From Zhongshania aliphaticivorans (lineage in GTDB: Bacteria > Pseudomonadota > Gammaproteobacteria > Pseudomonadales > Spongiibacteraceae), in the NCBI RefSeq assembly GCF_001586255.1, contig NZ_CP014544.1:1767501-1831500 (forward strand): DNA of 64,000 bases, in the 5' to 3' direction. Below the pieces are notes generated by a model that made no database searches, had not been told where the DNA came from, and was given only the letters and a program-made list of their open reading frames with translations. The translations under genes and the position numbers were made by a program. Shown piece after piece: positions 1 to 64,000 of this stretch (position 1 is its first letter; every line of letters begins with the position of its first letter).

Positions 1-98
1 AAGATCCCAGCGTTATTGCCGAAGTCTTGGATAAAATCACAGCGACGCAAGCGGAGTTAGATCACTGTATGGAGCGCTGGCTCGAACTGGCGGAGTAG
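1..98 (+). CDS. C-terminal fragment of a probable ABC-F family ATPase (Uup-like)
   Basis: Only the last 31 codons are inside the window, in the frame starting at base 3 and closing with TAG at 96-98. The visible peptide is a charged helix ending ERWLELAE. That resembles the C-terminal coiled-coil of Uup/EttA-type ABC-F proteins, which act on the ribosome or on DNA rather than in transport. The resemblance is from memory of the family and the fragment is short, so the assignment is tentative. The upstream part is needed to confirm it. Confidence 0.4.
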   Translation, partial: DPSVIAEVLDKITATQAELDHCMERWLELAE

Positions 99-120
99 TG
101 AGCGCCTTAGGGCTCGTTAT

Positions 121-561
121 TTAGTCTTGGCGCCCAACGCGCACGGCGAGCACGTCGCACTCGGCGCCATGTAATACGCCGTTCGCGGTGGACCCCAAGA
201 GCAGTGCCAAGCCTTTGCGGCCATGGCTGCCGACGATAATCAGGTCGGCGCCTAGGCTTTCGCATAAGTCATGAATCTGTGCGTCGGGTCTGCCCGTGAG
301 TAAATGGCATTGTTTTTTGGCAATATTTAAACGCTGCGCGAACTTGTCTAAGGCAGCCTCAGCCTGTTGCTGCAGTTGCTGCTGGACTTCAGAGAAATCC
401 ATGGGAATGTCGCCGCCGTAGGCGAGACTGAGCGGCTCTACCACGTGTAATAAATGTAGCTCCGCGCCGTGTTGACTCGCCATGCCTGCGGCCCGCTCTA
501 GTACAGCGTCGGCTTCATCTGAGAGATCTATCGCGGCTAGGATGCGCCGGTAGTTTGGCAT
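121..561 (-). CDS. Universal stress protein, UspA family
   Basis: A 146-residue single-domain Usp protein, the usual family length. The N-terminus (RRILAAIDLSDEADAVLERA) is the beta1-alpha1 strand with the Asp that contacts nucleotide. The C-terminal IIVGSHGRKG followed by LLLGSTAN is the G-x2-G-x(8-9)-G-S/T loop of ATP-binding Usp proteins. I take ATG 561 because the upstream TTG (573) lies inside its Shine-Dalgarno region (GGAG about 8 nt before the ATG). It is a cytoplasmic stress-tolerance protein with no defined substrate. It is monocistronic and diverges from the gene to its right. Confidence 0.9.
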   Translation of the reverse strand: MPNYRRILAAIDLSDEADAVLERAAGMASQHGAELHLLHVVEPLSLAYGGDIPMDFSEVQQQLQQQAEAALDKFAQRLNIAKKQCHLLTGRPDAQIHDLCESLGADLIIVGSHGRKGLALLLGSTANGVLHGAECDVLAVRVGRQD

Positions 562-645
562 TTTGGGCTCCAACTATATTCGCAATTGACTCGCTTATTA
601 AGGTATAAAGCCTGCCAACTGTCCAGTATTTACCAAAGGAAATTT

Positions 646-1131
646 ATGGCCTGGTTAATCGGCTTTGCAGTAATTGGCTTTATGTTGGCGCCAATCATGT
701 GGATTTTGCCTTCACGGCGGCAATCCCAGCAGGCCGCAGTGAGGGCTGCTGCTCGTGCGCATGGCTTGTCGGTAAAAGTTGTTGCCATGCCAAAGTCTCG
801 CCGCGAGCGGGTTCGGCGCGAGGACGATGTTTTTGGTGTTTGTTATACCCGCCCAGTGCACAACAAAAAGCCGCTACCGGCGTGGAAGTGCTGGCTGCTG
901 GATATTCCTGAGGGGGAAGATGATCTGCAGCCCTGCAGCCCAGAAATCTTGACGCTCATTAATGAATGTCGCGATTTACTACCAAATGATGCAACGATGC
1001 TTGAATTCACGCCAATTGGTCTCCATGTTTACTGGCGGGAACGTCAGGCAGATGAAAAGGTTGTGGCGGATATCGCCCTGTGTCTCAACACGATTATTGA
1101 AAAAGGAAAGCTGGAAATTGCCACAAGATAA
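646..1131 (+). CDS. Conserved hypothetical protein with one N-terminal membrane helix
   Basis: 161 residues from ATG 646, which has AAAGGA just upstream; an in-frame TTG at 586 is less likely. Residues 2-21 (WLIGFAVIGFMLAPIMWILP) form a single transmembrane anchor, followed by a basic linker and a mixed alpha/beta domain of about 110 residues with no catalytic motif I recognise. Topology would be N-out or N-in with a cytoplasmic domain, given the Arg-rich stretch after the helix. Its end overlaps the start of the next gene by 14 bp, so the two are probably cotranslated. I do not recognise the family. Confidence 0.75.
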   Translation: MAWLIGFAVIGFMLAPIMWILPSRRQSQQAAVRAAARAHGLSVKVVAMPKSRRERVRREDDVFGVCYTRPVHNKKPLPAWKCWLLDIPEGEDDLQPCSPEILTLINECRDLLPNDATMLEFTPIGLHVYWRERQADEKVVADIALCLNTIIEKGKLEIATR

Positions 1132-1375
1132 AAGTTTGACGCCTGCGGATATTCCGAAGGGCTTGTATCGCCACTATAAAGGGGGTGAATACCAAGTATA
1201 CGAAGTGGCAACCCACAGCGAGACAGAAGAATTGCTGGTTGTTTATCGGCCGCTTTACGGCGCTGCTGCACTTTGGGTTAGACCCCTGGCGATGTTTACG
1301 GAACTTGTTGAATATAAAGGAAAAACATTGCCTCGCTTTGAGCTGGTCAAACCCGCTAATGATGCCTTGGTGTGA
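1118..1375 (+). CDS. DUF1653 domain protein
   Basis: 85 residues. The core GLYRHYKGGEYQVYEVATHS, then VVYRPLYG and WVRPLAMF, is the DUF1653 signature, a small beta-rich domain of unknown function. The start is a TTG at 1118 preceded by AAAAGGAAAG with about 8 nt spacing. An alternative TTG at 1136 would remove six residues but has no ribosome-binding site. No ATG is available close to the domain. In Pseudomonas a DUF1653 gene also lies next to topA (recalled, not searched), which supports the call. Confidence 0.82.
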   Translation: MPQDKSLTPADIPKGLYRHYKGGEYQVYEVATHSETEELLVVYRPLYGAAALWVRPLAMFTELVEYKGKTLPRFELVKPANDALV

Positions 1376-1408
1376 ACCCCTTGACATAAAAAAGCCATGG
1401 CTATCCCC

Positions 1409-1437
1409 TTGACCCTGACGAAATGAACACTTATATA
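1409..1437 (+). promoter_or_regulatory. Predicted sigma-70 promoter of topA
   Basis: TTGACC (1409-1414), a 17-bp spacer and TATATA (1432-1437), placing the transcript start near 1444 and leaving a leader of about 50 nt before topA. A partial direct repeat CCCCTTGAC sits at about 1377-1385 and 1405-1413. Confidence 0.6.
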
Positions 1438-1492
1438 TGTCGCCTCTCGCCGCTAAGGCGTCATGCACTTACCTTAATCGCAGAAGGATAAT

Positions 1493-4195
1493 ATGGGCAA
1501 ATCTTTGGTTATTGTGGAATCGCCAGCTAAGGCGAAGACCATTAACAAGTATTTGGGCTCCGAGTTCATCGTCAAGTCCAGTATTGGCCATATTCGTGAC
1601 CTGCCAACCAGTGGTAGTGCAAAAGCCAGCACGGTTGACCCTAAAGAGCGTGCTAAAGCCGCCGCGCTGACACGTAAAATGGCGCCTGAAGAAAAAGAAA
1701 TCCATAAAAAGGCGAAGTCGCGTCAGCAACTTATTGCGCGCATGGGTATTGATCCAGAAAAGGATTGGGCTGCGCACTACGAAATTTTGCCGGGCAAGGA
1801 AAAGGTTGTCAGCGAGCTGAAAAAATTGGCCGAAAATGCCGACACCATCTACCTCGCAACGGATTTGGACCGCGAGGGAGAGGCTATAGCTTGGCATCTA
1901 CGCGAGGCTATTGGCGGTGACGCCAGCCGTTACAAGCGTGTGGTGTTTAATGAAATTACCAAAAAGGCCATTCAGGCCGCATTTGAAAAGCCAACCGAGC
2001 TGGATATTGATCGGGTTAATGCCCAACAAGCGCGCCGTTTCTTAGATCGCGTGGTGGGCTACATGGTATCACCATTGCTGTGGGCAAAAATTGCGCGGGG
2101 CCTTTCTGCAGGCCGAGTCCAGTCGGTTGCGGTGCGCTTGGTGGTTGACCGCGAAAAAGAAATTCGGGCCTTTATACCCGAGGAATACTGGCAAATTCAT
2201 ACCGACAACAGCTCCGCTGCAGGTCAGCTTCGTCTTGAAGTGAAAAAGCAGGCGGGCGCCAATTTTCGTCCTGATAATGAAGCTGATGCCATGGCTGCAA
2301 CAGCGGCTTTACGCAGTGCTGAATACACGGTCACTGCGCGTGAAGATAAGCCAACAAAAAGTCACCCGAGTGCGCCATATATCACCTCGACCCTGCAGCA
2401 GGCCGCGAGCACACGGCTAGGCTTTGGTGTTAAGAAAACCATGATGATGGCGCAACGACTCTATGAGGCGGGTTACATCACCTATATGCGTACCGATTCG
2501 ACGAATTTGAGTGTCGACGCGGTAGCGGCTTGCCGGGACTATATCAGCAGTAATTTCCCTAAGGCATATTTGCCCGAGGCTCCGAAGTCGTATTCGAGCA
2601 AGGAGGGGGCGCAAGAAGCTCACGAAGCAATTCGGCCTTCCGATGTGAATATTGAACCGACCCAATTGGCGGGTATGGAGCGGGACGCCGAGCGGCTTTA
2701 TGTATTGATTTGGCGGCAATTTGTAGCCTGTCAAATGGCGTCTGCCAGCTTTACCAGCACCTCTGTCGTGGTTACGGCTGGTGATTATGAATTGCGCACT
2801 CGCGGCCGTGTGGTTTTGTTTGATGGTTTTATGAAAGTGCAGCCGCCGAATGTGAGCAAAAAGGAAGAAGATCAAGAGCTGCCTGATGTCAAAGTGGGCG
2901 ACCGGCTTGAGCTTGTTAAAGTTGATCCTAGCCAGCATTTTACCAAGCCATCGCCGCGTTATTCTGAAGCTGCACTGGTTAAAGAATTGGAAAAACGCGG
3001 GATTGGCCGACCGTCAACTTACGCCGCGATCATTTCTACGATCCAAGATCGGGGTTATGTGCGGGTCGATAATCGGCGCTTTTATGCTGAAAAAATGGGC
3101 GATATCGTTACCGATCGCCTCGTAGAAAGCTTTAGCAATTTATTGGATTACAGCTTCACTGCGCGCATGGAAGAGCTGCTCGATGAAGTGGCTGCGGGTG
3201 ACAAAAACTGGAAAAAACTGCTCGACGAGTTTTATTCAGAGTTTCGCAAAACCCTTGAAGCTGCCGAAGCCGAAGATGCGGGCATGCGAAATAATGTGCC
3301 GACTGGGACAGATATCCCATGTCCGAATTGCGGTCGAACTATGCAGATTCGCACCGCCAGCACCGGTGTATTCCTAGGCTGTTCCGGTTACGCATTGCCG
3401 CCGAAGGAGCGTTGCAAACAAACCATAAACTTGGTGCCCGCCGAAGACTTTGTCAGTATAGATAGTGATGACGAAGAGGCGGAGTCTAAGGTGCTGCGCA
3501 GCAAACATCGCTGCGGTATATGCAATACCGCCATGGAAAGCTACGTTATCGACGCCACGCGGAAATTACATATTTGTGGCAATAACCCCGATTGCAGTGG
3601 TCATGAGATAGAGCAGGGCAGCTTTAAAGTGAAAGGCTATGAAGGCCCACTCATTGAATGCGACAAGTGTGGGCTAGATATGCAGCTCAAGACCGGTCGC
3701 TTTGGTAAGTATTTTGGCTGCACCGGTGAAGACTGTAAAAACACCCGCAAGTTGTTACGCAGTGGTGAAGCCGCGCCGCCGAAGATGGATCCAGTGCCTA
3801 TGCCTGAGTTGCAGTGCGAAAAAGTTGATGACCACTATATTCTTCGCGACGGCGCGGCGGGGCTATTTTTGGCCGCAAGCGGCTTCCCCCGCAATCGGGA
3901 GACTAGGGCGCCGCTGGTTAAAGAAATACTGCCTCATCAGAGTGAAATTGACGAGAAATACGCCTTTTTGTTCAAGGCGCCAGCTCAAGATAGCGCGGGT
4001 CGAGATGCTGTTATTCGCTACAGCCGAAAAACGAAAGAACAGTATGTGCAGACTGAGGTCGAGGGTAAACCGTCAGGCTGGGCGGCGTTTTACGAAAACG
4101 ATAAATGGGTGGTGCGCGAAAAGGCGGCAAAAGCGACCTCAACAAAGGCCGCGGCTAAGAAAGCGCCTGCTAAAAAGACGAAGGCGAGCAAATAA
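1493..4195 (+). CDS. topA: DNA topoisomerase I
   Basis: 900 residues, a full-length bacterial type IA topoisomerase that relaxes negative supercoils by transient single-strand cleavage. The TOPRIM domain starts at residue 1 ([14 protein letters not shown]), with DLDREGEA near 124-131 coordinating Mg2+. The catalytic tyrosine lies in [11 protein letters not shown] near residue 331. Three C-terminal zinc-ribbon repeats begin near residues 609 (CPNCGR), 673 (CGICN) and 721 (CDKCG), followed by a further Zn-ribbon-like domain and a Lys/Ala-rich tail that probably adds DNA affinity. The ATG follows AGGATAAT and a strong upstream promoter. Two small genes follow in the same direction. Confidence 0.99.
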
Positions 4196-4681
4196 TTGGC
4201 TAGTGTAAAGGAAAGTTATCGCGGTCAGTGCAATTTGCATATTTACTTTGCTGAGCAGTACCTCGCCCAGCTAGAGGCCTCTGATCCGCGTGATTGGGGT
4301 GGACATATTCAGCGAGCGATAGCGGATTCGCTGGTATGGCAGCTTCTACTGGCTTACCAGTGCCATCTTGCCGATCTCATTGATCAACAGCCTAAGTTTG
4401 GACTGTTATTGCCGCTGGGGCAGTTTAATGCGCGCTCGCTGGTGGCCGATGAGCTGCCACCAGAGATCGAGGAGTTGGCTGGGCGGGAAGTTGAGCCAGG
4501 CTGGCTTGCGACAATTATAAATTATCCCTTTGTCCAAACGGCCACTACTAATCGTGCACCACAAGGTGTTTTAGCGTGGGATGGTCAGTCGGAATCGGCA
4601 GTGAAGCCTGATTTAGCCGACTGTCTTATCGAGTTGAAATCGACAATTGCCCGCCATCGCGCGACCTTGATGGAGTATTGA
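4196..4681 (+). CDS. DUF6586 family protein
   Basis: 161 residues beginning with a TTG placed immediately after the topA stop codon. The ribosome-binding site (AAGGCGAG) is inside the end of topA, so the pair is likely translationally coupled. The N-terminal helix (NLHIYFAEQYLAQLEA) and the C-terminal helix (LIELKSTIARHRATLMEY) resemble the small helical DUF6586 proteins found beside topA in pseudomonads. No catalytic motif is visible and the function is unknown. Soluble, presumably cytoplasmic. Confidence 0.75.
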   Translation: MASVKESYRGQCNLHIYFAEQYLAQLEASDPRDWGGHIQRAIADSLVWQLLLAYQCHLADLIDQQPKFGLLLPLGQFNARSLVADELPPEIEELAGREVEPGWLATIINYPFVQTATTNRAPQGVLAWDGQSESAVKPDLADCLIELKSTIARHRATLMEY

Positions 4682-4694
4682 ATTAGGCCTGCAA

Positions 4695-4725
4695 TTGGCG
4701 TCAGGCTGACGAGGTTTGATACAAT
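4695..4725 (+). promoter_or_regulatory. Possible promoter of the 4773 gene
   Basis: TTGGCG (4695-4700) and TACAAT (4720-4725) with a long 19-bp spacer. The -10 is good but the spacing is poor, so the gene may equally be read from the topA transcript. Confidence 0.35.
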
Positions 4726-4772
4726 GCCGTCAACGGCGTCGCGTTGACGTTTGAAATATCAAGGAATCCTTT

Positions 4773-5036
4773 GTGCTGTCATATTTAGAATTGGTTGAAC
4801 TTGCTAACGGTGACGTTGTTTTACAGCGCTCGGAAGGTGATGAAAACCCTTTGGTGACGATTCGTTTTTCCGAGGAGACCCGCGAGCATATTAACGGCTC
4901 ATGTCTCGAAATTGCCCGCGCCATGGTGCAGGCTGGTATTGAGGCAGTGTCTATTGCCGCTGCTGATGAAGGCTTTGCCGACGAGGCTGAAGCCGATTTA
5001 GATGAGTCGGAATTACAGTCTAAAATTATCCATTAA
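4773..5036 (+). CDS. Small conserved acidic protein of the topA-sulA interval
   Basis: 87 residues from GTG 4773, with AAGGAAT about 7 nt upstream. The sequence starts LSYLELVELANGDVVLQR and contains FSEETREHI and an amphipathic helix EIARAMVQAGIEAVS, then a strongly acidic tail. The same position next to lexA-sulA in Pseudomonas is occupied by a comparable small protein (from memory). It is cytoplasmic and of unknown function. It converges with sulA on the opposite strand, and I see no clear terminator in the 48 bp between them. Confidence 0.75.
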   Translation: MLSYLELVELANGDVVLQRSEGDENPLVTIRFSEETREHINGSCLEIARAMVQAGIEAVSIAAADEGFADEAEADLDESELQSKIIH

Positions 5037-5084
5037 ACGATTATACGCCTCAGTCATAGTGGCTTAGCGCGTTTAGTTTCTACT

Positions 5085-5501
5085 CTAGGCCTGCATCAGA
5101 ATCACTAAGCATTCTGCCGCACCAGCCTTAGCTGCCGTAGCCAGTGCTCGACGTTCATCGTCGCGCAGTGGTCTTTCTAGCAATATCGCTACAGTGTGAC
5201 TTTTGCCACGCTCAAGGGCGCGGATAGCAATTTCACTCAAATCCCGTTGGCTGTTAGACACTACCTGCAGAATTTTTTGACCGTGCTGATGGCTAGATGC
5301 ACTCAGTAATGGTTTTAAGGGGCGGTCTGCAACCCAGCATAGCCAGCGTTGGTCGGAATTAGCACTGAGCTGTATGAGCATGGCCGCCAATAAGGGTTTG
5401 GATAGGTGTGCATCGCTGTGCATAGTGATTTCAGTAATCTGGCCTGCGGCAACAGCCGACTCAGATGCGTAGTGTAGTGGTATCTGTTCTATACAAGTCA
5501 T
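5085..5501 (-). CDS. sulA: SOS cell-division inhibitor SulA
   Basis: 138 residues, somewhat shorter than E. coli SulA. It lies directly behind lexA with only a few bases between them and a GGGAG ribosome-binding site overlapping the lexA stop. The central part (ITEITMHSDAHLSKPLLAAM, RWLCWVADRP) and the C-terminal RALERGKSHTVAILLERPL match the RecA-fold-like SulA family, which blocks FtsZ polymerisation during DNA damage. Transcription from the LexA-controlled promoter in front of lexA would couple its synthesis to SOS induction. Assignment rests on context plus family resemblance. Confidence 0.85.
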   Translation of the reverse strand: MTCIEQIPLHYASESAVAAGQITEITMHSDAHLSKPLLAAMLIQLSANSDQRWLCWVADRPLKPLLSASSHQHGQKILQVVSNSQRDLSEIAIRALERGKSHTVAILLERPLRDDERRALATAAKAGAAECLVILMQA

Positions 5502-5506
5502 GTCAT

Positions 5507-6109
5507 TTAGCTCCCGCGTCTTAGTACACCAACACTTAAACCTTCTATAGCAAATTCCTGTTCTCGCAAATCTACTTGAATAGGCTCGTAGTCTGGATTT
5601 TCTGCAATCAGAGAAACGTGGTATTTGCTTTTTTGCTGCTGAAAGCGTTTTACGGTGACTTCATTGTCGATCCGCGCGACCACTATTTGGCCGTTGCGCG
5701 CTTCACTGCAGCGGTGTACTGCTAAAAGATCATCGTCAAAAATTCCGACGTTGATCATGCTGTCGCCCTTAACTCGCAGGAAATAGTCAGCGCTGGGAGA
5801 GAAAATTGACGCGGGCATATCGCAGTAATCTTCAATGTTGGCTTCAGCCAGAATGGGGTTACCTGCGGCGACACGCCCTATAATAGGAATACCTAAATTT
5901 TCGGGTAGGCGTATGCCTCTGGATGCGCCGGCAATAATCTCAATAGCGCCTTTGCGGGCGAGGGCTTTTAGGTGTTCTTCTGCGGCGTTAGGCGAGCGGA
6001 AACCGAGTACCCGGGCAATATCTGCGCGAGTCGGCGGATAGCCGGTGTCGGCGATATGGTCTTTGATTAGTTGCAAAATTTGGGCTTGCCGTGCAGTTAG
6101 CTTTTCCAT
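5507..6109 (-). CDS. lexA: LexA repressor of the SOS regulon
   Basis: 200 residues, the standard length. An N-terminal winged helix ([20 protein letters not shown], then [13 protein letters not shown]) binds SOS boxes. The C-terminal S24 peptidase domain contains the self-cleavage site Ala-Gly in GRVAAGNP, the nucleophile in [11 protein letters not shown] and the general-base Lys in [10 protein letters not shown]. RecA-ssDNA filaments trigger self-cleavage. Two near-consensus LexA boxes lie directly upstream, so the gene is autoregulated. sulA follows in the same transcript. Confidence 0.99.
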
Positions 6110-6120
6110 AATTTTAGTAT

Positions 6121-6136
6121 CTGTTTATCTATACAG
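6121..6136 (-). promoter_or_regulatory. LexA (SOS) box 1
   Basis: CTGTTTATCTATACAG is a perfect CTGT-N8-ACAG site, 12 bp upstream of the lexA start codon. It lies between the predicted -10 and the start, so LexA bound here would block the transcribing polymerase. Confidence 0.93.
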
Positions 6137-6139
6137 GTA

Positions 6140-6155
6140 CTGGTAGTATATACAG
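6140..6155 (-). promoter_or_regulatory. LexA (SOS) box 2
   Basis: CTGGTAGTATATACAG fits CTG-N10-CAG with one deviation from CTGT-N8-ACAG. Its centre is 19 bp from box 1, so both sites lie on nearly the same DNA face, and it overlaps the predicted -10 element. E. coli lexA also carries two tandem boxes. Confidence 0.9.
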
Positions 6156-6172
6156 TGTTTTTGGGATGGCAA
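6145..6172 (-). promoter_or_regulatory. Predicted lexA-sulA promoter
   Basis: On the minus strand, TTGCCA (6167-6172) and TATACT (6145-6150) are separated by 16 bp. The -10 is embedded in LexA box 2. Confidence 0.65.
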
Positions 6173-6283
6173 GACTTTGACAGAAAAATTGACCTAAGCG
6201 ATTTGCATTTAACTCCCGATGCCATTTACTTGCTCTCTAGCTTGAGCGCATGCGTTTGTGCGTCGCGCATCATTTGCAAGGCA

Positions 6284-6320
6284 TAAAAAAGCCGCCCATA
6301 GTCACCTAGGGCGGCCTTTT
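6284..6320 (-). terminator. Rho-independent terminator (probably bidirectional)
   Basis: GCCGCCC (6291-6297), an 11-nt loop and GGGCGGC (6309-6315), flanked by an A-run on the left and CTTTT on the right. It sits 35 bp past the end of the minus-strand gene ending at 6355. The A-run supplies the U-tract in that direction. Confidence 0.8.
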
Positions 6321-6354
6321 GCTATACGCTTGCGGCTAAAGCATGAATTTGCTT

Positions 6355-6675
6355 TTAGTATTCGTCGAGTAGACCGTTAATTACGTCACTTTCGATTTCG
6401 GATAAGGGGTTATTCCAATTCTCGGGAACCATTGTGTCGTCGAGAAAACGATAGTCATCATCACTCAATTCAAAAGCATTCCGCCAGTCTTCTGGCTCTT
6501 CAACTTGCTCTAAGCTTAATTGTCGCCAGCTTTCCATGTCGTATTGGCATAATTCGCCATCAATTAATTGTGCTTCAACTGAGTCGCTGTCATCGTCAAC
6601 AGCAACAACTTCAAAAAGTTGCTCAGATTCCATATCCTTGTACCATTTACCGACTAGGGGTCTTAGTCTTGCCAT
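6355..6675 (-). CDS. DUF6763-like small acidic protein
   Basis: 106 residues from ATG 6675, preceded by AGAGGTGG; an in-frame GTG nine bases upstream lies inside that ribosome-binding site. The N-terminus RLRPLVGKWYKDMESEQLFE, then VVAVDDDSDSVEAQL, has a small beta-barrel look. The rest is very acidic (WNNPLSEIESDVINGLLDEY at the end). It matches what I remember of the DUF6763 family of marine gammaproteobacteria. No enzymatic motif is present and the function is unknown. It is followed by a clear terminator. Confidence 0.75.
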   Translation of the reverse strand: MARLRPLVGKWYKDMESEQLFEVVAVDDDSDSVEAQLIDGELCQYDMESWRQLSLEQVEEPEDWRNAFELSDDDYRFLDDTMVPENWNNPLSEIESDVINGLLDEY

Positions 6676-6930
6676 GATTGCCACCTCTGCTAAAGCCTGC
6701 CTTCAAACTAACACTTAGGGAAATGCTGTCTAGTAGGTATTTTTCGCTAGCCGAGTAAGGTGTCCGTGCTGCTGACTGTGGGTCTTTACGACAATTCACT
6801 GTATATTCAGTGGGCTAGCCTCTTTTTTTAAACCGCTTATTTATTTATAAGTAAGGTTTTTATGGTGCATTTGTATAAGCCGAGCTGGCTTAGAAATGAA
6901 ATTGTATAGAAATGATGACGGATTACAGTG

Positions 6931-8049
6931 ATGTTTAAGCAGTGGTGGGACAGTTTTCAGCCAGATCAATATCCGTGGTTGGGCGATGTATTTATTGTTG
7001 TGCTGATTATTTTGGTAGCAAATTTAATTGTTAGTAGATTAATGGCTCGTTTAGCACATAAATTTTCGACAACGCATAACCTCTGGGATGATGCCTTGTT
7101 GGAGGCAGCGCGGCGCCCGGCGGTATTGATGGTTTGGGCGGTAGGTGCGAGCCATGTATTAGAAATTATTGGTCGGTCGACGGAGGCGGAAATTTTTTCG
7201 GCACTGGACTCGCTGCGCGCGGTTGGTGTGGTATTGATTTTAGCGTGGTTTTTAGTGGCGCTGGTGCGTCAGGTTGAACTGCGCTTGCTGTCCGATGAAT
7301 ACACCGCTCGCGACGAGGCAGTTGACCGTACAACGGTCATGGCGCTTGGTAAATTAGTGCGCACTGCGGTGATTATTGTTTCTGGGCTTATGATTTTACA
7401 AAATCTTGGCTACAGTATTTCCGGCGTTTTGGCCTTCGGGGGTATTGGTGGTATTGCGGTGGGTTTTGCCGCTAAAGATTTACTGGCTAATTTTTTCGGT
7501 GGTCTAATGGTGTATTTAGATCGACCTTTTTCGGTGGGCGACTGGATACGCTCTCCCGACAAAAATATTGAAGGCACGGTAGAAAATATCGGCTGGCGAC
7601 AAACGCGAATTCGTACATTTGATCAGCGTCCTTTGTATGTGCCTAATGCTACTTTTGCGCAAATTTCGGTAGAAAATCCGTCGCGAATGTTGAATCGCCG
7701 TATTTATGAAACGATTGGCGTGCGTTATGAAGATGCCGCGCGTCTGCCGGAAATTATCAATCGGGTTAGGGCGATGTTAGAAGATCATGCCGATATCGAC
7801 TTAGGTAAAACTCTGATCGTTAATTTCAATACGTACAACGCGTCGTCTTTAGATTTCTTTGTTTATACATTTACCAAAACCACAAATTGGGTTGAATACC
7901 ATAAAATTAAACAAGATGTACTGCTGAAAATTCTAAATATCATTCATGAGCTTGGTGGCGACGTGGCCTTTCCTACAACCACTATTAAGCTTGATCCTAT
8001 TACAATAGAAAGCGCCCAAGGGCACACTGCGGAGTTTAAAAATGGGTAA
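6931..8049 (+). CDS. MscS-family mechanosensitive ion channel
   Basis: 372 residues from ATG 6931; the preceding GTG is in frame and adds one residue. Hydrophobic segments lie near residues 17-40, 65-85 and 95-115, then the pore-lining helix region VLAFGGIGGIAVGFAAKDLL near 165-190 with the Gly/Ala packing typical of MscS TM3. The beta domain follows (FGGLMVYLDRPFSVGDWI) and a C-terminal alpha/beta vestibule. It lacks the large periplasmic domain of MscK and resembles mid-size YbdG/YnaI types. It would release solutes on hypo-osmotic shock through the inner membrane. The next gene overlaps its end by 8 bp. Confidence 0.93.
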   Translation: MFKQWWDSFQPDQYPWLGDVFIVVLIILVANLIVSRLMARLAHKFSTTHNLWDDALLEAARRPAVLMVWAVGASHVLEIIGRSTEAEIFSALDSLRAVGVVLILAWFLVALVRQVELRLLSDEYTARDEAVDRTTVMALGKLVRTAVIIVSGLMILQNLGYSISGVLAFGGIGGIAVGFAAKDLLANFFGGLMVYLDRPFSVGDWIRSPDKNIEGTVENIGWRQTRIRTFDQRPLYVPNATFAQISVENPSRMLNRRIYETIGVRYEDAARLPEIINRVRAMLEDHADIDLGKTLIVNFNTYNASSLDFFVYTFTKTTNWVEYHKIKQDVLLKILNIIHELGGDVAFPTTTIKLDPITIESAQGHTAEFKNG

Positions 8050-8785
8050 AACAATAGCGGTTATTGGCGGAACGGGATTATGTGACTGGCCTGGTGCCGA
8101 GGTGCTTGAAGAGACCGCGTTGGAGACGCCCTACGGTGAACCCAGTGCCTTGCTTCAACGGATACGCTATGAGTCTGCTGAGTTTTTGTTTCTTGCCCGT
8201 CATGGTCACGGGCATGAAATACCGCCACATGCGATTAACTACCGCGCGAATATTGCCGCGCTGCAGCAAGCTGGTGTAGATGCTTTGATCGCGGTCAATG
8301 CGGTGGGGGGCATTAGCGAGCGCTTTGTTGCGGGTGTTATTACTATTCCAGATCAAATTAATGATTACACTTGGGGGCGCCAGCACACCTTTTTTGATGG
8401 TGAAAATGGCAAAGTAGAGCATATTGATTTTAGCTTTCCCTATAGTCAGGATTTGCGTTCTCGTCTGGCGAATGCTGCGGTTGATGCCAATATTGCCATT
8501 GAAGATTACGGGGTTTATGCCGTGACCCAGGGGCCGCGTTTAGAAACGGCAGCGGAAATACGCCGTCTTGCTAGAGACGGCAACGATATTGTGGGTATGA
8601 CCGCAATGCCTGAAGCGGCTTTAGCCAGAGAGGCTGGGATTGACTACGCGTCGATATCCTTAGTCGTCAACCCTGGCGCAGGGCTAAGTGATAATCTGAT
8701 TACGATCGAAGATATCCGCGCTGTTATCGATACTGGTATGGTGCAGGTCAAATCCATTCTGGCGCGTTGTATCGCCGAGTATTGA
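8042..8785 (+). CDS. S-methyl-5'-thioinosine/thioadenosine phosphorylase
   Basis: 247 residues of the PNP/MTAP phosphorylase superfamily. The N-terminal IAVIGGTGL, the phosphate-site FLARHGHGHEIPPHAINYRAN and the nucleoside-site GPRLETAAEIRR and MTAMPEAALAREAGI are intact. In Pseudomonas the homologue at this locus uses 5'-methylthioinosine, made by deaminating methylthioadenosine, a by-product of polyamine and acyl-homoserine-lactone synthesis. I prefer MTIP over MTAP because of context and the absence of methionine-salvage neighbours, but sequence alone does not settle substrate choice. Start ATG 8042 overlaps the channel gene. Confidence 0.9.
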   Translation: MGKTIAVIGGTGLCDWPGAEVLEETALETPYGEPSALLQRIRYESAEFLFLARHGHGHEIPPHAINYRANIAALQQAGVDALIAVNAVGGISERFVAGVITIPDQINDYTWGRQHTFFDGENGKVEHIDFSFPYSQDLRSRLANAAVDANIAIEDYGVYAVTQGPRLETAAEIRRLARDGNDIVGMTAMPEAALAREAGIDYASISLVVNPGAGLSDNLITIEDIRAVIDTGMVQVKSILARCIAEY

Positions 8786-8799
8786 TTATTATTAAGTTT

Positions 8800-8824
8800 A
8801 TGACCGGAGCATTGCTCCGGTCAT
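8800..8824. terminator. Bidirectional terminator hairpin between convergent genes
   Basis: A perfect 11-bp stem (ATGACCGGAGC / GCTCCGGTCAT) with a 3-nt loop ATT, placed 14 bp after the phosphorylase stop and just before the csiV stop on the other strand. No long U-tract follows on either side, so strength is uncertain. Confidence 0.65.
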
Positions 8825-8828
8825 TGCC

Positions 8829-9593
8829 TTATTCTTTTGGCGCTTTAATTTTTGTTACTTTAATAATGACCCCAAATTTTGGGTGGTCAATAAAGTGCAG
8901 CTCATCACTACGCATCCGCCGCTGTTGTTTCATCACCACGATTTGCTCAATGGGATGGTCTATATCTTGCTGAGATTGCACACTGGGCTCAAAATCTGGG
9001 TTTTGCTGCTTAAATTGGAGGTACTCTGGGCTGCTTTCAAAGGCCTTGTCGGCCAGTGAAGACAGTTCTTCAGGTTCATCATAGCTTTGCGGTTGGTGTG
9101 GTAAATAATAATTGCCGCTGCGGCTACCGTAGCGCACCAGCCATAGATTAGTATCGACGTGCAGATAGCGTTCTACAGCAATGCGAATATAGCCCTCAAG
9201 TTCATAATGTTTTCCAAATTGCCTGCCTCCCTGTATCAAAATAGCCGGGGATTTTTTGCGCGGTAGCAGGTCTTGCTCCCAGCTGGCGAGAAATAGGGGT
9301 TTGTATCGGGACGACATGCGCAGGGATTGGGCCGCTTTAGCAAACTCCGGGTCGCTGCTGTCGACAATGCGCGGTGAGCTGCTGTTGGTCTGCAGGCGCA
9401 CCCATTTTCTGGGGTAGCGTAAATGCACATTGTCGGGCCAGTCTTCTTCATACATATTGCCGGGATCATTATTGGCATAGACCACCATATCAATATGAAA
9501 TCGATCGGTATTTTGGCCGAAAGCCGCAGCGCTAAATCCCCAGAGCAGTAGTAGGAGTAGGGCGTAGTAGCGGCGGTGATCTAGTGTACTCAT
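8829..9593 (-). CDS. csiV: CsiV-family periplasmic peptidoglycan-binding protein
   Basis: 254 residues from ATG 9593; ATG 9608 is possible. A signal peptide is clear: basic DHRRYY, then ALLLLLLWGF and an SAAAFG-Q cleavage region. The mature protein begins FHIDMVVYANNDPG and ends with a domain containing DHPKFGVIIKVTKI. These features, and the position between the phosphorylase and mfd, match the CsiV family. Vibrio CsiV binds peptidoglycan in the periplasm and affects the D-amino-acid response. It is read in the same direction as mfd with a 43-bp gap, so it is probably cotranscribed. Confidence 0.85.
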   Translation of the reverse strand: MSTLDHRRYYALLLLLLWGFSAAAFGQNTDRFHIDMVVYANNDPGNMYEEDWPDNVHLRYPRKWVRLQTNSSSPRIVDSSDPEFAKAAQSLRMSSRYKPLFLASWEQDLLPRKKSPAILIQGGRQFGKHYELEGYIRIAVERYLHVDTNLWLVRYGSRSGNYYLPHQPQSYDEPEELSSLADKAFESSPEYLQFKQQNPDFEPSVQSQQDIDHPIEQIVVMKQQRRMRSDELHFIDHPKFGVIIKVTKIKAPKE

Positions 9594-9636
9594 AGTGCTC
9601 GGTCTCATTTTTAAATGCGGTCTTACTATCGCAGTT

Positions 9637-12600
9637 CTATTGTTTTGCTGCCAGCTTGCTGAGCAGTGCTTCAACAAAATCAAAGCGTTGCGCAGGGTCT
9701 TCTAAGGGCTCTTTGAATTTTAAGGCATTGGCGCCGTCGAGTTGATAGCGCGCTGGTGCCATTTGCACGAGTTTGACGATATTTAAAGGGTGAACTTGGG
9801 TGTCTTCCGCAAACTCCACTCGACCCCCTTGGTTTGAGGCTTCAATTTTACTTAATCCTAGGGCGCCGGCATGAAGTCGGATTTCGGCGCAGCGAAACAG
9901 GTTTTTGACCTGATTGGGTAGCAGGCCAAAGCGATCGATCATCTCAACCTGTAATTCTCGCAACTCGTGGCTGTCGACGGCGCTCGCGATGCGTTTATAG
10001 AGCATGAGCCTACTTTGGACATCGGGTAAGTATTCGTCCGGTATTAGTGCCGGTAGGCGTAAATTCACCTCAATGTGGTCAGCGTTATTATCTTCTAGGT
10101 TTATTTTCTTGCCGGCTTTTATCGCGTTTACGGCGCGGTCGAGCATGTCCATATACAGGGTGAAGCCTATAGAGTGGATTTGGCCACTTTGGCCCTCGCC
10201 CAATAGCTCGCCAGCGCCGCGGATTTCCATGTCTTGGGTGGCAAGGGTGAAACCCGCGCCTAAGGTGTCAGCTTCACTGATGGCGGTTAAGCGCTTTTGG
10301 GCATCACTCGTCAATTGTTTCACGGGTGGCGTTAATAAATACGCGTAGGCTTGGTGGTGTGAGCGACCTACGCGACCGCGCAGCTGATGAAGTTGGGCGA
10401 GGCCAAATTTATCAGCGCGGTCAATAATAATGGTGTTGGCATTGGGTACGTCGATGCCAGTTTCAATAATCGTTGAGCACACCAAGACATTGTGACGTTT
10501 GTGGTAAAAATCACTCATCACCTGTTCGAGTTCACGCTCGCGCATTTGGCCGTGGCCAACGCCAATCCGTAACTCGGGAATCATGGACTCCAGGTCGCGT
10601 GCGGTTTTTTCAATGGTTTTGACCTCGTTGTGGAGGTAGTAAACTTGGCCGCCACGTAAAATCTCGCGAAGGATTGCCTCCTTAATTAGCCCGTCGTCAG
10701 ACTCCCTAACAAAGGTTTTGACCGATAAGCGTCGGGCGGGCGGGGTGGCGATAATAGATAAGTCGCGAATGCCCGCCATCGACATATTCAATGTGCGAGG
10801 GATCGGCGTGGCCGTCATGGTTAATACATCGACTTCGGCGCGGAGGTTTTTCAAGGCCTCTTTTTGGCGTACCCCAAAGCGGTGCTCCTCGTCGATAATA
10901 ACTAAGCCGAGGTTTTTGTAGTGAATGTCGTTACTTAGTAATTTATGGGTGCCGATTAAGATGTCGACCTTGCCGGCGTGAAGTTCGGCGATGACGCCTT
11001 TCTGTTCGGCGGCGCTGCGAAACCGCGACAGCACTTCTATGTTCACGGGCCAGTCAGCAAAGCGGTCGCGAAAGGACTCAAAATGCTGCTGAGCGAGTAG
11101 GGTGGTGGGTACTAAAATAGCTACTTGAGTGCCATTTTGTACCGCGACAAAGGCGGCCCGCACCGCGACCTCGGTTTTGCCAAAGCCAACATCGCCGCAA
11201 ACCAGGCGATCCATGGGACGCAGTGATTTTAAATCGCCCAGGACCGCTTCAATGGCGACTTGCTGATCGGGTGTTTCCTCAAAGGGGAAGGCGTCCGCGA
11301 ATTGTTGATAGTCTTCGTCGCTGAGTTCAAAGGCGCGACCTTCTCGGGCTTCGCGGCGGGCATAAATATCCAATAATTCCGCGGCGACATCGCGAATTTT
11401 TTCCGCTGCTTTGCGTTTGGCCTTACTCCACTGTTCGGTTCCGAGTCGGTGCAGGGGCGCGTTGTCGTCGTCGGCGCCACTGTAGCGGCTTATTAATTGC
11501 AGCGAGCCCACCGGCACATAGAGCTTGGCGCCATCGGCGTACTCAAGGGCTAAAAACTCGCTGGCTTGATTGTCGACATTGAGTGACTGCAAACCTAAGT
11601 AGCGGCCAACGCCGTGATCGGCGTGCACCACAGGGGCGCCGACACGCAGTTCCGCGAGGTTTTTGACCACGCTCTCGGCTGTGCTGGCGGCGGCTTTCTT
11701 GCGGCGACGGCTCTGAGATACCCGCTTGCCGAAGAGTTGCGACTCCGCAATGAGGGCAAAGGCGTAGGGGGCATCGCCTGAGATACCTTCGTCAATAGGA
11801 GCAATGGTAATGCCAAATTCACATTTGCTGTCGGCAAAGGCTCGCCAGCTGGCAAAGGACTCTGGCTTCAGTTTGTGGCGCGCCAATAAATCAATTAAGG
11901 CTTCGCGTCGCCCGGCCGATTCGGCGCATAGCAAGACTTTACGGTGCTGGCTATAGCTCCGTAAGGCGGCAATGGGATCGCTGTGTTTGGCGTCTATGCT
12001 CAGTGGTGGCGCTGTCGCAATAGCAAAGTTAAAGCTGCCCGCAGCGGCGGGAAGCTCACCTTCGCTCAAGCTGATGCGCGGATAGTTTTTGAGTGTGGCG
12101 AAGAGTTCCGGTACGGTTTGGAATACCCCCGCTGGCTGCAAAACGGGCCGCTGTAAATCCCCTATACGTTGTTCGTAGCGCTGTTGTATGTCTTGCCAAT
12201 AATGCTCGGCGGCCCCTTCAATCCCTGTGGTGTTTAACACCCATGTGTTATTGGGTAAGTAGTCAAATAGGGTGCCGGTTTGCTGAAAGAACAGCGGTAG
12301 GTAATATTCAATGCCAGCAGGCGCGATGCCATCACTGACATCTTGATAAACGGGGCATTTGCGATGGTCGACATTAAAACGTTCGTGCCATTGGCGGCGA
12401 AACAGGGCGATGCCGTTGTCGTCTAACGGGAATTCTTTGCCCGGTAATAAGCGTATTTCGTTAACGGACTCAATGCCGCGCTGGGTTTCTGGGTCGAAGC
12501 TGCGCAGACTGTCTATTTCTTGATCCAAGAGGTCTAGGCGATAGGGAAATTCGCTGCCCATTGGGAATATGTCAATAATCGCGCCGCGACTAGCGTATTC

Positions 12601-13080
12601 CCCGTGCTGATAAACCGTATCTACGTGGTGATAGCCGCTTTTTTCGAGTTCTAGGCGGAAGGTGCTGATGTCGACGTGTTGGCCACGTTTAAGAAGTAAG
12701 CTGTGTTGGCGTACATAGTCGGGTGGCGCAATCCGCTGCATTAGGGTGCTGATGGGGGCAACCAAAATGCCGTTTGCCATTGTTGGCAGTTCACTCAGGG
12801 TGCGCAGGCGCTCCGAAACAATGTCTTCGTGTGGTGAAAAATTATCGTAAGGCAGTGTTTCCCAGTCAGGCAGCAGGCGCACGGGTAGCTCGGCAGCAAA
12901 AAACCGCAGGTTTTGTTCAAGCTGATAGGCGGAGGCTGTGTCCGCAGTCAGCAGGAGTACCGGCTGGTTTAGCGATCTTGCTAATTCAGCGGCAACGAGG
13001 CCGTGGCTCGCAGAGGGGCATTGTCCCCAGCGCAGAACGCCAGCTTTAGGGGGGGTATTAATTGCGGGTAATTCAATCAC
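9637..13080 (-). CDS. mfd: Transcription-repair coupling factor Mfd
   Basis: 1147 residues, normal length. The N-terminal UvrB-like module is followed by the RNA-polymerase interaction domain starting near LRVGAPVVHADHGVGRYLGL. The RecG-like translocase has Walker A in VCGDVGFGKTE near residue 632, the DEEH box (IIDEEHRFGVRQKE) near 730 and TATPIPRTL. A TRCF C-terminal domain completes the protein. It removes stalled RNA polymerase and recruits UvrA for strand-specific repair. uvrC lies elsewhere in this window. Confidence 0.99.
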   Translation of the reverse strand: MIELPAINTPPKAGVLRWGQCPSASHGLVAAELARSLNQPVLLLTADTASAYQLEQNLRFFAAELPVRLLPDWETLPYDNFSPHEDIVSERLRTLSELPTMANGILVAPISTLMQRIAPPDYVRQHSLLLKRGQHVDISTFRLELEKSGYHHVDTVYQHGEYASRGAIIDIFPMGSEFPYRLDLLDQEIDSLRSFDPETQRGIESVNEIRLLPGKEFPLDDNGIALFRRQWHERFNVDHRKCPVYQDVSDGIAPAGIEYYLPLFFQQTGTLFDYLPNNTWVLNTTGIEGAAEHYWQDIQQRYEQRIGDLQRPVLQPAGVFQTVPELFATLKNYPRISLSEGELPAAAGSFNFAIATAPPLSIDAKHSDPIAALRSYSQHRKVLLCAESAGRREALIDLLARHKLKPESFASWRAFADSKCEFGITIAPIDEGISGDAPYAFALIAESQLFGKRVSQSRRRKKAAASTAESVVKNLAELRVGAPVVHADHGVGRYLGLQSLNVDNQASEFLALEYADGAKLYVPVGSLQLISRYSGADDDNAPLHRLGTEQWSKAKRKAAEKIRDVAAELLDIYARREAREGRAFELSDEDYQQFADAFPFEETPDQQVAIEAVLGDLKSLRPMDRLVCGDVGFGKTEVAVRAAFVAVQNGTQVAILVPTTLLAQQHFESFRDRFADWPVNIEVLSRFRSAAEQKGVIAELHAGKVDILIGTHKLLSNDIHYKNLGLVIIDEEHRFGVRQKEALKNLRAEVDVLTMTATPIPRTLNMSMAGIRDLSIIATPPARRLSVKTFVRESDDGLIKEAILREILRGGQVYYLHNEVKTIEKTARDLESMIPELRIGVGHGQMRERELEQVMSDFYHKRHNVLVCSTIIETGIDVPNANTIIIDRADKFGLAQLHQLRGRVGRSHHQAYAYLLTPPVKQLTSDAQKRLTAISEADTLGAGFTLATQDMEIRGAGELLGEGQSGQIHSIGFTLYMDMLDRAVNAIKAGKKINLEDNNADHIEVNLRLPALIPDEYLPDVQSRLMLYKRIASAVDSHELRELQVEMIDRFGLLPNQVKNLFRCAEIRLHAGALGLSKIEASNQGGRVEFAEDTQVHPLNIVKLVQMAPARYQLDGANALKFKEPLEDPAQRFDFVEALLSKLAAKQ

Positions 13081-13169
13081 AGTCGGGGAATTCTGCTTTG
13101 GTCAGTGATAAATGCTGCATTGTAACCCGCTATTGGTAGTTATTACATTGCACAGATGGCGATGGGCGG

Positions 13170-13198
13170 TTGAACTTGAGGGCAGTAATAAAGATAAT
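13170..13198 (+). promoter_or_regulatory. Predicted promoter of the GAPDH gene
   Basis: TTGAAC (13170-13175), a 17-bp spacer and GATAAT (13193-13198), with transcription starting about 35-40 bp before the coding region. Confidence 0.55.
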
Positions 13199-13242
13199 AC
13201 GCGCACAATTTTCTCCTCCCCGCCATGCAAAGGGTATCTGCC

Positions 13243-14709
13243 GTGACTGAAAGAAGACGTGAGCGTCCTGATGATTACTTCGCCGATTGGAAAGAACGCG
13301 AAGCGTTAGCAGAGGGGATGATCCCTCTAATTGGTAAACTTTACCGCTCCAATAACGTTAAAACCTACATTTATGGTAAGAATCTGGTCAACCTTTCGGT
13401 GCTGGATATCATGCAGGCCCACCGCTTCGTGCGTCAGGTTGAGCAAAACGAAATTTCCGAGTTTGAAACCTTTCCAATTATTCAGGCGCTCTCCACGCTA
13501 GACCTCGGTACTGCACATATCGATGCTGGGCGTATTGCGGTTAATTACGAGGAAACAGCTAAGGCTAGCGGCCAGTCTGTTGAAGATTTTGTTCGCAGCC
13601 AGGTGGCTAAATTGATTGGTGGCGCCAAAGAGCCGGGCCGTCCGTCACGTGACGTAGTCTTATACGGTTTTGGTCGTATTGGCCGTTTGGTTGCCCGCCT
13701 ATTGATAGAAAAGGCCGGTGGTGGCGCTAATTTACGCCTGCGTGCGGTTGTTGTTCGTCACGGTGGCGCCGAAAATGATTTGGTAAAGCGGGTTAGCTTG
13801 CTGCGCCGCGACTCCGTTCACGGCCCCTTTAACGGCACAATCCGTGTTGATGAGGAGCGCCAGTCCTTCGTTGCCAATGGCGTCGAAGTGAAGGTGATTT
13901 ACGCCAATTCACCGGACGAGGTGGACTACACTGCCTATGGCATCAACGACGCTATTTTGGTTGATAACACCGGCAAGTGGCGCGATGTCGAGGGCTTGTC
14001 TACGCATCTCGGTCGTCCGGGTATCGCCAAGGTTATTTTGACTGCACCTGGCAAGGGCGATATGAAGAATATTGTACACGGTGTTAATAGTGATCAAATT
14101 CTGCCTGAAGACACTATTATCTCTGCTGCTAGTTGCACTACCAACGCTATTGCGCCGCCACTTAAAGTGCTCGACGACAAGTTTGGCGTTGAAAACGGTC
14201 ACGTTGAAACCGTTCACTCTTACACCAATGACCAGAATTTGATCGACAATTACCACAAAGGTGATCGTCGTGGTCGCAGCGCGCCATTAAATATGGTTAT
14301 TTCTGAAACGGGTGCAGCGAAGGCGGTTGGTAAAGTATTGCCAGCGATGTTGGGTAAATTGAGCGGCAACGCAATTCGAGTGCCGACCCCCAATGTGTCT
14401 TTGGCCATTCTTAAGTTGAACCTGAAGGCAGAGACGACTAAAGAAGAGCTTAACGAATTTATGCGTAAAGTCGCTCTGCACTCGCCACTGCGTAAGCAAA
14501 TAGACTACTCTAACTCGCCAGAAGTAGTGTCTAGTGATTTTGTTGGTTCGCGTCACGCCTGCGTTTTCGATAGCGAGGCAACCATCGTGAATGGCAAAAG
14601 CGCTATTTTATACTGCTGGTATGACAATGAGTTTGGCTATAGCTGCCAAGTACATCGCGTACTTGAGAAAATGGCCGGTGTTGAATACGCGGTTTACCCC
14701 CAAGATTAA
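13243..14709 (+). CDS. gap: Glyceraldehyde-3-phosphate dehydrogenase with N-terminal extension
   Basis: 488 residues from GTG 13243, which has AAAGGG about 8 nt upstream; an ATG at 13225 would add six residues. Residues 1-130 form a helical extension absent from ordinary GAPDH of about 335 residues. The NAD-binding Rossmann fold follows (VVLYGFGRIGRLVARLL), with the catalytic Cys near residue 298 in SAASCTTNAI and HSYTNDQN beyond it. This long form occurs beside nqrA in Pseudomonas (recalled). It interconverts glyceraldehyde-3-phosphate and 1,3-bisphosphoglycerate. No other glycolytic gene is near, so a gluconeogenic role is possible but not shown. Confidence 0.95.
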   Translation: MTERRRERPDDYFADWKEREALAEGMIPLIGKLYRSNNVKTYIYGKNLVNLSVLDIMQAHRFVRQVEQNEISEFETFPIIQALSTLDLGTAHIDAGRIAVNYEETAKASGQSVEDFVRSQVAKLIGGAKEPGRPSRDVVLYGFGRIGRLVARLLIEKAGGGANLRLRAVVVRHGGAENDLVKRVSLLRRDSVHGPFNGTIRVDEERQSFVANGVEVKVIYANSPDEVDYTAYGINDAILVDNTGKWRDVEGLSTHLGRPGIAKVILTAPGKGDMKNIVHGVNSDQILPEDTIISAASCTTNAIAPPLKVLDDKFGVENGHVETVHSYTNDQNLIDNYHKGDRRGRSAPLNMVISETGAAKAVGKVLPAMLGKLSGNAIRVPTPNVSLAILKLNLKAETTKEELNEFMRKVALHSPLRKQIDYSNSPEVVSSDFVGSRHACVFDSEATIVNGKSAILYCWYDNEFGYSCQVHRVLEKMAGVEYAVYPQD

Positions 14710-14743
14710 TTGGGGGAGGGCTGAGTTGGCCGCCAACCAGCCC
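14697..14743 (+). terminator. Double hairpin after the GAPDH gene
   Basis: The first stem (CCCCCAA/TTGGGGG, 14697-14716) includes the stop codon in its loop. The second (GGGCTG and GTTGGC pairing with GCCAAC and CAGCCC, 14718-14743) has a one-base bulge. There is no U-tract, so it could be a weak terminator or an RNA-stabilising 3' end. Confidence 0.45.
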
Positions 14744-14941
14744 TGACCGTAAATGTTTACGCTGATGACCGATATCATCAGTCAAGCAGTGGTAAGCAGT
14801 CCGGCGAGTCTTTATACTTGCCGCAGTTTTTGGGACGCACAATGATTAAGTCGTTTGTGCGTTGCCCCCGGCGCGTTTTCACGCCCGAGTTTACGCAGAT
14901 TTGCAATTTCGCGTTCAACCATAAGAGTGTTAGACAGCCTT

Positions 14942-16282
14942 ATGATCAAAATTACCAGGGGCTTAGATCTGCCCATATCCGGTGGTCCCGCACAGCGTAT
15001 TGAGCCTGGCTCAAAGGTGCGTGCGGTAGCTGTGCTCGGTTTCGATTACCTCGGTATGAAGCCCACCATGGCGGTGAAAGTCGGTGATCGGGTAAAAACC
15101 GGTCAATTATTGTTTACCGACAAGAAAAATTCCGGCGTTCGCTACACCGCGCCAGCAACCGGTCTTGTCTCTGCGATTAATCGCGGTGAAAAGCGGGTGT
15201 TGCAGTCGGTGGTTATCGACGTTGAAGACGATGAGTTCGAAACCTTTGCTAAATATGATGCCAGTGCGCTTAGCACCCTGAGTGCAGAGCAGGTTGCTGA
15301 GAACCTTCAGCAGTCCGGTTTGTGGACAGCCCTGCGGACTCGGCCATTTAGTAAAGTGCCGGCGATTGGCAGTAGTCCTGCGGCGATATTTGTTACCGCA
15401 ATAGATACGCACCCGCTGGCTGCGGATCCAACAGTGGTGATTGCCGAAGCGGATGCTGATTTTAGTAACGGCTTGGAACTATTGTGCCGCTTAACCAAAG
15501 GGAAAGTGCACTTATGTGTTGCCCCAGGCAGTAGCGTGCCGAGCCTAGACAATGAACAACTGCGGGTTGCCGAGTTTGGCGGTGTTCATCCGGCCGGATT
15601 GGCTGGCACGCACATCCACTTTTTGGAAGGCGCTAGCGCGACAAAAGTGGTGTGGTCTATTGGCTACCAAGATGTTATCGCCATGGGTAGATTGTTTACC
15701 ACGGGCCAATTAAATACCGAGCGTGTTGTTGCGCTTGCTGGCCCCCAGGTGGAAAACCCTCGCTTGATTCGCACTCGTCTTGGTGTGAGCTTAGATGAAT
15801 TGTGCGCGGGTCAAATTCGTCCGGGCAACAATCGGATTATTTCCGGGTCTGTGCTGGGCGGGCGCACTGCGCGTGGCGCTGTGGCTTTCCTCGGCCGCTA
15901 CCACAACCAAGTAAGCGTCTTGGCTGAAGGTAATCACCGTGATTTTCTGGGTTGGTTGTCGCCCGGTGTTAACAAACACTCGGCACTGCGTATTTATTTG
16001 TCGCAGTTCTTTAAAAAGTCGATTGCTTATACGACCAATACCAATGGTAGTGAGCGCGCCATGGTGCCAGTTGGGGCCTATGAGCGAGTAATGCCATTAG
16101 ATATTTTGCCAACGCAGTTGCTGCGGTCAATTATTGTGGGCGATACCCAAATGGCGCAGTCATTGGGATGTTTAGAGTTGGACGAGGAAGACCTCGCGCT
16201 ATGTACCTATGTTTGCCCAGGCAAGTATGAGTACGGCCCGATCCTTCGCGACAATTTAAGCCGCATAGAGAAAGAGGGTTAA
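14942..16282 (+). CDS. nqrA: Na+-translocating NADH:quinone reductase subunit A
   Basis: 446 residues from ATG 14942 ([16 protein letters not shown]), the canonical NqrA start; an upstream in-frame ATG at 14855 would add a non-homologous leader. NqrA is the peripheral cytoplasmic subunit that contacts quinone. A biotinyl-lipoyl-like fold ([16 protein letters not shown]) and a C-terminal domain with [12 protein letters not shown] are visible. It is the first of six subunit genes in uninterrupted order. The 232-bp upstream gap contains inverted repeats and a TATACT element at 14813-14818 that could be its -10. Confidence 0.98.
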
Positions 16283-16285
16283 GTC

Positions 16286-17482
16286 ATGGGGCTGAGAAAA
16301 ATTCTCGACGATATGGAGCCGCATTTTGAGAAAGGCGGCCGCTATGAAAAATGGTATGCGCTGTACGAAGCGGCAGATACGATTTTTTATTCACCATCAA
16401 GTGTTACTAAAGCCAATGCGCATGTCCGCGACGGTGTCGATCTAAAACGGATTATGATTACCGTTTGGTTCTGTGCATTCCCGGCGATGTTCTACGGGAT
16501 GTGGAATATTGGTTTTCAGGCTAACCAAATTATGCTCGATGCTGGCATTGCCGGCGGTGAAGGCTGGCGTCATGTAATGATCTCGATGATGGCGGGCTAT
16601 GACCCCGCTAGCCTTTGGGATAATTTCTGGCACGGCTTTTGGTATTTTATTCCCGTTTACGCCGTGACCTTTGTCGTCGGCGGTTTCTGGGAAGTACTTT
16701 TTGCCATGAAGCGTGGCCACGAGGTTAATGAAGGCTTCTTTGTTACTTCAATTCTGTTTGCCCTGATTTGCCCGCCGAGTATTCCGCTGTGGCAGGTTGC
16801 CTTGGGTATCAGCTTTGGTGTGGTTATTGCCAAAGAAGTATTCGGCGGCACCGGCAAAAACTTCTTAAACCCCGCATTAGCGGGCCGCGCGTTCCTCTTC
16901 TTCGCGTACCCCGCGCAGATGTCTGGTGACGCAGTATGGACGGCCGTTGATGGCTTTACCGGCGCAACACCGCTGTCTGTAGTGGCAAGCGATGGCATGG
17001 CGGTTCTGCAAGAAAAAATGACGTGGATGGACGCCTTCCTCGGCAATATGCACGGCTCAATGGGTGAAGTGTCGACCTTGGCAATTTTCCTCGGCGGTGG
17101 CGTACTTTTGTGGACCGGCATTGCCTCTTGGCGCATTGTGCTCGGCGTATTGATCGGTATGTTTGGCCTGTCGATGCTGTTCAACTCCATGCAGAGCGAC
17201 AATTTAATGATGGCCATGCCTTGGCATTGGCATTTGGTATTGGGTGGTTTTGCCTTCGGCATGATGTTTATGGCGACTGACCCAGTGTCGTCGTCGATGA
17301 CCAATACTGGTAAATGGATTTTTGGCGCCTTGATCGGTTGTATGGTGGTGTTGATTCGCGTAGTTAACCCCGCTTTCCCAGAGGGCATGATGTTGGCAAT
17401 TTTGTTCGCTAACTTATTCGCGCCGCTAATCGATCATTTTGTAGTGCAGGCAAATATCAAGCGGAGGTTGGCACGTGGCTAA
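16286..17482 (+). CDS. nqrB: Na+-NQR subunit B
   Basis: 398 residues, integral membrane with about ten helices. The covalent FMN site is FTGATPLS with Thr228, equivalent to the Thr modified by ApbE in Vibrio NqrB. A conserved Gly-rich segment ([20 protein letters not shown]) precedes it. NqrB carries FMN and riboflavin and forms part of the sodium channel. It starts three bases after nqrA and overlaps nqrC by 8 bp. Confidence 0.99.
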
Positions 17483-18242
17483 TAACGACAGTATCCCAAG
17501 AACGCTGCTGGTTGCCGTTACCCTGTGTATTGTCTGCGCTCTGGTTGTTGCCAGCGCGGCAGTTATGCTGAAACCGGCGCAAGTAATTAATAAAGCCCTA
17601 GACCGCAAAGCCAATATCTTGGCGGCGGCTGGACTGCTAGTCCCCGGTGAAAGTGTCGAGGAGCAGTTTAAGCAGGTCACGACTAAAATTGTTGACTTAG
17701 AAACCGGTAAGTTTACCGATGAGTTGGCTATAAAAGGTTTTGAGCAAGCTAAAGTGGCCAAAGATTCAGCGACGTCAATTGCGCTGGGTGATGACGATCT
17801 CGCCAAAATTCGCCGTCGTGAAAACTTCGCTATGGTGTATTTGATCGAGAAAGATGGCAAATACGATAAGGTGATTTTGCCGGTTCGCGGCTATGGCTTG
17901 TGGTCAACACTTTACGGCTTTCTGGCATTGGAAAATGATTTCAATACGGTTGCGGGCTTAGGTTTTTACGATCACGGCGAAACGCCTGGATTGGGTGGCG
18001 AAGTCGACAATCCAAAGTGGAAGGCGATTTGGCCCGGTAAAGAGATCTACAGTGATGGCGATGTTGCTATTGAACTGGTCAAAGGCAATGTAGACAGCAG
18101 CACACCTAATGCCGAAAACAAGGTGGATGCACTTTCTGGTGCGACGTTAACCAGCCGCGGTGTTAGCAATTTGCTGCGCTTCTGGATGGGTGAGCTGGGT
18201 TATAAATCTTTTTTAAGCAACTTGCGTTCAGGGGAGGCATAA
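17475..18242 (+). CDS. nqrC: Na+-NQR subunit C
   Basis: 255 residues from GTG 17475, with GGAGG about 7 nt upstream. One N-terminal membrane helix ([20 protein letters not shown]) anchors a periplasmic FMN-binding domain. The flavinylation motif SGATLTS has Thr224 as the attachment residue. ApbE, encoded three genes downstream, would attach FMN through a phosphoester bond. Confidence 0.99.
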
Positions 18243-18245
18243 GCC

Positions 18246-18911
18246 ATGTCGACAATGAGAGAAGCCCTAAGCAAGCCAATTTTACAGAACAACCCCATCG
18301 CGCTGCAGATACTCGGTATCTGCTCGGCCTTGGCGGTGACCTCCAGCCTTAAAGTAACGCTGGTAATGTGTATCTCTGTGACCTTGGTGACGGCTTGTTC
18401 AAGCTTTGCGGTATCGCTGATCCGCAAGCAGATCCCAAGCAGTATTCGTATTATTGTGCAGATGGTGATTATAGCCTCGCTGGTAATCGTGGTGGATCAA
18501 CTGTTAAAGGCCTATGCCTTTGCGATCAGCAAACAGTTGTCGGTGTTTGTTGGTTTGATAATCACCAACTGTATCGTTATGGGCCGCGCCGAAGGTTACG
18601 CTATGAAGAACCCGCCGCTGGCGAGCTTCGTTGACGGCATCGGTAATGGTCTGGGCTACAGTGTGGTACTAATCAGTATTGCTGTGGTTCGTGAATTGTT
18701 TGGTTCTGGTAAGTTGTTTGGTTTCGAGATACTGCCGCTGGTTACCGACGGTGGCTGGTATGTGCCTAACGGCCTATTACTGTTACCGCCAAGCGCCTTC
18801 TTCCTGATTGGTATTTTTATCTGGGTATTGCGCTCGGCTAAACCCGAACAGGTGGAAAAGGAAGAATTTAAAATCACTAAAAATACCCGCAGCGTTAAGG
18901 AGGCCTTTTAA
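18246..18911 (+). CDS. nqrD: Na+-NQR subunit D
   Basis: 221 residues with six predicted membrane helices. [19 protein letters not shown] is the conserved Cys-containing helix that with NqrE binds the intramembrane [2Fe-2S] cluster. It is homologous to RnfE/RsxE; the uninterrupted nqrABCDEF order identifies it as NQR rather than RNF. Its stop overlaps the nqrE start by one base. Confidence 0.98.
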
Positions 18912-19519
18912 TGGAACACTTTATAAGCCTGTTCGTGCGCTCGGTGTTTATTGAGAACATGGCGCTGGCCTTTTTCCTGGGCATGTGTACTTTTTTGGCG
19001 ATTTCCAAAAAAATTCAGGCCGCAATTGGCTTGGGGATTGCGGTTATCGTAGTTATGGCGCTGACCGTCCCGGTTAACAGCCTAATTTACAACCATTTGC
19101 TCCGCGAAGGCGCGTTGGCCTGGGCTGGCTACCCTGACGTAGATTTGAGCTTCCTGGGTTTGCTGAGCTATATCGGTGTTATTGCCGCGATAGTTCAAAT
19201 CATGGAAATGGTATTGGATAAATATGTACCAGCGCTTTATAACGCACTGGGTGTATTCCTGCCGTTGATCACGGTTAACTGCGCAATTATGGGCGGCTCG
19301 CTGTTCATGGTAGAGCGCGACTACGGCTTTGCCGACTCGGTCGTCTACGGTGCGGGCGCCGGTACTGGCTGGGCGCTAGCTATTGTTGCCTTGGCAGGTA
19401 TCCGCGAAAAACTCAAATACAGCGATGTTCCCGAGGGCCTGCGAGGTCTGGGTATTACTTTCATCACTGTTGGCTTAATGTCGTTGGGCTTTATGTCCTT
19501 CGGCGGTATTGATCTCTAA
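18911..19519 (+). CDS. nqrE: Na+-NQR subunit E
   Basis: 202 residues, six membrane helices, inverted-topology partner of NqrD. The helix with [14 protein letters not shown] carries the Cys for the shared Fe-S centre. It starts with ATG overlapping the nqrD stop (TAATG). Confidence 0.98.
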
Positions 19520-19542
19520 CCGAGAAGACTGGAGAGGAATTA

Positions 19543-20766
19543 ATGAATACAGTAGTTATTCTCGGTGTGGGCATGTTTACCGCGATTGTATTGTCGCTGG
19601 TGTGCATTATTTTGTTCGCACGCTCGCGCCTTGTGAGCAGCGGCAATGTCACCATCGAGATCAATGGCGAAAAAACCATTACCGTGCCTGCAGGCGATAA
19701 ATTATTAAACACTTTGTCTGGCCAGGGCGTGTTCTTGGCGTCAGCCTGTGGCGGCGGCGGTAGCTGCGCCCAGTGTAAGTGTATTGTTAGCGACGGCGGC
19801 GGCTCGATGCTCGCTACCGAAGAAGCGCATTTTAGCCCTCGCGAAGCTCGCGAAGGCTGGCGTTTGTCTTGCCAGACTCCGGTTAAGCAAGATATGAAGA
19901 TTGAAGTGCCAGAGGACGTCTTTGGTGTTAAGCAATGGGAGTGTACTGTTGAGTCCAACCCCAATGTGGCAACCTTCATTAAAGAGCTGACTTTGAAGCT
20001 GCCAGAGGGTGAGAACGTTAACTTCCGCGCTGGCGGTTACGTGCAGCTTGAATGCCCACCGCACCATGTTAAGTATTCGGATTTTGATATTCCGGCCGAA
20101 TACAAAGGCGACTGGGAGCGTTTCGGTTTCTTGAATGTTGAGTCGAAAGTGGAAGAGACCGTTATCCGCGCTTACTCAATGGCCAATTATCCTGAAGAGC
20201 GGGGCATTGTTAAGTTTAATATTCGTGCGGCGACGCCACCACCAAATAACTTAGCCTTAACACCGGGGCAGATGTCATCTTGGGTCTTTAATCTTAAGCC
20301 TGGCGACAAAGTGAAAGTTTACGGCCCGTTTGGTGAATTCTTTGCCAAAGAGACCGATGCTGAAATGGTGTTTGTCGGCGGTGGTGCTGGTATGGCACCG
20401 ATGCGCTCGCATATCTTCGATCAGCTGATGCGGTTAAAAACCAAGCGCAAAATTACTTTCTGGTACGGCGCGCGCTCAATGCGTGAAGCCTTTTACGTGG
20501 AAGAGTACGACAAGCTGGCAGCAGAGAATGAGAACTTTGAGTGGCATTTGGCGCTCTCTGATCCCCAGCCCGAAGATAATTGGACTGGTATGACCGGCTT
20601 TATCCATCAGGTCTTGTTTGAAAACTACCTGAAGGACCACGAAGCACCGGAAGATTGCGAGTACTATATGTGTGGGCCGCCGATGATGAACTCGGCTGTT
20701 ATCAAAATGTTGGAAGATCTCGGTGTTGAACAAGACAATATACTTCTCGATGATTTCGGTGGGTAA
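19543..20766 (+). CDS. nqrF: Na+-NQR subunit F (NADH dehydrogenase, FAD and 2Fe-2S)
   Basis: 407 residues. One N-terminal membrane helix, then a ferredoxin domain with Cys ligands in [14 protein letters not shown] (near 69-80) and LSCQTP (near 109). The FAD-binding part is recognised by [11 protein letters not shown], the NADH-binding part by [13 protein letters not shown] and the C-terminal [13 protein letters not shown]. It is the electron entry point of the pump. AGAGGAAT lies before the ATG. Its 3' end overlaps apbE by 17 bp. Confidence 0.99.
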
Positions 20767-21787
20767 TTCGCCTCGCAACACAATAAAAGCAGCCTTAGTG
20801 CTGCTTTTATTGTTTATGGTGGGCTGCTCAGCGAAACAAGCGCCATTTTTACAAGTGAATGGCACTACCATGGGCACCACTTATCACATTACTCTGCGTC
20901 AGCCGAGCGATGAGTGGACCGAGCAAAGTCTCAAGGAGGCGCTGGACCTGCGCTTGCAGGCGTTTAATCAGCTCGCTTCAACGTACATCCCAGACTCTGA
21001 ATTGAACCGTTTAAATGACGCACAGGTGAATGAGTGGTACCCGGTCATGCCCATGCTGTTCGATATCTTAGTATTGTCGACTGAAGTGAGTTGGGTCACA
21101 AATGGCGCGTTTGATATTACGGTTGCACCGCTGGTGAACTTGTGGGGCTTTGGGCCCGTTAAACACGACGGCAAACCGAGTGATGAGGCTGTTGCCAAAG
21201 CGCTCGAAACCGTGGGCTTTGGTGAAATTGAGCTGGATATCCTTGATAAAAAGGTGCTTAAGCATAAAGATCTTCACATCGACTTGTCGGCTATTGCCAA
21301 GGGCTACGGTGTTGATGTGGTCGCTTTATGGCTGGAATCCCTCGGCACCAAGGACTATTTGGTCGAGATTGGCGGTGAGATGCGCGTTGCTGGCTTGAGT
21401 CCGCGCGGCGATCAATGGCGAATTGGGGTGGAGAATCCCGATGTGGAAAACCCAGAAACCACGCCGATCCGCTTGGGTAATATAGGCATAGCCACCTCGG
21501 GTGACTACCGTAATTACTTTGAAGAAGAGGGAGTGCGTTACTCGCACACTATCGACCCGAACACCGGGCGCCCGATTACCCATAATTTGGCCTCAGTTAC
21601 GGTATTGGACGCCTCGTGCGCGTATGCTGATGCCTTGGCCACTGCGTTTTCGGTAATGGGTGGTGATAAAACACTGAAGTTGGCTGAACAAATGGCCATA
21701 CCGGTTTATATTATAGAAAAGAGCGACGCGGGCTTTGCCCGCCGCTACAGTTCCGAGTTTGCTCCGTATCTGGAGCAGGAGAAGTAA
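20750..21787 (+). CDS. apbE: FAD:protein FMN transferase ApbE (lipoprotein)
   Basis: 345 residues from ATG 20750. The N-terminus is a lipoprotein signal: basic SPRNTIK, hydrophobic [12 protein letters not shown] and a lipobox Cys. The enzyme body shows [42 protein letters not shown]-type and [11 protein letters not shown] motifs of the flavin transferase fold. It attaches FMN to Thr in NqrB and NqrC outside the cytoplasmic membrane. The codons of the signal peptide coincide with a strong terminator-like hairpin (20780-20813), which is unusual. An alternative GTG start at 20759 is possible. Confidence 0.96.
20780..20813 (+). terminator. Terminator-like hairpin inside the start of apbE
   Basis: ACAATAAAAGCAGC and GCTGCTTTTATTGT form a perfect 14-bp inverted repeat with a 6-nt loop CTTAGT. 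It begins 14 bp after the nqrF stop codon. With its GC core and U-rich 3' arm (TTTTATTGTTT) it looks like an intrinsic terminator, yet it encodes the apbE signal-peptide core. Confidence 0.65.
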
Positions 21788-21788
21788 A

Positions 21789-22028
21789 ATGGCAACGATA
21801 TTTGCTGCGTTTTTTGTGATGCTACTGATTGTCGGCGCAATGTCGATTGGAGTATTAATGGGCCGCAAGCCCATTGCTGGGTCCTGCGGAGGGGTTGGCG
21901 CTGCACTGAGCGACCCTGACTATATCTGTGATTTGTGCGGTAATGATCCGAAGAAATGCACAGAAGAAAATGATGCGGCGGCCGCGGCGCGGAATAAATC
22001 GAGCACGACGTTTTACGACGCTAGTTGA
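21789..22028 (+). CDS. nqrM: NqrM, maturation factor of Na+-NQR
   Basis: 79 residues from ATG 21789, one base after the apbE stop. One membrane helix (IFAAFFVMLLIVGAMSIGVL), then four Cys: SCGG, CDLCG and KKC, the ligand set of the NqrM (formerly DUF539) family. NqrM is needed to insert the Fe centre between NqrD and NqrE. With apbE it completes the maturation set at the end of the operon. Confidence 0.96.
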   Translation: MATIFAAFFVMLLIVGAMSIGVLMGRKPIAGSCGGVGAALSDPDYICDLCGNDPKKCTEENDAAAAARNKSSTTFYDAS

Positions 22029-22037
22029 ATTCGTCGG

Positions 22038-22062
22038 GCGTCGGGCGTCAGACGTCCGACGC
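22038..22062. terminator. GC-rich hairpin between nqrM and the DAHP synthase gene
   Basis: A 12-bp stem from 22038-22049 to 22051-22062 with one G-T pair and a single-base loop; in practice a few central pairs would open. It contains tandem GTCGGGC units and overlaps the last codons of the minus-strand gene. It could terminate transcription from both sides, but lacks a U-tract. Confidence 0.45.
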
Positions 22063-23169
22063 GGCGTGCTGCCAAACCCCGACTCGCTCCAAATATGCCT
22101 TCCTCGCAATCTCCATGTCTTTCAAAAACGGCTCTAGCTCATTAAGCGTTAGCGCTTGAGGTCCGTCGACTAGGGCTTTTGTTGGGGCTGGGTGAAAATC
22201 GACCAATACCATGTTGGCGCCAGCTAATACCCCTTGGGCGGTGGCGTGGCAGAGTTCTAAAACCCCATCGGGGGCGATATCGCGGCTACCGACCGAGTGA
22301 GAGGGGTCGATACAGACTGGCATTCTTGTAAGTCGCTTTACCGTCGGTACCTGTGCAAAATCCACCATATTGCGGTGGGGCGCGCCGAACTCACTTTTCA
22401 TTCCTCGTAAGCAAAATATCACTTGGCTATTGCCTTCGCTGGCTAAATATTCTGCGGCGTTTAAGGATTCATTAAGGGTAATGCCAAAGCCACGCTTTAG
22501 TAGGGCGGGGTAGTCGTTCTGTTTACCAATGGCTTTGAGCAACTCAAAATTTTGGGTGTTACGAGTGCCAATTTGCATTATCACGCCGCAAGGGCGCCCG
22601 GCATCGGAGAGGGCTTGGTCAATCTCCTGCATATGACTTTCGTGGGTGACTTCCATGGCAATGACTTTAATGCCGTATTTTCCCGCAAGATCAAATACCC
22701 AAGGCAGGCAGTCTTTGCCGTGACCCTGAAACGCATAAGGATTGGTGCGGGGCTTGTAGGCGCCCATTCGCGTGCAATTCAGACCGTTGGCTTGCAGGGC
22801 GCGGAGCATTTCTTCGACGTGCTTGGGATTATCTACTGCACACAGCCCGGCAAAGATGTGTAGCGACTCTTGATCAAAGGCTAAGCCCTGATAATGAAAG
22901 CCGCTGCGTCCGCCTTGGGTCTTATGGCGGCCGAGAATACGGTATTCCTCTGAGATCCGAATGACTTTCTCCACCGCGGGTAGGCTTTCAATCTCTTCAA
23001 TATCCAGCGCGTGGGTATCGCCGAGCAAATAAATTTCTCTGAGGCTTTGTAGCTGGCCGCTGACCTCATGCTGTTTGATCTTTACTCCGGATAATTGCTG
23101 GAGATGACTCATGGTTTTCTTAAATGCTGGATCTGACTCCTGAATATTAGGGTGTAGTATGAGTAACAT
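22048..23169 (-). CDS. 3-deoxy-7-phosphoheptulonate synthase, class I-beta
   Basis: 373 residues from ATG 23169, preceded by AAGGGGATA; an upstream in-frame ATG would add 30 unrelated residues. The N-terminal 80 residues form a ferredoxin-like (ACT-type) regulatory domain (SGVKIKQHEVSGQLQSLREI). The TIM-barrel follows with FAGLCAVDN, MGAYKPRTNPYAFQG, MQIGTRNTQNFELLK, CLRGMKSEF and the metal-site IDPSHSVGSR. This is the Thermotoga/Bacillus-type enzyme, not the E. coli AroFGH type. It condenses PEP and erythrose-4-phosphate at the entry of the shikimate pathway. PAYKPRTNPYAFQG-type spacing supports I-beta. Confidence 0.93.
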   Translation of the reverse strand: MLLILHPNIQESDPAFKKTMSHLQQLSGVKIKQHEVSGQLQSLREIYLLGDTHALDIEEIESLPAVEKVIRISEEYRILGRHKTQGGRSGFHYQGLAFDQESLHIFAGLCAVDNPKHVEEMLRALQANGLNCTRMGAYKPRTNPYAFQGHGKDCLPWVFDLAGKYGIKVIAMEVTHESHMQEIDQALSDAGRPCGVIMQIGTRNTQNFELLKAIGKQNDYPALLKRGFGITLNESLNAAEYLASEGNSQVIFCLRGMKSEFGAPHRNMVDFAQVPTVKRLTRMPVCIDPSHSVGSRDIAPDGVLELCHATAQGVLAGANMVLVDFHPAPTKALVDGPQALTLNELEPFLKDMEIARKAYLERVGVWQHAASDV

Positions 23170-23306
23170 GAATATCCCCTTGTACGAATACTTTGGCGTT
23201 AGCGGGTGAAAAGGCGCATAAATTGCACAAATATCTTTTCTCATAATTCCCGCATGCAATGATAGTATAGGCTCTGATTTACGATCTGGATTGCGATTAG
23301 TTTCCT

Positions 23307-24557
23307 ATGGCTGTGCCCTTATATTTACGGATTGGTATTCGGTATTTTCGACGTGCCTCGGGAAATGACCGCTTTCTGTCGCTAGTCTCGTGGTTTTCAC
23401 TGCTGGGCATGTTAATTGGCGTGGTCTCATTGATTGTTGTGATGTCAGTGATGAACGGCTTTGAGCGTGAACTGCAGCAGCGAGTCCTATCGGTTGTCCC
23501 CCACGGTTATATTGAAGGTCCTCAGCGCCGCTTAGCGGACTGGCAGGCTTACGCGAGTTCGCTGGCCGATAAGCCCCAAGTTAGCGGGGTTGCGCCCTAT
23601 GTGGGCGGTAAGGCTATGCTGGCGGTCTTTAAGCGTTTGCGTGGTGTGTCTTTGTACGGCATCGATCCTGAACAGGAGCGTGGGGTATCCTCAGTTGCAG
23701 AGCACATGATCGCCGGTACTTACCTCAGCGATGACGGCAGCGGCCAGTATCAAATTATTATTGGCGATATTCTCGCGCGGCAGCTGGGGGTGAGTATTGG
23801 TGACGGTCTAACCGTTATTTTGCCCAAAGTGACCGTGACACCGTTTGGTTTGTACCCTCGCGAAAAAGAGTTTACGGTTAGCGGGGTCTTCAGCGCGGGT
23901 GCCCAGCTTGATGCAACGAGTGCGTTTATCCATATTCGCGACGCTCAGCGGCTCTACCAGCTCGGCGACGATGTTGAGGGCTTGCGCCTGCAATTGACCG
24001 ATATGTTTGCGGCGCCGCAATTGCTGCCAGTGCTCGCTGCTGAGTTGCCAGAAGGCAGTCTCGCTGTAAGCTGGAGTGACAGTCAGGGCAGCCTATTTCA
24101 GGCCGTTAAAATGGAAAAACAAATGGTGCGCCTGCTGCTACTGTTTATTGTGTTGATTGCCGCCTTTAATATTGTTTCCATTTTGAGTATGGCGGTGTCT
24201 GCCAAGCGGGGCTCAATTGCGGTGCTGCGCACTATGGGCAGTACGCCGGGTTCAATTATGGCTATTTTTATTGTTTACGGTATGGCGACGGGCCTGATTG
24301 GTCTTGGTCTTGGCTTGCTCATCGGCGTGCCTCTCGCGCAAAATATCGGTGGTGTAGTCGCGTTTATCGAGCAGGTAAGCGGTATGCAGCTCTTTAATCC
24401 GCAAGTTTATTTTATTACTCATCTTCCCTCCCATTTACAGTGGTCAGACGTGGCGGTTGTCAGTGGCTTTGCGTTACTGCTCAGCTTACTGGCAACGCTA
24501 TATCCAGCCTGGCAGGCTTCGCGAGTGCAACCCGCTGAGGCTCTGCGTTATGAATAA
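23307..24557 (+). CDS. lolC: Lipoprotein-releasing ABC permease LolC
   Basis: 416 residues with the MacB/FtsX topology: one N-terminal helix ([20 protein letters not shown] followed by [13 protein letters not shown]), a periplasmic domain of about 220 residues and three C-terminal helices, ending [15 protein letters not shown]. The N-terminal signature [20 protein letters not shown] is typical of LolC/E. With LolD and LolE it extracts outer-membrane lipoproteins and hands them to LolA. First gene of a tight lolC-lolD-lolE unit. Confidence 0.97.
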
Positions 24558-24571
24558 CGAGTACGGTGTCT

Positions 24572-25276
24572 ATGTCTAATATCAGTGTCCCGGCAGATTC
24601 AGTGCTTGCCTGTCGTGATCTACATAAGTTTTTTGTTCAGGGGCCAGAGCAGCTCACCATACTGAATAACATAAACCTCGATATTGGTCGTGGCGAGCGA
24701 ATTGCGATTGTCGGTCCCTCGGGGGCCGGTAAGACCACCTTGCTGCATATGCTTGGCGGACTGGATACCCCCTCAGAAGGTAGCGTGCTGGTTAGCGGCA
24801 AAGACATTGCAAAGATGAATGACCGAGATCGCAGCCGGTTGCGCAATCGCGAGTTGGGTTTTGTATACCAGTTTCATCATTTGCTTGCTGAGTTTTCTGC
24901 GCTGGAAAATGCGGCGATGCCCTTGCTTATTGGCGGTGAAAAGCGCGCGGTGGCGTTTGCTCGCAGCCGAGAGTTACTGGAGCGGGTGGGTTTGGGCCAC
25001 CGCTTAGAGCACCGGCCCGCGCAATTATCGGGCGGGGAGCGGCAGCGGGTCGCCATTGCCCGCGCATTGGCGAATAGTCCCGCCTGTGTATTATTGGATG
25101 AGCCCACCGGCAATTTAGACGGCGACACGGCAGAATCTGTGCAGGCGCTGTTACTCGAATTAAATCGCGAGCTGCAAACCAGCTTGGTGATTGTCACACA
25201 CGATATGCGGCTTGCTCGGCGGATGGACAGGGTACTTAGTCTCGCCGATGGCCAATTGCAGGAGTCGGCGGCCTGA
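24572..25276 (+). CDS. lolD: Lipoprotein-releasing ABC ATPase LolD
   Basis: 234 residues from ATG 24572 (an in-frame GTG lies two codons earlier). Walker A is [18 protein letters not shown], the signature [17 protein letters not shown] and Walker [14 protein letters not shown], all intact. It energises LolCE at the cytoplasmic face of the inner membrane. Its stop shares a base with the lolE ATG. Confidence 0.97.
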
Positions 25277-26496
25277 TGCGCTCACTGGCGGTATTTATTG
25301 GTCTTCGATATAGCTCGGGCCGGTCAGGAAGTCAGTTGGTGTCGTTTTTGTCGCGGCTGTCTATGGCAGGGCTGGTTCTGGGGGTTGCCCTCCTGGTAAC
25401 GGTGTTGTCGGTGATGAACGGTTTTGATCGTGAGATGCGGACTCGAATATTGGCTTTGGTACCGCATATTACGCTGCAACCTTGGGCTGTGGGTGAGAGC
25501 GATTGGCAAACCCTGCAAGGCGACGTCGAGCGCCATCCCGCTGTACTCGCAACGGCGCCGTTTGTGCAGGGCAGCGCCATGTTGATAAAGGGCGGTTTGG
25601 TTGAGCCCGGTTTGTTCTATGGCGTGGAGCCTGTAGCCGAGGCGCGCGTGTCCACTATCCGAGATTATGTCGATTTAGACGTGTTAAGCACCGGCAGCAA
25701 GATGGTGATTTTAGGTAAGGCTCTGGCCGAGCGCCTAGGTGTTGAACAGGGGGAGCGGGTGACCTTGGGTGTGCCGCAGGCCGCGGGAAGTCAAAATGTG
25801 CGTTTTGTACAGATGACGGTTGCGGCGTTGGTGGCCACGGGTACAGAACTGGATCAGCAAATGGTGCTGATGCATATCAGTGATGCCCAGGCATTATTCG
25901 CCGAACCGCCACCAGTGTCGCTGCGCGTCTCAGTTACAGACGTGTTTGCCGCGCCACAAATTGCATGGGAATTGGCCTCGGTGCACGGTCGTGACTTTAT
26001 GCTCAAGGATTGGAGTCAGCAGTTTGGCAATATGTACCACGCCATTCAAATGTCCCGTAAATTAGTGGTTATTATGCTGCTCGCCGTGGTGGGGGTTGCG
26101 GTGTTTAATGTGGTTTCTACCTTGGTCATGGTCGTCAATGACAAGCGTGCTGATATTGGTATTCTGCGCAGCCAAGGAGCGAGCCAAGGCGATATTTTGC
26201 GTATTTTTTTGAGTTATGGTGCCGTTATCGGTGCGGTGGGGTCGACTGCTGGCGGGGTGCTGGGGGTGGTGCTGGCAACGTTTATCGGCGATGTAGTTGC
26301 CGCTGTTGAGCATTTTTGGGGCTTGCAGTTGCTGCAGAGCGATGTGTATCCCATTAACTATTTGCCCGCTGATATTCGTATGCCGGATGTTTTAGCCGTC
26401 TGCGCGCTAGCCTACGCTATGAGTTTGTTGGCAACGATTTATCCCGCGTGGCGAGCGTCGCGAATGGCGCCAGCAGAAGCGTTACGCTCGAGTTAG
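25276..26496 (+). CDS. lolE: Lipoprotein-releasing ABC permease LolE
   Basis: 406 residues, same topology as LolC: RYSSGRSGSQLVSFLSRLSM at the N-terminus, the VLSVMNGFDREMRTRIL motif, a periplasmic domain and three C-terminal helices ending YPAWRASRMAPAEALRSS. Separate LolC and LolE (rather than one LolF) is the gammaproteobacterial arrangement. The gene is translationally coupled to lolD. Confidence 0.96.
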   Translation: MRSLAVFIGLRYSSGRSGSQLVSFLSRLSMAGLVLGVALLVTVLSVMNGFDREMRTRILALVPHITLQPWAVGESDWQTLQGDVERHPAVLATAPFVQGSAMLIKGGLVEPGLFYGVEPVAEARVSTIRDYVDLDVLSTGSKMVILGKALAERLGVEQGERVTLGVPQAAGSQNVRFVQMTVAALVATGTELDQQMVLMHISDAQALFAEPPPVSLRVSVTDVFAAPQIAWELASVHGRDFMLKDWSQQFGNMYHAIQMSRKLVVIMLLAVVGVAVFNVVSTLVMVVNDKRADIGILRSQGASQGDILRIFLSYGAVIGAVGSTAGGVLGVVLATFIGDVVAAVEHFWGLQLLQSDVYPINYLPADIRMPDVLAVCALAYAMSLLATIYPAWRASRMAPAEALRSS

Positions 26497-26517
26497 ACGA
26501 TGTTTGCGGTATTGTGT

Positions 26518-27039
26518 TTAGCGGTTTAGACGGCTTTCCCGGCGTTTTCGCCAGCGCCGTGTGACGTGGACGCGCCATAAAATATGAATGCTCGCGGCGC
26601 CAACGAGGCCAGCTAGTAAGCCGGTTAAAAAGCAGCCCACGAGCAAGGGGCGCCATAAATAGGTGAATTCCTCGGCCAGCCAGGCCCATGACAATTCAAA
26701 GTGGAATGAATTGGGAGGAATACCCATTACGGTAGCGCCAACTTTATAGGTAAAGTAAAAGATAGCGGGCATGGTGATGGGGTTGGTAATCCATACCAGC
26801 ATCACTGAAATAGGTAAATTAGCGCGGCAGACAATGGCTGCGAGGGCGGCAAGTAACATTTGCGTTGGTATTGGTACAAACGCAATGAACAGGCCCAAGA
26901 AAAACGCCAAGCTCACTGAGCGGCGGTTCAAGTGCCAAAGATTGGGGTCGTGTAACAGACTGCCAAAAATACGGACCGAGGGGTGCTCGCGCATTTTTTC
27001 GGGCGTCGGTAACCAACGTTTAAATAATTTACGAGCCAT
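26518..27039 (-). CDS. DUF2062 membrane protein
   Basis: 173 residues. An N-terminal cytoplasmic part (RWLPTPEKMREHP, SLLHDPNLWHLNRRSVSLAF) leads into about three membrane helices with the family motif FVPIPTQMLLAALAAIV and WITNPITMPAIFYFTY. The basic C-terminus (VTRRWRKRRESRLNR) would be cytoplasmic. This is the DUF2062 family; its function is unknown. The lolE-DUF2062-comEC neighbourhood is also found in Pseudomonas. Confidence 0.92.
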   Translation of the reverse strand: MARKLFKRWLPTPEKMREHPSVRIFGSLLHDPNLWHLNRRSVSLAFFLGLFIAFVPIPTQMLLAALAAIVCRANLPISVMLVWITNPITMPAIFYFTYKVGATVMGIPPNSFHFELSWAWLAEEFTYLWRPLLVGCFLTGLLAGLVGAASIHILWRVHVTRRWRKRRESRLNR

Positions 27040-27143
27040 CCGCTCAATTCTAGTTCACATGTGTGACAGTTGAAATTTAGCCAGCCGCGTACTCGATAAG
27101 CGGGGCGGCGCCATTATGCACGGATCTACTGGGGTACTCCAGC

Positions 27144-29429
27144 ATGTTGTCATGGATGACAGCGGCGATAGTAGCAATAGTCGGCGTAGCGTTTGCACCA
27201 GCGCTGCCAGCATACACGATTATTGCTGTTTGCCTTTTGAGTGGTTTAATCGCCAGCGCCGCGTTACGGCTGCGCTGGCGCGGGCCTTTAGTGGCGTTTT
27301 TAATTGCTGCGGCCTACGCCGCAAGCTACGGCGTGTGGCGAACCGCGCAGCTGTTGCCACCGGCACTTGAAGGTAGGGATATTACGTTAAGCTTTCGGGT
27401 GTTGACGCCGCCTGAACGACGCAGTGAGTTTCCGCCACATTACCGTTTTGACGCTAAAACCGACCTTAAAGGCTTGGGTCGGGTACGGCTAAGTTGGTAC
27501 GGCGAGGAGCCGCCTAGCCTAGGTGATAGCCTGCATGCGCAGCTTCGCTTGCGCCGTCCTCACGGTTATCGATCTCCCGGCGCTTTTGATTATGGACACT
27601 GGTTGTTTGTGTCGGGCTATTCCGCTACTGGCTATGTTCGCCATCCTGAAACCGCGGTATTCACTCCTTCGGCAGCCCCATTTTCGCCGGAGATCTTTCG
27701 GCAGAATTTGATAGCTGGCCCCAGCGCGTATCTCGACCGGTATCATCACAGTGGGGTAATGAAGGCCTTGCTGTTTGCTGACCGCAGTGGGATAAACCCC
27801 GCAGATTGGGCCTTGTTTGCCCAAACGGGTACCAGCCACTTAATGGCCATCTCGGGTATGCATATTGGCATGGTGCTGCTGTGGGGCTGGGGGCTTGGTC
27901 GCGTCGCGATATTTTTGTGTCAGCGTGGTTTAGTGCTAAAGCCCCTGTTGGCAATGGGCTTTGCCTTGAGCTACGCGGCAATGGCGGGATTTTCCGTGCC
28001 GACCCAGCGAGCGGTAGCAATGGCGGCGATGGCCTTGTTGGCGTATGGCTTTAGGCGGCAGATTAGCCCTTGGCGGTCCTATTTTGCCGCGATGCTGCTG
28101 GTGTTGGTTATCGACCCGCTGGCGCCCCATCAGCTGGGTTTTAGTCTCTCGTTTGCGGCTGTGGCGATACTGTTGTGGGCATTCCAGGGGCAGCGTCAGC
28201 CTCGTAGTTTAAGCTTGCTGCGATCTCAGTGGGTGGTCGTTATTGGCTTGCTGCCAGTGTTGGGTCTATGGGGATTGGGTTTTAGTGTGGCGAGTATCCC
28301 CGCAAATCTGGTGGCGATCCCACTGGTGGCCTTTTTGATTTTACCCGCCTTGTTTGCGGGCTTATTGTTACTTAAGGTCTGGCCTTGGCTGGCAGATTTG
28401 CTTTTTTCCTGTGCAGACGCCTTATTTGAATATTTGCAGCTAGGCCTAGCGCTGGCGGCGCAGTGGCAACCAGTAATTCATTTTTATCCTCCGCCGTCTG
28501 CCCTGGGTTTAGGCCTTGGCGCAGTACTCGTCATACTTTTACCCCGCGGGGTACCCGCTAAGTGGCTGGCTGTAATTCCCTTGTTGGCTTTGTTCTATTG
28601 GCCCGCGCCGCGACCGACCAAGGGTGATCTCTGGGTGACCGTGCTCGATGTTGGGCAGGGTTTGGCGGTGCTACTGCAAACCCAAACGAAATCCCTGCTG
28701 TACGATGTTGGGCCAGATTTTCGCAGCGGCTTTAATACCGCCGATGCCGTGGTCTTGCCCGCGTTGGCGGAGTTCGCCATAGACCGTTTAGACGCGTTGG
28801 TGCTAAGCCATGGTGACCGCGACCATGCGGGTGCCGCGTCCGCATTGCTTGCTAAGCAGCCGGTGGTCACATTTCTTCGTGGCGAAGATATTGAGAAGTT
28901 TGAAAGAATAGGGCGCGATTGTCACACAGCGCCAGCCTGGAATTGGGATGGTGTGCGATTTGAGTTTTTGCACAGCGCTGTCAGCGATCAGCGCGGTAAT
29001 AACGCTTCTTGTGTTATGAAGATCAGTGCCGGTCTTGCCGCTATTCTGCTCACTGGGGATATCGAGGCAGATATAGAGCGCAAGTTGATGGATGCCCATG
29101 ATAATAACTTATCGGCAAATGTATTGGTGGCGCCACACCACGGCAGCAATACCTCGTCATCAGCGGCGTTTATTGCGGCGGTTGCACCCGCAGAGGTGGT
29201 GTTTTCGGCTGGGCGCAATAACCACTACGGCCACCCCGCGACAGCCGTTCTTCGTCGCTATCAAGCTCAGGGCAGTCGCTGCTGGCATACCGGCCTGCAT
29301 GGCGCGATTCAATTTCGCTTTCAAGGCGGCGAGCTAGCGGATATTCGCTATGCTAGAGCTTGGCGTTATTACTGGGAAACGCCAGTAACAAACCCTGAAT
29401 TATGCCGGAAATTCAATTCCGAGGGCTGA
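27144..29429 (+). CDS. comEC: DNA uptake channel ComEC/Rec2
   Basis: 761 residues from ATG 27144; ATG 27156 is also possible. N-terminal helices and a DUF4131-type OB-like domain are followed by the Competence domain (AISGMHIGMVLLWGWGLGRV and about seven helices). The C-terminal metallo-beta-lactamase-like domain has LDVGQGLAVLLQ and the metal motif SHGDRDHAG with its first His near residue 556. ComEC moves single-stranded DNA across the inner membrane during natural transformation. No other competence gene is present in the window. Confidence 0.96.
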   Translation: MLSWMTAAIVAIVGVAFAPALPAYTIIAVCLLSGLIASAALRLRWRGPLVAFLIAAAYAASYGVWRTAQLLPPALEGRDITLSFRVLTPPERRSEFPPHYRFDAKTDLKGLGRVRLSWYGEEPPSLGDSLHAQLRLRRPHGYRSPGAFDYGHWLFVSGYSATGYVRHPETAVFTPSAAPFSPEIFRQNLIAGPSAYLDRYHHSGVMKALLFADRSGINPADWALFAQTGTSHLMAISGMHIGMVLLWGWGLGRVAIFLCQRGLVLKPLLAMGFALSYAAMAGFSVPTQRAVAMAAMALLAYGFRRQISPWRSYFAAMLLVLVIDPLAPHQLGFSLSFAAVAILLWAFQGQRQPRSLSLLRSQWVVVIGLLPVLGLWGLGFSVASIPANLVAIPLVAFLILPALFAGLLLLKVWPWLADLLFSCADALFEYLQLGLALAAQWQPVIHFYPPPSALGLGLGAVLVILLPRGVPAKWLAVIPLLALFYWPAPRPTKGDLWVTVLDVGQGLAVLLQTQTKSLLYDVGPDFRSGFNTADAVVLPALAEFAIDRLDALVLSHGDRDHAGAASALLAKQPVVTFLRGEDIEKFERIGRDCHTAPAWNWDGVRFEFLHSAVSDQRGNNASCVMKISAGLAAILLTGDIEADIERKLMDAHDNNLSANVLVAPHHGSNTSSSAAFIAAVAPAEVVFSAGRNNHYGHPATAVLRRYQAQGSRCWHTGLHGAIQFRFQGGELADIRYARAWRYYWETPVTNPELCRKFNSEG

Positions 29430-29434
29430 TTCAC

Positions 29435-29463
29435 TTCTTACCGAGGCATTCCCTCCGTATAAT
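29435..29463 (+). promoter_or_regulatory. Predicted promoter of the exbB-lpxK operon
   Basis: A consensus -10 TATAAT (29458-29463) with a weak -35 TTCTTA (29435-29440) at 17-bp spacing, about 30 bp upstream of the exbB start. Confidence 0.55.
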
Positions 29464-29493
29464 GCCCTCACATAAAAATGGTAGGGATCTGAT

Positions 29494-30129
29494 GTGCTTG
29501 AATTGGTGAAAGCGGGTGGCTGGTTAATGCTGCCAATTATTTTGTCTTCAATTATTGCTTTGGCTATCTGTGTAGAGCGTTTTCTCAAACTGAATCCCGA
29601 TAAGGTCGCTCCCCGTAATTTATTAAATCAAGTGTGGGCGTGGTTGCAAAATAAGCAGCTCGATGCAGAGAAATTACGTGAGCTACGACGCGGCTCGCCA
29701 CTGGCGCAAATTCTCGCCACCGGTTTGGCCAACGCCAAATTTGGGCGCGATATTATGAAAGAGAGTATTGAAGATACGGCGTCTCACATAATTCACGACC
29801 TAGAATGCTACCTTAACGCGCTGGGCACTATTGCTGCGGTTGCGCCGCTGCTTGGTTTGCTAGGCACGGTACTGGGTATGATTAGAGTATTTACCGAGAT
29901 TATGGTGCAGGGCACAGGTAACGCAGGGGTGCTCGCTGGTGGTATCTCCGAAGCCTTAATCACAACCGCCTCAGGCCTCTGTGTGGCCATTCCCGCCTTG
30001 ATTATGCATCGCTATTTTTTGCGCCGCATTGACGAGCTGGTAGTTCGAATGGAGCAAGACGCGATGAAACTGATCAATGCGATGCACGGCGAAGTGCAAA
30101 TTAAAGACAGCGCAGCGGGTAAAAAATAG
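29494..30129 (+). CDS. exbB: ExbB/TolQ-type proton channel subunit
   Basis: 211 residues from GTG 29494, preceded by AGGGATC. Three membrane helices: near 10-30 (GGWLMLPIILSSIIALAICV), near 105-130 and near 145-165. The conserved segment VAPLLGLLGTVLGMIRVF and GISEALITTASGLCVAIPAL are family hallmarks. With ExbD it turns proton flow into force on a TonB/TolA-like partner. Neither tonB nor tolA is nearby; the operon instead continues into lipid A genes. Stop overlaps the next start. Confidence 0.93.
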   Translation: MLELVKAGGWLMLPIILSSIIALAICVERFLKLNPDKVAPRNLLNQVWAWLQNKQLDAEKLRELRRGSPLAQILATGLANAKFGRDIMKESIEDTASHIIHDLECYLNALGTIAAVAPLLGLLGTVLGMIRVFTEIMVQGTGNAGVLAGGISEALITTASGLCVAIPALIMHRYFLRRIDELVVRMEQDAMKLINAMHGEVQIKDSAAGKK

Positions 30130-30560
30130 TGAAATTTAAGCGCCAGCGCATGGATGACAGTGGGGTTAATCTTACCCCGCTAATTGATGTGGTGTTTTTA
30201 CTGCTGATATTTTTTATGGTGTCGACAACATTTACCAAAGAAAGTCGTCTTAATTTGGAGTTGCCCAGCGCGCAAGGTGACATCGCTCCTCAGGAAACGA
30301 AGGTTTTGGAGGTCGTGATCGACGCCCAAGGGCGTTACCGCCTTAATGAGCATGCCTTGGTCGATCACACCGTACAAGGTTTGATGGCTGGCATGCGCGA
30401 GATTGCTGGCGACGACACTGAGTTGCCGGTCATTATTACTGCTGATGCGAAAAGCCCTCACCAGTCCGTTATCACCGCGATGGATGCGGCGGGGCGATTG
30501 GGCTTTGCTAAGCTTAGCCTAACCACCCAAGATCCCGACAGCAGTACGCCAGCCAATTGA
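30129..30560 (+). CDS. exbD: ExbD/TolR-type biopolymer transport protein
   Basis: 143 residues from GTG 30129. One membrane helix with the proton-carrying Asp in NLTPLIDVVFLLLIFFMVST, followed by a periplasmic domain of about 100 residues. It partners ExbB, with which it overlaps by one base. Confidence 0.94.
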   Translation: MKFKRQRMDDSGVNLTPLIDVVFLLLIFFMVSTTFTKESRLNLELPSAQGDIAPQETKVLEVVIDAQGRYRLNEHALVDHTVQGLMAGMREIAGDDTELPVIITADAKSPHQSVITAMDAAGRLGFAKLSLTTQDPDSSTPAN

Positions 30561-30602
30561 TTTTATTTTCCGTCTCCGTTAACGCTAGGAATTCCCGGTA
30601 AT

Positions 30603-32405
30603 ATGAGTAACAACAATAAATCCGATCTCGTTATTTACGGTCGCTTGCTGAAATACGTGATACCGATGTGGGCCATGTTCTTATTCAGCGTTTTGGGCTT
30701 TTCGGTATTTTCCGGTGTTCAGGTATTGCTTGCCGATATGATGCAGCTGATTGTCGATTATATCGGCGGCAATATGGTGCCCGGCGAAGGTGGTATGTCG
30801 GCAAAATTAATGTGGGCTTTGGGGGGCAAAGACTTTGTCCTAACCGACGCTCGCTTGTGGATTGTGTTAATGATGGTTGTGCTCGGCTTAGTCCGAGGCC
30901 TGGGTTACTTTGCCGGTAATTATTTTATCGCGATTGTTTCTAATAGCTTGGTTCACAATTTGCGCTGTGAACTGTTTAATAAAATGCTGCATATGCCCAG
31001 TCGGTATTTTGATCAAAACTCCACGGGCATGATGATTTCCAAAATTACCTTTAATGTCGAACAAGTCACCGGTGCGGCGGTTAATGCGACCAAAGTCGTG
31101 CTGCGTGAGGGCACTTTTGCGATCGGACTTATTGCCTACTTGCTGTATAGCAACTGGAAACTCACCATGGTGTTTTTCCTTGCCCTGCCGATTATTGCTG
31201 TCACCGTATACTGGGTGGGTAAACGGTTTCGCAAGCTCAGTAAAAACATTCAAAACGCGATGAGCGATGTCAACCAAGTGACCAATGAGTCGATTGGCGC
31301 TTATCGTGAAATTCGCCTCTACGACGGCACGGCCTTTGAAACCGCTCGATTTGTTGAGGCGAGTGGTCGGACCCGCAGTCAAAACATTAAGATGGCCTAT
31401 TACAACGCGATCAGTCCTTCAGTGATTCAGTTTCCAGTTGTACTCGCCACCGGCGTGCTAATTTGGATAGCCTTGGGTCTGGGCGGTTCAATGTCGCCTG
31501 GGGCCTTCGTCGCGTATTTGTCGGCGGCCTTGTTTTTGCCAAAACCTATGCGTCAGCTGGCGGATGTTAGCAGCACTATTCAAAAAGGCTTGGCGGCAGC
31601 AGAAGATATTTTTGATTTTATAGACGCAGAGCAAGAGAAAGACGAGGGTACTTACCGCAGTGATGTAACCCGCGGCGATATTGAAATACGTAATTTGAAC
31701 TTCGCCTATAGCCCTGATTCTGAGCTGGTATTACGCAATATAAATTTAAAAGTTGAGGCGGGTAAATCCTTGGCCTTGGTTGGTTTGTCTGGCTCCGGCA
31801 AGTCCACCTTGGTGAGTCTGTTGTCGCGGTTTTATGAACATGACCAGGGTGATATCTTGCTTGATGGTGTTGATGTTCGAGATTACCAGCTAAGTAATCT
31901 ACGCGACAAAATGGCCTTGGTGACTCAGCAGGTCACGCTGTTTAACGACACTGTTTTCAATAATATTGCTTACGGCAAGATGGCCGGGGCGAGTCGTGAA
32001 GAGGTACGTGCCGCTATAGAGGCGGCCCACGCCAGCGAGTTTATAGACCAACTTCCCCTCGGCTTAGAAACCGTTATTGGCGAAGACGGCGTGATGTTGT
32101 CTGGTGGCCAGCGTCAACGTCTGGCCATTGCCCGCGCCTTCCTTAAAAACGCGCCAATTTTGATTTTTGACGAGGCGACGTCGGCGCTCGATAATCGCGC
32201 TGAAAGTCATATTCAAAAAGCGATGGAAGAGGTGATGAAAGGCCGCACTACTATTGTTATTGCCCACCGCCTGAGTACCATCGAAATGGCCGATCAAATT
32301 GTGGTAATGGAAGCCGGGCAAATAAAAGAGCAGGGCAGCCACGATGAGCTGCTGGCCTTGAATCAGCGCTACGCCCAGCTATACCACAAGAATTTTGAGG
32401 AATAG
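30603..32405 (+). CDS. msbA: Lipid A flippase MsbA (ABC exporter)
   Basis: 600 residues in the usual fused order. Six membrane helices (1-330) with the coupling region MLHMPSRYFDQNSTGMM. The nucleotide-binding domain has Walker A GLSGSGKSTLVSLLSRFYE near 393, the signature LSGGQRQRLAIARAF near 498 and Walker B ILIFDEATSALD near 518. It flips lipid A-core across the inner membrane. Direct linkage to lpxK, as in E. coli, supports MsbA over a generic exporter. Confidence 0.96.
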   Translation: MSNNNKSDLVIYGRLLKYVIPMWAMFLFSVLGFSVFSGVQVLLADMMQLIVDYIGGNMVPGEGGMSAKLMWALGGKDFVLTDARLWIVLMMVVLGLVRGLGYFAGNYFIAIVSNSLVHNLRCELFNKMLHMPSRYFDQNSTGMMISKITFNVEQVTGAAVNATKVVLREGTFAIGLIAYLLYSNWKLTMVFFLALPIIAVTVYWVGKRFRKLSKNIQNAMSDVNQVTNESIGAYREIRLYDGTAFETARFVEASGRTRSQNIKMAYYNAISPSVIQFPVVLATGVLIWIALGLGGSMSPGAFVAYLSAALFLPKPMRQLADVSSTIQKGLAAAEDIFDFIDAEQEKDEGTYRSDVTRGDIEIRNLNFAYSPDSELVLRNINLKVEAGKSLALVGLSGSGKSTLVSLLSRFYEHDQGDILLDGVDVRDYQLSNLRDKMALVTQQVTLFNDTVFNNIAYGKMAGASREEVRAAIEAAHASEFIDQLPLGLETVIGEDGVMLSGGQRQRLAIARAFLKNAPILIFDEATSALDNRAESHIQKAMEEVMKGRTTIVIAHRLSTIEMADQIVVMEAGQIKEQGSHDELLALNQRYAQLYHKNFEE

Positions 32406-32411
32406 ATTTAG

Positions 32412-33398
32412 GTGGCATTGGAACAAGGCCTGAATCGCGCCTGGTATGGCAAGCCGAAAAGTTTGCTACTTTTGCTTCCGCTGGCGTATTTGTATCGCCT
32501 AATCGCCGCAGTGAGGCGCCGTCTAATTCGGCCGCAGTCCTGCGGCGCGCCGCTGATTGTGATCGGCAATATTTCTGTGGGTGGCAGTGGTAAGACTCCG
32601 GTCGTGTTGGCGGTGGCCGAATACTGCCAAGGCCTAGGCTATAAGGTCGGAATTGTTAGTCGCGGCTACGGCGGAAAGGCACCAATATACCCTTATTTAG
32701 TCACCGCCAAGTCAACACCCGCTGAAGCGGGGGACGAACCTTATCTAATGTACCAGCGCAGTGGCTTGCCGCTGGCGGTGGCGCCAGATCGCGTGGCGGC
32801 AGCAAAATTGCTTGTAGAGCAGCACGCTTGCGATCTCATTATTAGCGACGACGGTTTACAGCATTATCGTCTAGCTCGCGACATAGAGGTTCTCGTTATT
32901 GATGGCGAGCGGGGCTTTGGCAATGGCCACTGCTTGCCCGTGGGGCCTTTGCGCGAGCCGGTAAGCCGCGCAAACGCTATCGACCTGCGCATAATCAATG
33001 GCGGCAATAGTCGCTTGCGTGGTTATACCATGGATTTGCGGGGCGTGACGGCGGTAAATTTGGCCAGCGGTGAGCAGCGCGCCTTAGTCGATTGGCCATT
33101 AAGCCAACGCCGAATCCACGCTGTTGCGGGAATCGGTAATCCTCAGCGGTTTTTTCACAGCCTGCAAGCGGCGGGCTTTGAGCTTATTGAGCATCCATTT
33201 GCTGACCACCATCCTTATACTGTGGCCGACTTACAATTTGATGAGTCACTGCCAGTACTAATGACGGAAAAGGATGCTGTTAAATGTCGGCTATTTGCCG
33301 AGAGAAGCCATTGGATGTTGCCGGTTACTGGCGAGATAGATAAAGCGTTTTATGCGCAGTTGCGCTCGCGTTTGGCAGAAGTCGACATCAACCGCTAA
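32412..33398 (+). CDS. lpxK: Tetraacyldisaccharide 4'-kinase LpxK
   Basis: 328 residues from GTG 32412. N-terminal membrane-associated helix, then the P-loop GNISVGGSGKTPVV near residue 52, IVSRGYGG, DGLQHYRLARDIEVLVIDGE and the family motif TEKDAVK. It phosphorylates the 4' position of the lipid A precursor. It starts six bases after msbA. Confidence 0.97.
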   Translation: MALEQGLNRAWYGKPKSLLLLLPLAYLYRLIAAVRRRLIRPQSCGAPLIVIGNISVGGSGKTPVVLAVAEYCQGLGYKVGIVSRGYGGKAPIYPYLVTAKSTPAEAGDEPYLMYQRSGLPLAVAPDRVAAAKLLVEQHACDLIISDDGLQHYRLARDIEVLVIDGERGFGNGHCLPVGPLREPVSRANAIDLRIINGGNSRLRGYTMDLRGVTAVNLASGEQRALVDWPLSQRRIHAVAGIGNPQRFFHSLQAAGFELIEHPFADHHPYTVADLQFDESLPVLMTEKDAVKCRLFAERSHWMLPVTGEIDKAFYAQLRSRLAEVDINR

Positions 33399-33443
33399 TA
33401 TTTCAGCAGTAGCGCGCTAGTATCAATTACATTTGGAGCAAGC

Positions 33444-34208
33444 ATGTCTTACACCGTTATCATTCCCGCCCGTTTCGCTTCCAGCCGCTTGCCGGGTAAG
33501 CCGCTGCTCGATATTGCTGGAAAACCCATGATTCAGCATGTTTGGGAGCGAGCCGTCGATAGCGATGCCAGTCGGGTGGTGATTGCCACTGAGGATCAGC
33601 GGGTATTTGATGCCTGCCAAGGGTTTGGCGCAGAAGTGATTATGACCCTTGCGACCCATGAATCTGGCACCGATCGCTTGCAAGAAGTGGTGAGTAAGTT
33701 GCAGCTCAGCGACGAGGAAATCGTCGTCAATGTGCAGGGCGATGAACCCCTGATCCCGAAGGCGGCTATTGCGCAGGTGGCCGAAAATTTGGCCGCCAAG
33801 CCTAGCGCGGGTATCGCAACGCTGGGCGAGGCTATTAACGATATTGAGGTGGTCTTTAATCCCAACGCTGTTAAAGCCGTTGCCGATAGGCAGGGTTATG
33901 CGCTGTATTTTAGTCGTGCACCCATGCCGTGGTGCCGCGATGACTGGGCTGGCGAGGAATTGAGTCTGCCAGATAATGCACCCTTTTTACGTCATATTGG
34001 CATCTATGCTTATCGGGTGGGTTTTCTTCACGAATTTGTACGCTGGCCCATGGGGGTGTTAGAGAGCTTTGAAAAATTAGAGCAATTGCGGGCGATGGAA
34101 AACGGTGTGCGTATTCATATCGCCACGGCCTGTGTAGATATTCCGGGCGGCGTTGATACTGAAGCCGACTTACAAAATGTCAGGAAAATTTTGGCGGCGA
34201 GCAGCTAA
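33444..34208 (+). CDS. kdsB: CMP-KDO synthetase KdsB
   Basis: 254 residues. The nucleotidyltransferase motif [19 protein letters not shown] at the N-terminus, [11 protein letters not shown] near the middle and [15 protein letters not shown] match KdsB. It activates KDO as CMP-KDO for attachment to lipid A. GGAGCAAGC precedes the ATG. Only 45 bp separate it from lpxK, leaving no room for the small Trm112-like gene that pseudomonads carry here. Confidence 0.98.
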
Positions 34209-34705
34209 TGGCCATCAAGGTATTATTTGTATGTCTTGGCAATATTTGTCGCTCGCCGACGGCTCACGGTGTCTTTCAGAAGCTCCTAAACGATGCCGGT
34301 CTACACGACGAGATACAGGTTGACTCGGCGGGCACGGGTGACTGGCACATCGGTCGCAGTCCCGATCAACGCAGCCAGGCAGCAGCGCTGAGCCGCCAGT
34401 ATGATCTCTCGTCATTGCGCGCGCGACAGGTCTGCAAAGCTGATTTCGAAACCTTTGATTATATCTTGGCCATGGATGAGTGTAATTTGGCGGATTTACA
34501 AGCTATGCACACTCACCAGGCGAAGTGTGAGCTAGCTTTGTTTTTGACTTATGCGAAACACACCGCACGACGCGAAGTACCGGATCCTTATTACGGTGGG
34601 GAGCAGGGCTTTGATGAGGTGCTGGACTTGGTGGAAGACGCCGCTGAAGGCTTATTACACCATATTTGTGCTCATCACGGCCTTGGCAACGGCGCGGCGC
34701 TGTAA
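34208..34705 (+). CDS. Low-molecular-weight protein tyrosine phosphatase
   Basis: 165 residues. The catalytic loop CLGNICRSPTA lies at residues 8-18 (C-x5-R) and the general-acid Asp is in REVPDPYYGG. The start overlaps the kdsB stop and the end overlaps the murB start, so it belongs to the same operon. LMW-PTPs act on phosphotyrosine proteins such as capsule kinases. No kinase partner is visible here, so the substrate is unknown. Confidence 0.95.
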   Translation: MAIKVLFVCLGNICRSPTAHGVFQKLLNDAGLHDEIQVDSAGTGDWHIGRSPDQRSQAAALSRQYDLSSLRARQVCKADFETFDYILAMDECNLADLQAMHTHQAKCELALFLTYAKHTARREVPDPYYGGEQGFDEVLDLVEDAAEGLLHHICAHHGLGNGAAL

Positions 34706-35721
34706 TGGATATTCAGCGTCATGTTGATTTGCGGCCGTATAACACGCTTGGTATTAGCGTTCTTGCTGATTATTTTATTGAAGTAAGCAGCCTTGATGGC
34801 CTTAGTGAGGCAATTGAATTTAGTAGCCGTCGGCGTTTACGGCGAGTGTTTATCGGCGGTGGCAGCAATTTAGTGCTACGCGGCGATATTCACGGTTTGG
34901 TTATTCGTATGGCGATGCGAGGTATTAGCTGCGAGAGTAGTGGTGATGAGCGCCTCGTTACCGTAGCCGCTGGCGAGAATTGGGACGAGCTGGTGAAATA
35001 TAGCTTGGCACAAGGCTGGTATGGCTTGGAAAACTTAATTTCTATCCCCGGTCAGGCGGGTGCCGCGCCAATACAAAATATTGGCGCCTATGGCGTAGAG
35101 CTCGCCAACGTACTGGACTCGGTTACTGGCTGGGATATTAACCTCAATGGCTTACGCACCTTAAGTGCCGACGATTGCCAGTTAGCCTACCGCGATAGTG
35201 TATTTAAGGGGGCATTGCGGGATGTGTTTATTATCACCGCAATAACATTGCGCTTGAGTGCTAAGCCAGCGCCGAATCTTAGTTATCCCGCCTTGCTTGA
35301 GGCCATAGCGGCGCAAGCCCCCGAGCAAGCGCCCAGCCCGGAACTGATCGCTGCGACCGTGGCTATGGTGCGGGCTGATAAGCTGCCAGATTATCGGCGG
35401 GAGCCGAATGTCGGAAGCTTCTTTAAGAACCCGATTATTTCCAAAAATCTTGCCCAAGAACTGGTCGCGCAATATCCGGCGTTGCCCCATTGGCCGATGG
35501 CCGATGGCCGCTTTAAAGTCGCGGCAGCGTGGTTGGTAGATCAGGCTGGCTGGAAGGGTAAGCGGCGTGGCGCGGTGGGAATTCACCCGCGCCAAGCCAT
35601 TGTGCTGGTTAATTACGACGGCGCAGACGGCGCGGAAGTTTTGGCGTTCGCCGATGCAATACAGGCCGATGTGCTCGCGCGATTCAATGTCGACCTCGAA
35701 ATTGAGCCCCGTGTTTATTGA
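34705..35721 (+). CDS. murB: UDP-N-acetylenolpyruvoylglucosamine reductase MurB
   Basis: 338 residues from ATG 34705. N-terminal LRPYNTLGI, the FAD-binding FIGGGSNLVL, ENLISIPGQAGAAPIQNIGAYG, and the catalytic Ser loop YRREPNVGSFFKNP. The C-terminal EIEPRVY supplies the catalytic Glu. It makes UDP-MurNAc with NADPH. It is a type I MurB like E. coli's. Confidence 0.98.
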   Translation: MDIQRHVDLRPYNTLGISVLADYFIEVSSLDGLSEAIEFSSRRRLRRVFIGGGSNLVLRGDIHGLVIRMAMRGISCESSGDERLVTVAAGENWDELVKYSLAQGWYGLENLISIPGQAGAAPIQNIGAYGVELANVLDSVTGWDINLNGLRTLSADDCQLAYRDSVFKGALRDVFIITAITLRLSAKPAPNLSYPALLEAIAAQAPEQAPSPELIAATVAMVRADKLPDYRREPNVGSFFKNPIISKNLAQELVAQYPALPHWPMADGRFKVAAAWLVDQAGWKGKRRGAVGIHPRQAIVLVNYDGADGAEVLAFADAIQADVLARFNVDLEIEPRVY

Positions 35722-36310
35722 GCCCGAACATATTCCTTTAGCGGGGGGTGGTTTACATTATTATCCCCAGTATATCCCCGAACCCGATCCCTTGTATGAG
35801 CAGCTGCGCGAGAATATCTCTTGGCAACAGCCGATATTAGACATATATGGCCGACGCCACCTGACGCCACGGTTAGTTGCCTTTGTTGGGGATTCTGGTT
35901 TGAGTTATCGCTACAGTGGTCACCGCCATTATGCAGATGTATGGCCGCCGGAAGTGCTGGCGCTACGAGAGCGTATTGCCGACGATACTGGCTACGATTT
36001 TAACTGTGCCTTGCTCAACTACTACCGCAATGGCGAAGACAGTATGGGTTACCACAGCGACGATGAAGCCAGCTTGGGCAGTGATCCCTGTGTTGCGTCA
36101 CTCAGTTTAGGGTGTGGTCGAGATTTCCTTCTGAAGCCGAAGGGGCTAAAAACCAAATCACGTAAAATACATTTAGCATCGGGATCATTGCTGTTAATGT
36201 TGCCGCCCACCCAGCGCCACTGGCAGCACGCGCTTCCAGTGCGAAAGGGGCTAGCGCAAGGAAGAATTAATATCACTTTTCGTAAAGTGGTATTATCGCT
36301 GGCGGATTGA
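35687..36310 (+). CDS. AlkB-like 2-oxoglutarate/Fe(II) DNA dealkylase
   Basis: 207 residues if ATG 35687 is the start, overlapping murB by 35 bp; a GTG at 35711 would trim eight residues. Residues include PRLVAFVGDSGLSYRYSG, LLNYYRNGEDSMGYHSDDE (HxD of the facial triad), SLSLGCGRDFLL and the distal His plus arginine in HWQHALPV and RINITFR. The layout resembles the ALKBH2/3-type bacterial enzymes that directly reverse 1-methyladenine and 3-methylcytosine damage. No Ada-like regulator is nearby. Confidence 0.9.
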   Translation: MSTSKLSPVFIEPEHIPLAGGGLHYYPQYIPEPDPLYEQLRENISWQQPILDIYGRRHLTPRLVAFVGDSGLSYRYSGHRHYADVWPPEVLALRERIADDTGYDFNCALLNYYRNGEDSMGYHSDDEASLGSDPCVASLSLGCGRDFLLKPKGLKTKSRKIHLASGSLLLMLPPTQRHWQHALPVRKGLAQGRINITFRKVVLSLAD

Positions 36311-36377
36311 CCCACAGCAGGCTGGTTAGGTCATGGTCGCGGTGGTATTGTTACAGGCATTGGATGCAGGGAAATAC

Positions 36378-37022
36378 ATGATTACAGTTTTGGTTGCCGA
36401 CGATCACGCCATGGTGCGTACCGGAATAGTGCGAATGCTCGACGATGCCGACGGTATTGCGGTTATCGCCCAAGCGGCAAGTGGTGAAGAAGCAATTAGC
36501 AGCTGTCGAATATTAAGCCCCGATGTAGTGCTAATGGACGTGCGAATGCCAGGTATTGGCGGCTTAGAGGCAACGCGTAAACTGCGATTGGTGTCGCCGT
36601 CAACGCGCATTATTGCGCTGAGCGCATACGATCAAGAACCTATGCCCAGTCGCCTGCTTAAGGCTGGTGCCTCGGCCTATGTCACCAAGGGCGCCTCGGA
36701 AGAAGAAATGGTCTTGGCGGTTAGGCAAGTTGCTAAAGGGCTGCGCTATTTAAGTCCGAGCGTGGCACAGGCGATTGCATTGAAGGGCTTTAGTGGCGAT
36801 GTCGAATCACCCTTTGAGTCGCTCTCTGAGCGCGAAATGCAAATTAGCCTGATGATTGCTAACTGCCAAAAGGTATTGGACATTGCTGAGCAGCTGCATA
36901 TTTCAGCGAAAACGGTGAATAGCTACCGCTACCGAATTTTTGAAAAACTCAATATTGGTGGTGACGTAGAGCTCACACTCCTCGCTATTCGTCACGGCCT
37001 GATCGACTCTCCCGGCGCCTAG
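36378..37022 (+). CDS. gacA: GacA/UvrY-type response regulator
   Basis: 214 residues from ATG 36378 (CAGGGA upstream). Receiver domain with the phosphoacceptor Asp54 in VVLMDVRMPGIGGLEATR, then a LuxR-type HTH (LSEREMQISLMIANCQKVLD, ISAKTVNSYRYRIFEKLNI). The LMIANCQ and FEKLNI sequences and the neighbour uvrC are distinctive for GacA. It normally activates small regulatory RNAs that titrate CsrA/RsmA in response to the sensor kinase GacS/BarA, which is not in this window. Confidence 0.96.
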   Translation: MITVLVADDHAMVRTGIVRMLDDADGIAVIAQAASGEEAISSCRILSPDVVLMDVRMPGIGGLEATRKLRLVSPSTRIIALSAYDQEPMPSRLLKAGASAYVTKGASEEEMVLAVRQVAKGLRYLSPSVAQAIALKGFSGDVESPFESLSEREMQISLMIANCQKVLDIAEQLHISAKTVNSYRYRIFEKLNIGGDVELTLLAIRHGLIDSPGA

Positions 37023-37040
37023 CCTAATATATTGAATGAG

Positions 37041-38900
37041 ATGACTGCTATCCCCAATGAAACCGCTTCGAAGCCGACGTCATTCGACTCTGCGAGCTTC
37101 TTAAAAACTGTCACGGAGAAGGCCGGGGTGTACGTAATGCTCAACGTCGCTGGCGAGGTGCTTTACGTCGGCAAGGCAAAGAACTTGCGCAAGCGCTTGA
37201 GCAGCTATTTTCGGGCCAGTGGATTAACCACTAAAACCATGGCTTTGGTGGGGCGTATTCACGAGATTGAAGTGACGGTGACCGCGAGTGAGCGTGAAGC
37301 GCTGCTCCTAGAACAAAATCTTATTAAGCAGTACAAGCCGGCCTATAATATTCTGCTGCGGGATGATAAATCCTATCCCTATATTTATTTGAGCACCGAT
37401 CACGAGCATCCACGCTTGAGCATTCATCGCGGCCGTAAAACCGGTAAAGGTCAGTATTTTGGCCCTTACCCCAGTGCGGCGGCGGTGCGCGAAAGCTTGA
37501 GTTGGTTACAGAAAGTATTTCGGGTGCGCCAGTGTGAAGACAGCTATTACAAAGGCCGCAGCCGACCCTGTCTGCAGTACCAAATAGGGCGCTGTTCGGC
37601 GCCCTGTGTCGGTATTGTAAGCGACAAAGAATATGCTGTAGATGTTAACTATACCGAATTGTTTTTAAAGGGAAAAAGCTCAGATATACAGGCCGATTTA
37701 GCGAATCAAATGGAGCGCCACGCAGCGGCGCTGGAGTTTGAACAAGCCGCTGATTTACGCGATCGTATTGCCCATTTACAGCAGGTGCAGTCCACGCAAT
37801 GCATTGAAGGTGAAACCGGCGATATGGATATTCTCGGCGGCGTCATGGACGGTGGCCAAGTCTGTATCCAGCTGGTGTGCGTGCGCGGCGGTCGAGTGCT
37901 GGGTAGTCGTAGTTACTTCCCCAAAAGCCAGCTGGAAGAGCCGCTGGCGATGCAGATCGAGGCTTTTGTGGCTCAGCACTACCTAATTGGTAGCGGCGCT
38001 AGTGATATTCCACGGGAAATTATCAGCAATATCATGCTCGACGACAGCGATTTACTGGCGGCAAGCCTTACTGAACAGGCAGGGCGCCAAGTGTCACTTA
38101 GTCACAAGGTGCGCAGCAATCGGGCTAAATGGCAAAATTTAGCGCTGACCGCCGCTGAGCAAAACCTCAAGAATCGCCTAGCGTCGTCTGCCAGCAGCCT
38201 GAAGCGCTTTAAGGCCTTGCAGGCGGTCTTGGGCTTGGAAAAACTTCCAGAGCGCCTAGAGTGCTTTGATATCAGTCACAGCAGCGGCGAGGCGACTGTG
38301 GCCTCCTGTGTGGTGTTTGATGGCAACGGGCCGCTAAAGTCTGATTATCGTAAAATGAATATTGACGGCATTGCCCCAGGTGACGATTACGCGGCGATGT
38401 ACCAAGCGCTTAGCCGCCGCTATACGCGGGTTAAAGCGGGCGAAGTATTGGTGCCAGATATTTTGTTCATCGATGGTGGCAAGGGCCAGTTGACCCAGGC
38501 AAAAGCGGTGATGGCCGAACTTGGCATCGACAATCTACTGATGGTCGGGGTGGCGAAGGGCAGTGATCGCCGCGCGGGTTTAGAGATACTCATTCGCGGT
38601 GATGATGGCCGTGAAATCAGCTTGCCGGACAATAGTCCGGCTCTGCACCTCGTTCAGCACATTCGCGATGAGTCTCACCGCTTTGCCATCACGGGGCACA
38701 AGGCAAGGCGAGATAAAACCCGGCGTCAATCTACGCTTGAGGGTATACCGGGGGTTGGTGCAAAGCGACGACGAGAATTGCTCCGCTATTTCGGTGGTTT
38801 ACAGGGTGTGAAGCAAGCTGGGGTAGAAGATTTACAACGAGTGCCGGGAATTAGCGAGAAAATTGCCTTACAAATCTACGAAGACCTGCGCAGCGCTTAG
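37041..38900 (+). CDS. uvrC: Excinuclease ABC subunit C
   Basis: 619 residues from ATG 37041; a TTG at 37032 is in frame. Domain order: GIY-YIG nuclease (KAGVYVMLNVAGEVLYVGKA), Cys-rich segment RPCLQYQIGRCSAPCVG, UVR motif near 200-235, RNase H-like endonuclease (ECFDISHSSGEATVAS, FIDGGKGQL) and C-terminal HhH pair (IPGVGAKRRRELLRYFGG, VPGISEKIALQIYE). It makes both incisions in nucleotide excision repair. It follows gacA, the classic arrangement. Confidence 0.98.
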   Translation: MTAIPNETASKPTSFDSASFLKTVTEKAGVYVMLNVAGEVLYVGKAKNLRKRLSSYFRASGLTTKTMALVGRIHEIEVTVTASEREALLLEQNLIKQYKPAYNILLRDDKSYPYIYLSTDHEHPRLSIHRGRKTGKGQYFGPYPSAAAVRESLSWLQKVFRVRQCEDSYYKGRSRPCLQYQIGRCSAPCVGIVSDKEYAVDVNYTELFLKGKSSDIQADLANQMERHAAALEFEQAADLRDRIAHLQQVQSTQCIEGETGDMDILGGVMDGGQVCIQLVCVRGGRVLGSRSYFPKSQLEEPLAMQIEAFVAQHYLIGSGASDIPREIISNIMLDDSDLLAASLTEQAGRQVSLSHKVRSNRAKWQNLALTAAEQNLKNRLASSASSLKRFKALQAVLGLEKLPERLECFDISHSSGEATVASCVVFDGNGPLKSDYRKMNIDGIAPGDDYAAMYQALSRRYTRVKAGEVLVPDILFIDGGKGQLTQAKAVMAELGIDNLLMVGVAKGSDRRAGLEILIRGDDGREISLPDNSPALHLVQHIRDESHRFAITGHKARRDKTRRQSTLEGIPGVGAKRRRELLRYFGGLQGVKQAGVEDLQRVPGISEKIALQIYEDLRSA

Positions 38901-38941
38901 AAAACGAATAGAATACGACTTGCTGCTTTAATGAGACCACT

Positions 38942-39502
38942 ATGAATATACCGAATGCCTTGACCCTGTTCCGAATTGTGCTAATTCCGGTCCTGGTGGT
39001 TTTATTTTATATGCCTATCGCGCATACCTATTTTTTAACCGCGGCGGTATTTGCGGTGGCGGCCATGACCGATTGGTTAGACGGTTACCTTGCCCGCAAA
39101 CTCGGACAGAGTACGGCGTTGGGCGCATTTCTCGACCCTGTTGCCGACAAGCTAATGGTGGCGGTGGCGCTGGCTTTGCTCATTGAACGCTACGACGCCT
39201 CGTGGTTTACCATACCCGCAATTATTATTATTGGCCGCGAAATAGTGATTTCCGCGCTGCGTGAGTGGATGGCCGAGCTGGGTAAACGCACCAGTGTGGC
39301 GGTATCGTATTTGGGCAAAATTAAGACAACGATGCAAATGGTCGCAATATTTGGCTTGCTTTTGGTTTCGCCTGAGCATCAAGGCTATTTGTATTACGCA
39401 AATATTGTGTGCTTATACACGGCGGCGCTGCTTACTTTATGGTCAATGTTGATTTATCTCCATGCGGCATGGCCAGATTTACGCGATACAGCAGGTGATT
39501 GA
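38942..39502 (+). CDS. pgsA: Phosphatidylglycerophosphate synthase
   Basis: 186 residues with about four membrane helices. The CDP-alcohol phosphotransferase motif DG-x2-AR-x8-G-x3-D-x3-D is seen as DWLDGYLARKLGQSTALGAF followed by LDPVADK. It joins CDP-diacylglycerol and glycerol-3-phosphate in the inner membrane, the committed step to phosphatidylglycerol. Last protein gene of gacA-uvrC-pgsA before the tRNAs. Confidence 0.97.
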   Translation: MNIPNALTLFRIVLIPVLVVLFYMPIAHTYFLTAAVFAVAAMTDWLDGYLARKLGQSTALGAFLDPVADKLMVAVALALLIERYDASWFTIPAIIIIGREIVISALREWMAELGKRTSVAVSYLGKIKTTMQMVAIFGLLLVSPEHQGYLYYANIVCLYTAALLTLWSMLIYLHAAWPDLRDTAGD

Positions 39503-39533
39503 GAAAAAAATCACGTTAAATCAGCAACTTTCC

Positions 39534-39561
39534 TTGACAGAATTTGGTGACTGACTAGAAT
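39534..39561 (+). promoter_or_regulatory. Promoter of the tRNA-Gly/tRNA-Cys unit
   Basis: A perfect TTGACA (39534-39539), a 16-bp spacer and TAGAAT (39556-39561), followed by the GC-rich discriminator AGGCGCC typical of stringently controlled stable-RNA promoters. Confidence 0.85.
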
Positions 39562-39636
39562 AGGCGCCTTCTTAAAGCACAGCTTAAAGGTGTTTTGGAA
39601 CTTGTGGGAACAAGCTAAACATCCAAGTGTAGTGAC

Positions 39637-39712
39637 GCGGGAATAGCTCAGTTGGTAGAGCGCAACCTTGCCAAGGTTGAGGTCGGGAGTTCGAGCCTCC
39701 TTTCCCGCTCCA
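39637..39712 (+). tRNA. tRNA-Gly (GCC)
   Basis: 76 nt with encoded CCA. Acceptor GCGGGAA pairs with TTCCCGC. D-arm, anticodon loop CTTGCCAAG with anticodon GCC, and T-arm with TTCGAGC are all present. Discriminator base is U. Confidence 0.98.
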
Positions 39713-39841
39713 ATTCATTATGCAGTTCAGCAATATTGACGCGGTGGTTGAGTGGTATTTTAACTCCAGCGCCAGTAGCGATTTAGAAAGGACCGGTATC
39801 GACCGGCGTACACAAGTAAAGTGTAGAAAAAAGCGATTTTA

Positions 39842-39915
39842 GGCGCGGTGGCAGAGTGGTCATGCAGCGGACTGCAACTCCGTGTACGCCGGTTCGATTC
39901 CGACCCGCGCCTCCA
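39842..39915 (+). tRNA. tRNA-Cys (GCA)
   Basis: 74 nt with encoded CCA. Acceptor GGCGCGG/CCGCGCC, anticodon loop CTGCAAC with GCA, T-loop TTCGATT and the U73 discriminator required by CysRS. The E. coli gly-cys-leu cluster has a Leu tRNA after Cys; none is visible here. Confidence 0.98.
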
Positions 39916-40103
39916 TTTACAAACGGTTCTCTCTTCAGTAATTTATATTCCACGTTATAGCTGTAAATCATTCTTTCAGCATTGTTTTATCCTGCGTTTT
40001 CTTATTTCTTGCTTTTTCGAATGCTCGGCGCTCTTTGCTATCATTTGCTGAATCGCTATGGCATCGTGCATCAAAAGACGGGTTGGCGCGGGTGAGTAAT
40101 GCT

Positions 40104-40877
40104 ATGAGTGAGAAAATTGTAAAAATAGCGGACGATTTCTGGAATATTCGTGGAGAGTTCAAAATTGGTGGCCTGTTAAATATTGGCACCCAAGCATCAT
40201 TGCTGCGCTGCGCGAGTGGCAAGTATGTGTTGCTAGACGCGTATACGCTAAATGCTTCCCTCAAAACAGAAGTTGATGCTTTGACTAATAACGGAGCCGA
40301 TATTGAAGCCATTATTAACTTGCATCCGTTTCACACCGTGCATGTTGCACAGATGCATGAGCAGTACCCAAAGGCTCGGCTGTACGGTACCCAGCGGCAC
40401 CACCAGAAATTTCCAAATTTGCCCTGGCAGCCAGAACTGACTGAGTCAGCTGAGTGTGCGGCATTGTTTGCTAATGACCTTGAATTCTCTGTTCCCGCTG
40501 GGGTCGATTTTATCTCTGATAATGAGCATCTGCATTTTTCGTCAGTGCTGGCGTACCATAAATCGTCTAAAGCGATCCATGTAGATGACACGCTAATGTA
40601 CCTACCGCTGCCGGGCTTATTGGGAAAATTGAAAAAGCCTGAAGTTAGTTTTCATATCACACTGGCAAAAACCTTAGAGAAGCGAGCAGGGGCGGCTCGC
40701 GATTTTCGCGAGTGGGCAACACGGTTGAGTGAGCGCTGGGCCGACGCAGAAAATCTCTGTGCGGCGCATTCTGCGCCCTTGCTCGCTGAGCCAAATTCCG
40801 CGATTGCCCACCGAATACGTCGAGCCTTACAAAAAACTGAAAAGACATTGCGGGCGCATGAGAAAAAGTACCCTTGA
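40104..40877 (+). CDS. Metallo-beta-lactamase-fold-like protein, degenerate metal site
   Basis: 257 residues from ATG 40104 (GTG 40092 is in frame). The N-terminal strands (DDFWNIRGEFKIGGLLNIGT, YVLLDAYTLNASLKTEV) and the histidine cluster INLHPFHTVHVAQMH at about 74-85 resemble the beginning of an MBL fold. The expected HxHxDH is replaced by H-x2-H-x2-H, and no clear distal His/Asp pair is seen. It looks like the DUF4336 type of MBL relative. A role cannot be assigned; catalysis is doubtful. Confidence 0.6.
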   Translation: MSEKIVKIADDFWNIRGEFKIGGLLNIGTQASLLRCASGKYVLLDAYTLNASLKTEVDALTNNGADIEAIINLHPFHTVHVAQMHEQYPKARLYGTQRHHQKFPNLPWQPELTESAECAALFANDLEFSVPAGVDFISDNEHLHFSSVLAYHKSSKAIHVDDTLMYLPLPGLLGKLKKPEVSFHITLAKTLEKRAGAARDFREWATRLSERWADAENLCAAHSAPLLAEPNSAIAHRIRRALQKTEKTLRAHEKKYP

Positions 40878-40926
40878 GCGGGTTTTGGCTTTTAAAGGGT
40901 GTGCTATTACGAACGAAGACGTCGTT

Positions 40927-41532
40927 TTAGTCCTGCTCCATTTGGGTAGTGATTTTTCGCTTTAGTAATATGCCCGTGTAAATGCCGCCAACGAGGATGC
41001 CACTGACAAAACCCCACCAGTGCGACTCAGTCGCGACCCTAATCCCAATTAAATTTGCGGTGAACTGCGGCTGTCCTTCAAATGCCAATTTAAGGCCAAG
41101 CAAGCACAAGATGAGGCAGGCGTAGCCTGGGGTTTTTCTCAGTGCAGTGATGCTATAGCTGGCGACTAGACCGTGGAGTACTGCCGAAAAGCCTACGTAA
41201 TAAAGAAGCTGCAACTCAAATACATACAGTAACAGTCCGGTTAAAAATGCAATAAACACGCTTAGGCCGCAGAGCGTTCGCGTAGAAAATTTGTCGCCGA
41301 TCAGGAGCAGTACGACGCTAAGCCCAATGCTATTGAGTAATATGTGGTTGCTATTGTTGTGAACAAAGTGACCGGTAATGAGTCGCCAAAATTCCCCATT
41401 TCCAATTTTTGCCCTATCCCAGGCCATGTCCCAGTAAAGGTGGCAGGCCTGCGTGGCGGTTAATAAAGCAAGGGCCGCGATAATTCGCAGAAAAGTGAAT
41501 TGGCCTACAGAGACTTTTTTAAATAACGCCAT
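40927..41532 (-). CDS. rrtA: Rhombosortase-like rhomboid serine protease
   Basis: 201 residues with six membrane helices. EFWRLITGHFVHNNSNHILL near 48-66 is the rhomboid His/Asn segment. Catalytic Ser116 lies in GFSAVLHG and the base His171 in ESHWWGFVSG. The short six-helix core and SxxLHG favour rhombosortase, which removes GlyGly-CTERM tails from exported proteins. Most members have GxSG; here Ala follows Ser. The only secreted protease in the window (56830) lacks a visible GlyGly-CTERM tail, so its clients are elsewhere. Confidence 0.8.
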   Translation of the reverse strand: MALFKKVSVGQFTFLRIIAALALLTATQACHLYWDMAWDRAKIGNGEFWRLITGHFVHNNSNHILLNSIGLSVVLLLIGDKFSTRTLCGLSVFIAFLTGLLLYVFELQLLYYVGFSAVLHGLVASYSITALRKTPGYACLILCLLGLKLAFEGQPQFTANLIGIRVATESHWWGFVSGILVGGIYTGILLKRKITTQMEQD

Positions 41533-41658
41533 TGTTCACCGCTGCTTATGATGTGCCGTCACGCTTGTTGGCGACGACGGTGTAATGTAGCGCGGCTAGA
41601 TATTCAAGTTAAGGGTTTAGGCGTTGAATGCTAGTTTTAGCGGAAGAAAATGCCGCCG

Positions 41659-41714
41659 CGCCATTACAAAAAAAGGCCCTAGTCTCGCGACTAGGGCCTT
41701 TTTTTGTAATGGCG
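41659..41714. terminator. Long perfect inverted repeat acting as tRNA-Ser terminator
   Basis: Arms 41659-41684 and 41689-41714 are perfect 26-bp inverted copies with a 4-nt loop TCGC. The core is GGCCCTAGTC/GACTAGGGCC flanked by seven A and seven T, a strong bidirectional terminator. The outer part includes the tRNA 3' end (CCA and discriminator, 41710-41713) and a mirror copy of it. Confidence 0.85.
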
Positions 41715-41799
41715 GTGAGGGAGGGATTCGAACCCTCGAACAGTTTAACCCGTTACACGCTTTCCAGGCGTGCTCCTTCAGCCACTCGGACACCTCACC
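41710..41799 (-). tRNA. tRNA-Ser (GGA)
   Basis: 90 nt class II tRNA. Acceptor GGTGAGG/CCTCACC, D-arm TCCGAGTGGCTGAAGGA, anticodon stem GCACGCC with loop holding GGA, a long variable arm, T-loop TTCGAAT, G73 and encoded CCA. Its 3' end is embedded in the following inverted repeat. Confidence 0.97.
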
Positions 41800-41805
41800 A
41801 AAATC
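41778..41805. repeat. 28-bp direct repeat, copy 1 (5' end of tRNA-Ser)
   Basis: Identical to 41906-41933. It covers the first 22 nt of tRNA-Ser plus six bases of upstream flank. Confidence 0.95.
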
Positions 41806-41868
41806 GTTTTTCGTGCGCCTTTTAGATGGTTTTACGAGCGTCAGGATCACACGCCTGCGTGCTCGTTA

Positions 41869-41927
41869 TCGCCCTAGGGGCGCTTTCTCCGGCAAAGCCT
41901 CCGAATCAGCCACTCGGACACCTCACC
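41869..41927 (-). pseudogene. tRNA-Ser-like relic in the tRNA-Ser leader
   Basis: On the minus strand it starts GGTGAGGTGTCCGAGTGGCT exactly like tRNA-Ser, then shows GGAG, a 5-bp anticodon-like stem GCTTT/AAAGC with a 7-nt loop, and a variable-arm-like GCCC-CTA-GGGC. No T-arm or 3' acceptor strand follows. Position 33 of the loop would be C instead of U. It sits between the predicted promoter and the true tRNA-Ser, so it should be in the precursor. Confidence 0.6.
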
Positions 41928-41933
41928 AAAATC
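41906..41933. repeat. 28-bp direct repeat, copy 2 (tRNA-like relic)
   Basis: Identical to 41778-41805, offset by 128 bp. It marks the 5' end of the relic and shows that flanking bases were copied too. Confidence 0.95.
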
Positions 41934-41973
41934 TTTACTTAAAACCGTTGTGGAGCTGGTTTTAAGGGCGGCT

Positions 41974-42002
41974 ACTCTAACGAAGTTTCAACTTAATGGC
42001 AA
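41974..42002 (-). promoter_or_regulatory. Predicted promoter of tRNA-Ser
   Basis: Minus-strand TTGCCA (41997-42002), a 17-bp spacer and TAGAGT (41974-41979). A 9-bp inverted repeat CTTAAAACC/GGTTTTAAG (41938-41966) lies just downstream in the leader. The rest of 41800-42206 holds only the relic and leader sequence; no gene is seen. Confidence 0.6.
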
Positions 42003-42206
42003 TTGCCAATGTGTTTTCATTTTCGTTAATGCTTCTTGGTGGTGCGCCAAGTTAAGGCTGCGTCATATAGGTGCAAATTACATGGGCGATTTACGTTAAC
42101 TGGTTGATTTAGTATATATTTATGTTCTGGAACATTTATTGCTGGAGTATGATGGGCAGTGATCTGCTGCATTGTAGATTGGAAGTTAAATACTCTAAGG
42201 GATCCT

Positions 42207-42569
42207 ATGGTGTATTCTCCGGAAATGGTGGCGCTCTTGCAGCAGTTGCGTTCTCGAATTTTCGCCGAGTTTGGGACGCGAATACGCTTGGCCGACCCGG
42301 CGTTGCTGACAACCGTGGGAGACTTGGGGAAAAAAAGCCGGGATCCTTTCACCCGTAAAACGGTGATAGAGATTATGAAGTTGGCGGGTATCTCGTATCA
42401 AATCGAACCGGCGCAGGCTGCTGCTTCGCCACGCGACGCGCAATCGGTGGAAATGACCTATCGAGGCGCAAAGATTGTAAGGGATAAGCCAAGTGGCACT
42501 GTGTCGGTGGACGCGGCGCTTGAGCGGCAGTCTCGGCAAATGTACCGCGGTCAGGTAGTGTACAAATAA
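42207..42569 (+). CDS. Conserved hypothetical protein
   Basis: 120 residues from ATG 42207 with AAGGGA upstream. The N-terminal helix (PEMVALLQQLRSRIFAEFG) is followed by basic residues and a C-terminal part with YRGAKIVRDKPSGT and RQSRQMYRGQVVYK. No signal peptide, membrane helix or catalytic motif. I do not recognise it. The following 250 bp (42570-42820) show no gene. Confidence 0.7.
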   Translation: MVYSPEMVALLQQLRSRIFAEFGTRIRLADPALLTTVGDLGKKSRDPFTRKTVIEIMKLAGISYQIEPAQAAASPRDAQSVEMTYRGAKIVRDKPSGTVSVDAALERQSRQMYRGQVVYK

Positions 42570-42820
42570 GCGGTTTTAAAGTGATCTACGTTTTCCTTTC
42601 TAAGCAGGCTGCGACACTAGCGTGCCAACTCGCCAGTCGCTTCTCCTTATTGCTGCAATGTTTATCTGGCTAGGCCGTCGCTGGTTTAAGTGATTTACCC
42701 GCTTGATCAATAAGTGGGTCGCTATTGTTTATATCTATAACCGCATTTAATGTTCAAGCCTATTAACTTGTCGGCTTACTGCTTATCATTGTGGTTTTAT
42801 AGAATGAATTCTGGCGACTT

Positions 42821-43471
42821 ATGACGATAAAGTGCTCAATCGTGCCGGTGACGGCGTATCAGCAGAACTGCTCTGTTATGGTTTGTGAAGAAACCGGCAA
42901 GGCGGCGATTTTTGATCCCGGTGGTGACATTGATAAAATCGAGGCGGCTATTGCGTCTCTCGGGGGTACCCTAGAGGTTATTTACTTGACCCACGGCCAT
43001 ATGGATCACTGCGCTGCGGCGGATGTCATGCGGAAAAAATACGGTGTTCAAATTATTGGCCCCCAAAAGGAAGATGCCTTCTGGATAGATAAGCTGCCCG
43101 AATGGTGCAAAATGACCGGGTTTCCTCATGCAGACCCTTTCACGCCCGACCGCTGGCTCGACGACGAAGACTCGGTCAGCTTTGGCAATCAGCAATTACA
43201 GGTTAAGTTTTGTCCCGGCCACACCCCCGGCCACGTTGTTTTTTTTCATGAGCAAGCTCGCCTAGCGATTGTTGGCGATGTGATATTCCAAGGCTCTATT
43301 GGTCGCACAGATTTCCCACGGGGTGATTACGACACCCTAATAGCGTCGATACAAACCAAGCTTTGGCCTTTAGGTGATGACGTGACCTTTATACCGGGCC
43401 ACGGGCCAACGTCGACGTTTGGCCATGAGCGGGAAACCAATCCCTTTGTCGCCGATGGTAAATTCGCTTAA
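42821..43471 (+). CDS. MBL-fold hydrolase, glyoxalase II-like (YcbL type)
   Basis: 216 residues. The dinuclear metal motif is YLTHGHMDHCAAADVM, with further ligands in CPGHTPGHVVFFH, VGDVIFQGSIGRTDFP and PGHGPTSTFGHE. It starts KCSIVPVTAYQQNCSVMVC as in YcbL, a type II glyoxalase lacking the C-terminal substrate domain. Probably hydrolyses a glutathione or other thioester; true substrate unknown. Confidence 0.93.
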   Translation: MTIKCSIVPVTAYQQNCSVMVCEETGKAAIFDPGGDIDKIEAAIASLGGTLEVIYLTHGHMDHCAAADVMRKKYGVQIIGPQKEDAFWIDKLPEWCKMTGFPHADPFTPDRWLDDEDSVSFGNQQLQVKFCPGHTPGHVVFFHEQARLAIVGDVIFQGSIGRTDFPRGDYDTLIASIQTKLWPLGDDVTFIPGHGPTSTFGHERETNPFVADGKFA

Positions 43472-43533
43472 GTTTTGGCGTTAGTAATTATCTTATTTGG
43501 CAGTGAAATGTAAATGAGTGCAGTGGTAAACAT

Positions 43534-44028
43534 ATGAGCGGTGAATTGACCCATTTTGATCCCCAAGGCAACGCCCAGATGGTCGACGTGACCGATAAGG
43601 CCGTTACCCAGCGGGAGGCCCGAGCAGCAGGGTCGGTGATTATGGCGCCGGCAACGCTCGCACTAATCGCGAGCGGCGGCCATAAAAAAGGCGATGTTTT
43701 GGCTGTAGCGAGAATTGCGGGTATTCAAGGTGCCAAGCGTTGCGCAGACCTCATTCCCCTGTGCCACCCACTTATGCTGTCGTCGGTAAAACTTGAATTT
43801 GCGTTAGACCACGAGCGCAGCGCGGTAGATATTTTAGCAATATGTAAATTGGCAGGGCAGACCGGGGTCGAGATGGAGGCTTTGACTGCGGTGTCTGTGG
43901 CCGCATTGACCATCTATGACATGTGCAAGGCCGTTGATAAGGCGATGCAGGTAACCGACATTCGCCTATTGGCAAAGTCGGGTGGTCGCTCGGGTGACTG
44001 GCGGTTTGATGGGGCGGCTAAACCATGA
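43534..44028 (+). CDS. moaC: Cyclic pyranopterin monophosphate synthase MoaC
   Basis: 164 residues. [33 protein letters not shown] and [20 protein letters not shown], then KAVDKAM with the catalytic Lys, are classic. It makes cPMP from the MoaA product in molybdenum cofactor synthesis. moaA and moaB are not adjacent. It overlaps moaD by four bases. Confidence 0.98.
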
Positions 44029-44285
44029 TTACGGTATTGTTTTTCGCTAAATACCGCGAGTTGCTCGGTACTGCCAAAATTAGTTTGTCTGCGGCTGACA
44101 TCGATTTAACAGCATGTACCGTGGCGGCGCTAAAGGCATCTTTAGCTGAGCGTGGTGCGCTGTGGCGTGATGTCTTAGCGGCGGAGAACACCCTGTGCGC
44201 GGTCAATCAAGATCTCGCTGGAGACGATACCCCAATTAGTCTCGGTGACGAAGTCGCGTTCTACCCACCGGTCACAGGGGGTTAA
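44025..44285 (+). CDS. moaD: Molybdopterin synthase sulfur carrier MoaD
   Basis: 86 residues with a ubiquitin-like fold ([18 protein letters not shown]) and the obligatory C-terminal Gly-Gly (FYPPVTGG), which becomes a thiocarboxylate. It is located between moaC and moaE. Confidence 0.97.
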
Positions 44286-44286
44286 T

Positions 44287-44748
44287 GTGAGCGTAATCGT
44301 TAGTGTTGGCGAAGCTGATTTTGATGTGGGTGCAGAGTGCAGAGCCCTAGCCTCACACTCGCGCCAGAGCGGGGCGATTGTGCAGTTCGTCGGGCTGATG
44401 CGAGACAGTAATCAGGGCGATGATGTGCTGACCATGGAATTAGAACATTACCCTGGCATGACCGAGCGATGCATTACTGAAATAGTCAATCGTGCGCAGC
44501 AGCGCTGGCCCTTGTTTGCTGTTACCGTCATCCATCGGGTTGGTGTACTTCAGCCCCAGGATCAAATCGTTTTTGTTGGGGTGAGCGCAGCGCATCGTCT
44601 GGATGCCTTTCAAAGCTGTGAATTTATTATGGACTATTTAAAGACCGAGGCGCCCTTTTGGAAAAAGGAGTGTACTCTCAATGGTGAGCAGCGTTGGGTA
44701 GACGCGCGTCAAACCGACCAGCAGGCACGTAAGCGTTGGCAGGACTAG
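44287..44748 (+). CDS. moaE: Molybdopterin synthase catalytic subunit MoaE
   Basis: 153 residues from GTG 44287 with AGGGGG upstream, two bases after moaD. GAIVQFVGLMRDSNQGDDV, LEHYPGMTE, HRVGVLQPQDQIVFVGVS and APFWKKE are the family motifs; the KKE lysine is catalytic. It inserts sulfur from MoaD into cPMP. Confidence 0.97.
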   Translation: MSVIVSVGEADFDVGAECRALASHSRQSGAIVQFVGLMRDSNQGDDVLTMELEHYPGMTERCITEIVNRAQQRWPLFAVTVIHRVGVLQPQDQIVFVGVSAAHRLDAFQSCEFIMDYLKTEAPFWKKECTLNGEQRWVDARQTDQQARKRWQD

Positions 44749-44878
44749 CGCGGTTTTCCTAAGCTTTGTCGTCCACTTGGCGTAGCTAGGCCGATGAACA
44801 AAGCGCATGGCGCTGTGTATAATGCAGCGCACAAATAAAGTGGCGAAAAGCCATATATGAAAAATGACAGGAAACCTT

Positions 44879-45355
44879 ATGAGTCTCGATCCGCGTGAAT
44901 TTCGAAATGCCCTTGGCCAATACCCGACCGGCGTATGTGTAATAACGGCTAACCCTGAAGGCTATAAGCCATTTGGTATGACTGTTAATTCCTTTGCATC
45001 GGTGTCCTTGGACCCGGCTCTGATACTGTGGAGTCTGCGCAATGACTCAGAGTGTCTCGATGCTTTTAATAAATCCAAGATGTTCACGGTAAATTTTTTG
45101 GCCAGTGACCAAGTGGCGCTTTCCAATGCGTATTCTAAAAAGAATGATCACGACCTTGTTCCCGAGCAGTTTCGCATTGGTAAAAGTGGTGCGCCGGTTT
45201 TGCGTAATTGTTTAACAAGCTTTGAGTGTGAGACGTGGGCGCGCTACGATGGCGGCGATCATATCATTGTGGTCGGAAAAGTCATTGAGATGGAAACCAA
45301 ACCCGGTGCCAAGCCTTTGGTGTTTCACGCGGGCAAATACAGTGAATTGCGCTAA
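44879..45355 (+). CDS. Flavin reductase-like FMN-binding protein
   Basis: 158 residues from ATG 44879 with AGGAAACC upstream; an ATG 15 bases earlier overlaps that site. Split-barrel flavin-binding domain: FRNALGQYPTGVCVITA, MTVNSFASVSLDPALILWSL, FTVNFLA and GGDHIIVVGKVI. Related to HpaC-type NAD(P)H:flavin reductases that feed monooxygenases. No oxygenase partner is adjacent. Confidence 0.92.
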   Translation: MSLDPREFRNALGQYPTGVCVITANPEGYKPFGMTVNSFASVSLDPALILWSLRNDSECLDAFNKSKMFTVNFLASDQVALSNAYSKKNDHDLVPEQFRIGKSGAPVLRNCLTSFECETWARYDGGDHIIVVGKVIEMETKPGAKPLVFHAGKYSELR

Positions 45356-45378
45356 GTAACGAGGAGTGTGGCGGCTTG

Positions 45379-45960
45379 ATGAATTTTTGCAGTAATTGTG
45401 GGGCTAAGCTAATACAGCAAATACCCGCAGACGATAATCGTCTCCGCCACGTTTGTCCCGAGTGCGACGTAATACACTATGTGAACCCCAAAGTTGTTGT
45501 GGGTTGTTTACCCATTGCCGGCGACCAAGTACTGCTTTGTCGTCGCGCTATTGCGCCGAGAATTGGCTCGTGGACAATTCCTGCTGGCTTCATGGAAAAT
45601 GGCGAAACCATGCTCGACGGAGCGCTTCGCGAAACCCTTGAAGAAGCCGCCGCCAAAGTAAAAGATGAAGTTCTCTACCGTTTATTTGATATTCCCCACA
45701 TCAACCAAGTGTATGTGTTTTATCGAGGTAATTTAGACGGCGATTTCGGTGTTGGGCCAGAGAGTCTTGAATCTAAATTATTCAGCGAAGCAGATATACC
45801 GTGGTCAGAACTTGCGTTTCCGATTGTCACCGATGTGCTGACGGAATATTTTGAAGACCGCAAAACCGGTCAATACCCGATCAGAGTGAGTACCCCAAGT
45901 CCGTTGTGGGCTAAACAGGTAGGCTGGAAGCCGAATACAAAGAAAACCGTCGACGAATAA
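45379..45960 (+). CDS. Nudix hydrolase with N-terminal zinc ribbon
   Basis: 193 residues from ATG 45379 (GAGGAG upstream; a TTG precedes it). Two CxxC pairs near residues 4-29 form a zinc ribbon, as in NudC-like proteins. The Nudix box is GFMENGETMLDGALRETLEE with a nonstandard AA after EE. It probably hydrolyses a nucleoside diphosphate derivative such as NADH or ADP-ribose; the short length (NudC is about 260) argues for a distinct subfamily. Confidence 0.9.
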   Translation: MNFCSNCGAKLIQQIPADDNRLRHVCPECDVIHYVNPKVVVGCLPIAGDQVLLCRRAIAPRIGSWTIPAGFMENGETMLDGALRETLEEAAAKVKDEVLYRLFDIPHINQVYVFYRGNLDGDFGVGPESLESKLFSEADIPWSELAFPIVTDVLTEYFEDRKTGQYPIRVSTPSPLWAKQVGWKPNTKKTVDE

Positions 45961-46091
45961 AATAATATACATTTGCTGTTTGGGCTAAAGTATAAATCTG
46001 GCTATGGTTAAGATAATACCGCTGCTGTATTTTTGCTGCTTATACTGCACTAAAACAGTACGCTCGTTTCTACCTGTTCGAGGACTGCACT

Positions 46092-47009
46092 ATGGATTAT
46101 GCATTTCACACCGTTGATGTATTTACCCCCACGCCGTTCAGCGGCGCCCAAATTACCGTATTTCCGCAAGCCGAAGGGTTGAGCGCAAGGCAAATGCAGG
46201 TAATTGCTAGGGAAATCAACCATCCTGAAACCGTGTTTGTGTTACCCGGCAAAAGCACAGTAAGTGCGGAATTAAAGGTGTTCTCTCCCTTAAGTGAAAG
46301 GGCGGTAGGTAGCCATAGTGTTGTTGCGGCGGCGCGCGCCTTGGTGCACAGCAAGACCTTAGCAACGAGCAAAGAAAATTCGACGATTCAATTCTCCCAA
46401 GGCAATAAAGTATTTGATGTGGTGTTGGCTCAGCATGAAGGGCGCTTAATAACCCAGCTGTCGATGTCGGTGAGTGCCCAAGTTGACCGCTATGTGCCAG
46501 ACACCAAGGAGCTGCAAGCAGCGCTGGGCTTGGGTGCTCACGACATTGAAACCCTAAAAGCGAAAACCTTGTTTGTGAGTTGCGATTCCTCTTATTTAAT
46601 TGTCCCGCTGCGCTCGCTCGACGCAGTTTACCGGGCGCGATTTAATTTAGAAGCGTGGTCGCGCAGCAGTGCGGGATCGGCGCCCGTAAACGAAGTGCTG
46701 GTATATTGCAGCGAAACGGAATCGCTGCAGACAGACTTTCATCTGCGTATACTGGGCGCCCATATCGCGCAAGACGAAAGTCCGCCGGTGGGCGCTGCTA
46801 TTCCCGCCTTTGTGGCGAGCTTATGTGAAACCCGAGGCTTGGCCGATGGCACTCATGCCTTCTGGCTTGAGCGTGGCCGCAAAGCCCAACGCCAGAGTGT
46901 GTTAAAAGTAGAGTTTGTTAAAAAAGCGACGGCGGCAATGGTCGTAAGGGTTGGCGGCGATGCGGTACTGGTAGCCAGCGGCACTATGCGCGCCCCTGAA
47001 AATGAATAA
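46092..47009 (+). CDS. PhzF-family isomerase/epimerase
   Basis: 305 residues. FHTVDVFTPTPFSGAQITVF and the NHPETVFVLP segment, with catalytic-Glu position intact, plus the second-half repeat GAHIAQDESPPVGAAIPAF, define the two-domain PhzF/diaminopimelate-epimerase-like fold. No phenazine genes are nearby, so a general role is more likely. A 131-bp gap precedes it. Confidence 0.9.
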   Translation: MDYAFHTVDVFTPTPFSGAQITVFPQAEGLSARQMQVIAREINHPETVFVLPGKSTVSAELKVFSPLSERAVGSHSVVAAARALVHSKTLATSKENSTIQFSQGNKVFDVVLAQHEGRLITQLSMSVSAQVDRYVPDTKELQAALGLGAHDIETLKAKTLFVSCDSSYLIVPLRSLDAVYRARFNLEAWSRSSAGSAPVNEVLVYCSETESLQTDFHLRILGAHIAQDESPPVGAAIPAFVASLCETRGLADGTHAFWLERGRKAQRQSVLKVEFVKKATAAMVVRVGGDAVLVASGTMRAPENE

Positions 47010-47078
47010 TAAGCCACGTTCATCAGATTATTGTAATTTGCGGCGTGGCGTTGTCGACTAGTTCGGGACCACGTTTAC

Positions 47079-48545
47079 ATGGATCAACAATTAATACTTA
47101 TCATTGCCGGTATCGCGGCAATAGCACTTTGCCTTGGTCTTGGCGCAGGACTCTTGATTCAGCGTAAAATTGCTGGAGTTCAGCTTGAGGCGCGACAAGC
47201 GGAGATAGCGGGTTTGCAGCTAAATATAGAGCAGCAAACAAGGCAATTGGCGGAGGTGCAGCACAGCCTATCGACGTGCCGAGAGCAATTGCAGACCAGT
47301 CAGCGCGACCTTGCAGTAAATGTTGATCGCGTGGCCCAGCAAGCCGACGCACTGGCGGCGAGCCGCGCCAGCCTGAGCCAATACGAGCAAAACAGCAGTG
47401 AATTAAAAGCGGAGCTTGCCCGCCAGCAGAGCGCCTATCAACATTTGCAATCCGCGACCGCGGAACAGATCGCCTTACTCAGTGACGCCAAAAAGCAATT
47501 AACGGATCAATTTGAGCAATTAGCAAACCGTATTTTTGATGAAAAAAGTCAGCGTTTCCAGAGCCACAGTCGCGAAGCATTAGAGTTACAGTTAAAACCC
47601 TTTCGCGATCAGCTCCTTGAATTTCGTGGTCGGGTAGATCATATCTATAGCGATGAAAATCGCGAGCGCGGTGAGCTCAAAGAGCAGCTTAAAAACCTGC
47701 AGGAGATGAACCGCAATATTAGCAAAGAAGCCCAAAACCTCACTCGGGCCCTAAAAGGCGACAACAAAGCCCAGGGCAATTGGGGTGAGGTTATTCTAGA
47801 GCGGGTGCTCGAAGAGTCTGGGCTGCGCAAGGGGCATGAGTATTTAACCCAGCAGAGTTTTACAGATGAGAGCGGCAAGCGACGTCAGCCCGATGTTATT
47901 GTGCGCCTGCCCGACGACAAAGACATTGTTATTGACGCCAAGGTCTCTTTGCTTGCCTATGAACGTTATTGCAGTAGCGACGATGAGGGCGAGCGGCAGG
48001 CGTTTTTACGAGAGCATGCCCAGTCGGTGAAAGCGCATATTAATGGTTTGAGCACCAAGGGCTACGAGCATATTGAAGGCCTGCGCACCCTCGATTTTGT
48101 GTTTATTTTTATTCCAGTAGAAGCCGCATTTATGGCGGCCTTTGAACATGATCCAGAACTATTCCGCAGTGCGTATGAGAAAAACATCATTGTGGTGGGG
48201 CCAACAACCCTGCTCGCCACCTTGCGCACGGTGCAGAGTATTTGGCGCTATGAGCGACAAAATCAAAACGCTGAAAAAATCGCAAAAGAGGCCGGCGCGC
48301 TGCACGACCAGTTTGCGCTGGTTGTGCAGTCCTTAGAAGATATTGGCAAACATTTGGATCGCGGCCGCGATGCCTTTGATAAAACCATGAGTCGAATGAC
48401 GGTTGGGCGTGGCAATCTGGTTGGCCGAGTAAGCCGTCTGGAGGCGCTTGGCGCCAAGGTCAAAAAATCTTTACCGGTTGCACTGACAGATCGCGCCGAT
48501 GTGGACTTTGAGGACAATACTGACCTCGATAGCGAACCGAATTAA
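47079..48545 (+). CDS. rmuC: DNA recombination protein RmuC
   Basis: 488 residues. One N-terminal membrane helix (LILIIAGIAAIALCLGLGAG), a long coiled coil to about residue 200, then the RmuC nuclease-like domain (GNWGEVILERVLEESGL, PDVIVRLPDDKDIVIDAKVS, YEKNIIVVGPTTLLATL). RmuC limits recombination between inverted repeats. Standalone gene. Confidence 0.97.
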   Translation: MDQQLILIIAGIAAIALCLGLGAGLLIQRKIAGVQLEARQAEIAGLQLNIEQQTRQLAEVQHSLSTCREQLQTSQRDLAVNVDRVAQQADALAASRASLSQYEQNSSELKAELARQQSAYQHLQSATAEQIALLSDAKKQLTDQFEQLANRIFDEKSQRFQSHSREALELQLKPFRDQLLEFRGRVDHIYSDENRERGELKEQLKNLQEMNRNISKEAQNLTRALKGDNKAQGNWGEVILERVLEESGLRKGHEYLTQQSFTDESGKRRQPDVIVRLPDDKDIVIDAKVSLLAYERYCSSDDEGERQAFLREHAQSVKAHINGLSTKGYEHIEGLRTLDFVFIFIPVEAAFMAAFEHDPELFRSAYEKNIIVVGPTTLLATLRTVQSIWRYERQNQNAEKIAKEAGALHDQFALVVQSLEDIGKHLDRGRDAFDKTMSRMTVGRGNLVGRVSRLEALGAKVKKSLPVALTDRADVDFEDNTDLDSEPN

Positions 48546-48578
48546 TCAATCAACGTGTATTAGCAAAGGAGAATTGAC

Positions 48579-49052
48579 GTGGCTTTACCAAAAGTTGGCA
48601 ATCTTGCACCTGCATTCAGCCTGCAAAATCAAGACGGAGAGACCGTTAGCTTAAAAGACTTTAAGGGCAAAAAAGGTGTGATACTGTATTTTTACCCACG
48701 AGCGTCAACACCGGGTTGCACCATGCAAGCTTGCGGCTTACGAGACGTGCACGGCGAATTGGATAAGCTGGGCTACCAAGTGCTGGGCGTGAGTTTTGAT
48801 CCGGTTGCCAAAATTAAGAAATTTCATGACAAGTACGAGCTAAACTTCCCCTTACTCTCCGACGAAGATCACGCCATTATCGATAAATACGGGTGCTGGC
48901 AGCTGAAGAAGTTTATGGGTAAAGAAAATATGGGCACTGTTAGAACCACCTTTATTATTGGTGAAGACGGCCGCTTACTTAAAATCATGGATAAATTTAA
49001 AACTAAATCGCACCACGAAACACTTATGGAAGTGCTGGACGAATTGTCCTAG
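48579..49052 (+). CDS. bcp: Thioredoxin-dependent peroxiredoxin Bcp/PrxQ
   Basis: 157 residues from GTG 48579 with AAAGGAGA upstream. The peroxidatic and nearby resolving Cys are in RASTPGCTMQACGLRD, so it is the intramolecular disulfide type. LGVSFDPVAKIKKFHDKYEL and RTTFIIGEDG are family features. It reduces hydrogen peroxide and organic peroxides using thioredoxin. Confidence 0.96.
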   Translation: MALPKVGNLAPAFSLQNQDGETVSLKDFKGKKGVILYFYPRASTPGCTMQACGLRDVHGELDKLGYQVLGVSFDPVAKIKKFHDKYELNFPLLSDEDHAIIDKYGCWQLKKFMGKENMGTVRTTFIIGEDGRLLKIMDKFKTKSHHETLMEVLDELS

Positions 49053-49112
49053 TAGTCTATTTGCATGCACCGGCTAGCCGCGCGCTGAAAACTGGCGTCT
49101 GGCCGGTGAGTA

Positions 49113-49553
49113 TTAGGTGCTGAGCTTGTCTTCAGTATTGTCTGTAGCTGTGTTGCCGGGTGACTTTCCTTCCTGCTTAAATTCTAGGTATTTCGTTAAA
49201 TCCTTGGCGACCATATCGAGGCACAGTTTTAATACCACGGCGTCATCGAGAAAGCCTGCTACCGGGATATAGTCGGGCAGGGCGTCCATTGGCATTAATA
49301 TATAGAGTAGGGCTGTGCTTATTGAACCCAGTGACCACCACGGCACCTCCCTATAGTCGCCCTTTACGTAATCCTGAACCAAATTAAACAGTATTTTCAC
49401 TTGGTTGATATACGGCGCGAGTGACGCGTTGTTGGTCACCCTGTTGAGAATACCTTGGCGATTGCTGAGGGCTTTTTGAAGAGTGGCGTCGTCGAGTTCG
49501 GCGGCACCTTCGTCAAGCACGTGCTTGGCGCGCTTTTTAGAGAAAAACAACAT
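49113..49553 (-). CDS. YkvA-family DUF1232 protein
   Basis: 146 residues from ATG 49553 (GTG 49565 in frame). The central DUF1232 motif STALLYILMPMDALPDYIPV with GFLDDAVVLKLCLDMVAKDL is a hydrophobic hairpin typical of the family. N-terminus is charged (FFSKKRAKHVLDEGAAEL). Membrane-associated, unknown role. Converges with bcp. Confidence 0.9.
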   Translation of the reverse strand: MLFFSKKRAKHVLDEGAAELDDATLQKALSNRQGILNRVTNNASLAPYINQVKILFNLVQDYVKGDYREVPWWSLGSISTALLYILMPMDALPDYIPVAGFLDDAVVLKLCLDMVAKDLTKYLEFKQEGKSPGNTATDNTEDKLST

Positions 49554-49610
49554 AGCGACACTCACATTAAAGATGATGTCGCTGATATTACGGCTTATAG
49601 GCAGTAGCGC

Positions 49611-49635
49611 AAACCCCTCATTTTAAAGAGGGGGG
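49611..49635 (-). terminator. Hairpin after the acyl-CoA synthetase gene
   Basis: CCCCTC (49614-49619), an 8-nt loop and GAGGGG (49628-49633). On the minus strand it is followed by only TTT, so efficiency is doubtful. Confidence 0.5.
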
Positions 49636-49646
49636 TATTAGGCAGT

Positions 49647-51335
49647 CTATTTCACGAAACGCTGAACGAGATCGCGTTTGAGGACTTTGCCGGTGGCGTT
49701 GCGCGGCAATTCCTCTTCCACAAACCACACATGGCTCGGTTGCTTAAAGGCCGCGAGCTTATCCGCCAAATAGTCTTTGACGTCAGTTTCGCTAAGCGTG
49801 GCACCGTCGCGAATACGGATGACGGCGCCGGGCGTTTCACCCAGACGTTCATCGGGCACTGCAATAATCGCGCTGTCGGCAATCGCTGCGTGCTGGCTGA
49901 GGCAGGCTTCGATTTCCGCGGGGTAGATATTTTCACCGCCGCGAATAATGAGGTCTTTGGCTCGATCTACCAAAAACACGAAGTTTTCATCATCCAGATA
50001 GCCGATGTCGCCCGTGGCCATCCAACCATGTGCAAAATTTTCGGCGGTGGCTTCTGGTTTATTCCAGTAGGCAGTGATATTACAGGCTGATTTCAGCCAA
50101 ATTTCGCCTACTTCACCTTTAGGAAGCGTAGCGCCCTCGGGGCTTCTGGTTTGCCATTCGACTAGCGGCGATAGTGTGCCGGCACTTTTGGGCTTATAGA
50201 AATACGCATCACCGGTGCAGCTGGCGCAAATTGCGTTGGTTTCGGTCATGCCGTAACCAGTGCCAACGTAGGCGTCGCCGAGGTTTTCGCTAATTGTGCT
50301 TTTAAAGCTCGGTGGGCAGGCCGTGCCGCCGCCGCCAATAGAGAACAAACTGGTGGTGTCGGTTGCCTTGAACTTGGGATGGCGCAATAAATCCACGACC
50401 ATGGACGGCACGGCGCTAAAGATAGTGACACGTTCCTTTTCGATCAAGGCGAGCGCGTCTTCCGCAGACCATTTGTACATCATGACGGTTTTACGACCAG
50501 CGCGTAGATTGAGTAAGAAGGCCGCGTAACAACCGGAAACATGGAAGAGGGGTACGCTGAGTAAGGTGCAGGGCGCAAAGCCGGTACTGAACATTTTGCG
50601 AATGGCCTCTGGGTTGGCCATGGCCGAGCAGGTGCCGTGAAATTCAAAGCTAAAGATCGCTTGGCAGATGTTACCGTGGCTAGACACTGCACCTTTGGGT
50701 CGACCGGTCGTGCCAGAGGTGTACATAATCTGCGCAATATCGTCGCTTTCGCAATCCACTTCCGGCATTGCCGCGCCGAGATGGGCGTTAATAATAGCGT
50801 CGAAACTCAAGCATTCTGCCGAGCCGGTGGCGCCAACCAATATAACTTGGCAAGCAAGTTCGCTGGGCGCTGCGGTAATTGTGTCATAGCGTGCTTGGTC
50901 GCAAACCACCCATTTGGCCATAGCGTCACCGAGGCCATAAGCCAATTCGTCGGCGCTGCCCCAGGAGTTCAATGGCACCACCACCGCGCCGATACTGACA
51001 ATCGCGTAGTAGGCAATCATCCACTCGGGGTTATTTCTCATCGCAATCGCAATGCGGTCGCCTTTATTGATACTGAGTTCGGAAACTAAGTAGTGGGCTA
51101 GTGCGTCGGCGCGGGCGAAAAAATCATCGAAGCTCAGGCGTTGATCCTGATAAACCAAAAACTCCTGGGGGCCAAATCCACGGCCGGGCTCAAGTAGCGC
51201 GCGCAGGGTGTTTGGCGCATTTTTATAGAATCGTAGTTCGGTATCACCGCATTGCCGAGTTTCTATTTCAAAGGGGGCGCCGGGCTGGCAAAGCTGTTCG
51301 GTGGCGGAGTGTAGGCGTGCGGCAATATCATTCAT
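49647..51335 (-). CDS. Class I AMP-forming acyl-CoA synthetase
   Basis: 562 residues. The ATP-binding motif is IMYTSGTTGRPKGAVSSHGN, followed by YGMTETNAICAS, GWMATGDIGYLDDENFVFLV and the C-terminal catalytic Lys in LPRNATGKVLKRDL. The family makes acyl-AMP, then acyl-CoA; chain length or steroid/aromatic specificity cannot be read from sequence. It is followed in the same transcript order by nothing, and preceded by an NTF2-like gene 23 bp upstream, suggesting a two-gene catabolic unit. Confidence 0.95.
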   Translation of the reverse strand: MNDIAARLHSATEQLCQPGAPFEIETRQCGDTELRFYKNAPNTLRALLEPGRGFGPQEFLVYQDQRLSFDDFFARADALAHYLVSELSINKGDRIAIAMRNNPEWMIAYYAIVSIGAVVVPLNSWGSADELAYGLGDAMAKWVVCDQARYDTITAAPSELACQVILVGATGSAECLSFDAIINAHLGAAMPEVDCESDDIAQIMYTSGTTGRPKGAVSSHGNICQAIFSFEFHGTCSAMANPEAIRKMFSTGFAPCTLLSVPLFHVSGCYAAFLLNLRAGRKTVMMYKWSAEDALALIEKERVTIFSAVPSMVVDLLRHPKFKATDTTSLFSIGGGGTACPPSFKSTISENLGDAYVGTGYGMTETNAICASCTGDAYFYKPKSAGTLSPLVEWQTRSPEGATLPKGEVGEIWLKSACNITAYWNKPEATAENFAHGWMATGDIGYLDDENFVFLVDRAKDLIIRGGENIYPAEIEACLSQHAAIADSAIIAVPDERLGETPGAVIRIRDGATLSETDVKDYLADKLAAFKQPSHVWFVEEELPRNATGKVLKRDLVQRFVK

Positions 51336-51358
51336 CTTTAATCACTTATTCGTTTGGT

Positions 51359-51841
51359 TTACGGCTTTGGCTCAAACATATTGTGCGTAAATGTCAGGGT
51401 AGCAGGGATTGGTGCATTTACGGTTTCCATGATTCGCGCGTATTCGGTGTGGCAGATCTTCCATAAGCCATCTTCAATACGGTAGTGGTCAGTGTAAATA
51501 GCGGTACCAAAGAGCATCCAGTTTTGTTCTTTATTGAATACGAGGTCTTGCAAATACCAGATTCCCTTGGCGTTAGTGGGGCTCTCCAGCTCAATTTCGG
51601 GGTGATGACAATTATGCATGGTCAGTACCGACGGCGAGCCCATGTGGCCGCGTAAACCACTGATGAGTTCGTCGCGGTTATCGAAGCTGTATTTACCGTC
51701 ATCGTATCGCGCGGTGCAATCGGCCGTCAGGGTACTGGCGAGTAGATCCCAGTCGTGGGTGTCGACTGCGCGTAAGTAGGTATATTTGAGTTTTTTGATT
51801 TGCTCAATTGCAAGTAGCGCTTCTAGGCCGGATTGAGTCAT
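51359..51841 (-). CDS. NTF2/SnoaL-like nuclear transport factor 2 family protein
   Basis: 160 residues. AIEQIKKLKYTYLRAVDTHD, then LTADCTARYDDGKYSF, TMHNCHHPEIELES and DGLWKICHTEYARIME, is the cone-shaped alpha+beta barrel of SnoaL/scytalone dehydratase-like proteins. A His/Asp pair lines the predicted cavity. It may be a small-molecule isomerase or dehydratase acting with the downstream acyl-CoA synthetase; unproven. Confidence 0.88.
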   Translation of the reverse strand: MTQSGLEALLAIEQIKKLKYTYLRAVDTHDWDLLASTLTADCTARYDDGKYSFDNRDELISGLRGHMGSPSVLTMHNCHHPEIELESPTNAKGIWYLQDLVFNKEQNWMLFGTAIYTDHYRIEDGLWKICHTEYARIMETVNAPIPATLTFTHNMFEPKP

Positions 51842-52005
51842 TGTTATTGTCCATCTCTGTTCAGGTATTAGACGCCCATATTAGGGTTAGTAGGCAGGTC
51901 TGGGCATGATCCAAATGGATGAATAGGGTCAATAGTAAATAAGTGAACCTGCCTTTGCGGTTTTTGGTAAGCTGAGCACCGAATTTTTTAAGAGGAGTTG
52001 CACTG

Positions 52006-52776
52006 GTGCGTATCATTACTGCGAATACCAATGGTATTCGATCAGCAGGCCGCAAAGGCTTTTTTGAATGGCTGGCTAAGCAAGATGCGGATGTTGTCTG
52101 TATTCAGGAAACCAAGGCGCAGCGCGATCAGCTAGAAGACCCCTTGTATCACCCCGAAGGCTATACCACCATTTACTGCGATGCGATCAAAAAAGGCTAT
52201 AGCGGTACTGCTATGTACTGCAAAAAGCCACCAAACAAAGTGACGACGGCGCTGGGCTGGGACCCGCTAGATAGCGAAGGACGCTATATTCGTGCTGACT
52301 ACGATAATATCAGCGTTATTTCCATGTACTTGCCCTCGGGCTCTAGTGGAGAGGAAGCGCAGGCCCGCAAAGATGTTTTTCTCGCCAAAATCTACCCTCA
52401 TTTTCTTGAACTCAAAGCCAGTGGTAGGGAGCTAGTGATTTGCGCCGATTGGAATATTTGCCACAAAGAAATTGATTTAAAGAATTGGAAGGCCAATCAA
52501 AAGAACTCGGGTTTTCTACCTCACGAGCGCGCCTGGCTGGATAAAGTCTATGAGGAGGGCGGCTTTGTTGATGCCTTTCGTGAGATTAATCAAGAGGCGG
52601 TGTATACCTGGTGGTCGAATCGTGGCCAAGCTTATGCCAATAATGTGGGGTGGCGGCTCGACTACCATGTTATTACGCCGGGATTAGTACCCACGATTAA
52701 GGCAGCAGACGTCTATACTGACGAGCGTTTCTCAGATCACGCGCCCTTTACCATGGACTACGATTACTCGCTTTGA
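52006..52776 (+). CDS. xthA: Exodeoxyribonuclease III / AP endonuclease
   Basis: 256 residues from GTG 52006 with AAGAGGAG upstream. EEP nuclease fold: ITANTNGIRSAGRKGFFEWL, VVCIQETKA, ICADWNICHKEIDLKNWK and SDHAPFTMDY supply the metal and catalytic residues. It repairs abasic sites. Confidence 0.96.
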   Translation: MRIITANTNGIRSAGRKGFFEWLAKQDADVVCIQETKAQRDQLEDPLYHPEGYTTIYCDAIKKGYSGTAMYCKKPPNKVTTALGWDPLDSEGRYIRADYDNISVISMYLPSGSSGEEAQARKDVFLAKIYPHFLELKASGRELVICADWNICHKEIDLKNWKANQKNSGFLPHERAWLDKVYEEGGFVDAFREINQEAVYTWWSNRGQAYANNVGWRLDYHVITPGLVPTIKAADVYTDERFSDHAPFTMDYDYSL

Positions 52777-52817
52777 AGTTTGGCCTTGTGTACTATGGCA
52801 GGCGTATTTTCAGTACT

Positions 52818-52846
52818 GCAGGCGCGTTGCCTGCGGTGTTATTTTT
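52818..52846 (+). terminator. Terminator after exonuclease III
   Basis: GCAGGC (52818-52823), 5-nt loop, GCCTGC (52829-52834), then GGTGTTATTTTT. It lies 41 bp past the stop and 30 bp before yajC. Confidence 0.55.
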
Positions 52847-52875
52847 AGCAATAGTTTGATTGAGAAGGACGTGTA

Positions 52876-53214
52876 ATGAGTTTTTTCATCTCCCAAGCCC
52901 ATGCCCAGACTGCTGGTGCAGCAGGCGCCCCCGCCGGTGCCGATTTATTCCAGATAGGCTTCTTGGTATTAATGTTTGGTCTGTTTTACTTCATTGCTAT
53001 TCGCCCTCAGCGCAAGCGCCAGAAAGAACACGCCGCTATGGTTGCGGCACTGGCCAAGGGTGACGAAGTTGTGACCACCAGTGGTATTTTGGGTAAGGTC
53101 ACCAAGATTGACGACAGCTATGTTGCACTGAGTGTTACCGATAATGTTGAATTGAAATTTCAACGCTCATCAATTCATGCCGTTCTGCCCAAAGGCACTC
53201 TAAAAGCAATTTAA
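52876..53214 (+). CDS. yajC: Preprotein translocase accessory subunit YajC
   Basis: 112 residues. Short N-terminal Ala/Gly-rich part, one membrane helix (LFQIGFLVLMFGLFYFIAIR), then PQRKRQKEHAAMVAALAKGD and EVVTTSGILGKVTKID, the YajC domain. It joins SecDF in the membrane. AGAAGGA precedes the ATG. secD and secF normally follow directly but are absent here, and a terminator comes straight after. Confidence 0.96.
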   Translation: MSFFISQAHAQTAGAAGAPAGADLFQIGFLVLMFGLFYFIAIRPQRKRQKEHAAMVAALAKGDEVVTTSGILGKVTKIDDSYVALSVTDNVELKFQRSSIHAVLPKGTLKAI

Positions 53215-53223
53215 ACATTGCCC

Positions 53224-53253
53224 GCGCTCTGTGATCGCAGGGCGCTTTTCTTT
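53224..53253 (+). terminator. Rho-independent terminator of yajC
   Basis: GCGCTCTG and CAGGGCGC pair over 8 bp with one G-U, loop TGATCG, followed by TTTTCTTT. It begins 10 bp after the stop codon. Confidence 0.85.
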
Positions 53254-53265
53254 ACAGGTGACAAT

Positions 53266-54309
53266 ATGCCTGAGAAATCACGTAGCAATATCCCACCGCC
53301 AGATTTTGTAAGCGCCAACAATCCACCTCGTCTGCATTTAGCCCAATTGCCCACACCTATGCAACTCCTCAGTCGTCTTAGTGAACGCTATAGTGGGCCG
53401 CGCATTTGGGTGAAACGGGATGATCTAAGCGGCAGTGTGCTGTCGGGCAACAAAATCCGGAAATTGGAATTTAATCTCGCCCAAGCCCTTGCCGAAGGCT
53501 GTGACACGGTCATTACGTGTGGTGGCATACAGTCGAATCACTGCAGGGCAACGGCCTTGCTCTGCGCGCAATTAGGGCTTAAATGCCATTTATTGTTGCG
53601 CGGCCATCGAGCCGATAGCGCCGACGGCAATTTATTGCTAGATCAATTGGCTGGTGCTGAGATTTCTTATTATCCGCCAGCGCAGTTTCAGCGAGAACTT
53701 GATTCCTTGCTGCTCGACTGTCAACAAGCCTATGCGAGCAGTGGTCGTAAAGCCTTTATTATTCCCACTGGTGCCTCAGATGCCATTGGCGTGTGGGGCT
53801 ATGTGCAGGCCTGCGCCGAGTTACAGGAAGATTTTCAGCGTCACGGTATCGATCCAAAGCATATTATTTGCGCAACTGGCTCGGGCGGCACCCAGGCCGG
53901 ATTGACTGTCGGAGTAGCGGCTTACGGCATTGACGCCCAAGTATGGGGTGTGAATGTTTGTGACGACGAGGCGTGGTTTGTCAATAAAGTGAACAGCGAC
54001 CTGCAGAGTTGGGAGCGTCGCTACCAAACTGGCATAGACCTTGATTGTTTGTCGGTAATGGTGATCGACGGTTACGTCGGCCCGGGTTACGCCCAAGCCG
54101 ACGATGAGATTTACCGCTGTATTGCCGACGTGGCTGCGACCGAGGGCTTGGTCCTCGACCCGGTCTATACCGGAAAGGCCTTTTTCGGCATGTTAGATCA
54201 ACTGCAAAAAGGCCTCTTTGGTAGCACCGGTGATATTGTATTTGTTCATACGGGCGGGGTTTACGGCTTGTTTCCCCAGCGCAGCCATTTTGACTTTTTA
54301 AATACCTGA
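53266..54309 (+). CDS. D-cysteine desulfhydrase / ACC deaminase-like PLP enzyme
   Basis: 347 residues from ATG 53266 with AGGTGAC upstream; an earlier in-frame start overlaps the terminator. The PLP lysine is in SVLSGNKIRKLEFN, the phosphate-binding loop in ATGSGGTQAGLTVG, and CGGIQSNHCRATALLC is the fold-type II signature. This group includes D-cysteine desulfhydrase and 1-aminocyclopropane-1-carboxylate deaminase-like proteins; discriminating residues are not decisive by eye. Neighbours handle alanine, which favours D-amino-acid metabolism. Confidence 0.87.
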   Translation: MPEKSRSNIPPPDFVSANNPPRLHLAQLPTPMQLLSRLSERYSGPRIWVKRDDLSGSVLSGNKIRKLEFNLAQALAEGCDTVITCGGIQSNHCRATALLCAQLGLKCHLLLRGHRADSADGNLLLDQLAGAEISYYPPAQFQRELDSLLLDCQQAYASSGRKAFIIPTGASDAIGVWGYVQACAELQEDFQRHGIDPKHIICATGSGGTQAGLTVGVAAYGIDAQVWGVNVCDDEAWFVNKVNSDLQSWERRYQTGIDLDCLSVMVIDGYVGPGYAQADDEIYRCIADVAATEGLVLDPVYTGKAFFGMLDQLQKGLFGSTGDIVFVHTGGVYGLFPQRSHFDFLNT

Positions 54310-54351
54310 GCGCCAATTGCTAACGAATAACAACAAACTAAAGGAATATTA

Positions 54352-55698
54352 ATGGAGCAGATAAGCGGATTTGTCGGTGTTATCAACGGCATCGTTTGGG
54401 GGCCGCTGATGCTGGTGCTCATTTTAGGCACGGGCGCCTACCTGATGGTGGGTCTGCGCTTGATGCCGATACGGCAAATTGGGCCGGCATTTAAATTAAT
54501 GCTGGCAGGGCGTAAGAGTGGGCCGGGGGAGGGGGAGATAAGCCCTTTTCAGGCCTTAATGACCTCGCTTTCGGCGACCATTGGCACGGGTAATATTGCG
54601 GGGGTGGCGACGGCAATTGCATTAGGTGGGCCTGGCGCATTGTTTTGGATGTGGTGCACGGCCTTAGTGGGGATGGCCACCAAATACGCTGAGGCAGTCT
54701 GCGCCGTGCATTATCGAGAGCAGGACAGCGAAGGTAATTTTAGCGGCGGGCCAATGTACTACATTAAAAATGGCCTTGGTAAGCGCTGGCAGTGGTTGGC
54801 AACGTGTTTTGCCGTGTTCGGCGCTATTGCCGGTTTTGGCATAGGCAATACCGTGCAGGCAAACTCGGTCGCTGACGCGATGAACGGTGCCTTTGGTGTG
54901 CCCGTGTGGATTAGCGCTCTAGTTATGTTTGTTGGCGTGGGACTGGTGATATTAGGTGGCGTGAAACGTATTGCGAGCGTGGCCGGTTATTTAGTGCCAT
55001 TTATGGCAATTGCCTATATGGCGGTTGGAATACTGGCGTTGTTAATGAATTTATCGGCATTGCCGGGGGTGGTCGAGTTAATATTTTACTCGGCATTTAA
55101 TGGCACTGCTGCGGTGGGCGGTTTTGCGGGTGCGGGCATTGTGGCGGCAATTCGTTTCGGTGTAGCTCGCGGTGTTTTTTCAAACGAAGCGGGACTTGGT
55201 AGCGCACCAATAGCCCACGCTGCGGCAAAGACCAATAATTCGGTGCGTCAGGGCATGATCGCAATGCTGGGCACTTTTATTGATACTATTTTGGTGTGCT
55301 CGGTGACCGGCTTTGTGATTTTACTGTCGGGGGAATGGCAAACAGGGGAAACCGGCGCGGCCCTGTCGGCCAGTTCATTTGAATCCTTGATACCCGGCGG
55401 TCACTATATTGTTGCGGTTGGCTTGGCCATTTTTGCGTTTACCACGATGCTGGGCTGGTCCTATTACGGAGAGCGCTGTGTTGTTTACTTTTTTGGCGAG
55501 AAAGGCGTTAAGCCGTTTAGAATCGCGTGGGTTTTAGCGATTCCAATGGGTGCAATGGCGAATCTTGGCTTTATTTGGCTGCTGGCCGATACCCTTAACG
55601 CCTTAATGGCCATCCCGAATCTAATTGCCTTGTTATTGCTGAGCCCGGTGGTGTTTCGTCTTACTAAAGAGCGTTTGCCGAGTATTCTTGCGCAATAG
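54352..55698 (+). CDS. Sodium:alanine symporter (AGCS family)
   Basis: 448 residues with about ten membrane helices. LMTSLSATIGTGNIAGVATA is the AGCS signature, with GGPMYYIKNGLGKRW and FSNEAGLGSAPIAHAAA further on. It imports alanine or glycine with Na+, in keeping with the sodium-based energetics implied by NQR. Confidence 0.96.
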   Translation: MEQISGFVGVINGIVWGPLMLVLILGTGAYLMVGLRLMPIRQIGPAFKLMLAGRKSGPGEGEISPFQALMTSLSATIGTGNIAGVATAIALGGPGALFWMWCTALVGMATKYAEAVCAVHYREQDSEGNFSGGPMYYIKNGLGKRWQWLATCFAVFGAIAGFGIGNTVQANSVADAMNGAFGVPVWISALVMFVGVGLVILGGVKRIASVAGYLVPFMAIAYMAVGILALLMNLSALPGVVELIFYSAFNGTAAVGGFAGAGIVAAIRFGVARGVFSNEAGLGSAPIAHAAAKTNNSVRQGMIAMLGTFIDTILVCSVTGFVILLSGEWQTGETGAALSASSFESLIPGGHYIVAVGLAIFAFTTMLGWSYYGERCVVYFFGEKGVKPFRIAWVLAIPMGAMANLGFIWLLADTLNALMAIPNLIALLLLSPVVFRLTKERLPSILAQ

Positions 55699-55758
55699 GC
55701 TTGCTGCGCGCTCAATGTGGGGGCCACAGGCGCGCTATTCACTGGCTACTTATTTTAC

Positions 55759-56835
55759 TTATCGATAAAAACGATCGACTCGTTCAGTGATTCGTGTAAA
55801 CAGCTCATAGCTAATCGTGCCGCAGTGTTTTCCGACTTCCGCAGCGGGGAGCCCCTCGCCCCACAGGCTTACTTCGTCGCCGATGGCGGTAGTCGGTAAA
55901 TGGCTTACATCAATCGTCATTAGATCCATAGATACCCGACCGGCCACACTCGCGCGCTGACCGTTAACCAGAACCGGCGTGCCGTCAGGTGCGTTGCGGG
56001 GGTAGCCATCGGCATAGCCTGCGGCCACGGTGGCGATTCTTGCCGCTGTTTTTGCGCGCCAGCGGCGGTTATAGCCTACGCCTTCCGCTTCAGCGACGTC
56101 GCGTACAGCGATGACTCTGGCTTTGAAATTCATAACGGGTTTTAAGGCCTGCGCACCGGATAAGCGCTGGGTGGGGTCGTCTCCGTAGAGCATAATGCCG
56201 GGTCGAACCCAGTCGTGATGGGTGTCTGGGTGGGCAATAATCGCTGCTGAATTGGCCATACTAATCGGATACTCACCCAAGCTATTGCTTAGCGTCAGCA
56301 GTTTTTGGCTTTGCTGCTGGCTTAGGCTTGGATCAATATCTTCGGCGTCACTGAAATGGCTCATGTGCTGTACGGTGCTGACATGGGCTGTGGCACCGAG
56401 CAATTTGTGCGCTTCATTGAATTCTGTGGCCGACATACCTAAGCGGTTCATGCCAATATTGAGCTTCAGCCACGCCGCAATGGGTCTTGGTAATGGGGTG
56501 TGGGCGAGGCGCTTGGCGGTGGCAAGATCATGCACCACGACATCCAGATTAAGGGTGGCGCATTCAAGCAAAATGTCGGAATCGAGCAGGGTGCCGAGCA
56601 GGAGAATGCGGGCTCGCGGATTCGCTGCGCGTAATAGCCTTGCTTCACAGGGCCGCGCCACGGCAAAACCATTGACGGTGTTCTTTAAGTGTTCGGCTAC
56701 CCAGCTAGCGCCATGGCCATAGCCATTGGCTTTAACCATGGCTAGAATGGCGGCTTTGGGGGCGAGCTGACGCACGATGCTGGCATTGTGACGAAGCGCC
56801 TCGCTACTGAGTTCTATCCATGTTGTGCTATGCAT
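55759..56835 (-). CDS. alr: Alanine racemase
   Basis: 358 residues. PLP Lys35 in AILAMVKANGYGHG, the catalytic Tyr in GVGYNRRWRAKT, and VSMDLMTIDVSHLP near the C-terminus. It supplies D-alanine for peptidoglycan. It starts at ATG 56835 head-to-head with the protease gene, sharing the hexamer ATGCAT. It converges on the alanine symporter gene. Confidence 0.98.
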   Translation of the reverse strand: MHSTTWIELSSEALRHNASIVRQLAPKAAILAMVKANGYGHGASWVAEHLKNTVNGFAVARPCEARLLRAANPRARILLLGTLLDSDILLECATLNLDVVVHDLATAKRLAHTPLPRPIAAWLKLNIGMNRLGMSATEFNEAHKLLGATAHVSTVQHMSHFSDAEDIDPSLSQQQSQKLLTLSNSLGEYPISMANSAAIIAHPDTHHDWVRPGIMLYGDDPTQRLSGAQALKPVMNFKARVIAVRDVAEAEGVGYNRRWRAKTAARIATVAAGYADGYPRNAPDGTPVLVNGQRASVAGRVSMDLMTIDVSHLPTTAIGDEVSLWGEGLPAAEVGKHCGTISYELFTRITERVDRFYR

Positions 56836-58353
56836 AAGTACCGACTCAAAACTTTGCTGAATTTTAGCGGGCTTGGCCTGCAGTTAATAGCGCGCCGGTG
56901 CGTGCTGGGTGTTTTTTTACTGAGCGCCAGTTATTCGAGTGCCGACTGCGAGCGGAGTGTTTTCCCTAAAAGTGCATCGCCGGAATTGCTTGTCGGCGCC
57001 GATCTTATTGCTGAATTACTTGCCGCTGAAAAGAGTACCGCGCGTCTTTGTCCGGTGCGCGCCCAAGATCTAGCGCAGCTGTATTTTTGGGGTGGTTCCA
57101 GCGTTAATGTAAATTTAGTCCGTTCGTATGGCTACGCTTTAAAGAGCCGTACGGCCGAGCGCTGGGGATATGATTTGCGCTTATTGCACAGCGCTTTTGT
57201 ACTCGCTGATTTTGATCAGTCCTTTAGCCCAGAAGAAGCGTTGCGACACTTCCAGCGTGAAATAGACAGCGGTGTCGCTCTGCGCAGAGATAAAGCTCTG
57301 GCGGTGCTTAATCAATTGTCGAGTTTACTGCCGTATTCTACAGCAGGCGCTGGGGGTGTCTTTAAAGACCGCGATTTTCGCCAGCCCTATGCAGATGTCG
57401 ATGGTGTGGTGATATTGGCGCGGCGTGAAAATCACCAGCGGGTGTTAGTGAGTGATGCCCAGGGCATGCCGCAACTGGCTTGGATGCCAGTGGGCGGGGG
57501 GGATCAAGTGCCGCGTGCACAAGGTGCCATCGATGGCTTATATGTGCAGCGCCGCCCGACCCTAGGTGCTACCGGCGCGGAGGATAGCCGTCAACAAGTT
57601 TGGCGGGCGCCTCAATCTGCGCCGAGCACGGGGGTGCTGCTTAGCCGTTTTCGGCAGCGAGATGGCAGCTTATTTGAGTCTCGCTGCACGGCAAGTCAAT
57701 TAAGTGAGCAGTGGTTGATTTCGGCTGCCCATTGTCTGTTCGCCCCGGATGGCTCTCGGCAAATACTGAGCTTGCGCTATATTGCATCGCCCTTCGCGTT
57801 GGCAAATTCAATTGCAGTGACTCGTGTTTGGGTGCACCGAGAACACGACTCAGGCGATCAAACCACTGGGAACGTGGCGAGCTATAGTGGCTCGGATATC
57901 GCCTTGTTTAAGTTGGCCCAGTCCTTACCGATCAATAAACGACCCATTTTGGCTGCGCCGCTCGCAAATAATCCGGTGAATTGGGTAGACAGTTTTGCCT
58001 ACCCAAGCGACAAAGCTCGCCATAGCCTGTGGTTTTCACGTTGCCGTGCTAGCTTATGGCAGCGCGGAGAGCCGGCTTTAAGCGATATATACAGCTTGGA
58101 TTGCTTTAGTCATGAAGGTCAAAGCGGCGCGGCGCTATTGCAAACGATCTCCGGAACCCCCCGTATCATCGGGGTTTTATCGTCTAGGATTCACAATGAA
58201 AAAATAAATAAGCCGATATTCGCAGCCTTAAATGCCGGGCTTATCGCCGATATTGGCCGAGTAATAGCGGATGAAGCCGAGATACCTGTAAATTTCCGCG
58301 CTTATAACGCCGCGACGATACTCGCAGACGTGGCGCCGGAATTGTTGCCTTAA
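56830..58353 (+). CDS. Secreted trypsin-like serine protease
   Basis: 507 residues from ATG 56830. A signal peptide is plausible (RLKTLLNFSGLGLQLIARRC followed by VLGVFLLSASYSSADC). Residues 60-270 form a domain I do not recognise. The C-terminal chymotrypsin/V8-like domain has His301 in LISAAHCLF, Asp356 in GSDIALFKLA and Ser432 in HEGQSGAALL. The Ser loop reads GQSGAA rather than GDSGGP, yet the triad is complete. No GlyGly-CTERM tail. GTG 56788 is also open but lies inside alr. Confidence 0.8.
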   Translation: MHKYRLKTLLNFSGLGLQLIARRCVLGVFLLSASYSSADCERSVFPKSASPELLVGADLIAELLAAEKSTARLCPVRAQDLAQLYFWGGSSVNVNLVRSYGYALKSRTAERWGYDLRLLHSAFVLADFDQSFSPEEALRHFQREIDSGVALRRDKALAVLNQLSSLLPYSTAGAGGVFKDRDFRQPYADVDGVVILARRENHQRVLVSDAQGMPQLAWMPVGGGDQVPRAQGAIDGLYVQRRPTLGATGAEDSRQQVWRAPQSAPSTGVLLSRFRQRDGSLFESRCTASQLSEQWLISAAHCLFAPDGSRQILSLRYIASPFALANSIAVTRVWVHREHDSGDQTTGNVASYSGSDIALFKLAQSLPINKRPILAAPLANNPVNWVDSFAYPSDKARHSLWFSRCRASLWQRGEPALSDIYSLDCFSHEGQSGAALLQTISGTPRIIGVLSSRIHNEKINKPIFAALNAGLIADIGRVIADEAEIPVNFRAYNAATILADVAPELLP

Positions 58354-58399
58354 CCGAGGCTTCTTGTATAGTGAACCTATCGTCCTTAGAAATACGTTT

Positions 58400-59311
58400 A
58401 TGTCCAAAGGTCTAGAGAACAAGCTTGTTGTTGCAATCTCATCCAGAGCGCTATTTGATCTGGATGAAAGCCATTGTGTTTATGAGGCCGAAGGTTTGGC
58501 CGCTTACCAGAAATACCAAATTGATCACGAAGACGAGGTGCTTGCACCGGGTGAGGCCTTTGGTATTGTCGAACGCTTACTGCAACTAAATGATTACTTG
58601 GATGACGCAAAAGTTGAGGTCATCCTGCTGTCTCGCAACTCAGCGGATACCGGCCTGAGGGTGTTTAATTCGATTAAACATTACGGCCTTAATATTAGCC
58701 GGGCAGCGTTTAGTGGCGGTGAAAGTCCCTACCGTTACGTGTCTGCCTTTGGTTGTCATCTGTTTTTATCGACAAATGCGGAAGATGTTCGTCGCGCGCT
58801 CGACAGCGGCGTGGCGGCGGCGACTTTGTTGCCGCGCTCTAAAAAAGCGAGCCAACAAAGCAAGCGTGAATTGCGCTTTGCCTTTGACGGTGACGCGGTT
58901 ATTTTTTCCGACGAAGCCGAGCAAGTTTTCAAGCGCGACGGACTCGATGCCTTTACCGCTAGTGAGGTTGCCGCGGCGAACACGCCGTTGAGTGGCGGGC
59001 CGTTTAAAGCTTTCCTTGCGGCGCTAAATACCTTGCAGTCGGAGTTTCCAGATAATGCACCACCAATAAGAATAGCGCTGGTGACAGCGCGATCTGCGCC
59101 TGCTCATGAGCGGGTCATTAGAACCTTACGTGAATGGAATATTCGTATTGACGAGTCTTTGTTTTTAGGGGGCTTGGAAAAGGGCGAATTCTTGGCCGCT
59201 TACGGTGCAGACGTGTTTTTTGACGATCAGCCGGCGCATTGTGAATCGGCTAAAGAGCATGTGTCGACGGGGCATGTGCCTCATGGTATTGCCAATATTA
59301 TTGATAATTAG
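58400..59311 (+). CDS. Cytosolic 5'-nucleotidase-like protein (NT5C1 type)
   Basis: 303 residues from ATG 58400. FDGDAVIFSDEAEQVFKRDG is the HAD-like acidic motif region of bacterial 5'-nucleotidase (cN-I family), with PLSGGPFKAFL, ALVTARSAPAHERVIRTLRE and GADVFFDDQPAHCESA. It would dephosphorylate purine or pyrimidine nucleoside monophosphates. The protein has no signal peptide. Confidence 0.88.
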   Translation: MSKGLENKLVVAISSRALFDLDESHCVYEAEGLAAYQKYQIDHEDEVLAPGEAFGIVERLLQLNDYLDDAKVEVILLSRNSADTGLRVFNSIKHYGLNISRAAFSGGESPYRYVSAFGCHLFLSTNAEDVRRALDSGVAAATLLPRSKKASQQSKRELRFAFDGDAVIFSDEAEQVFKRDGLDAFTASEVAAANTPLSGGPFKAFLAALNTLQSEFPDNAPPIRIALVTARSAPAHERVIRTLREWNIRIDESLFLGGLEKGEFLAAYGADVFFDDQPAHCESAKEHVSTGHVPHGIANIIDN

Positions 59312-59370
59312 TGCGGTTAGCGCGCAATAATAAAAATCGAGTTGGCTCATTTCAGATTGTGTTGTTTTAG

Positions 59371-60357
<987 letters not shown>

Positions 60358-60369
60358 CGGGTGCGCGCT

Positions 60370-60523
60370 ATGCTTGACGGGAGACGGAAGACGCTAAGTC
60401 AAAAGCGAGCCCTCGCATTCGAATGGCGGAGTGCCGTAGTGAATTTTAGTCATGCTTGTGAATATAAGCACCGAAATAAGCGCAGCGCATGCAGTTAAGC
60501 GTCTCCCATCTCCCGTCAAGCAT
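60370..60523. mobile_element. MITE-like element with 26-bp inverted terminal repeats
   Basis: Left arm 60370-60395 and right arm 60498-60523 are inverted copies matching at 24 of 26 positions, enclosing about 100 bp of noncoding sequence. Each arm starts ATGCTTGACGGGAGA and ends ACGCT. No ORF is inside. A target-site duplication is not obvious by eye. It lies between cysB and thrH; the rest of that gap shows only the thrH leader. Confidence 0.6.
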
Positions 60524-60618
60524 CCTGCGAGTTTGTTGCTTTATTAAGCCCAAGCCGTTAGATTGACGCGGTTTTTATTGCGCCCAGCGCATCTATTCAT
60601 TTTCTTAGGAGTATTTTT

Positions 60619-61236
60619 GTGGAAATTGCGTGTCTTGACCTTGAAGGGGTATTGATCCCTGAAATCTGGATCGATTTTGCCGAGCGCACCGGTATTGAGG
60701 CCTTGAAGGCAACCACCCGTGATATTCCTGACTACGATGTATTGATGCAGCAGCGCCTGCGTTTACTCGAAGAGAATGGTTTGGGCTTGCCAGATATTCA
60801 GGCGGTAATCGCGGATATGGAGCCTATGGAGGGCGCGCGGGAGTTTTTGGACTGGCTGCGTGAGCGTTTTCAGGTCGTAATTTTGTCTGACACCTTTTAC
60901 GAGTTTGCAGCGCCGTTAATGAAGCAACTGGGCTGGCCGACGCTGCTGTGCCATAAATTGGAAACGGATAGCTTGGGCAAGGTGGTGGATTACAAAATTC
61001 GTCAGGTTAACCCCAAGCGTCAGGCGGTGTTGGCGTTAAAAACTTTGTATTACCGCGTTATCGCGGCCGGTGATTCATACAATGACACCACTATGTTGGC
61101 TGAAGCCGATGCCGGTATCTTGTTTATGGCCCCGCCAAATGTCATTAAAGAGTTTCCGCAATTTCCTGCGGTACATGATTACGAGGCCCTTAAGCTTGAG
61201 TTTATTAAGGCCTCCAGTCGCAATCTGAGTCTTTAA
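60619..61236 (+). CDS. thrH: ThrH phosphoserine phosphatase/homoserine phosphotransferase
   Basis: 205 residues from GTG 60619 with TTAGGAG upstream. HAD superfamily: CLDLEGVLIPEIWIDFAERT, where the usual DxDxT is DLEGV as in Pseudomonas ThrH, then VILSDTFYEFA and AAGDSYNDTTML. It dephosphorylates phosphoserine and can transfer phosphate to homoserine. It converges on pabB. Confidence 0.96.
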   Translation: MEIACLDLEGVLIPEIWIDFAERTGIEALKATTRDIPDYDVLMQQRLRLLEENGLGLPDIQAVIADMEPMEGAREFLDWLRERFQVVILSDTFYEFAAPLMKQLGWPTLLCHKLETDSLGKVVDYKIRQVNPKRQAVLALKTLYYRVIAAGDSYNDTTMLAEADAGILFMAPPNVIKEFPQFPAVHDYEALKLEFIKASSRNLSL

Positions 61237-61264
61237 AATATTGGCTAAACGCCGGTATTAAGAC

Positions 61265-62608
61265 TTAATCAAGGTCAGCAAGTGCGTCGAGTAGCTTGCT
61301 GATCTTGGTTTCAGTTTCAATAAACTCCTCTTCAAGTATCGAGTCGGCGACAATGCCGCCACCCGCCCAGCCTCTGATTTTTTCTTGATTGCAGACGAAG
61401 CTGCGGATCGCAATATTACTGTCCAGTTTGCCCTTTGGCCCCAGGTAAAAAATACTCCCGCAATACAGTGAGCGGCGGTGGGGCTCAATTTCGCGAATGA
61501 TCTCCATAGCGCGTTGTTTGGGTGCGCCCGTTATCGAGCCGCCAGGAAAACAGTCGAGGAGGGCGCTAAATTCACTGCGATCATCACGTAAGCGCCCGGT
61601 TACCGTGCTCACAAGGTGATGTACGGTTCGAAAGCTTTGCAGCTCGCAAAGGGCCTCGGTGATTACCGTTTCTGTTTGACAACTCTTGCTAAAATCATTG
61701 CGCAATAAATCGACGATCATGATGTTCTCTGCGCGATTTTTGGCGCTGTCTTGTAGTGTCGTCGCCAACAGCAAATCTTTATCTGGGTCTTCGCTGCGCG
61801 CTGCGGTGCCTTTAATTGGCTGGGTTTGTAATTGGCGGTTCTGGGCAGCCAGCAGGCGCTCGGGCGACAGGCACAGAAATTGGCTGTTGCCAAAGTCCAT
61901 ATAGGCTGAAAATGGCGCTGCCGCAACGTCGCGCAGGCGCAAATAGGCCGACCACGGGTCGCCTTTGAAGTCAGCGCAAAATTCCCGGGTTAAATTGATT
62001 TGGTAGCAATCACCGGTGTCGATATAAGCTTTGATTTTGTGAAACGCCTCGGCGTAGCTGTCGGGGTTCAGTGAGCTTTGAAAGGCACTGGTCAATCTGA
62101 ATTTACCTGCGGGGGTCTCGGGAGCTGCCTTACGCAAAAGTCCCTCAAGTTCACTGACCCGGGATTTGCTCAAATGAGCTTGAGCAACCAGCTCGCAGCG
62201 CTGGAGTTCGTGGTCGACAATAACAGTCCAAGGGTAGATTCCGATGTGGGCGAGTGGGATATCGTCCGTTTGGCCACCGAGCTGAGCTTGGAACTGTTCG
62301 CCAAAGTCGTAGCTTAAATAACCGACGGCGCCGCCGCTAAAGGGGAGGTCCGGGGCGTCGAGGTAGGCTTGATTAATGTGATTTAAGCGATTCTCTACCT
62401 TAATGTTGAATGTATTAATATCGCCATAATCTATTGTATTTATTATTATAACGTCTTCAGGTGCGGCGCAAATAATGTCCCAGCGTCCGCGCTCGTTATA
62501 TTCGGCAGCACTGTCTAAATAAACTGGCAGCGGAAGATGCTTCACTGCGGCAAAATAGCGGCTGGAATCGCGGTGGTAGGGTAGGGATACGCGGCAAAGG
62601 CTAGCCAT
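61265..62608 (-). CDS. pabB: Aminodeoxychorismate synthase component I
   Basis: 447 residues. Chorismate-binding domain with YIDTGDCYQINLTREF, FLCLSPERLLA, the catalytic PIKGTAAR, FPGGSITGAPKQRAMEII and GWAGGGIVADS. N-terminal part YHRDSSRYFAAVKHLP. It makes 4-amino-4-deoxychorismate for folate. PIKGT (Lys) is the PabB signature, separating it from anthranilate synthase TrpE. pabA is not adjacent. Confidence 0.96.
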   Translation of the reverse strand: MASLCRVSLPYHRDSSRYFAAVKHLPLPVYLDSAAEYNERGRWDIICAAPEDVIIINTIDYGDINTFNIKVENRLNHINQAYLDAPDLPFSGGAVGYLSYDFGEQFQAQLGGQTDDIPLAHIGIYPWTVIVDHELQRCELVAQAHLSKSRVSELEGLLRKAAPETPAGKFRLTSAFQSSLNPDSYAEAFHKIKAYIDTGDCYQINLTREFCADFKGDPWSAYLRLRDVAAAPFSAYMDFGNSQFLCLSPERLLAAQNRQLQTQPIKGTAARSEDPDKDLLLATTLQDSAKNRAENIMIVDLLRNDFSKSCQTETVITEALCELQSFRTVHHLVSTVTGRLRDDRSEFSALLDCFPGGSITGAPKQRAMEIIREIEPHRRSLYCGSIFYLGPKGKLDSNIAIRSFVCNQEKIRGWAGGGIVADSILEEEFIETETKISKLLDALADLD

Positions 62609-62724
62609 GAAGTGTTGCTCAGAAGTAATACGAGACTGTAACCAGTCGCTGATTTTACGTGCTATGAGCCTGAAAAATCTAGTGTTTTATCAAAGACTCG
62701 GGGCGCGCGGCAGGCCTGTCCAGA

Positions 62725-62753
62725 TTGACAGAGGGGCCTGTTCCCAGTACTGT
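62725..62753 (+). promoter_or_regulatory. Possible promoter of the carboxylase gene
   Basis: A perfect TTGACA (62725-62730), 17-bp spacer and a poor -10 TACTGT (62748-62753). It would leave a leader of about 180 nt. Within the leader a hairpin GTTTCTG/CAGAAAC (loop AACCC) is visible near 62860. The 333-bp gap 62609-62941 otherwise holds no convincing gene. Confidence 0.35.
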
Positions 62754-62941
62754 TAGCCGCCGCTTTGAGAAACACCAAGCCGTCGATGCACCACACAGAA
62801 CGGTTAGTTCTCATTATATCCGCACCTTAAATATGCCTGCAGGCGCAAATCCCCGGTTTCTGAACCCCAGAAACGAAAAAAGGGAACACGCATGCGGCAT
62901 GTTCGCGGGTTACCATTTAAATGTAGCTGGAACTGACAGGC

Positions 62942-64000
62942 ATGACAAAAATAGCAAAACTCACTCCCTCATTAGAAAACCCCTTTGAGCAGAAATCTGA
63001 GCTTGAATTCACTGTTCCCGGTCAAATCGACTACGACCCCGGTCTATACGAAGCCGCGCTAAAGGCGGGTTACGACCTGCAGCAGCGCCCCCGTAAAATG
63101 GCGGGTGTTAAAGGCTTCCAAAAGCAGCATGAAAAGAAGCGGATGTCGATCTGGGAACGAATTGATGTCTTAGCCGATGCCGGTACCGAACCTAAGATTC
63201 TTTACCAAAACTGGGGCAAAAACCTCGATGGCGCGTCTCTAGTGACTGCTGTGCTGAAAGTGAATGGCCGCGACGTGGCTATTTACGGGCATGACTTCAC
63301 TGTGCGCGCGGGCTCTATGGATGCGACCAATGGCACCAAATTGGCCAATTTATTCCGCCTAGCAGGTAAATTAGGCATTCCGCTGGTTGGCATGAACGAC
63401 TCCGCAGGTGCTTATATTCCGGCTGGTGTCGGTGGTCTAGACGGTTACGCTGAAGCCTTTACTGCGCTGCGCAAGATCAATGGTGTTGTACCCTCGATCA
63501 TGTGTATGTTCGGTTATAACGCGGGTGGCGGTTCTTATTTGCCCCGTCAGGGCTCCTTTGTTATTCAGCCTAATGACACTTTCTTTGGTTTAACTGGTCC
63601 GGGCGTTGTTAAATCGGTCTTGGGTGAAGATGTTACTGCTGATGAACTGGGCGGACCAAGCGTTCACTCTAAATCTGGCGTAACCGACTTTGTTGTGCCG
63701 GACGAAGTTGCCGCACTGCGCAAAGTAAAAGAATTGCTAAATTACCTGCCGAGCAATAGTAGCGAAGCACCGGCCTTTCAGCCGACGTCTGATCCGATTA
63801 CCCGCAAGACATGGGATATCGACCTGCTGTTAAAGAAAGCATTCAATAGCCCCACCGGTTTTAACACACCGTTTGATATCAGTATTATCATTCAGCAGAT
63901 GTGTGACCACGGCGATTTCTTTGAAATCCAGCCGGAGCGGGCGCGCAACACCGTCTGCGCGTTGGGTCGCATGGGTGGCAATGTGGTTGGCTTTGTTGCC
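62942..64000 (+). CDS. Acyl-CoA carboxylase carboxyltransferase (beta) subunit, partial
   Basis: 353 residues from ATG 62942, open to the window edge. The crotonase-like carboxyltransferase N-domain shows [77 protein letters not shown] and [18 protein letters not shown]. The C-domain starts near [17 protein letters not shown]. It transfers CO2 from carboxybiotin to an acyl-CoA. Propionyl-CoA is the usual guess; the chain-length specificity and the biotin subunit are outside the view. Confidence 0.93.

Follow-up and report, generated by a model that had tools for sequence, protein, structure and literature searches.

A conserved half-tRNA leader unit upstream of tRNA-Ser(GGA) in Zhongshania aliphaticivorans is built like a tRNA-linked repeat in mirror image

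Background

tRNA-linked repeats (TLRs; Rfam RtT, RF00391) were first described in 1978 and, in the sections of PMC8144298 that deal with them, are said to have had no known function as a class as of 2021. According to the same sections, every E. coli TLR has 18-19 bp in common with the 3' end of the upstream gene, an early starvation phenotype was retracted, and transcription and processing are reported for three E. coli TLR RNAs located after rRNA operons, which Hfq and CsrA bind in vitro (PMC8144298). In the RtT portion of PMC4986893, two Actinobacillus RtTs are reported to give Northern signals, a stringent-response claim is repeated, and RtTs are placed upstream of Asn and Lys tRNA genes in a remark that makes no mention of tRNA 5' ends. 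Extracts of two further papers report rtT-like attenuator candidates in enterobacteria (PMC2965389) and a tandem GA motif in RtT (PMC7657543).

In searches of the open-licence PMC literature, no class of upstream units carrying tRNA 5' ends was found; the nearest precedent is the statement in PMC4986893, cited above, that places RtTs before tRNA genes. The unit described here was identified in a 64,000-nucleotide stretch of Z. aliphaticivorans DNA (the whole of which is referred to as the window). It is a variant built like a TLR in mirror image, and this upstream, 5'-end form is new.

Results and Discussion

The unit upstream of tRNA-Ser(GGA)

The unit is placed between a promoter-like site and the tRNA-Ser(GGA) gene on the minus strand of the window, where the following features were assigned:

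41974-42002, minus strand: promoter-like site, TTGCCA-17-TAGAGT, then AGCCGCCC (found by scan; recurs across the genus upstream of units)
41906-41927, minus strand: head of the unit, an exact copy of tRNA-Ser nt 1-22 (repeat comparison)
41800-41927, minus strand: half-tRNA leader unit of 128 nt, from the head to the last base 5' of tRNA-Ser (repeat, relatives and conservation)
41710-41799, minus strand: tRNA-Ser(GGA) gene (tRNA search)
41659-41714, minus strand: 26-nt perfect inverted repeat 3' of tRNA-Ser, a probable terminator (not flagged by the scan rules)

The original prediction for this locus was that half of tRNA-Ser had been copied upstream of the intact gene, leaving a 28-bp perfect direct repeat 128 bp apart. 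Both were found: positions 41778-41808 and 41906-41936 form a 31-nt direct repeat (30/31 identical, 28 perfect bases, spacing 128), and the copied stretch comprises tRNA-Ser nt 1-22, exact in the head of the unit, plus upstream flank. Identity over 28 bases inside a region of roughly 1 kb greatly exceeds what chance would produce. The span first proposed, 41869-41999, covers the promoter and the first half of the unit, while the whole unit runs from 41927 to 41800. The copy had been described as lacking a T-arm and a 3' acceptor; neither T-arm-like nor 3'-acceptor-like sequence was seen in the unit, and no tRNA was called there by ARAGORN or the Rfam tRNA model. Among the 38 tRNA genes of this genome (450-bp flanks), only Ser(GGA) has an exact copy of its head upstream.

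The promoter that had been anticipated further upstream corresponds to the site at 42002-41974, upstream of both unit and tRNA. No second promoter-like site was found in the region, including between the unit and the tRNA, and this position supports the proposed common precursor of the relic and the tRNA. Taken singly, the site is at chance level (expected 0.8-0.9). On the opposite side of the gene, the inverted-repeat arm at 41659-41714 includes the CCA end of tRNA-Ser. Elsewhere in the same genome, outside the window, a copy of the front half of tRNA-Asp is found downstream of its gene (L158, 701-731), 155 nt past the gene start, and an approximately 100-bp tandem repeat comes after it.

Distribution within the genus

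The comparison took in the window genome together with 17 congeners, and the tRNA-Ser(GGA) leader was examined in 17 of these, all but G003. Head-bearing units, numbering from one to at least three per genome, occur in nine of the 17 (G000, G001, G005, G008, G009, G010, G011, G015 and G017), and a head-bearing unit is absent from the other eight (G002, G004, G006, G007, G012, G013, G014 and G016). Two unit types were recognized: type A, that of the window, and type B, which has a longer hairpin set (G001, G005, G009 and G011). Whole units, bounded by direct repeats, differ between relatives. For example, G002 is colinear with the window minus exactly 128 bp, such that the distance from the promoter -10 to the tRNA is 180 nt in the window and 52 nt in G002, the difference being the unit; its absence from G002 fits recombination between direct repeats. 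Because eight of the 17 examined relatives, including the close relative G002, have no head-bearing unit, the unit is dispensable. Downstream copies were also identified: G006 has no upstream unit and carries two tandem downstream units ending in the tRNA 3' end, while G004 and G014 each have a single downstream tail copy (≤4 mismatches in 18; eight genomes searched for tails).

Conservation and predicted fold

Relative to G017, G015 and G008, the part of the unit that follows the head has identities of 0.94, 0.92 and 0.96, respectively, and the tRNA has identities of 0.98-0.99. The corresponding values are 0.71-0.85 for the promoter and early leader, 0.68-0.77 upstream of the promoter (a region partly within an ORF) and 0.63-0.68 past the terminator. 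When 12 type A units were aligned (A4), three helices with 16 pairs emerged:

41900-41918, minus strand: P1, in which 41913-41918 (head nt 10-15) pairs with 41900-41905 (12-unit alignment)
41870-41882, minus strand: P2, a CGCCC/GGGCG hairpin (two-sided changes at 3/5 pairs)
41849-41862, minus strand: P3, an anticodon-arm-like hairpin, GCACG-CAGG-CGTGT, without an anticodon loop (one-sided changes only)

An anticodon-like stem-loop had been predicted in the copy; the hairpin is indeed present as P3, and the anticodon loop is absent. In A4, 97.9% of cells are paired, compared with 24-48% in slid versions of the alignment, and two-sided changes occur in 3/16 pairs, all of them in P2; P1 is paired in 95.8% of cells across the 12 sequences with no two-sided changes. 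None of 500 shuffles scored as high as A4 on four of five measures, with the qualification that the structures were drawn from the same alignments that were tested and that related sequences are not independent. On the fifth measure, the number of pair types, 381/500 shuffles scored as high, so A4 is not above shuffles in this respect.

As judged from these alignments, the unit is conserved and structured and is not a decaying copy, because its non-head part is 92-96% identical (flanks, 63-85%) and compensatory changes are present in one hairpin. The proposal that the relic is just the decay of a tandem copy was not supported, as the leaders of 9/17 examined relatives carry a conserved, partly covarying and sometimes tandem unit. 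These nine relatives do not have random sequence at the relic; the remaining eight are those without a head-bearing unit. By the same sequence comparisons, the unit appears as one copy of a tandem-prone, structured tRNA-Ser(GGA) leader element.

A second case at tRNA-Cys

A further unit was identified in the window upstream of a tRNA-Cys gene:

39738-39841, plus strand: diverged half-tRNA unit upstream of tRNA-Cys (head differs at 3/16 nt)
39842-39915, plus strand: tRNA-Cys(GCA) gene (tRNA search)

In the genus, a head copy (≤4 mismatches in 18) is found upstream of tRNA-Cys in 10 of 18 genomes and not in the other eight. These units are tandem, in two or three copies, in G006, G011 and G004, with exact heads in 5/7. 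The Cys units differ in build, and in single folds most form GCCGGT..ACCGGC and ACAC..GTGT hairpins.

Upstream units in other genera

A search of 390 genomes of the order for two heads 114-174 nt apart (exact pattern) identified 19 genomes, distributed over families f1, f18, f41, f43, f46 and f47; the reversed-pattern control gave 0. A scan of the named collection for two heads 117-177 nt apart, in which the first 14 nt match by construction, gave 60 stretches, some of them from one genome. The taxa represented are Zhongshania, Spongiibacter, Litorivivens, Alcanivorax, Alloalcanivorax, SAR92, Porticoccaceae, Marinobacterium, Amphritea, Microbulbifer, Oleiphilus, Zobellella, Oceanimonas, Oceanisphaera, Aeromonas, Bowmanella, Aliiglaciecola, Ferrimonas, Neiella and others, which we take, from the record names, to belong to several orders. 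With ARAGORN, the upstream head proved not to be a full tRNA in 59 of the 60 stretches, 53 of which continue into a complete tRNA-Ser(GGA) and six into one cut by the contig end; the exception is a true tRNA pair in Xenorhabdus (L106). A nearly Zhongshania-like unit was found in L080, labelled Candidatus Nitrotoga, where assembly contamination is possible.

Many units follow a common plan consisting of the head, one to four clade-specific hairpins and an A+T-rich tail, and a GAGCACGC..GCGTGC-like hairpin is frequent in upstream units. In the first upstream unit of L037, the hairpin block is itself repeated in tandem. Units of tRNA-Ser(GCT) that were found via Rfam matches, and are hence free of search bias, bear the head of their own tRNA (L148, GGAGAGCTGG; L149, GGAGAGATGG). 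Concordance between unit and tRNA at head nt 15-22 is 0.855 for a unit's own tRNA and 0.820 when permuted (0/5000), a statistic that ignores relatedness and was set aside as evidence. In this set, 15 units belong to a tRNA that deviates from the most common sequence, and 11 of them fail to match that tRNA in full.

Relationship to TLRs and other described RNAs

The closest known thing to the unit is the TLR. Both are repeated units in tRNA transcripts that each carry an 18-22 nt copy of the end of the neighbouring tRNA, but TLRs are downstream elements that finish with the tRNA 3' end, whereas the units described here lie upstream and start with the tRNA 5' end. By position only, the unit agrees with the account of TLRs as elements located inside tRNA or rRNA operons with one to five copies at each locus (PMC8144298). 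It was not filed as a TLR because it lacks a defining TLR feature. At the gathering score, Rfam identified only tRNAs and no RtT in the window, and no RtT was found up to E 5 in 41640-42160. Similarly, no tail copy (≤3 mismatches in 18) lies within 450 bp of any of the 38 tRNA genes of this genome.

Of 293 order genomes, 38 contain RtT matches at E ≤ 0.001, with scores above the cut-off in 20, and the last 18 nt of the adjacent tRNA (Ser, Tyr, Arg, Lys, Pro or Gln) are near-exactly copied at 23 of the 30 RtT loci fetched. In Amphritea (L059), three RtT RNAs lie downstream of a tRNA-Ser that also bears an upstream unit, and the upstream and downstream units have a 19-nt hairpin in common with two differences (CATCGGAGYTTRCGACGAT). 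L119 and L121 likewise each have a window-type unit upstream and an RtT unit downstream of one tRNA-Ser(GGA) gene. A nearly complete copy of tRNA-Arg(CCT), with an RtT-like core in its T-loop, is found upstream of the intact gene in L152 (1451-1617).

The hairpin core common to the upstream units of other genera and RtT is described by a model (R1) made from ten upstream cores from other genera with the head removed (alignment A3). A3 leaves out the type B cores, used in alignment A1, and L148, L149, L078 and L112, used in A2; R1 was limited to ten sequences because A1 and A2 are partly misaligned. The ten A3 cores have two-sided changes in 9/22 pairs and, subject to the caveat given for A4, 0/500 shuffles scored as high on four of five measures; on the fifth, the number of pair types, 359/500 did so. 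Both L148 and L149, used as unseen tests, were matched by R1. Of 30 RtT loci, R1 matched 19 at E < 0.01, five at 0.01-0.1 and one at 0.17, and missed five at E ≤ 1. It matched none of 28 other tRNA loci of the window genome at E ≤ 1, and it did not recognize the window unit's own short core.

When 143 genomes of the class were searched with R1, 28 were matched at E ≤ 0.001. The 30 R1 loci that were fetched have upstream heads only (five), downstream tails only (12), both (four) or neither (nine, of which five have a tRNA and four do not). G513 contains seven scattered R1 matches, six of them equal in score, which may be rRNA-linked TLRs or a dispersed repeat. A second model, R2, was made from 19 window-type and Marinobacterium-type cores, the window among them, with the following stretch as the window's contribution:

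41858-41906, minus strand: core used in R2 (model training)

The strong matches of R2 are L119 and L121, both upstream of tRNA-Ser(GGA), and no RtT 3' unit was found with this model, a result that speaks against a direct relationship between the window type and TLRs. Any tie between the two runs through an intermediate, the Marinobacterium/Amphritea type, which has the 19-nt hairpin (two differences) in common with the RtT found in its own genome. For the upstream units of other genera, the connection with TLRs is thus firm; for the window type it is only indirect.

Three other comparisons were made. The upstream unit of L033 resembles AaHKsRNA22 (RF02902, an Aggregatibacter sRNA) with a sub-gathering score of 34.3 of 39.8 bits (E 5.7e-5), but the window unit has no match to it up to E 5, and a half-tRNA end is not seen in the visible part of the L033 alignment. 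A tRNA pseudogene or partial tandem duplication has, like the unit, an origin from a tRNA gene, but the unit is conserved and structured, not decaying. With respect to 3'ETS-leuZ, we know of no half-tRNA repeats in this RNA. It is located on the 3' side of its tRNA; it resembles the leader unit in being a discarded tRNA-precursor spacer, and it pairs with two sRNAs (PMC8144298, in the passage on this RNA).

Possible role of the unit

We hold, with some confidence, that the unit is a selected, structured leader RNA that forms the 5' counterpart of TLRs and is probably freed at RNase P maturation of the tRNA. RNA polymerase would start at the sole promoter-like site, giving a single precursor of leader, unit and tRNA. 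The unit would fold first, forming its local hairpins, and cleavage by RNase P at 41800/41799 would then yield the tRNA and a leader RNA bearing the unit. By analogy with the systems described above, such a released leader RNA is the best-supported reading.

One alternative is that the unit is a neutral by-product, in which a partial tandem duplication of the leader and the front half of the tRNA is kept alike by recombination with the tRNA and is tolerated because the leader is discarded. The variation in unit number from none to at least three, the absence of a whole unit between direct repeats in G002 and the remnants of units found further upstream at several loci are all consistent with such an origin. 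A neutral by-product nevertheless seems unlikely given that the part of the unit that is not tRNA-like is 92-96% conserved compared with 63-85% in the flanks, that both window-type and other-genus cores show compensatory changes and that a similar plan is found in distant families.

The unit might instead act purely in cis, with hairpins that steer RNase P or RNase E, impede Rho or control the rate of tRNA-Ser synthesis, and have no role in trans. Wherever the TAGAGT site is recognizable in the genus, the units sit between this site and the tRNA. Furthermore, head nt 1-8 pair within the unit above shuffles (mean z 0.77; z > 0 in 32/39), with head sequestration reaching a z of about 2 in the window and Alcanivorax-type units. 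Most loci of Aeromonadaceae and Alteromonadales show little or no such sequestration, however, and relatives without the unit keep the same promoter and tRNA, and we therefore consider an exclusively in-cis element improbable. Between a small-RNA role coupled to tRNA synthesis and purely in-cis processing or anti-termination, the former is somewhat likelier.

It is very unlikely that the unit is a mobile element or an integration scar that uses tRNA genes, although several observations are in keeping with this: the arm and the tRNA gene at which cores sit vary, two genomes have similar cores at separate genes (G506, 0.86; G517, 0.80), and comparison of L146 with L151 (G506) revealed an apparent orphan copy about 5 kb away that ends at CCA. 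Against this, the window genome holds no further copy of the unit at E ≤ 0.001, and none of six neighbouring ORFs compared with Pfam has an integrase match (one has no match at all). Moreover, Alcanivorax-type upstream cores are 0.92-0.99 identical between genomes and only 0.55-0.59 identical to the downstream core of the same genome, and were therefore inherited in place.

No tRNA was called at the orphan downstream-type tRNA-Ser unit (L146/L151), which may reflect copying of a segment or passage through an RNA intermediate. A dispersed repeat in the window genome was rejected on the same lack of further copies at E ≤ 0.001. A CsrA sponge likewise found no support: in 42 non-redundant units of named genomes, the window not among them, GGA motifs are not enriched, at 2.33 per unit (2.73 in shuffles), with 1.17 unpaired (1.10 in shuffles).

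Finally, the original prediction suggested a decoy for RNase P or for Ser-tRNA processing. A decoy or switch in which the head of the unit and the 5' end of the tRNA itself vie for pairing with the 3' acceptor strand can scarcely be credited: the tRNA 3' strand prefers the unit head in equilibrium folds of 38/39 non-redundant loci, but the same outcome is seen in 89% of controls in which the rest of the unit is shuffled, so this competition arises because the energy model contains two identical heads, and a folding decoy is rejected.

Conclusions

The reading of the unit as a leader RNA released during tRNA maturation can be extended, more tentatively, beyond this locus. The Gammaproteobacteria may possess an undescribed class of leader RNAs matched to the kind of tRNA they precede (5' tRNA-linked repeats), at Ser, Cys, Gln, Pro and Arg tRNAs, which would be the mirror image of TLRs, have a common core with them at least at Ser genes and yield small RNAs in amounts that follow tRNA transcription; the window would hold two. 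R1 provides a model able to find both the upstream and the downstream kinds, and the window genome and G002 constitute a natural presence/absence pair for probing the role of the RNA. An upstream, mirror-image class matched to its tRNA would show the half-tRNA end to be independent of 3' processing.
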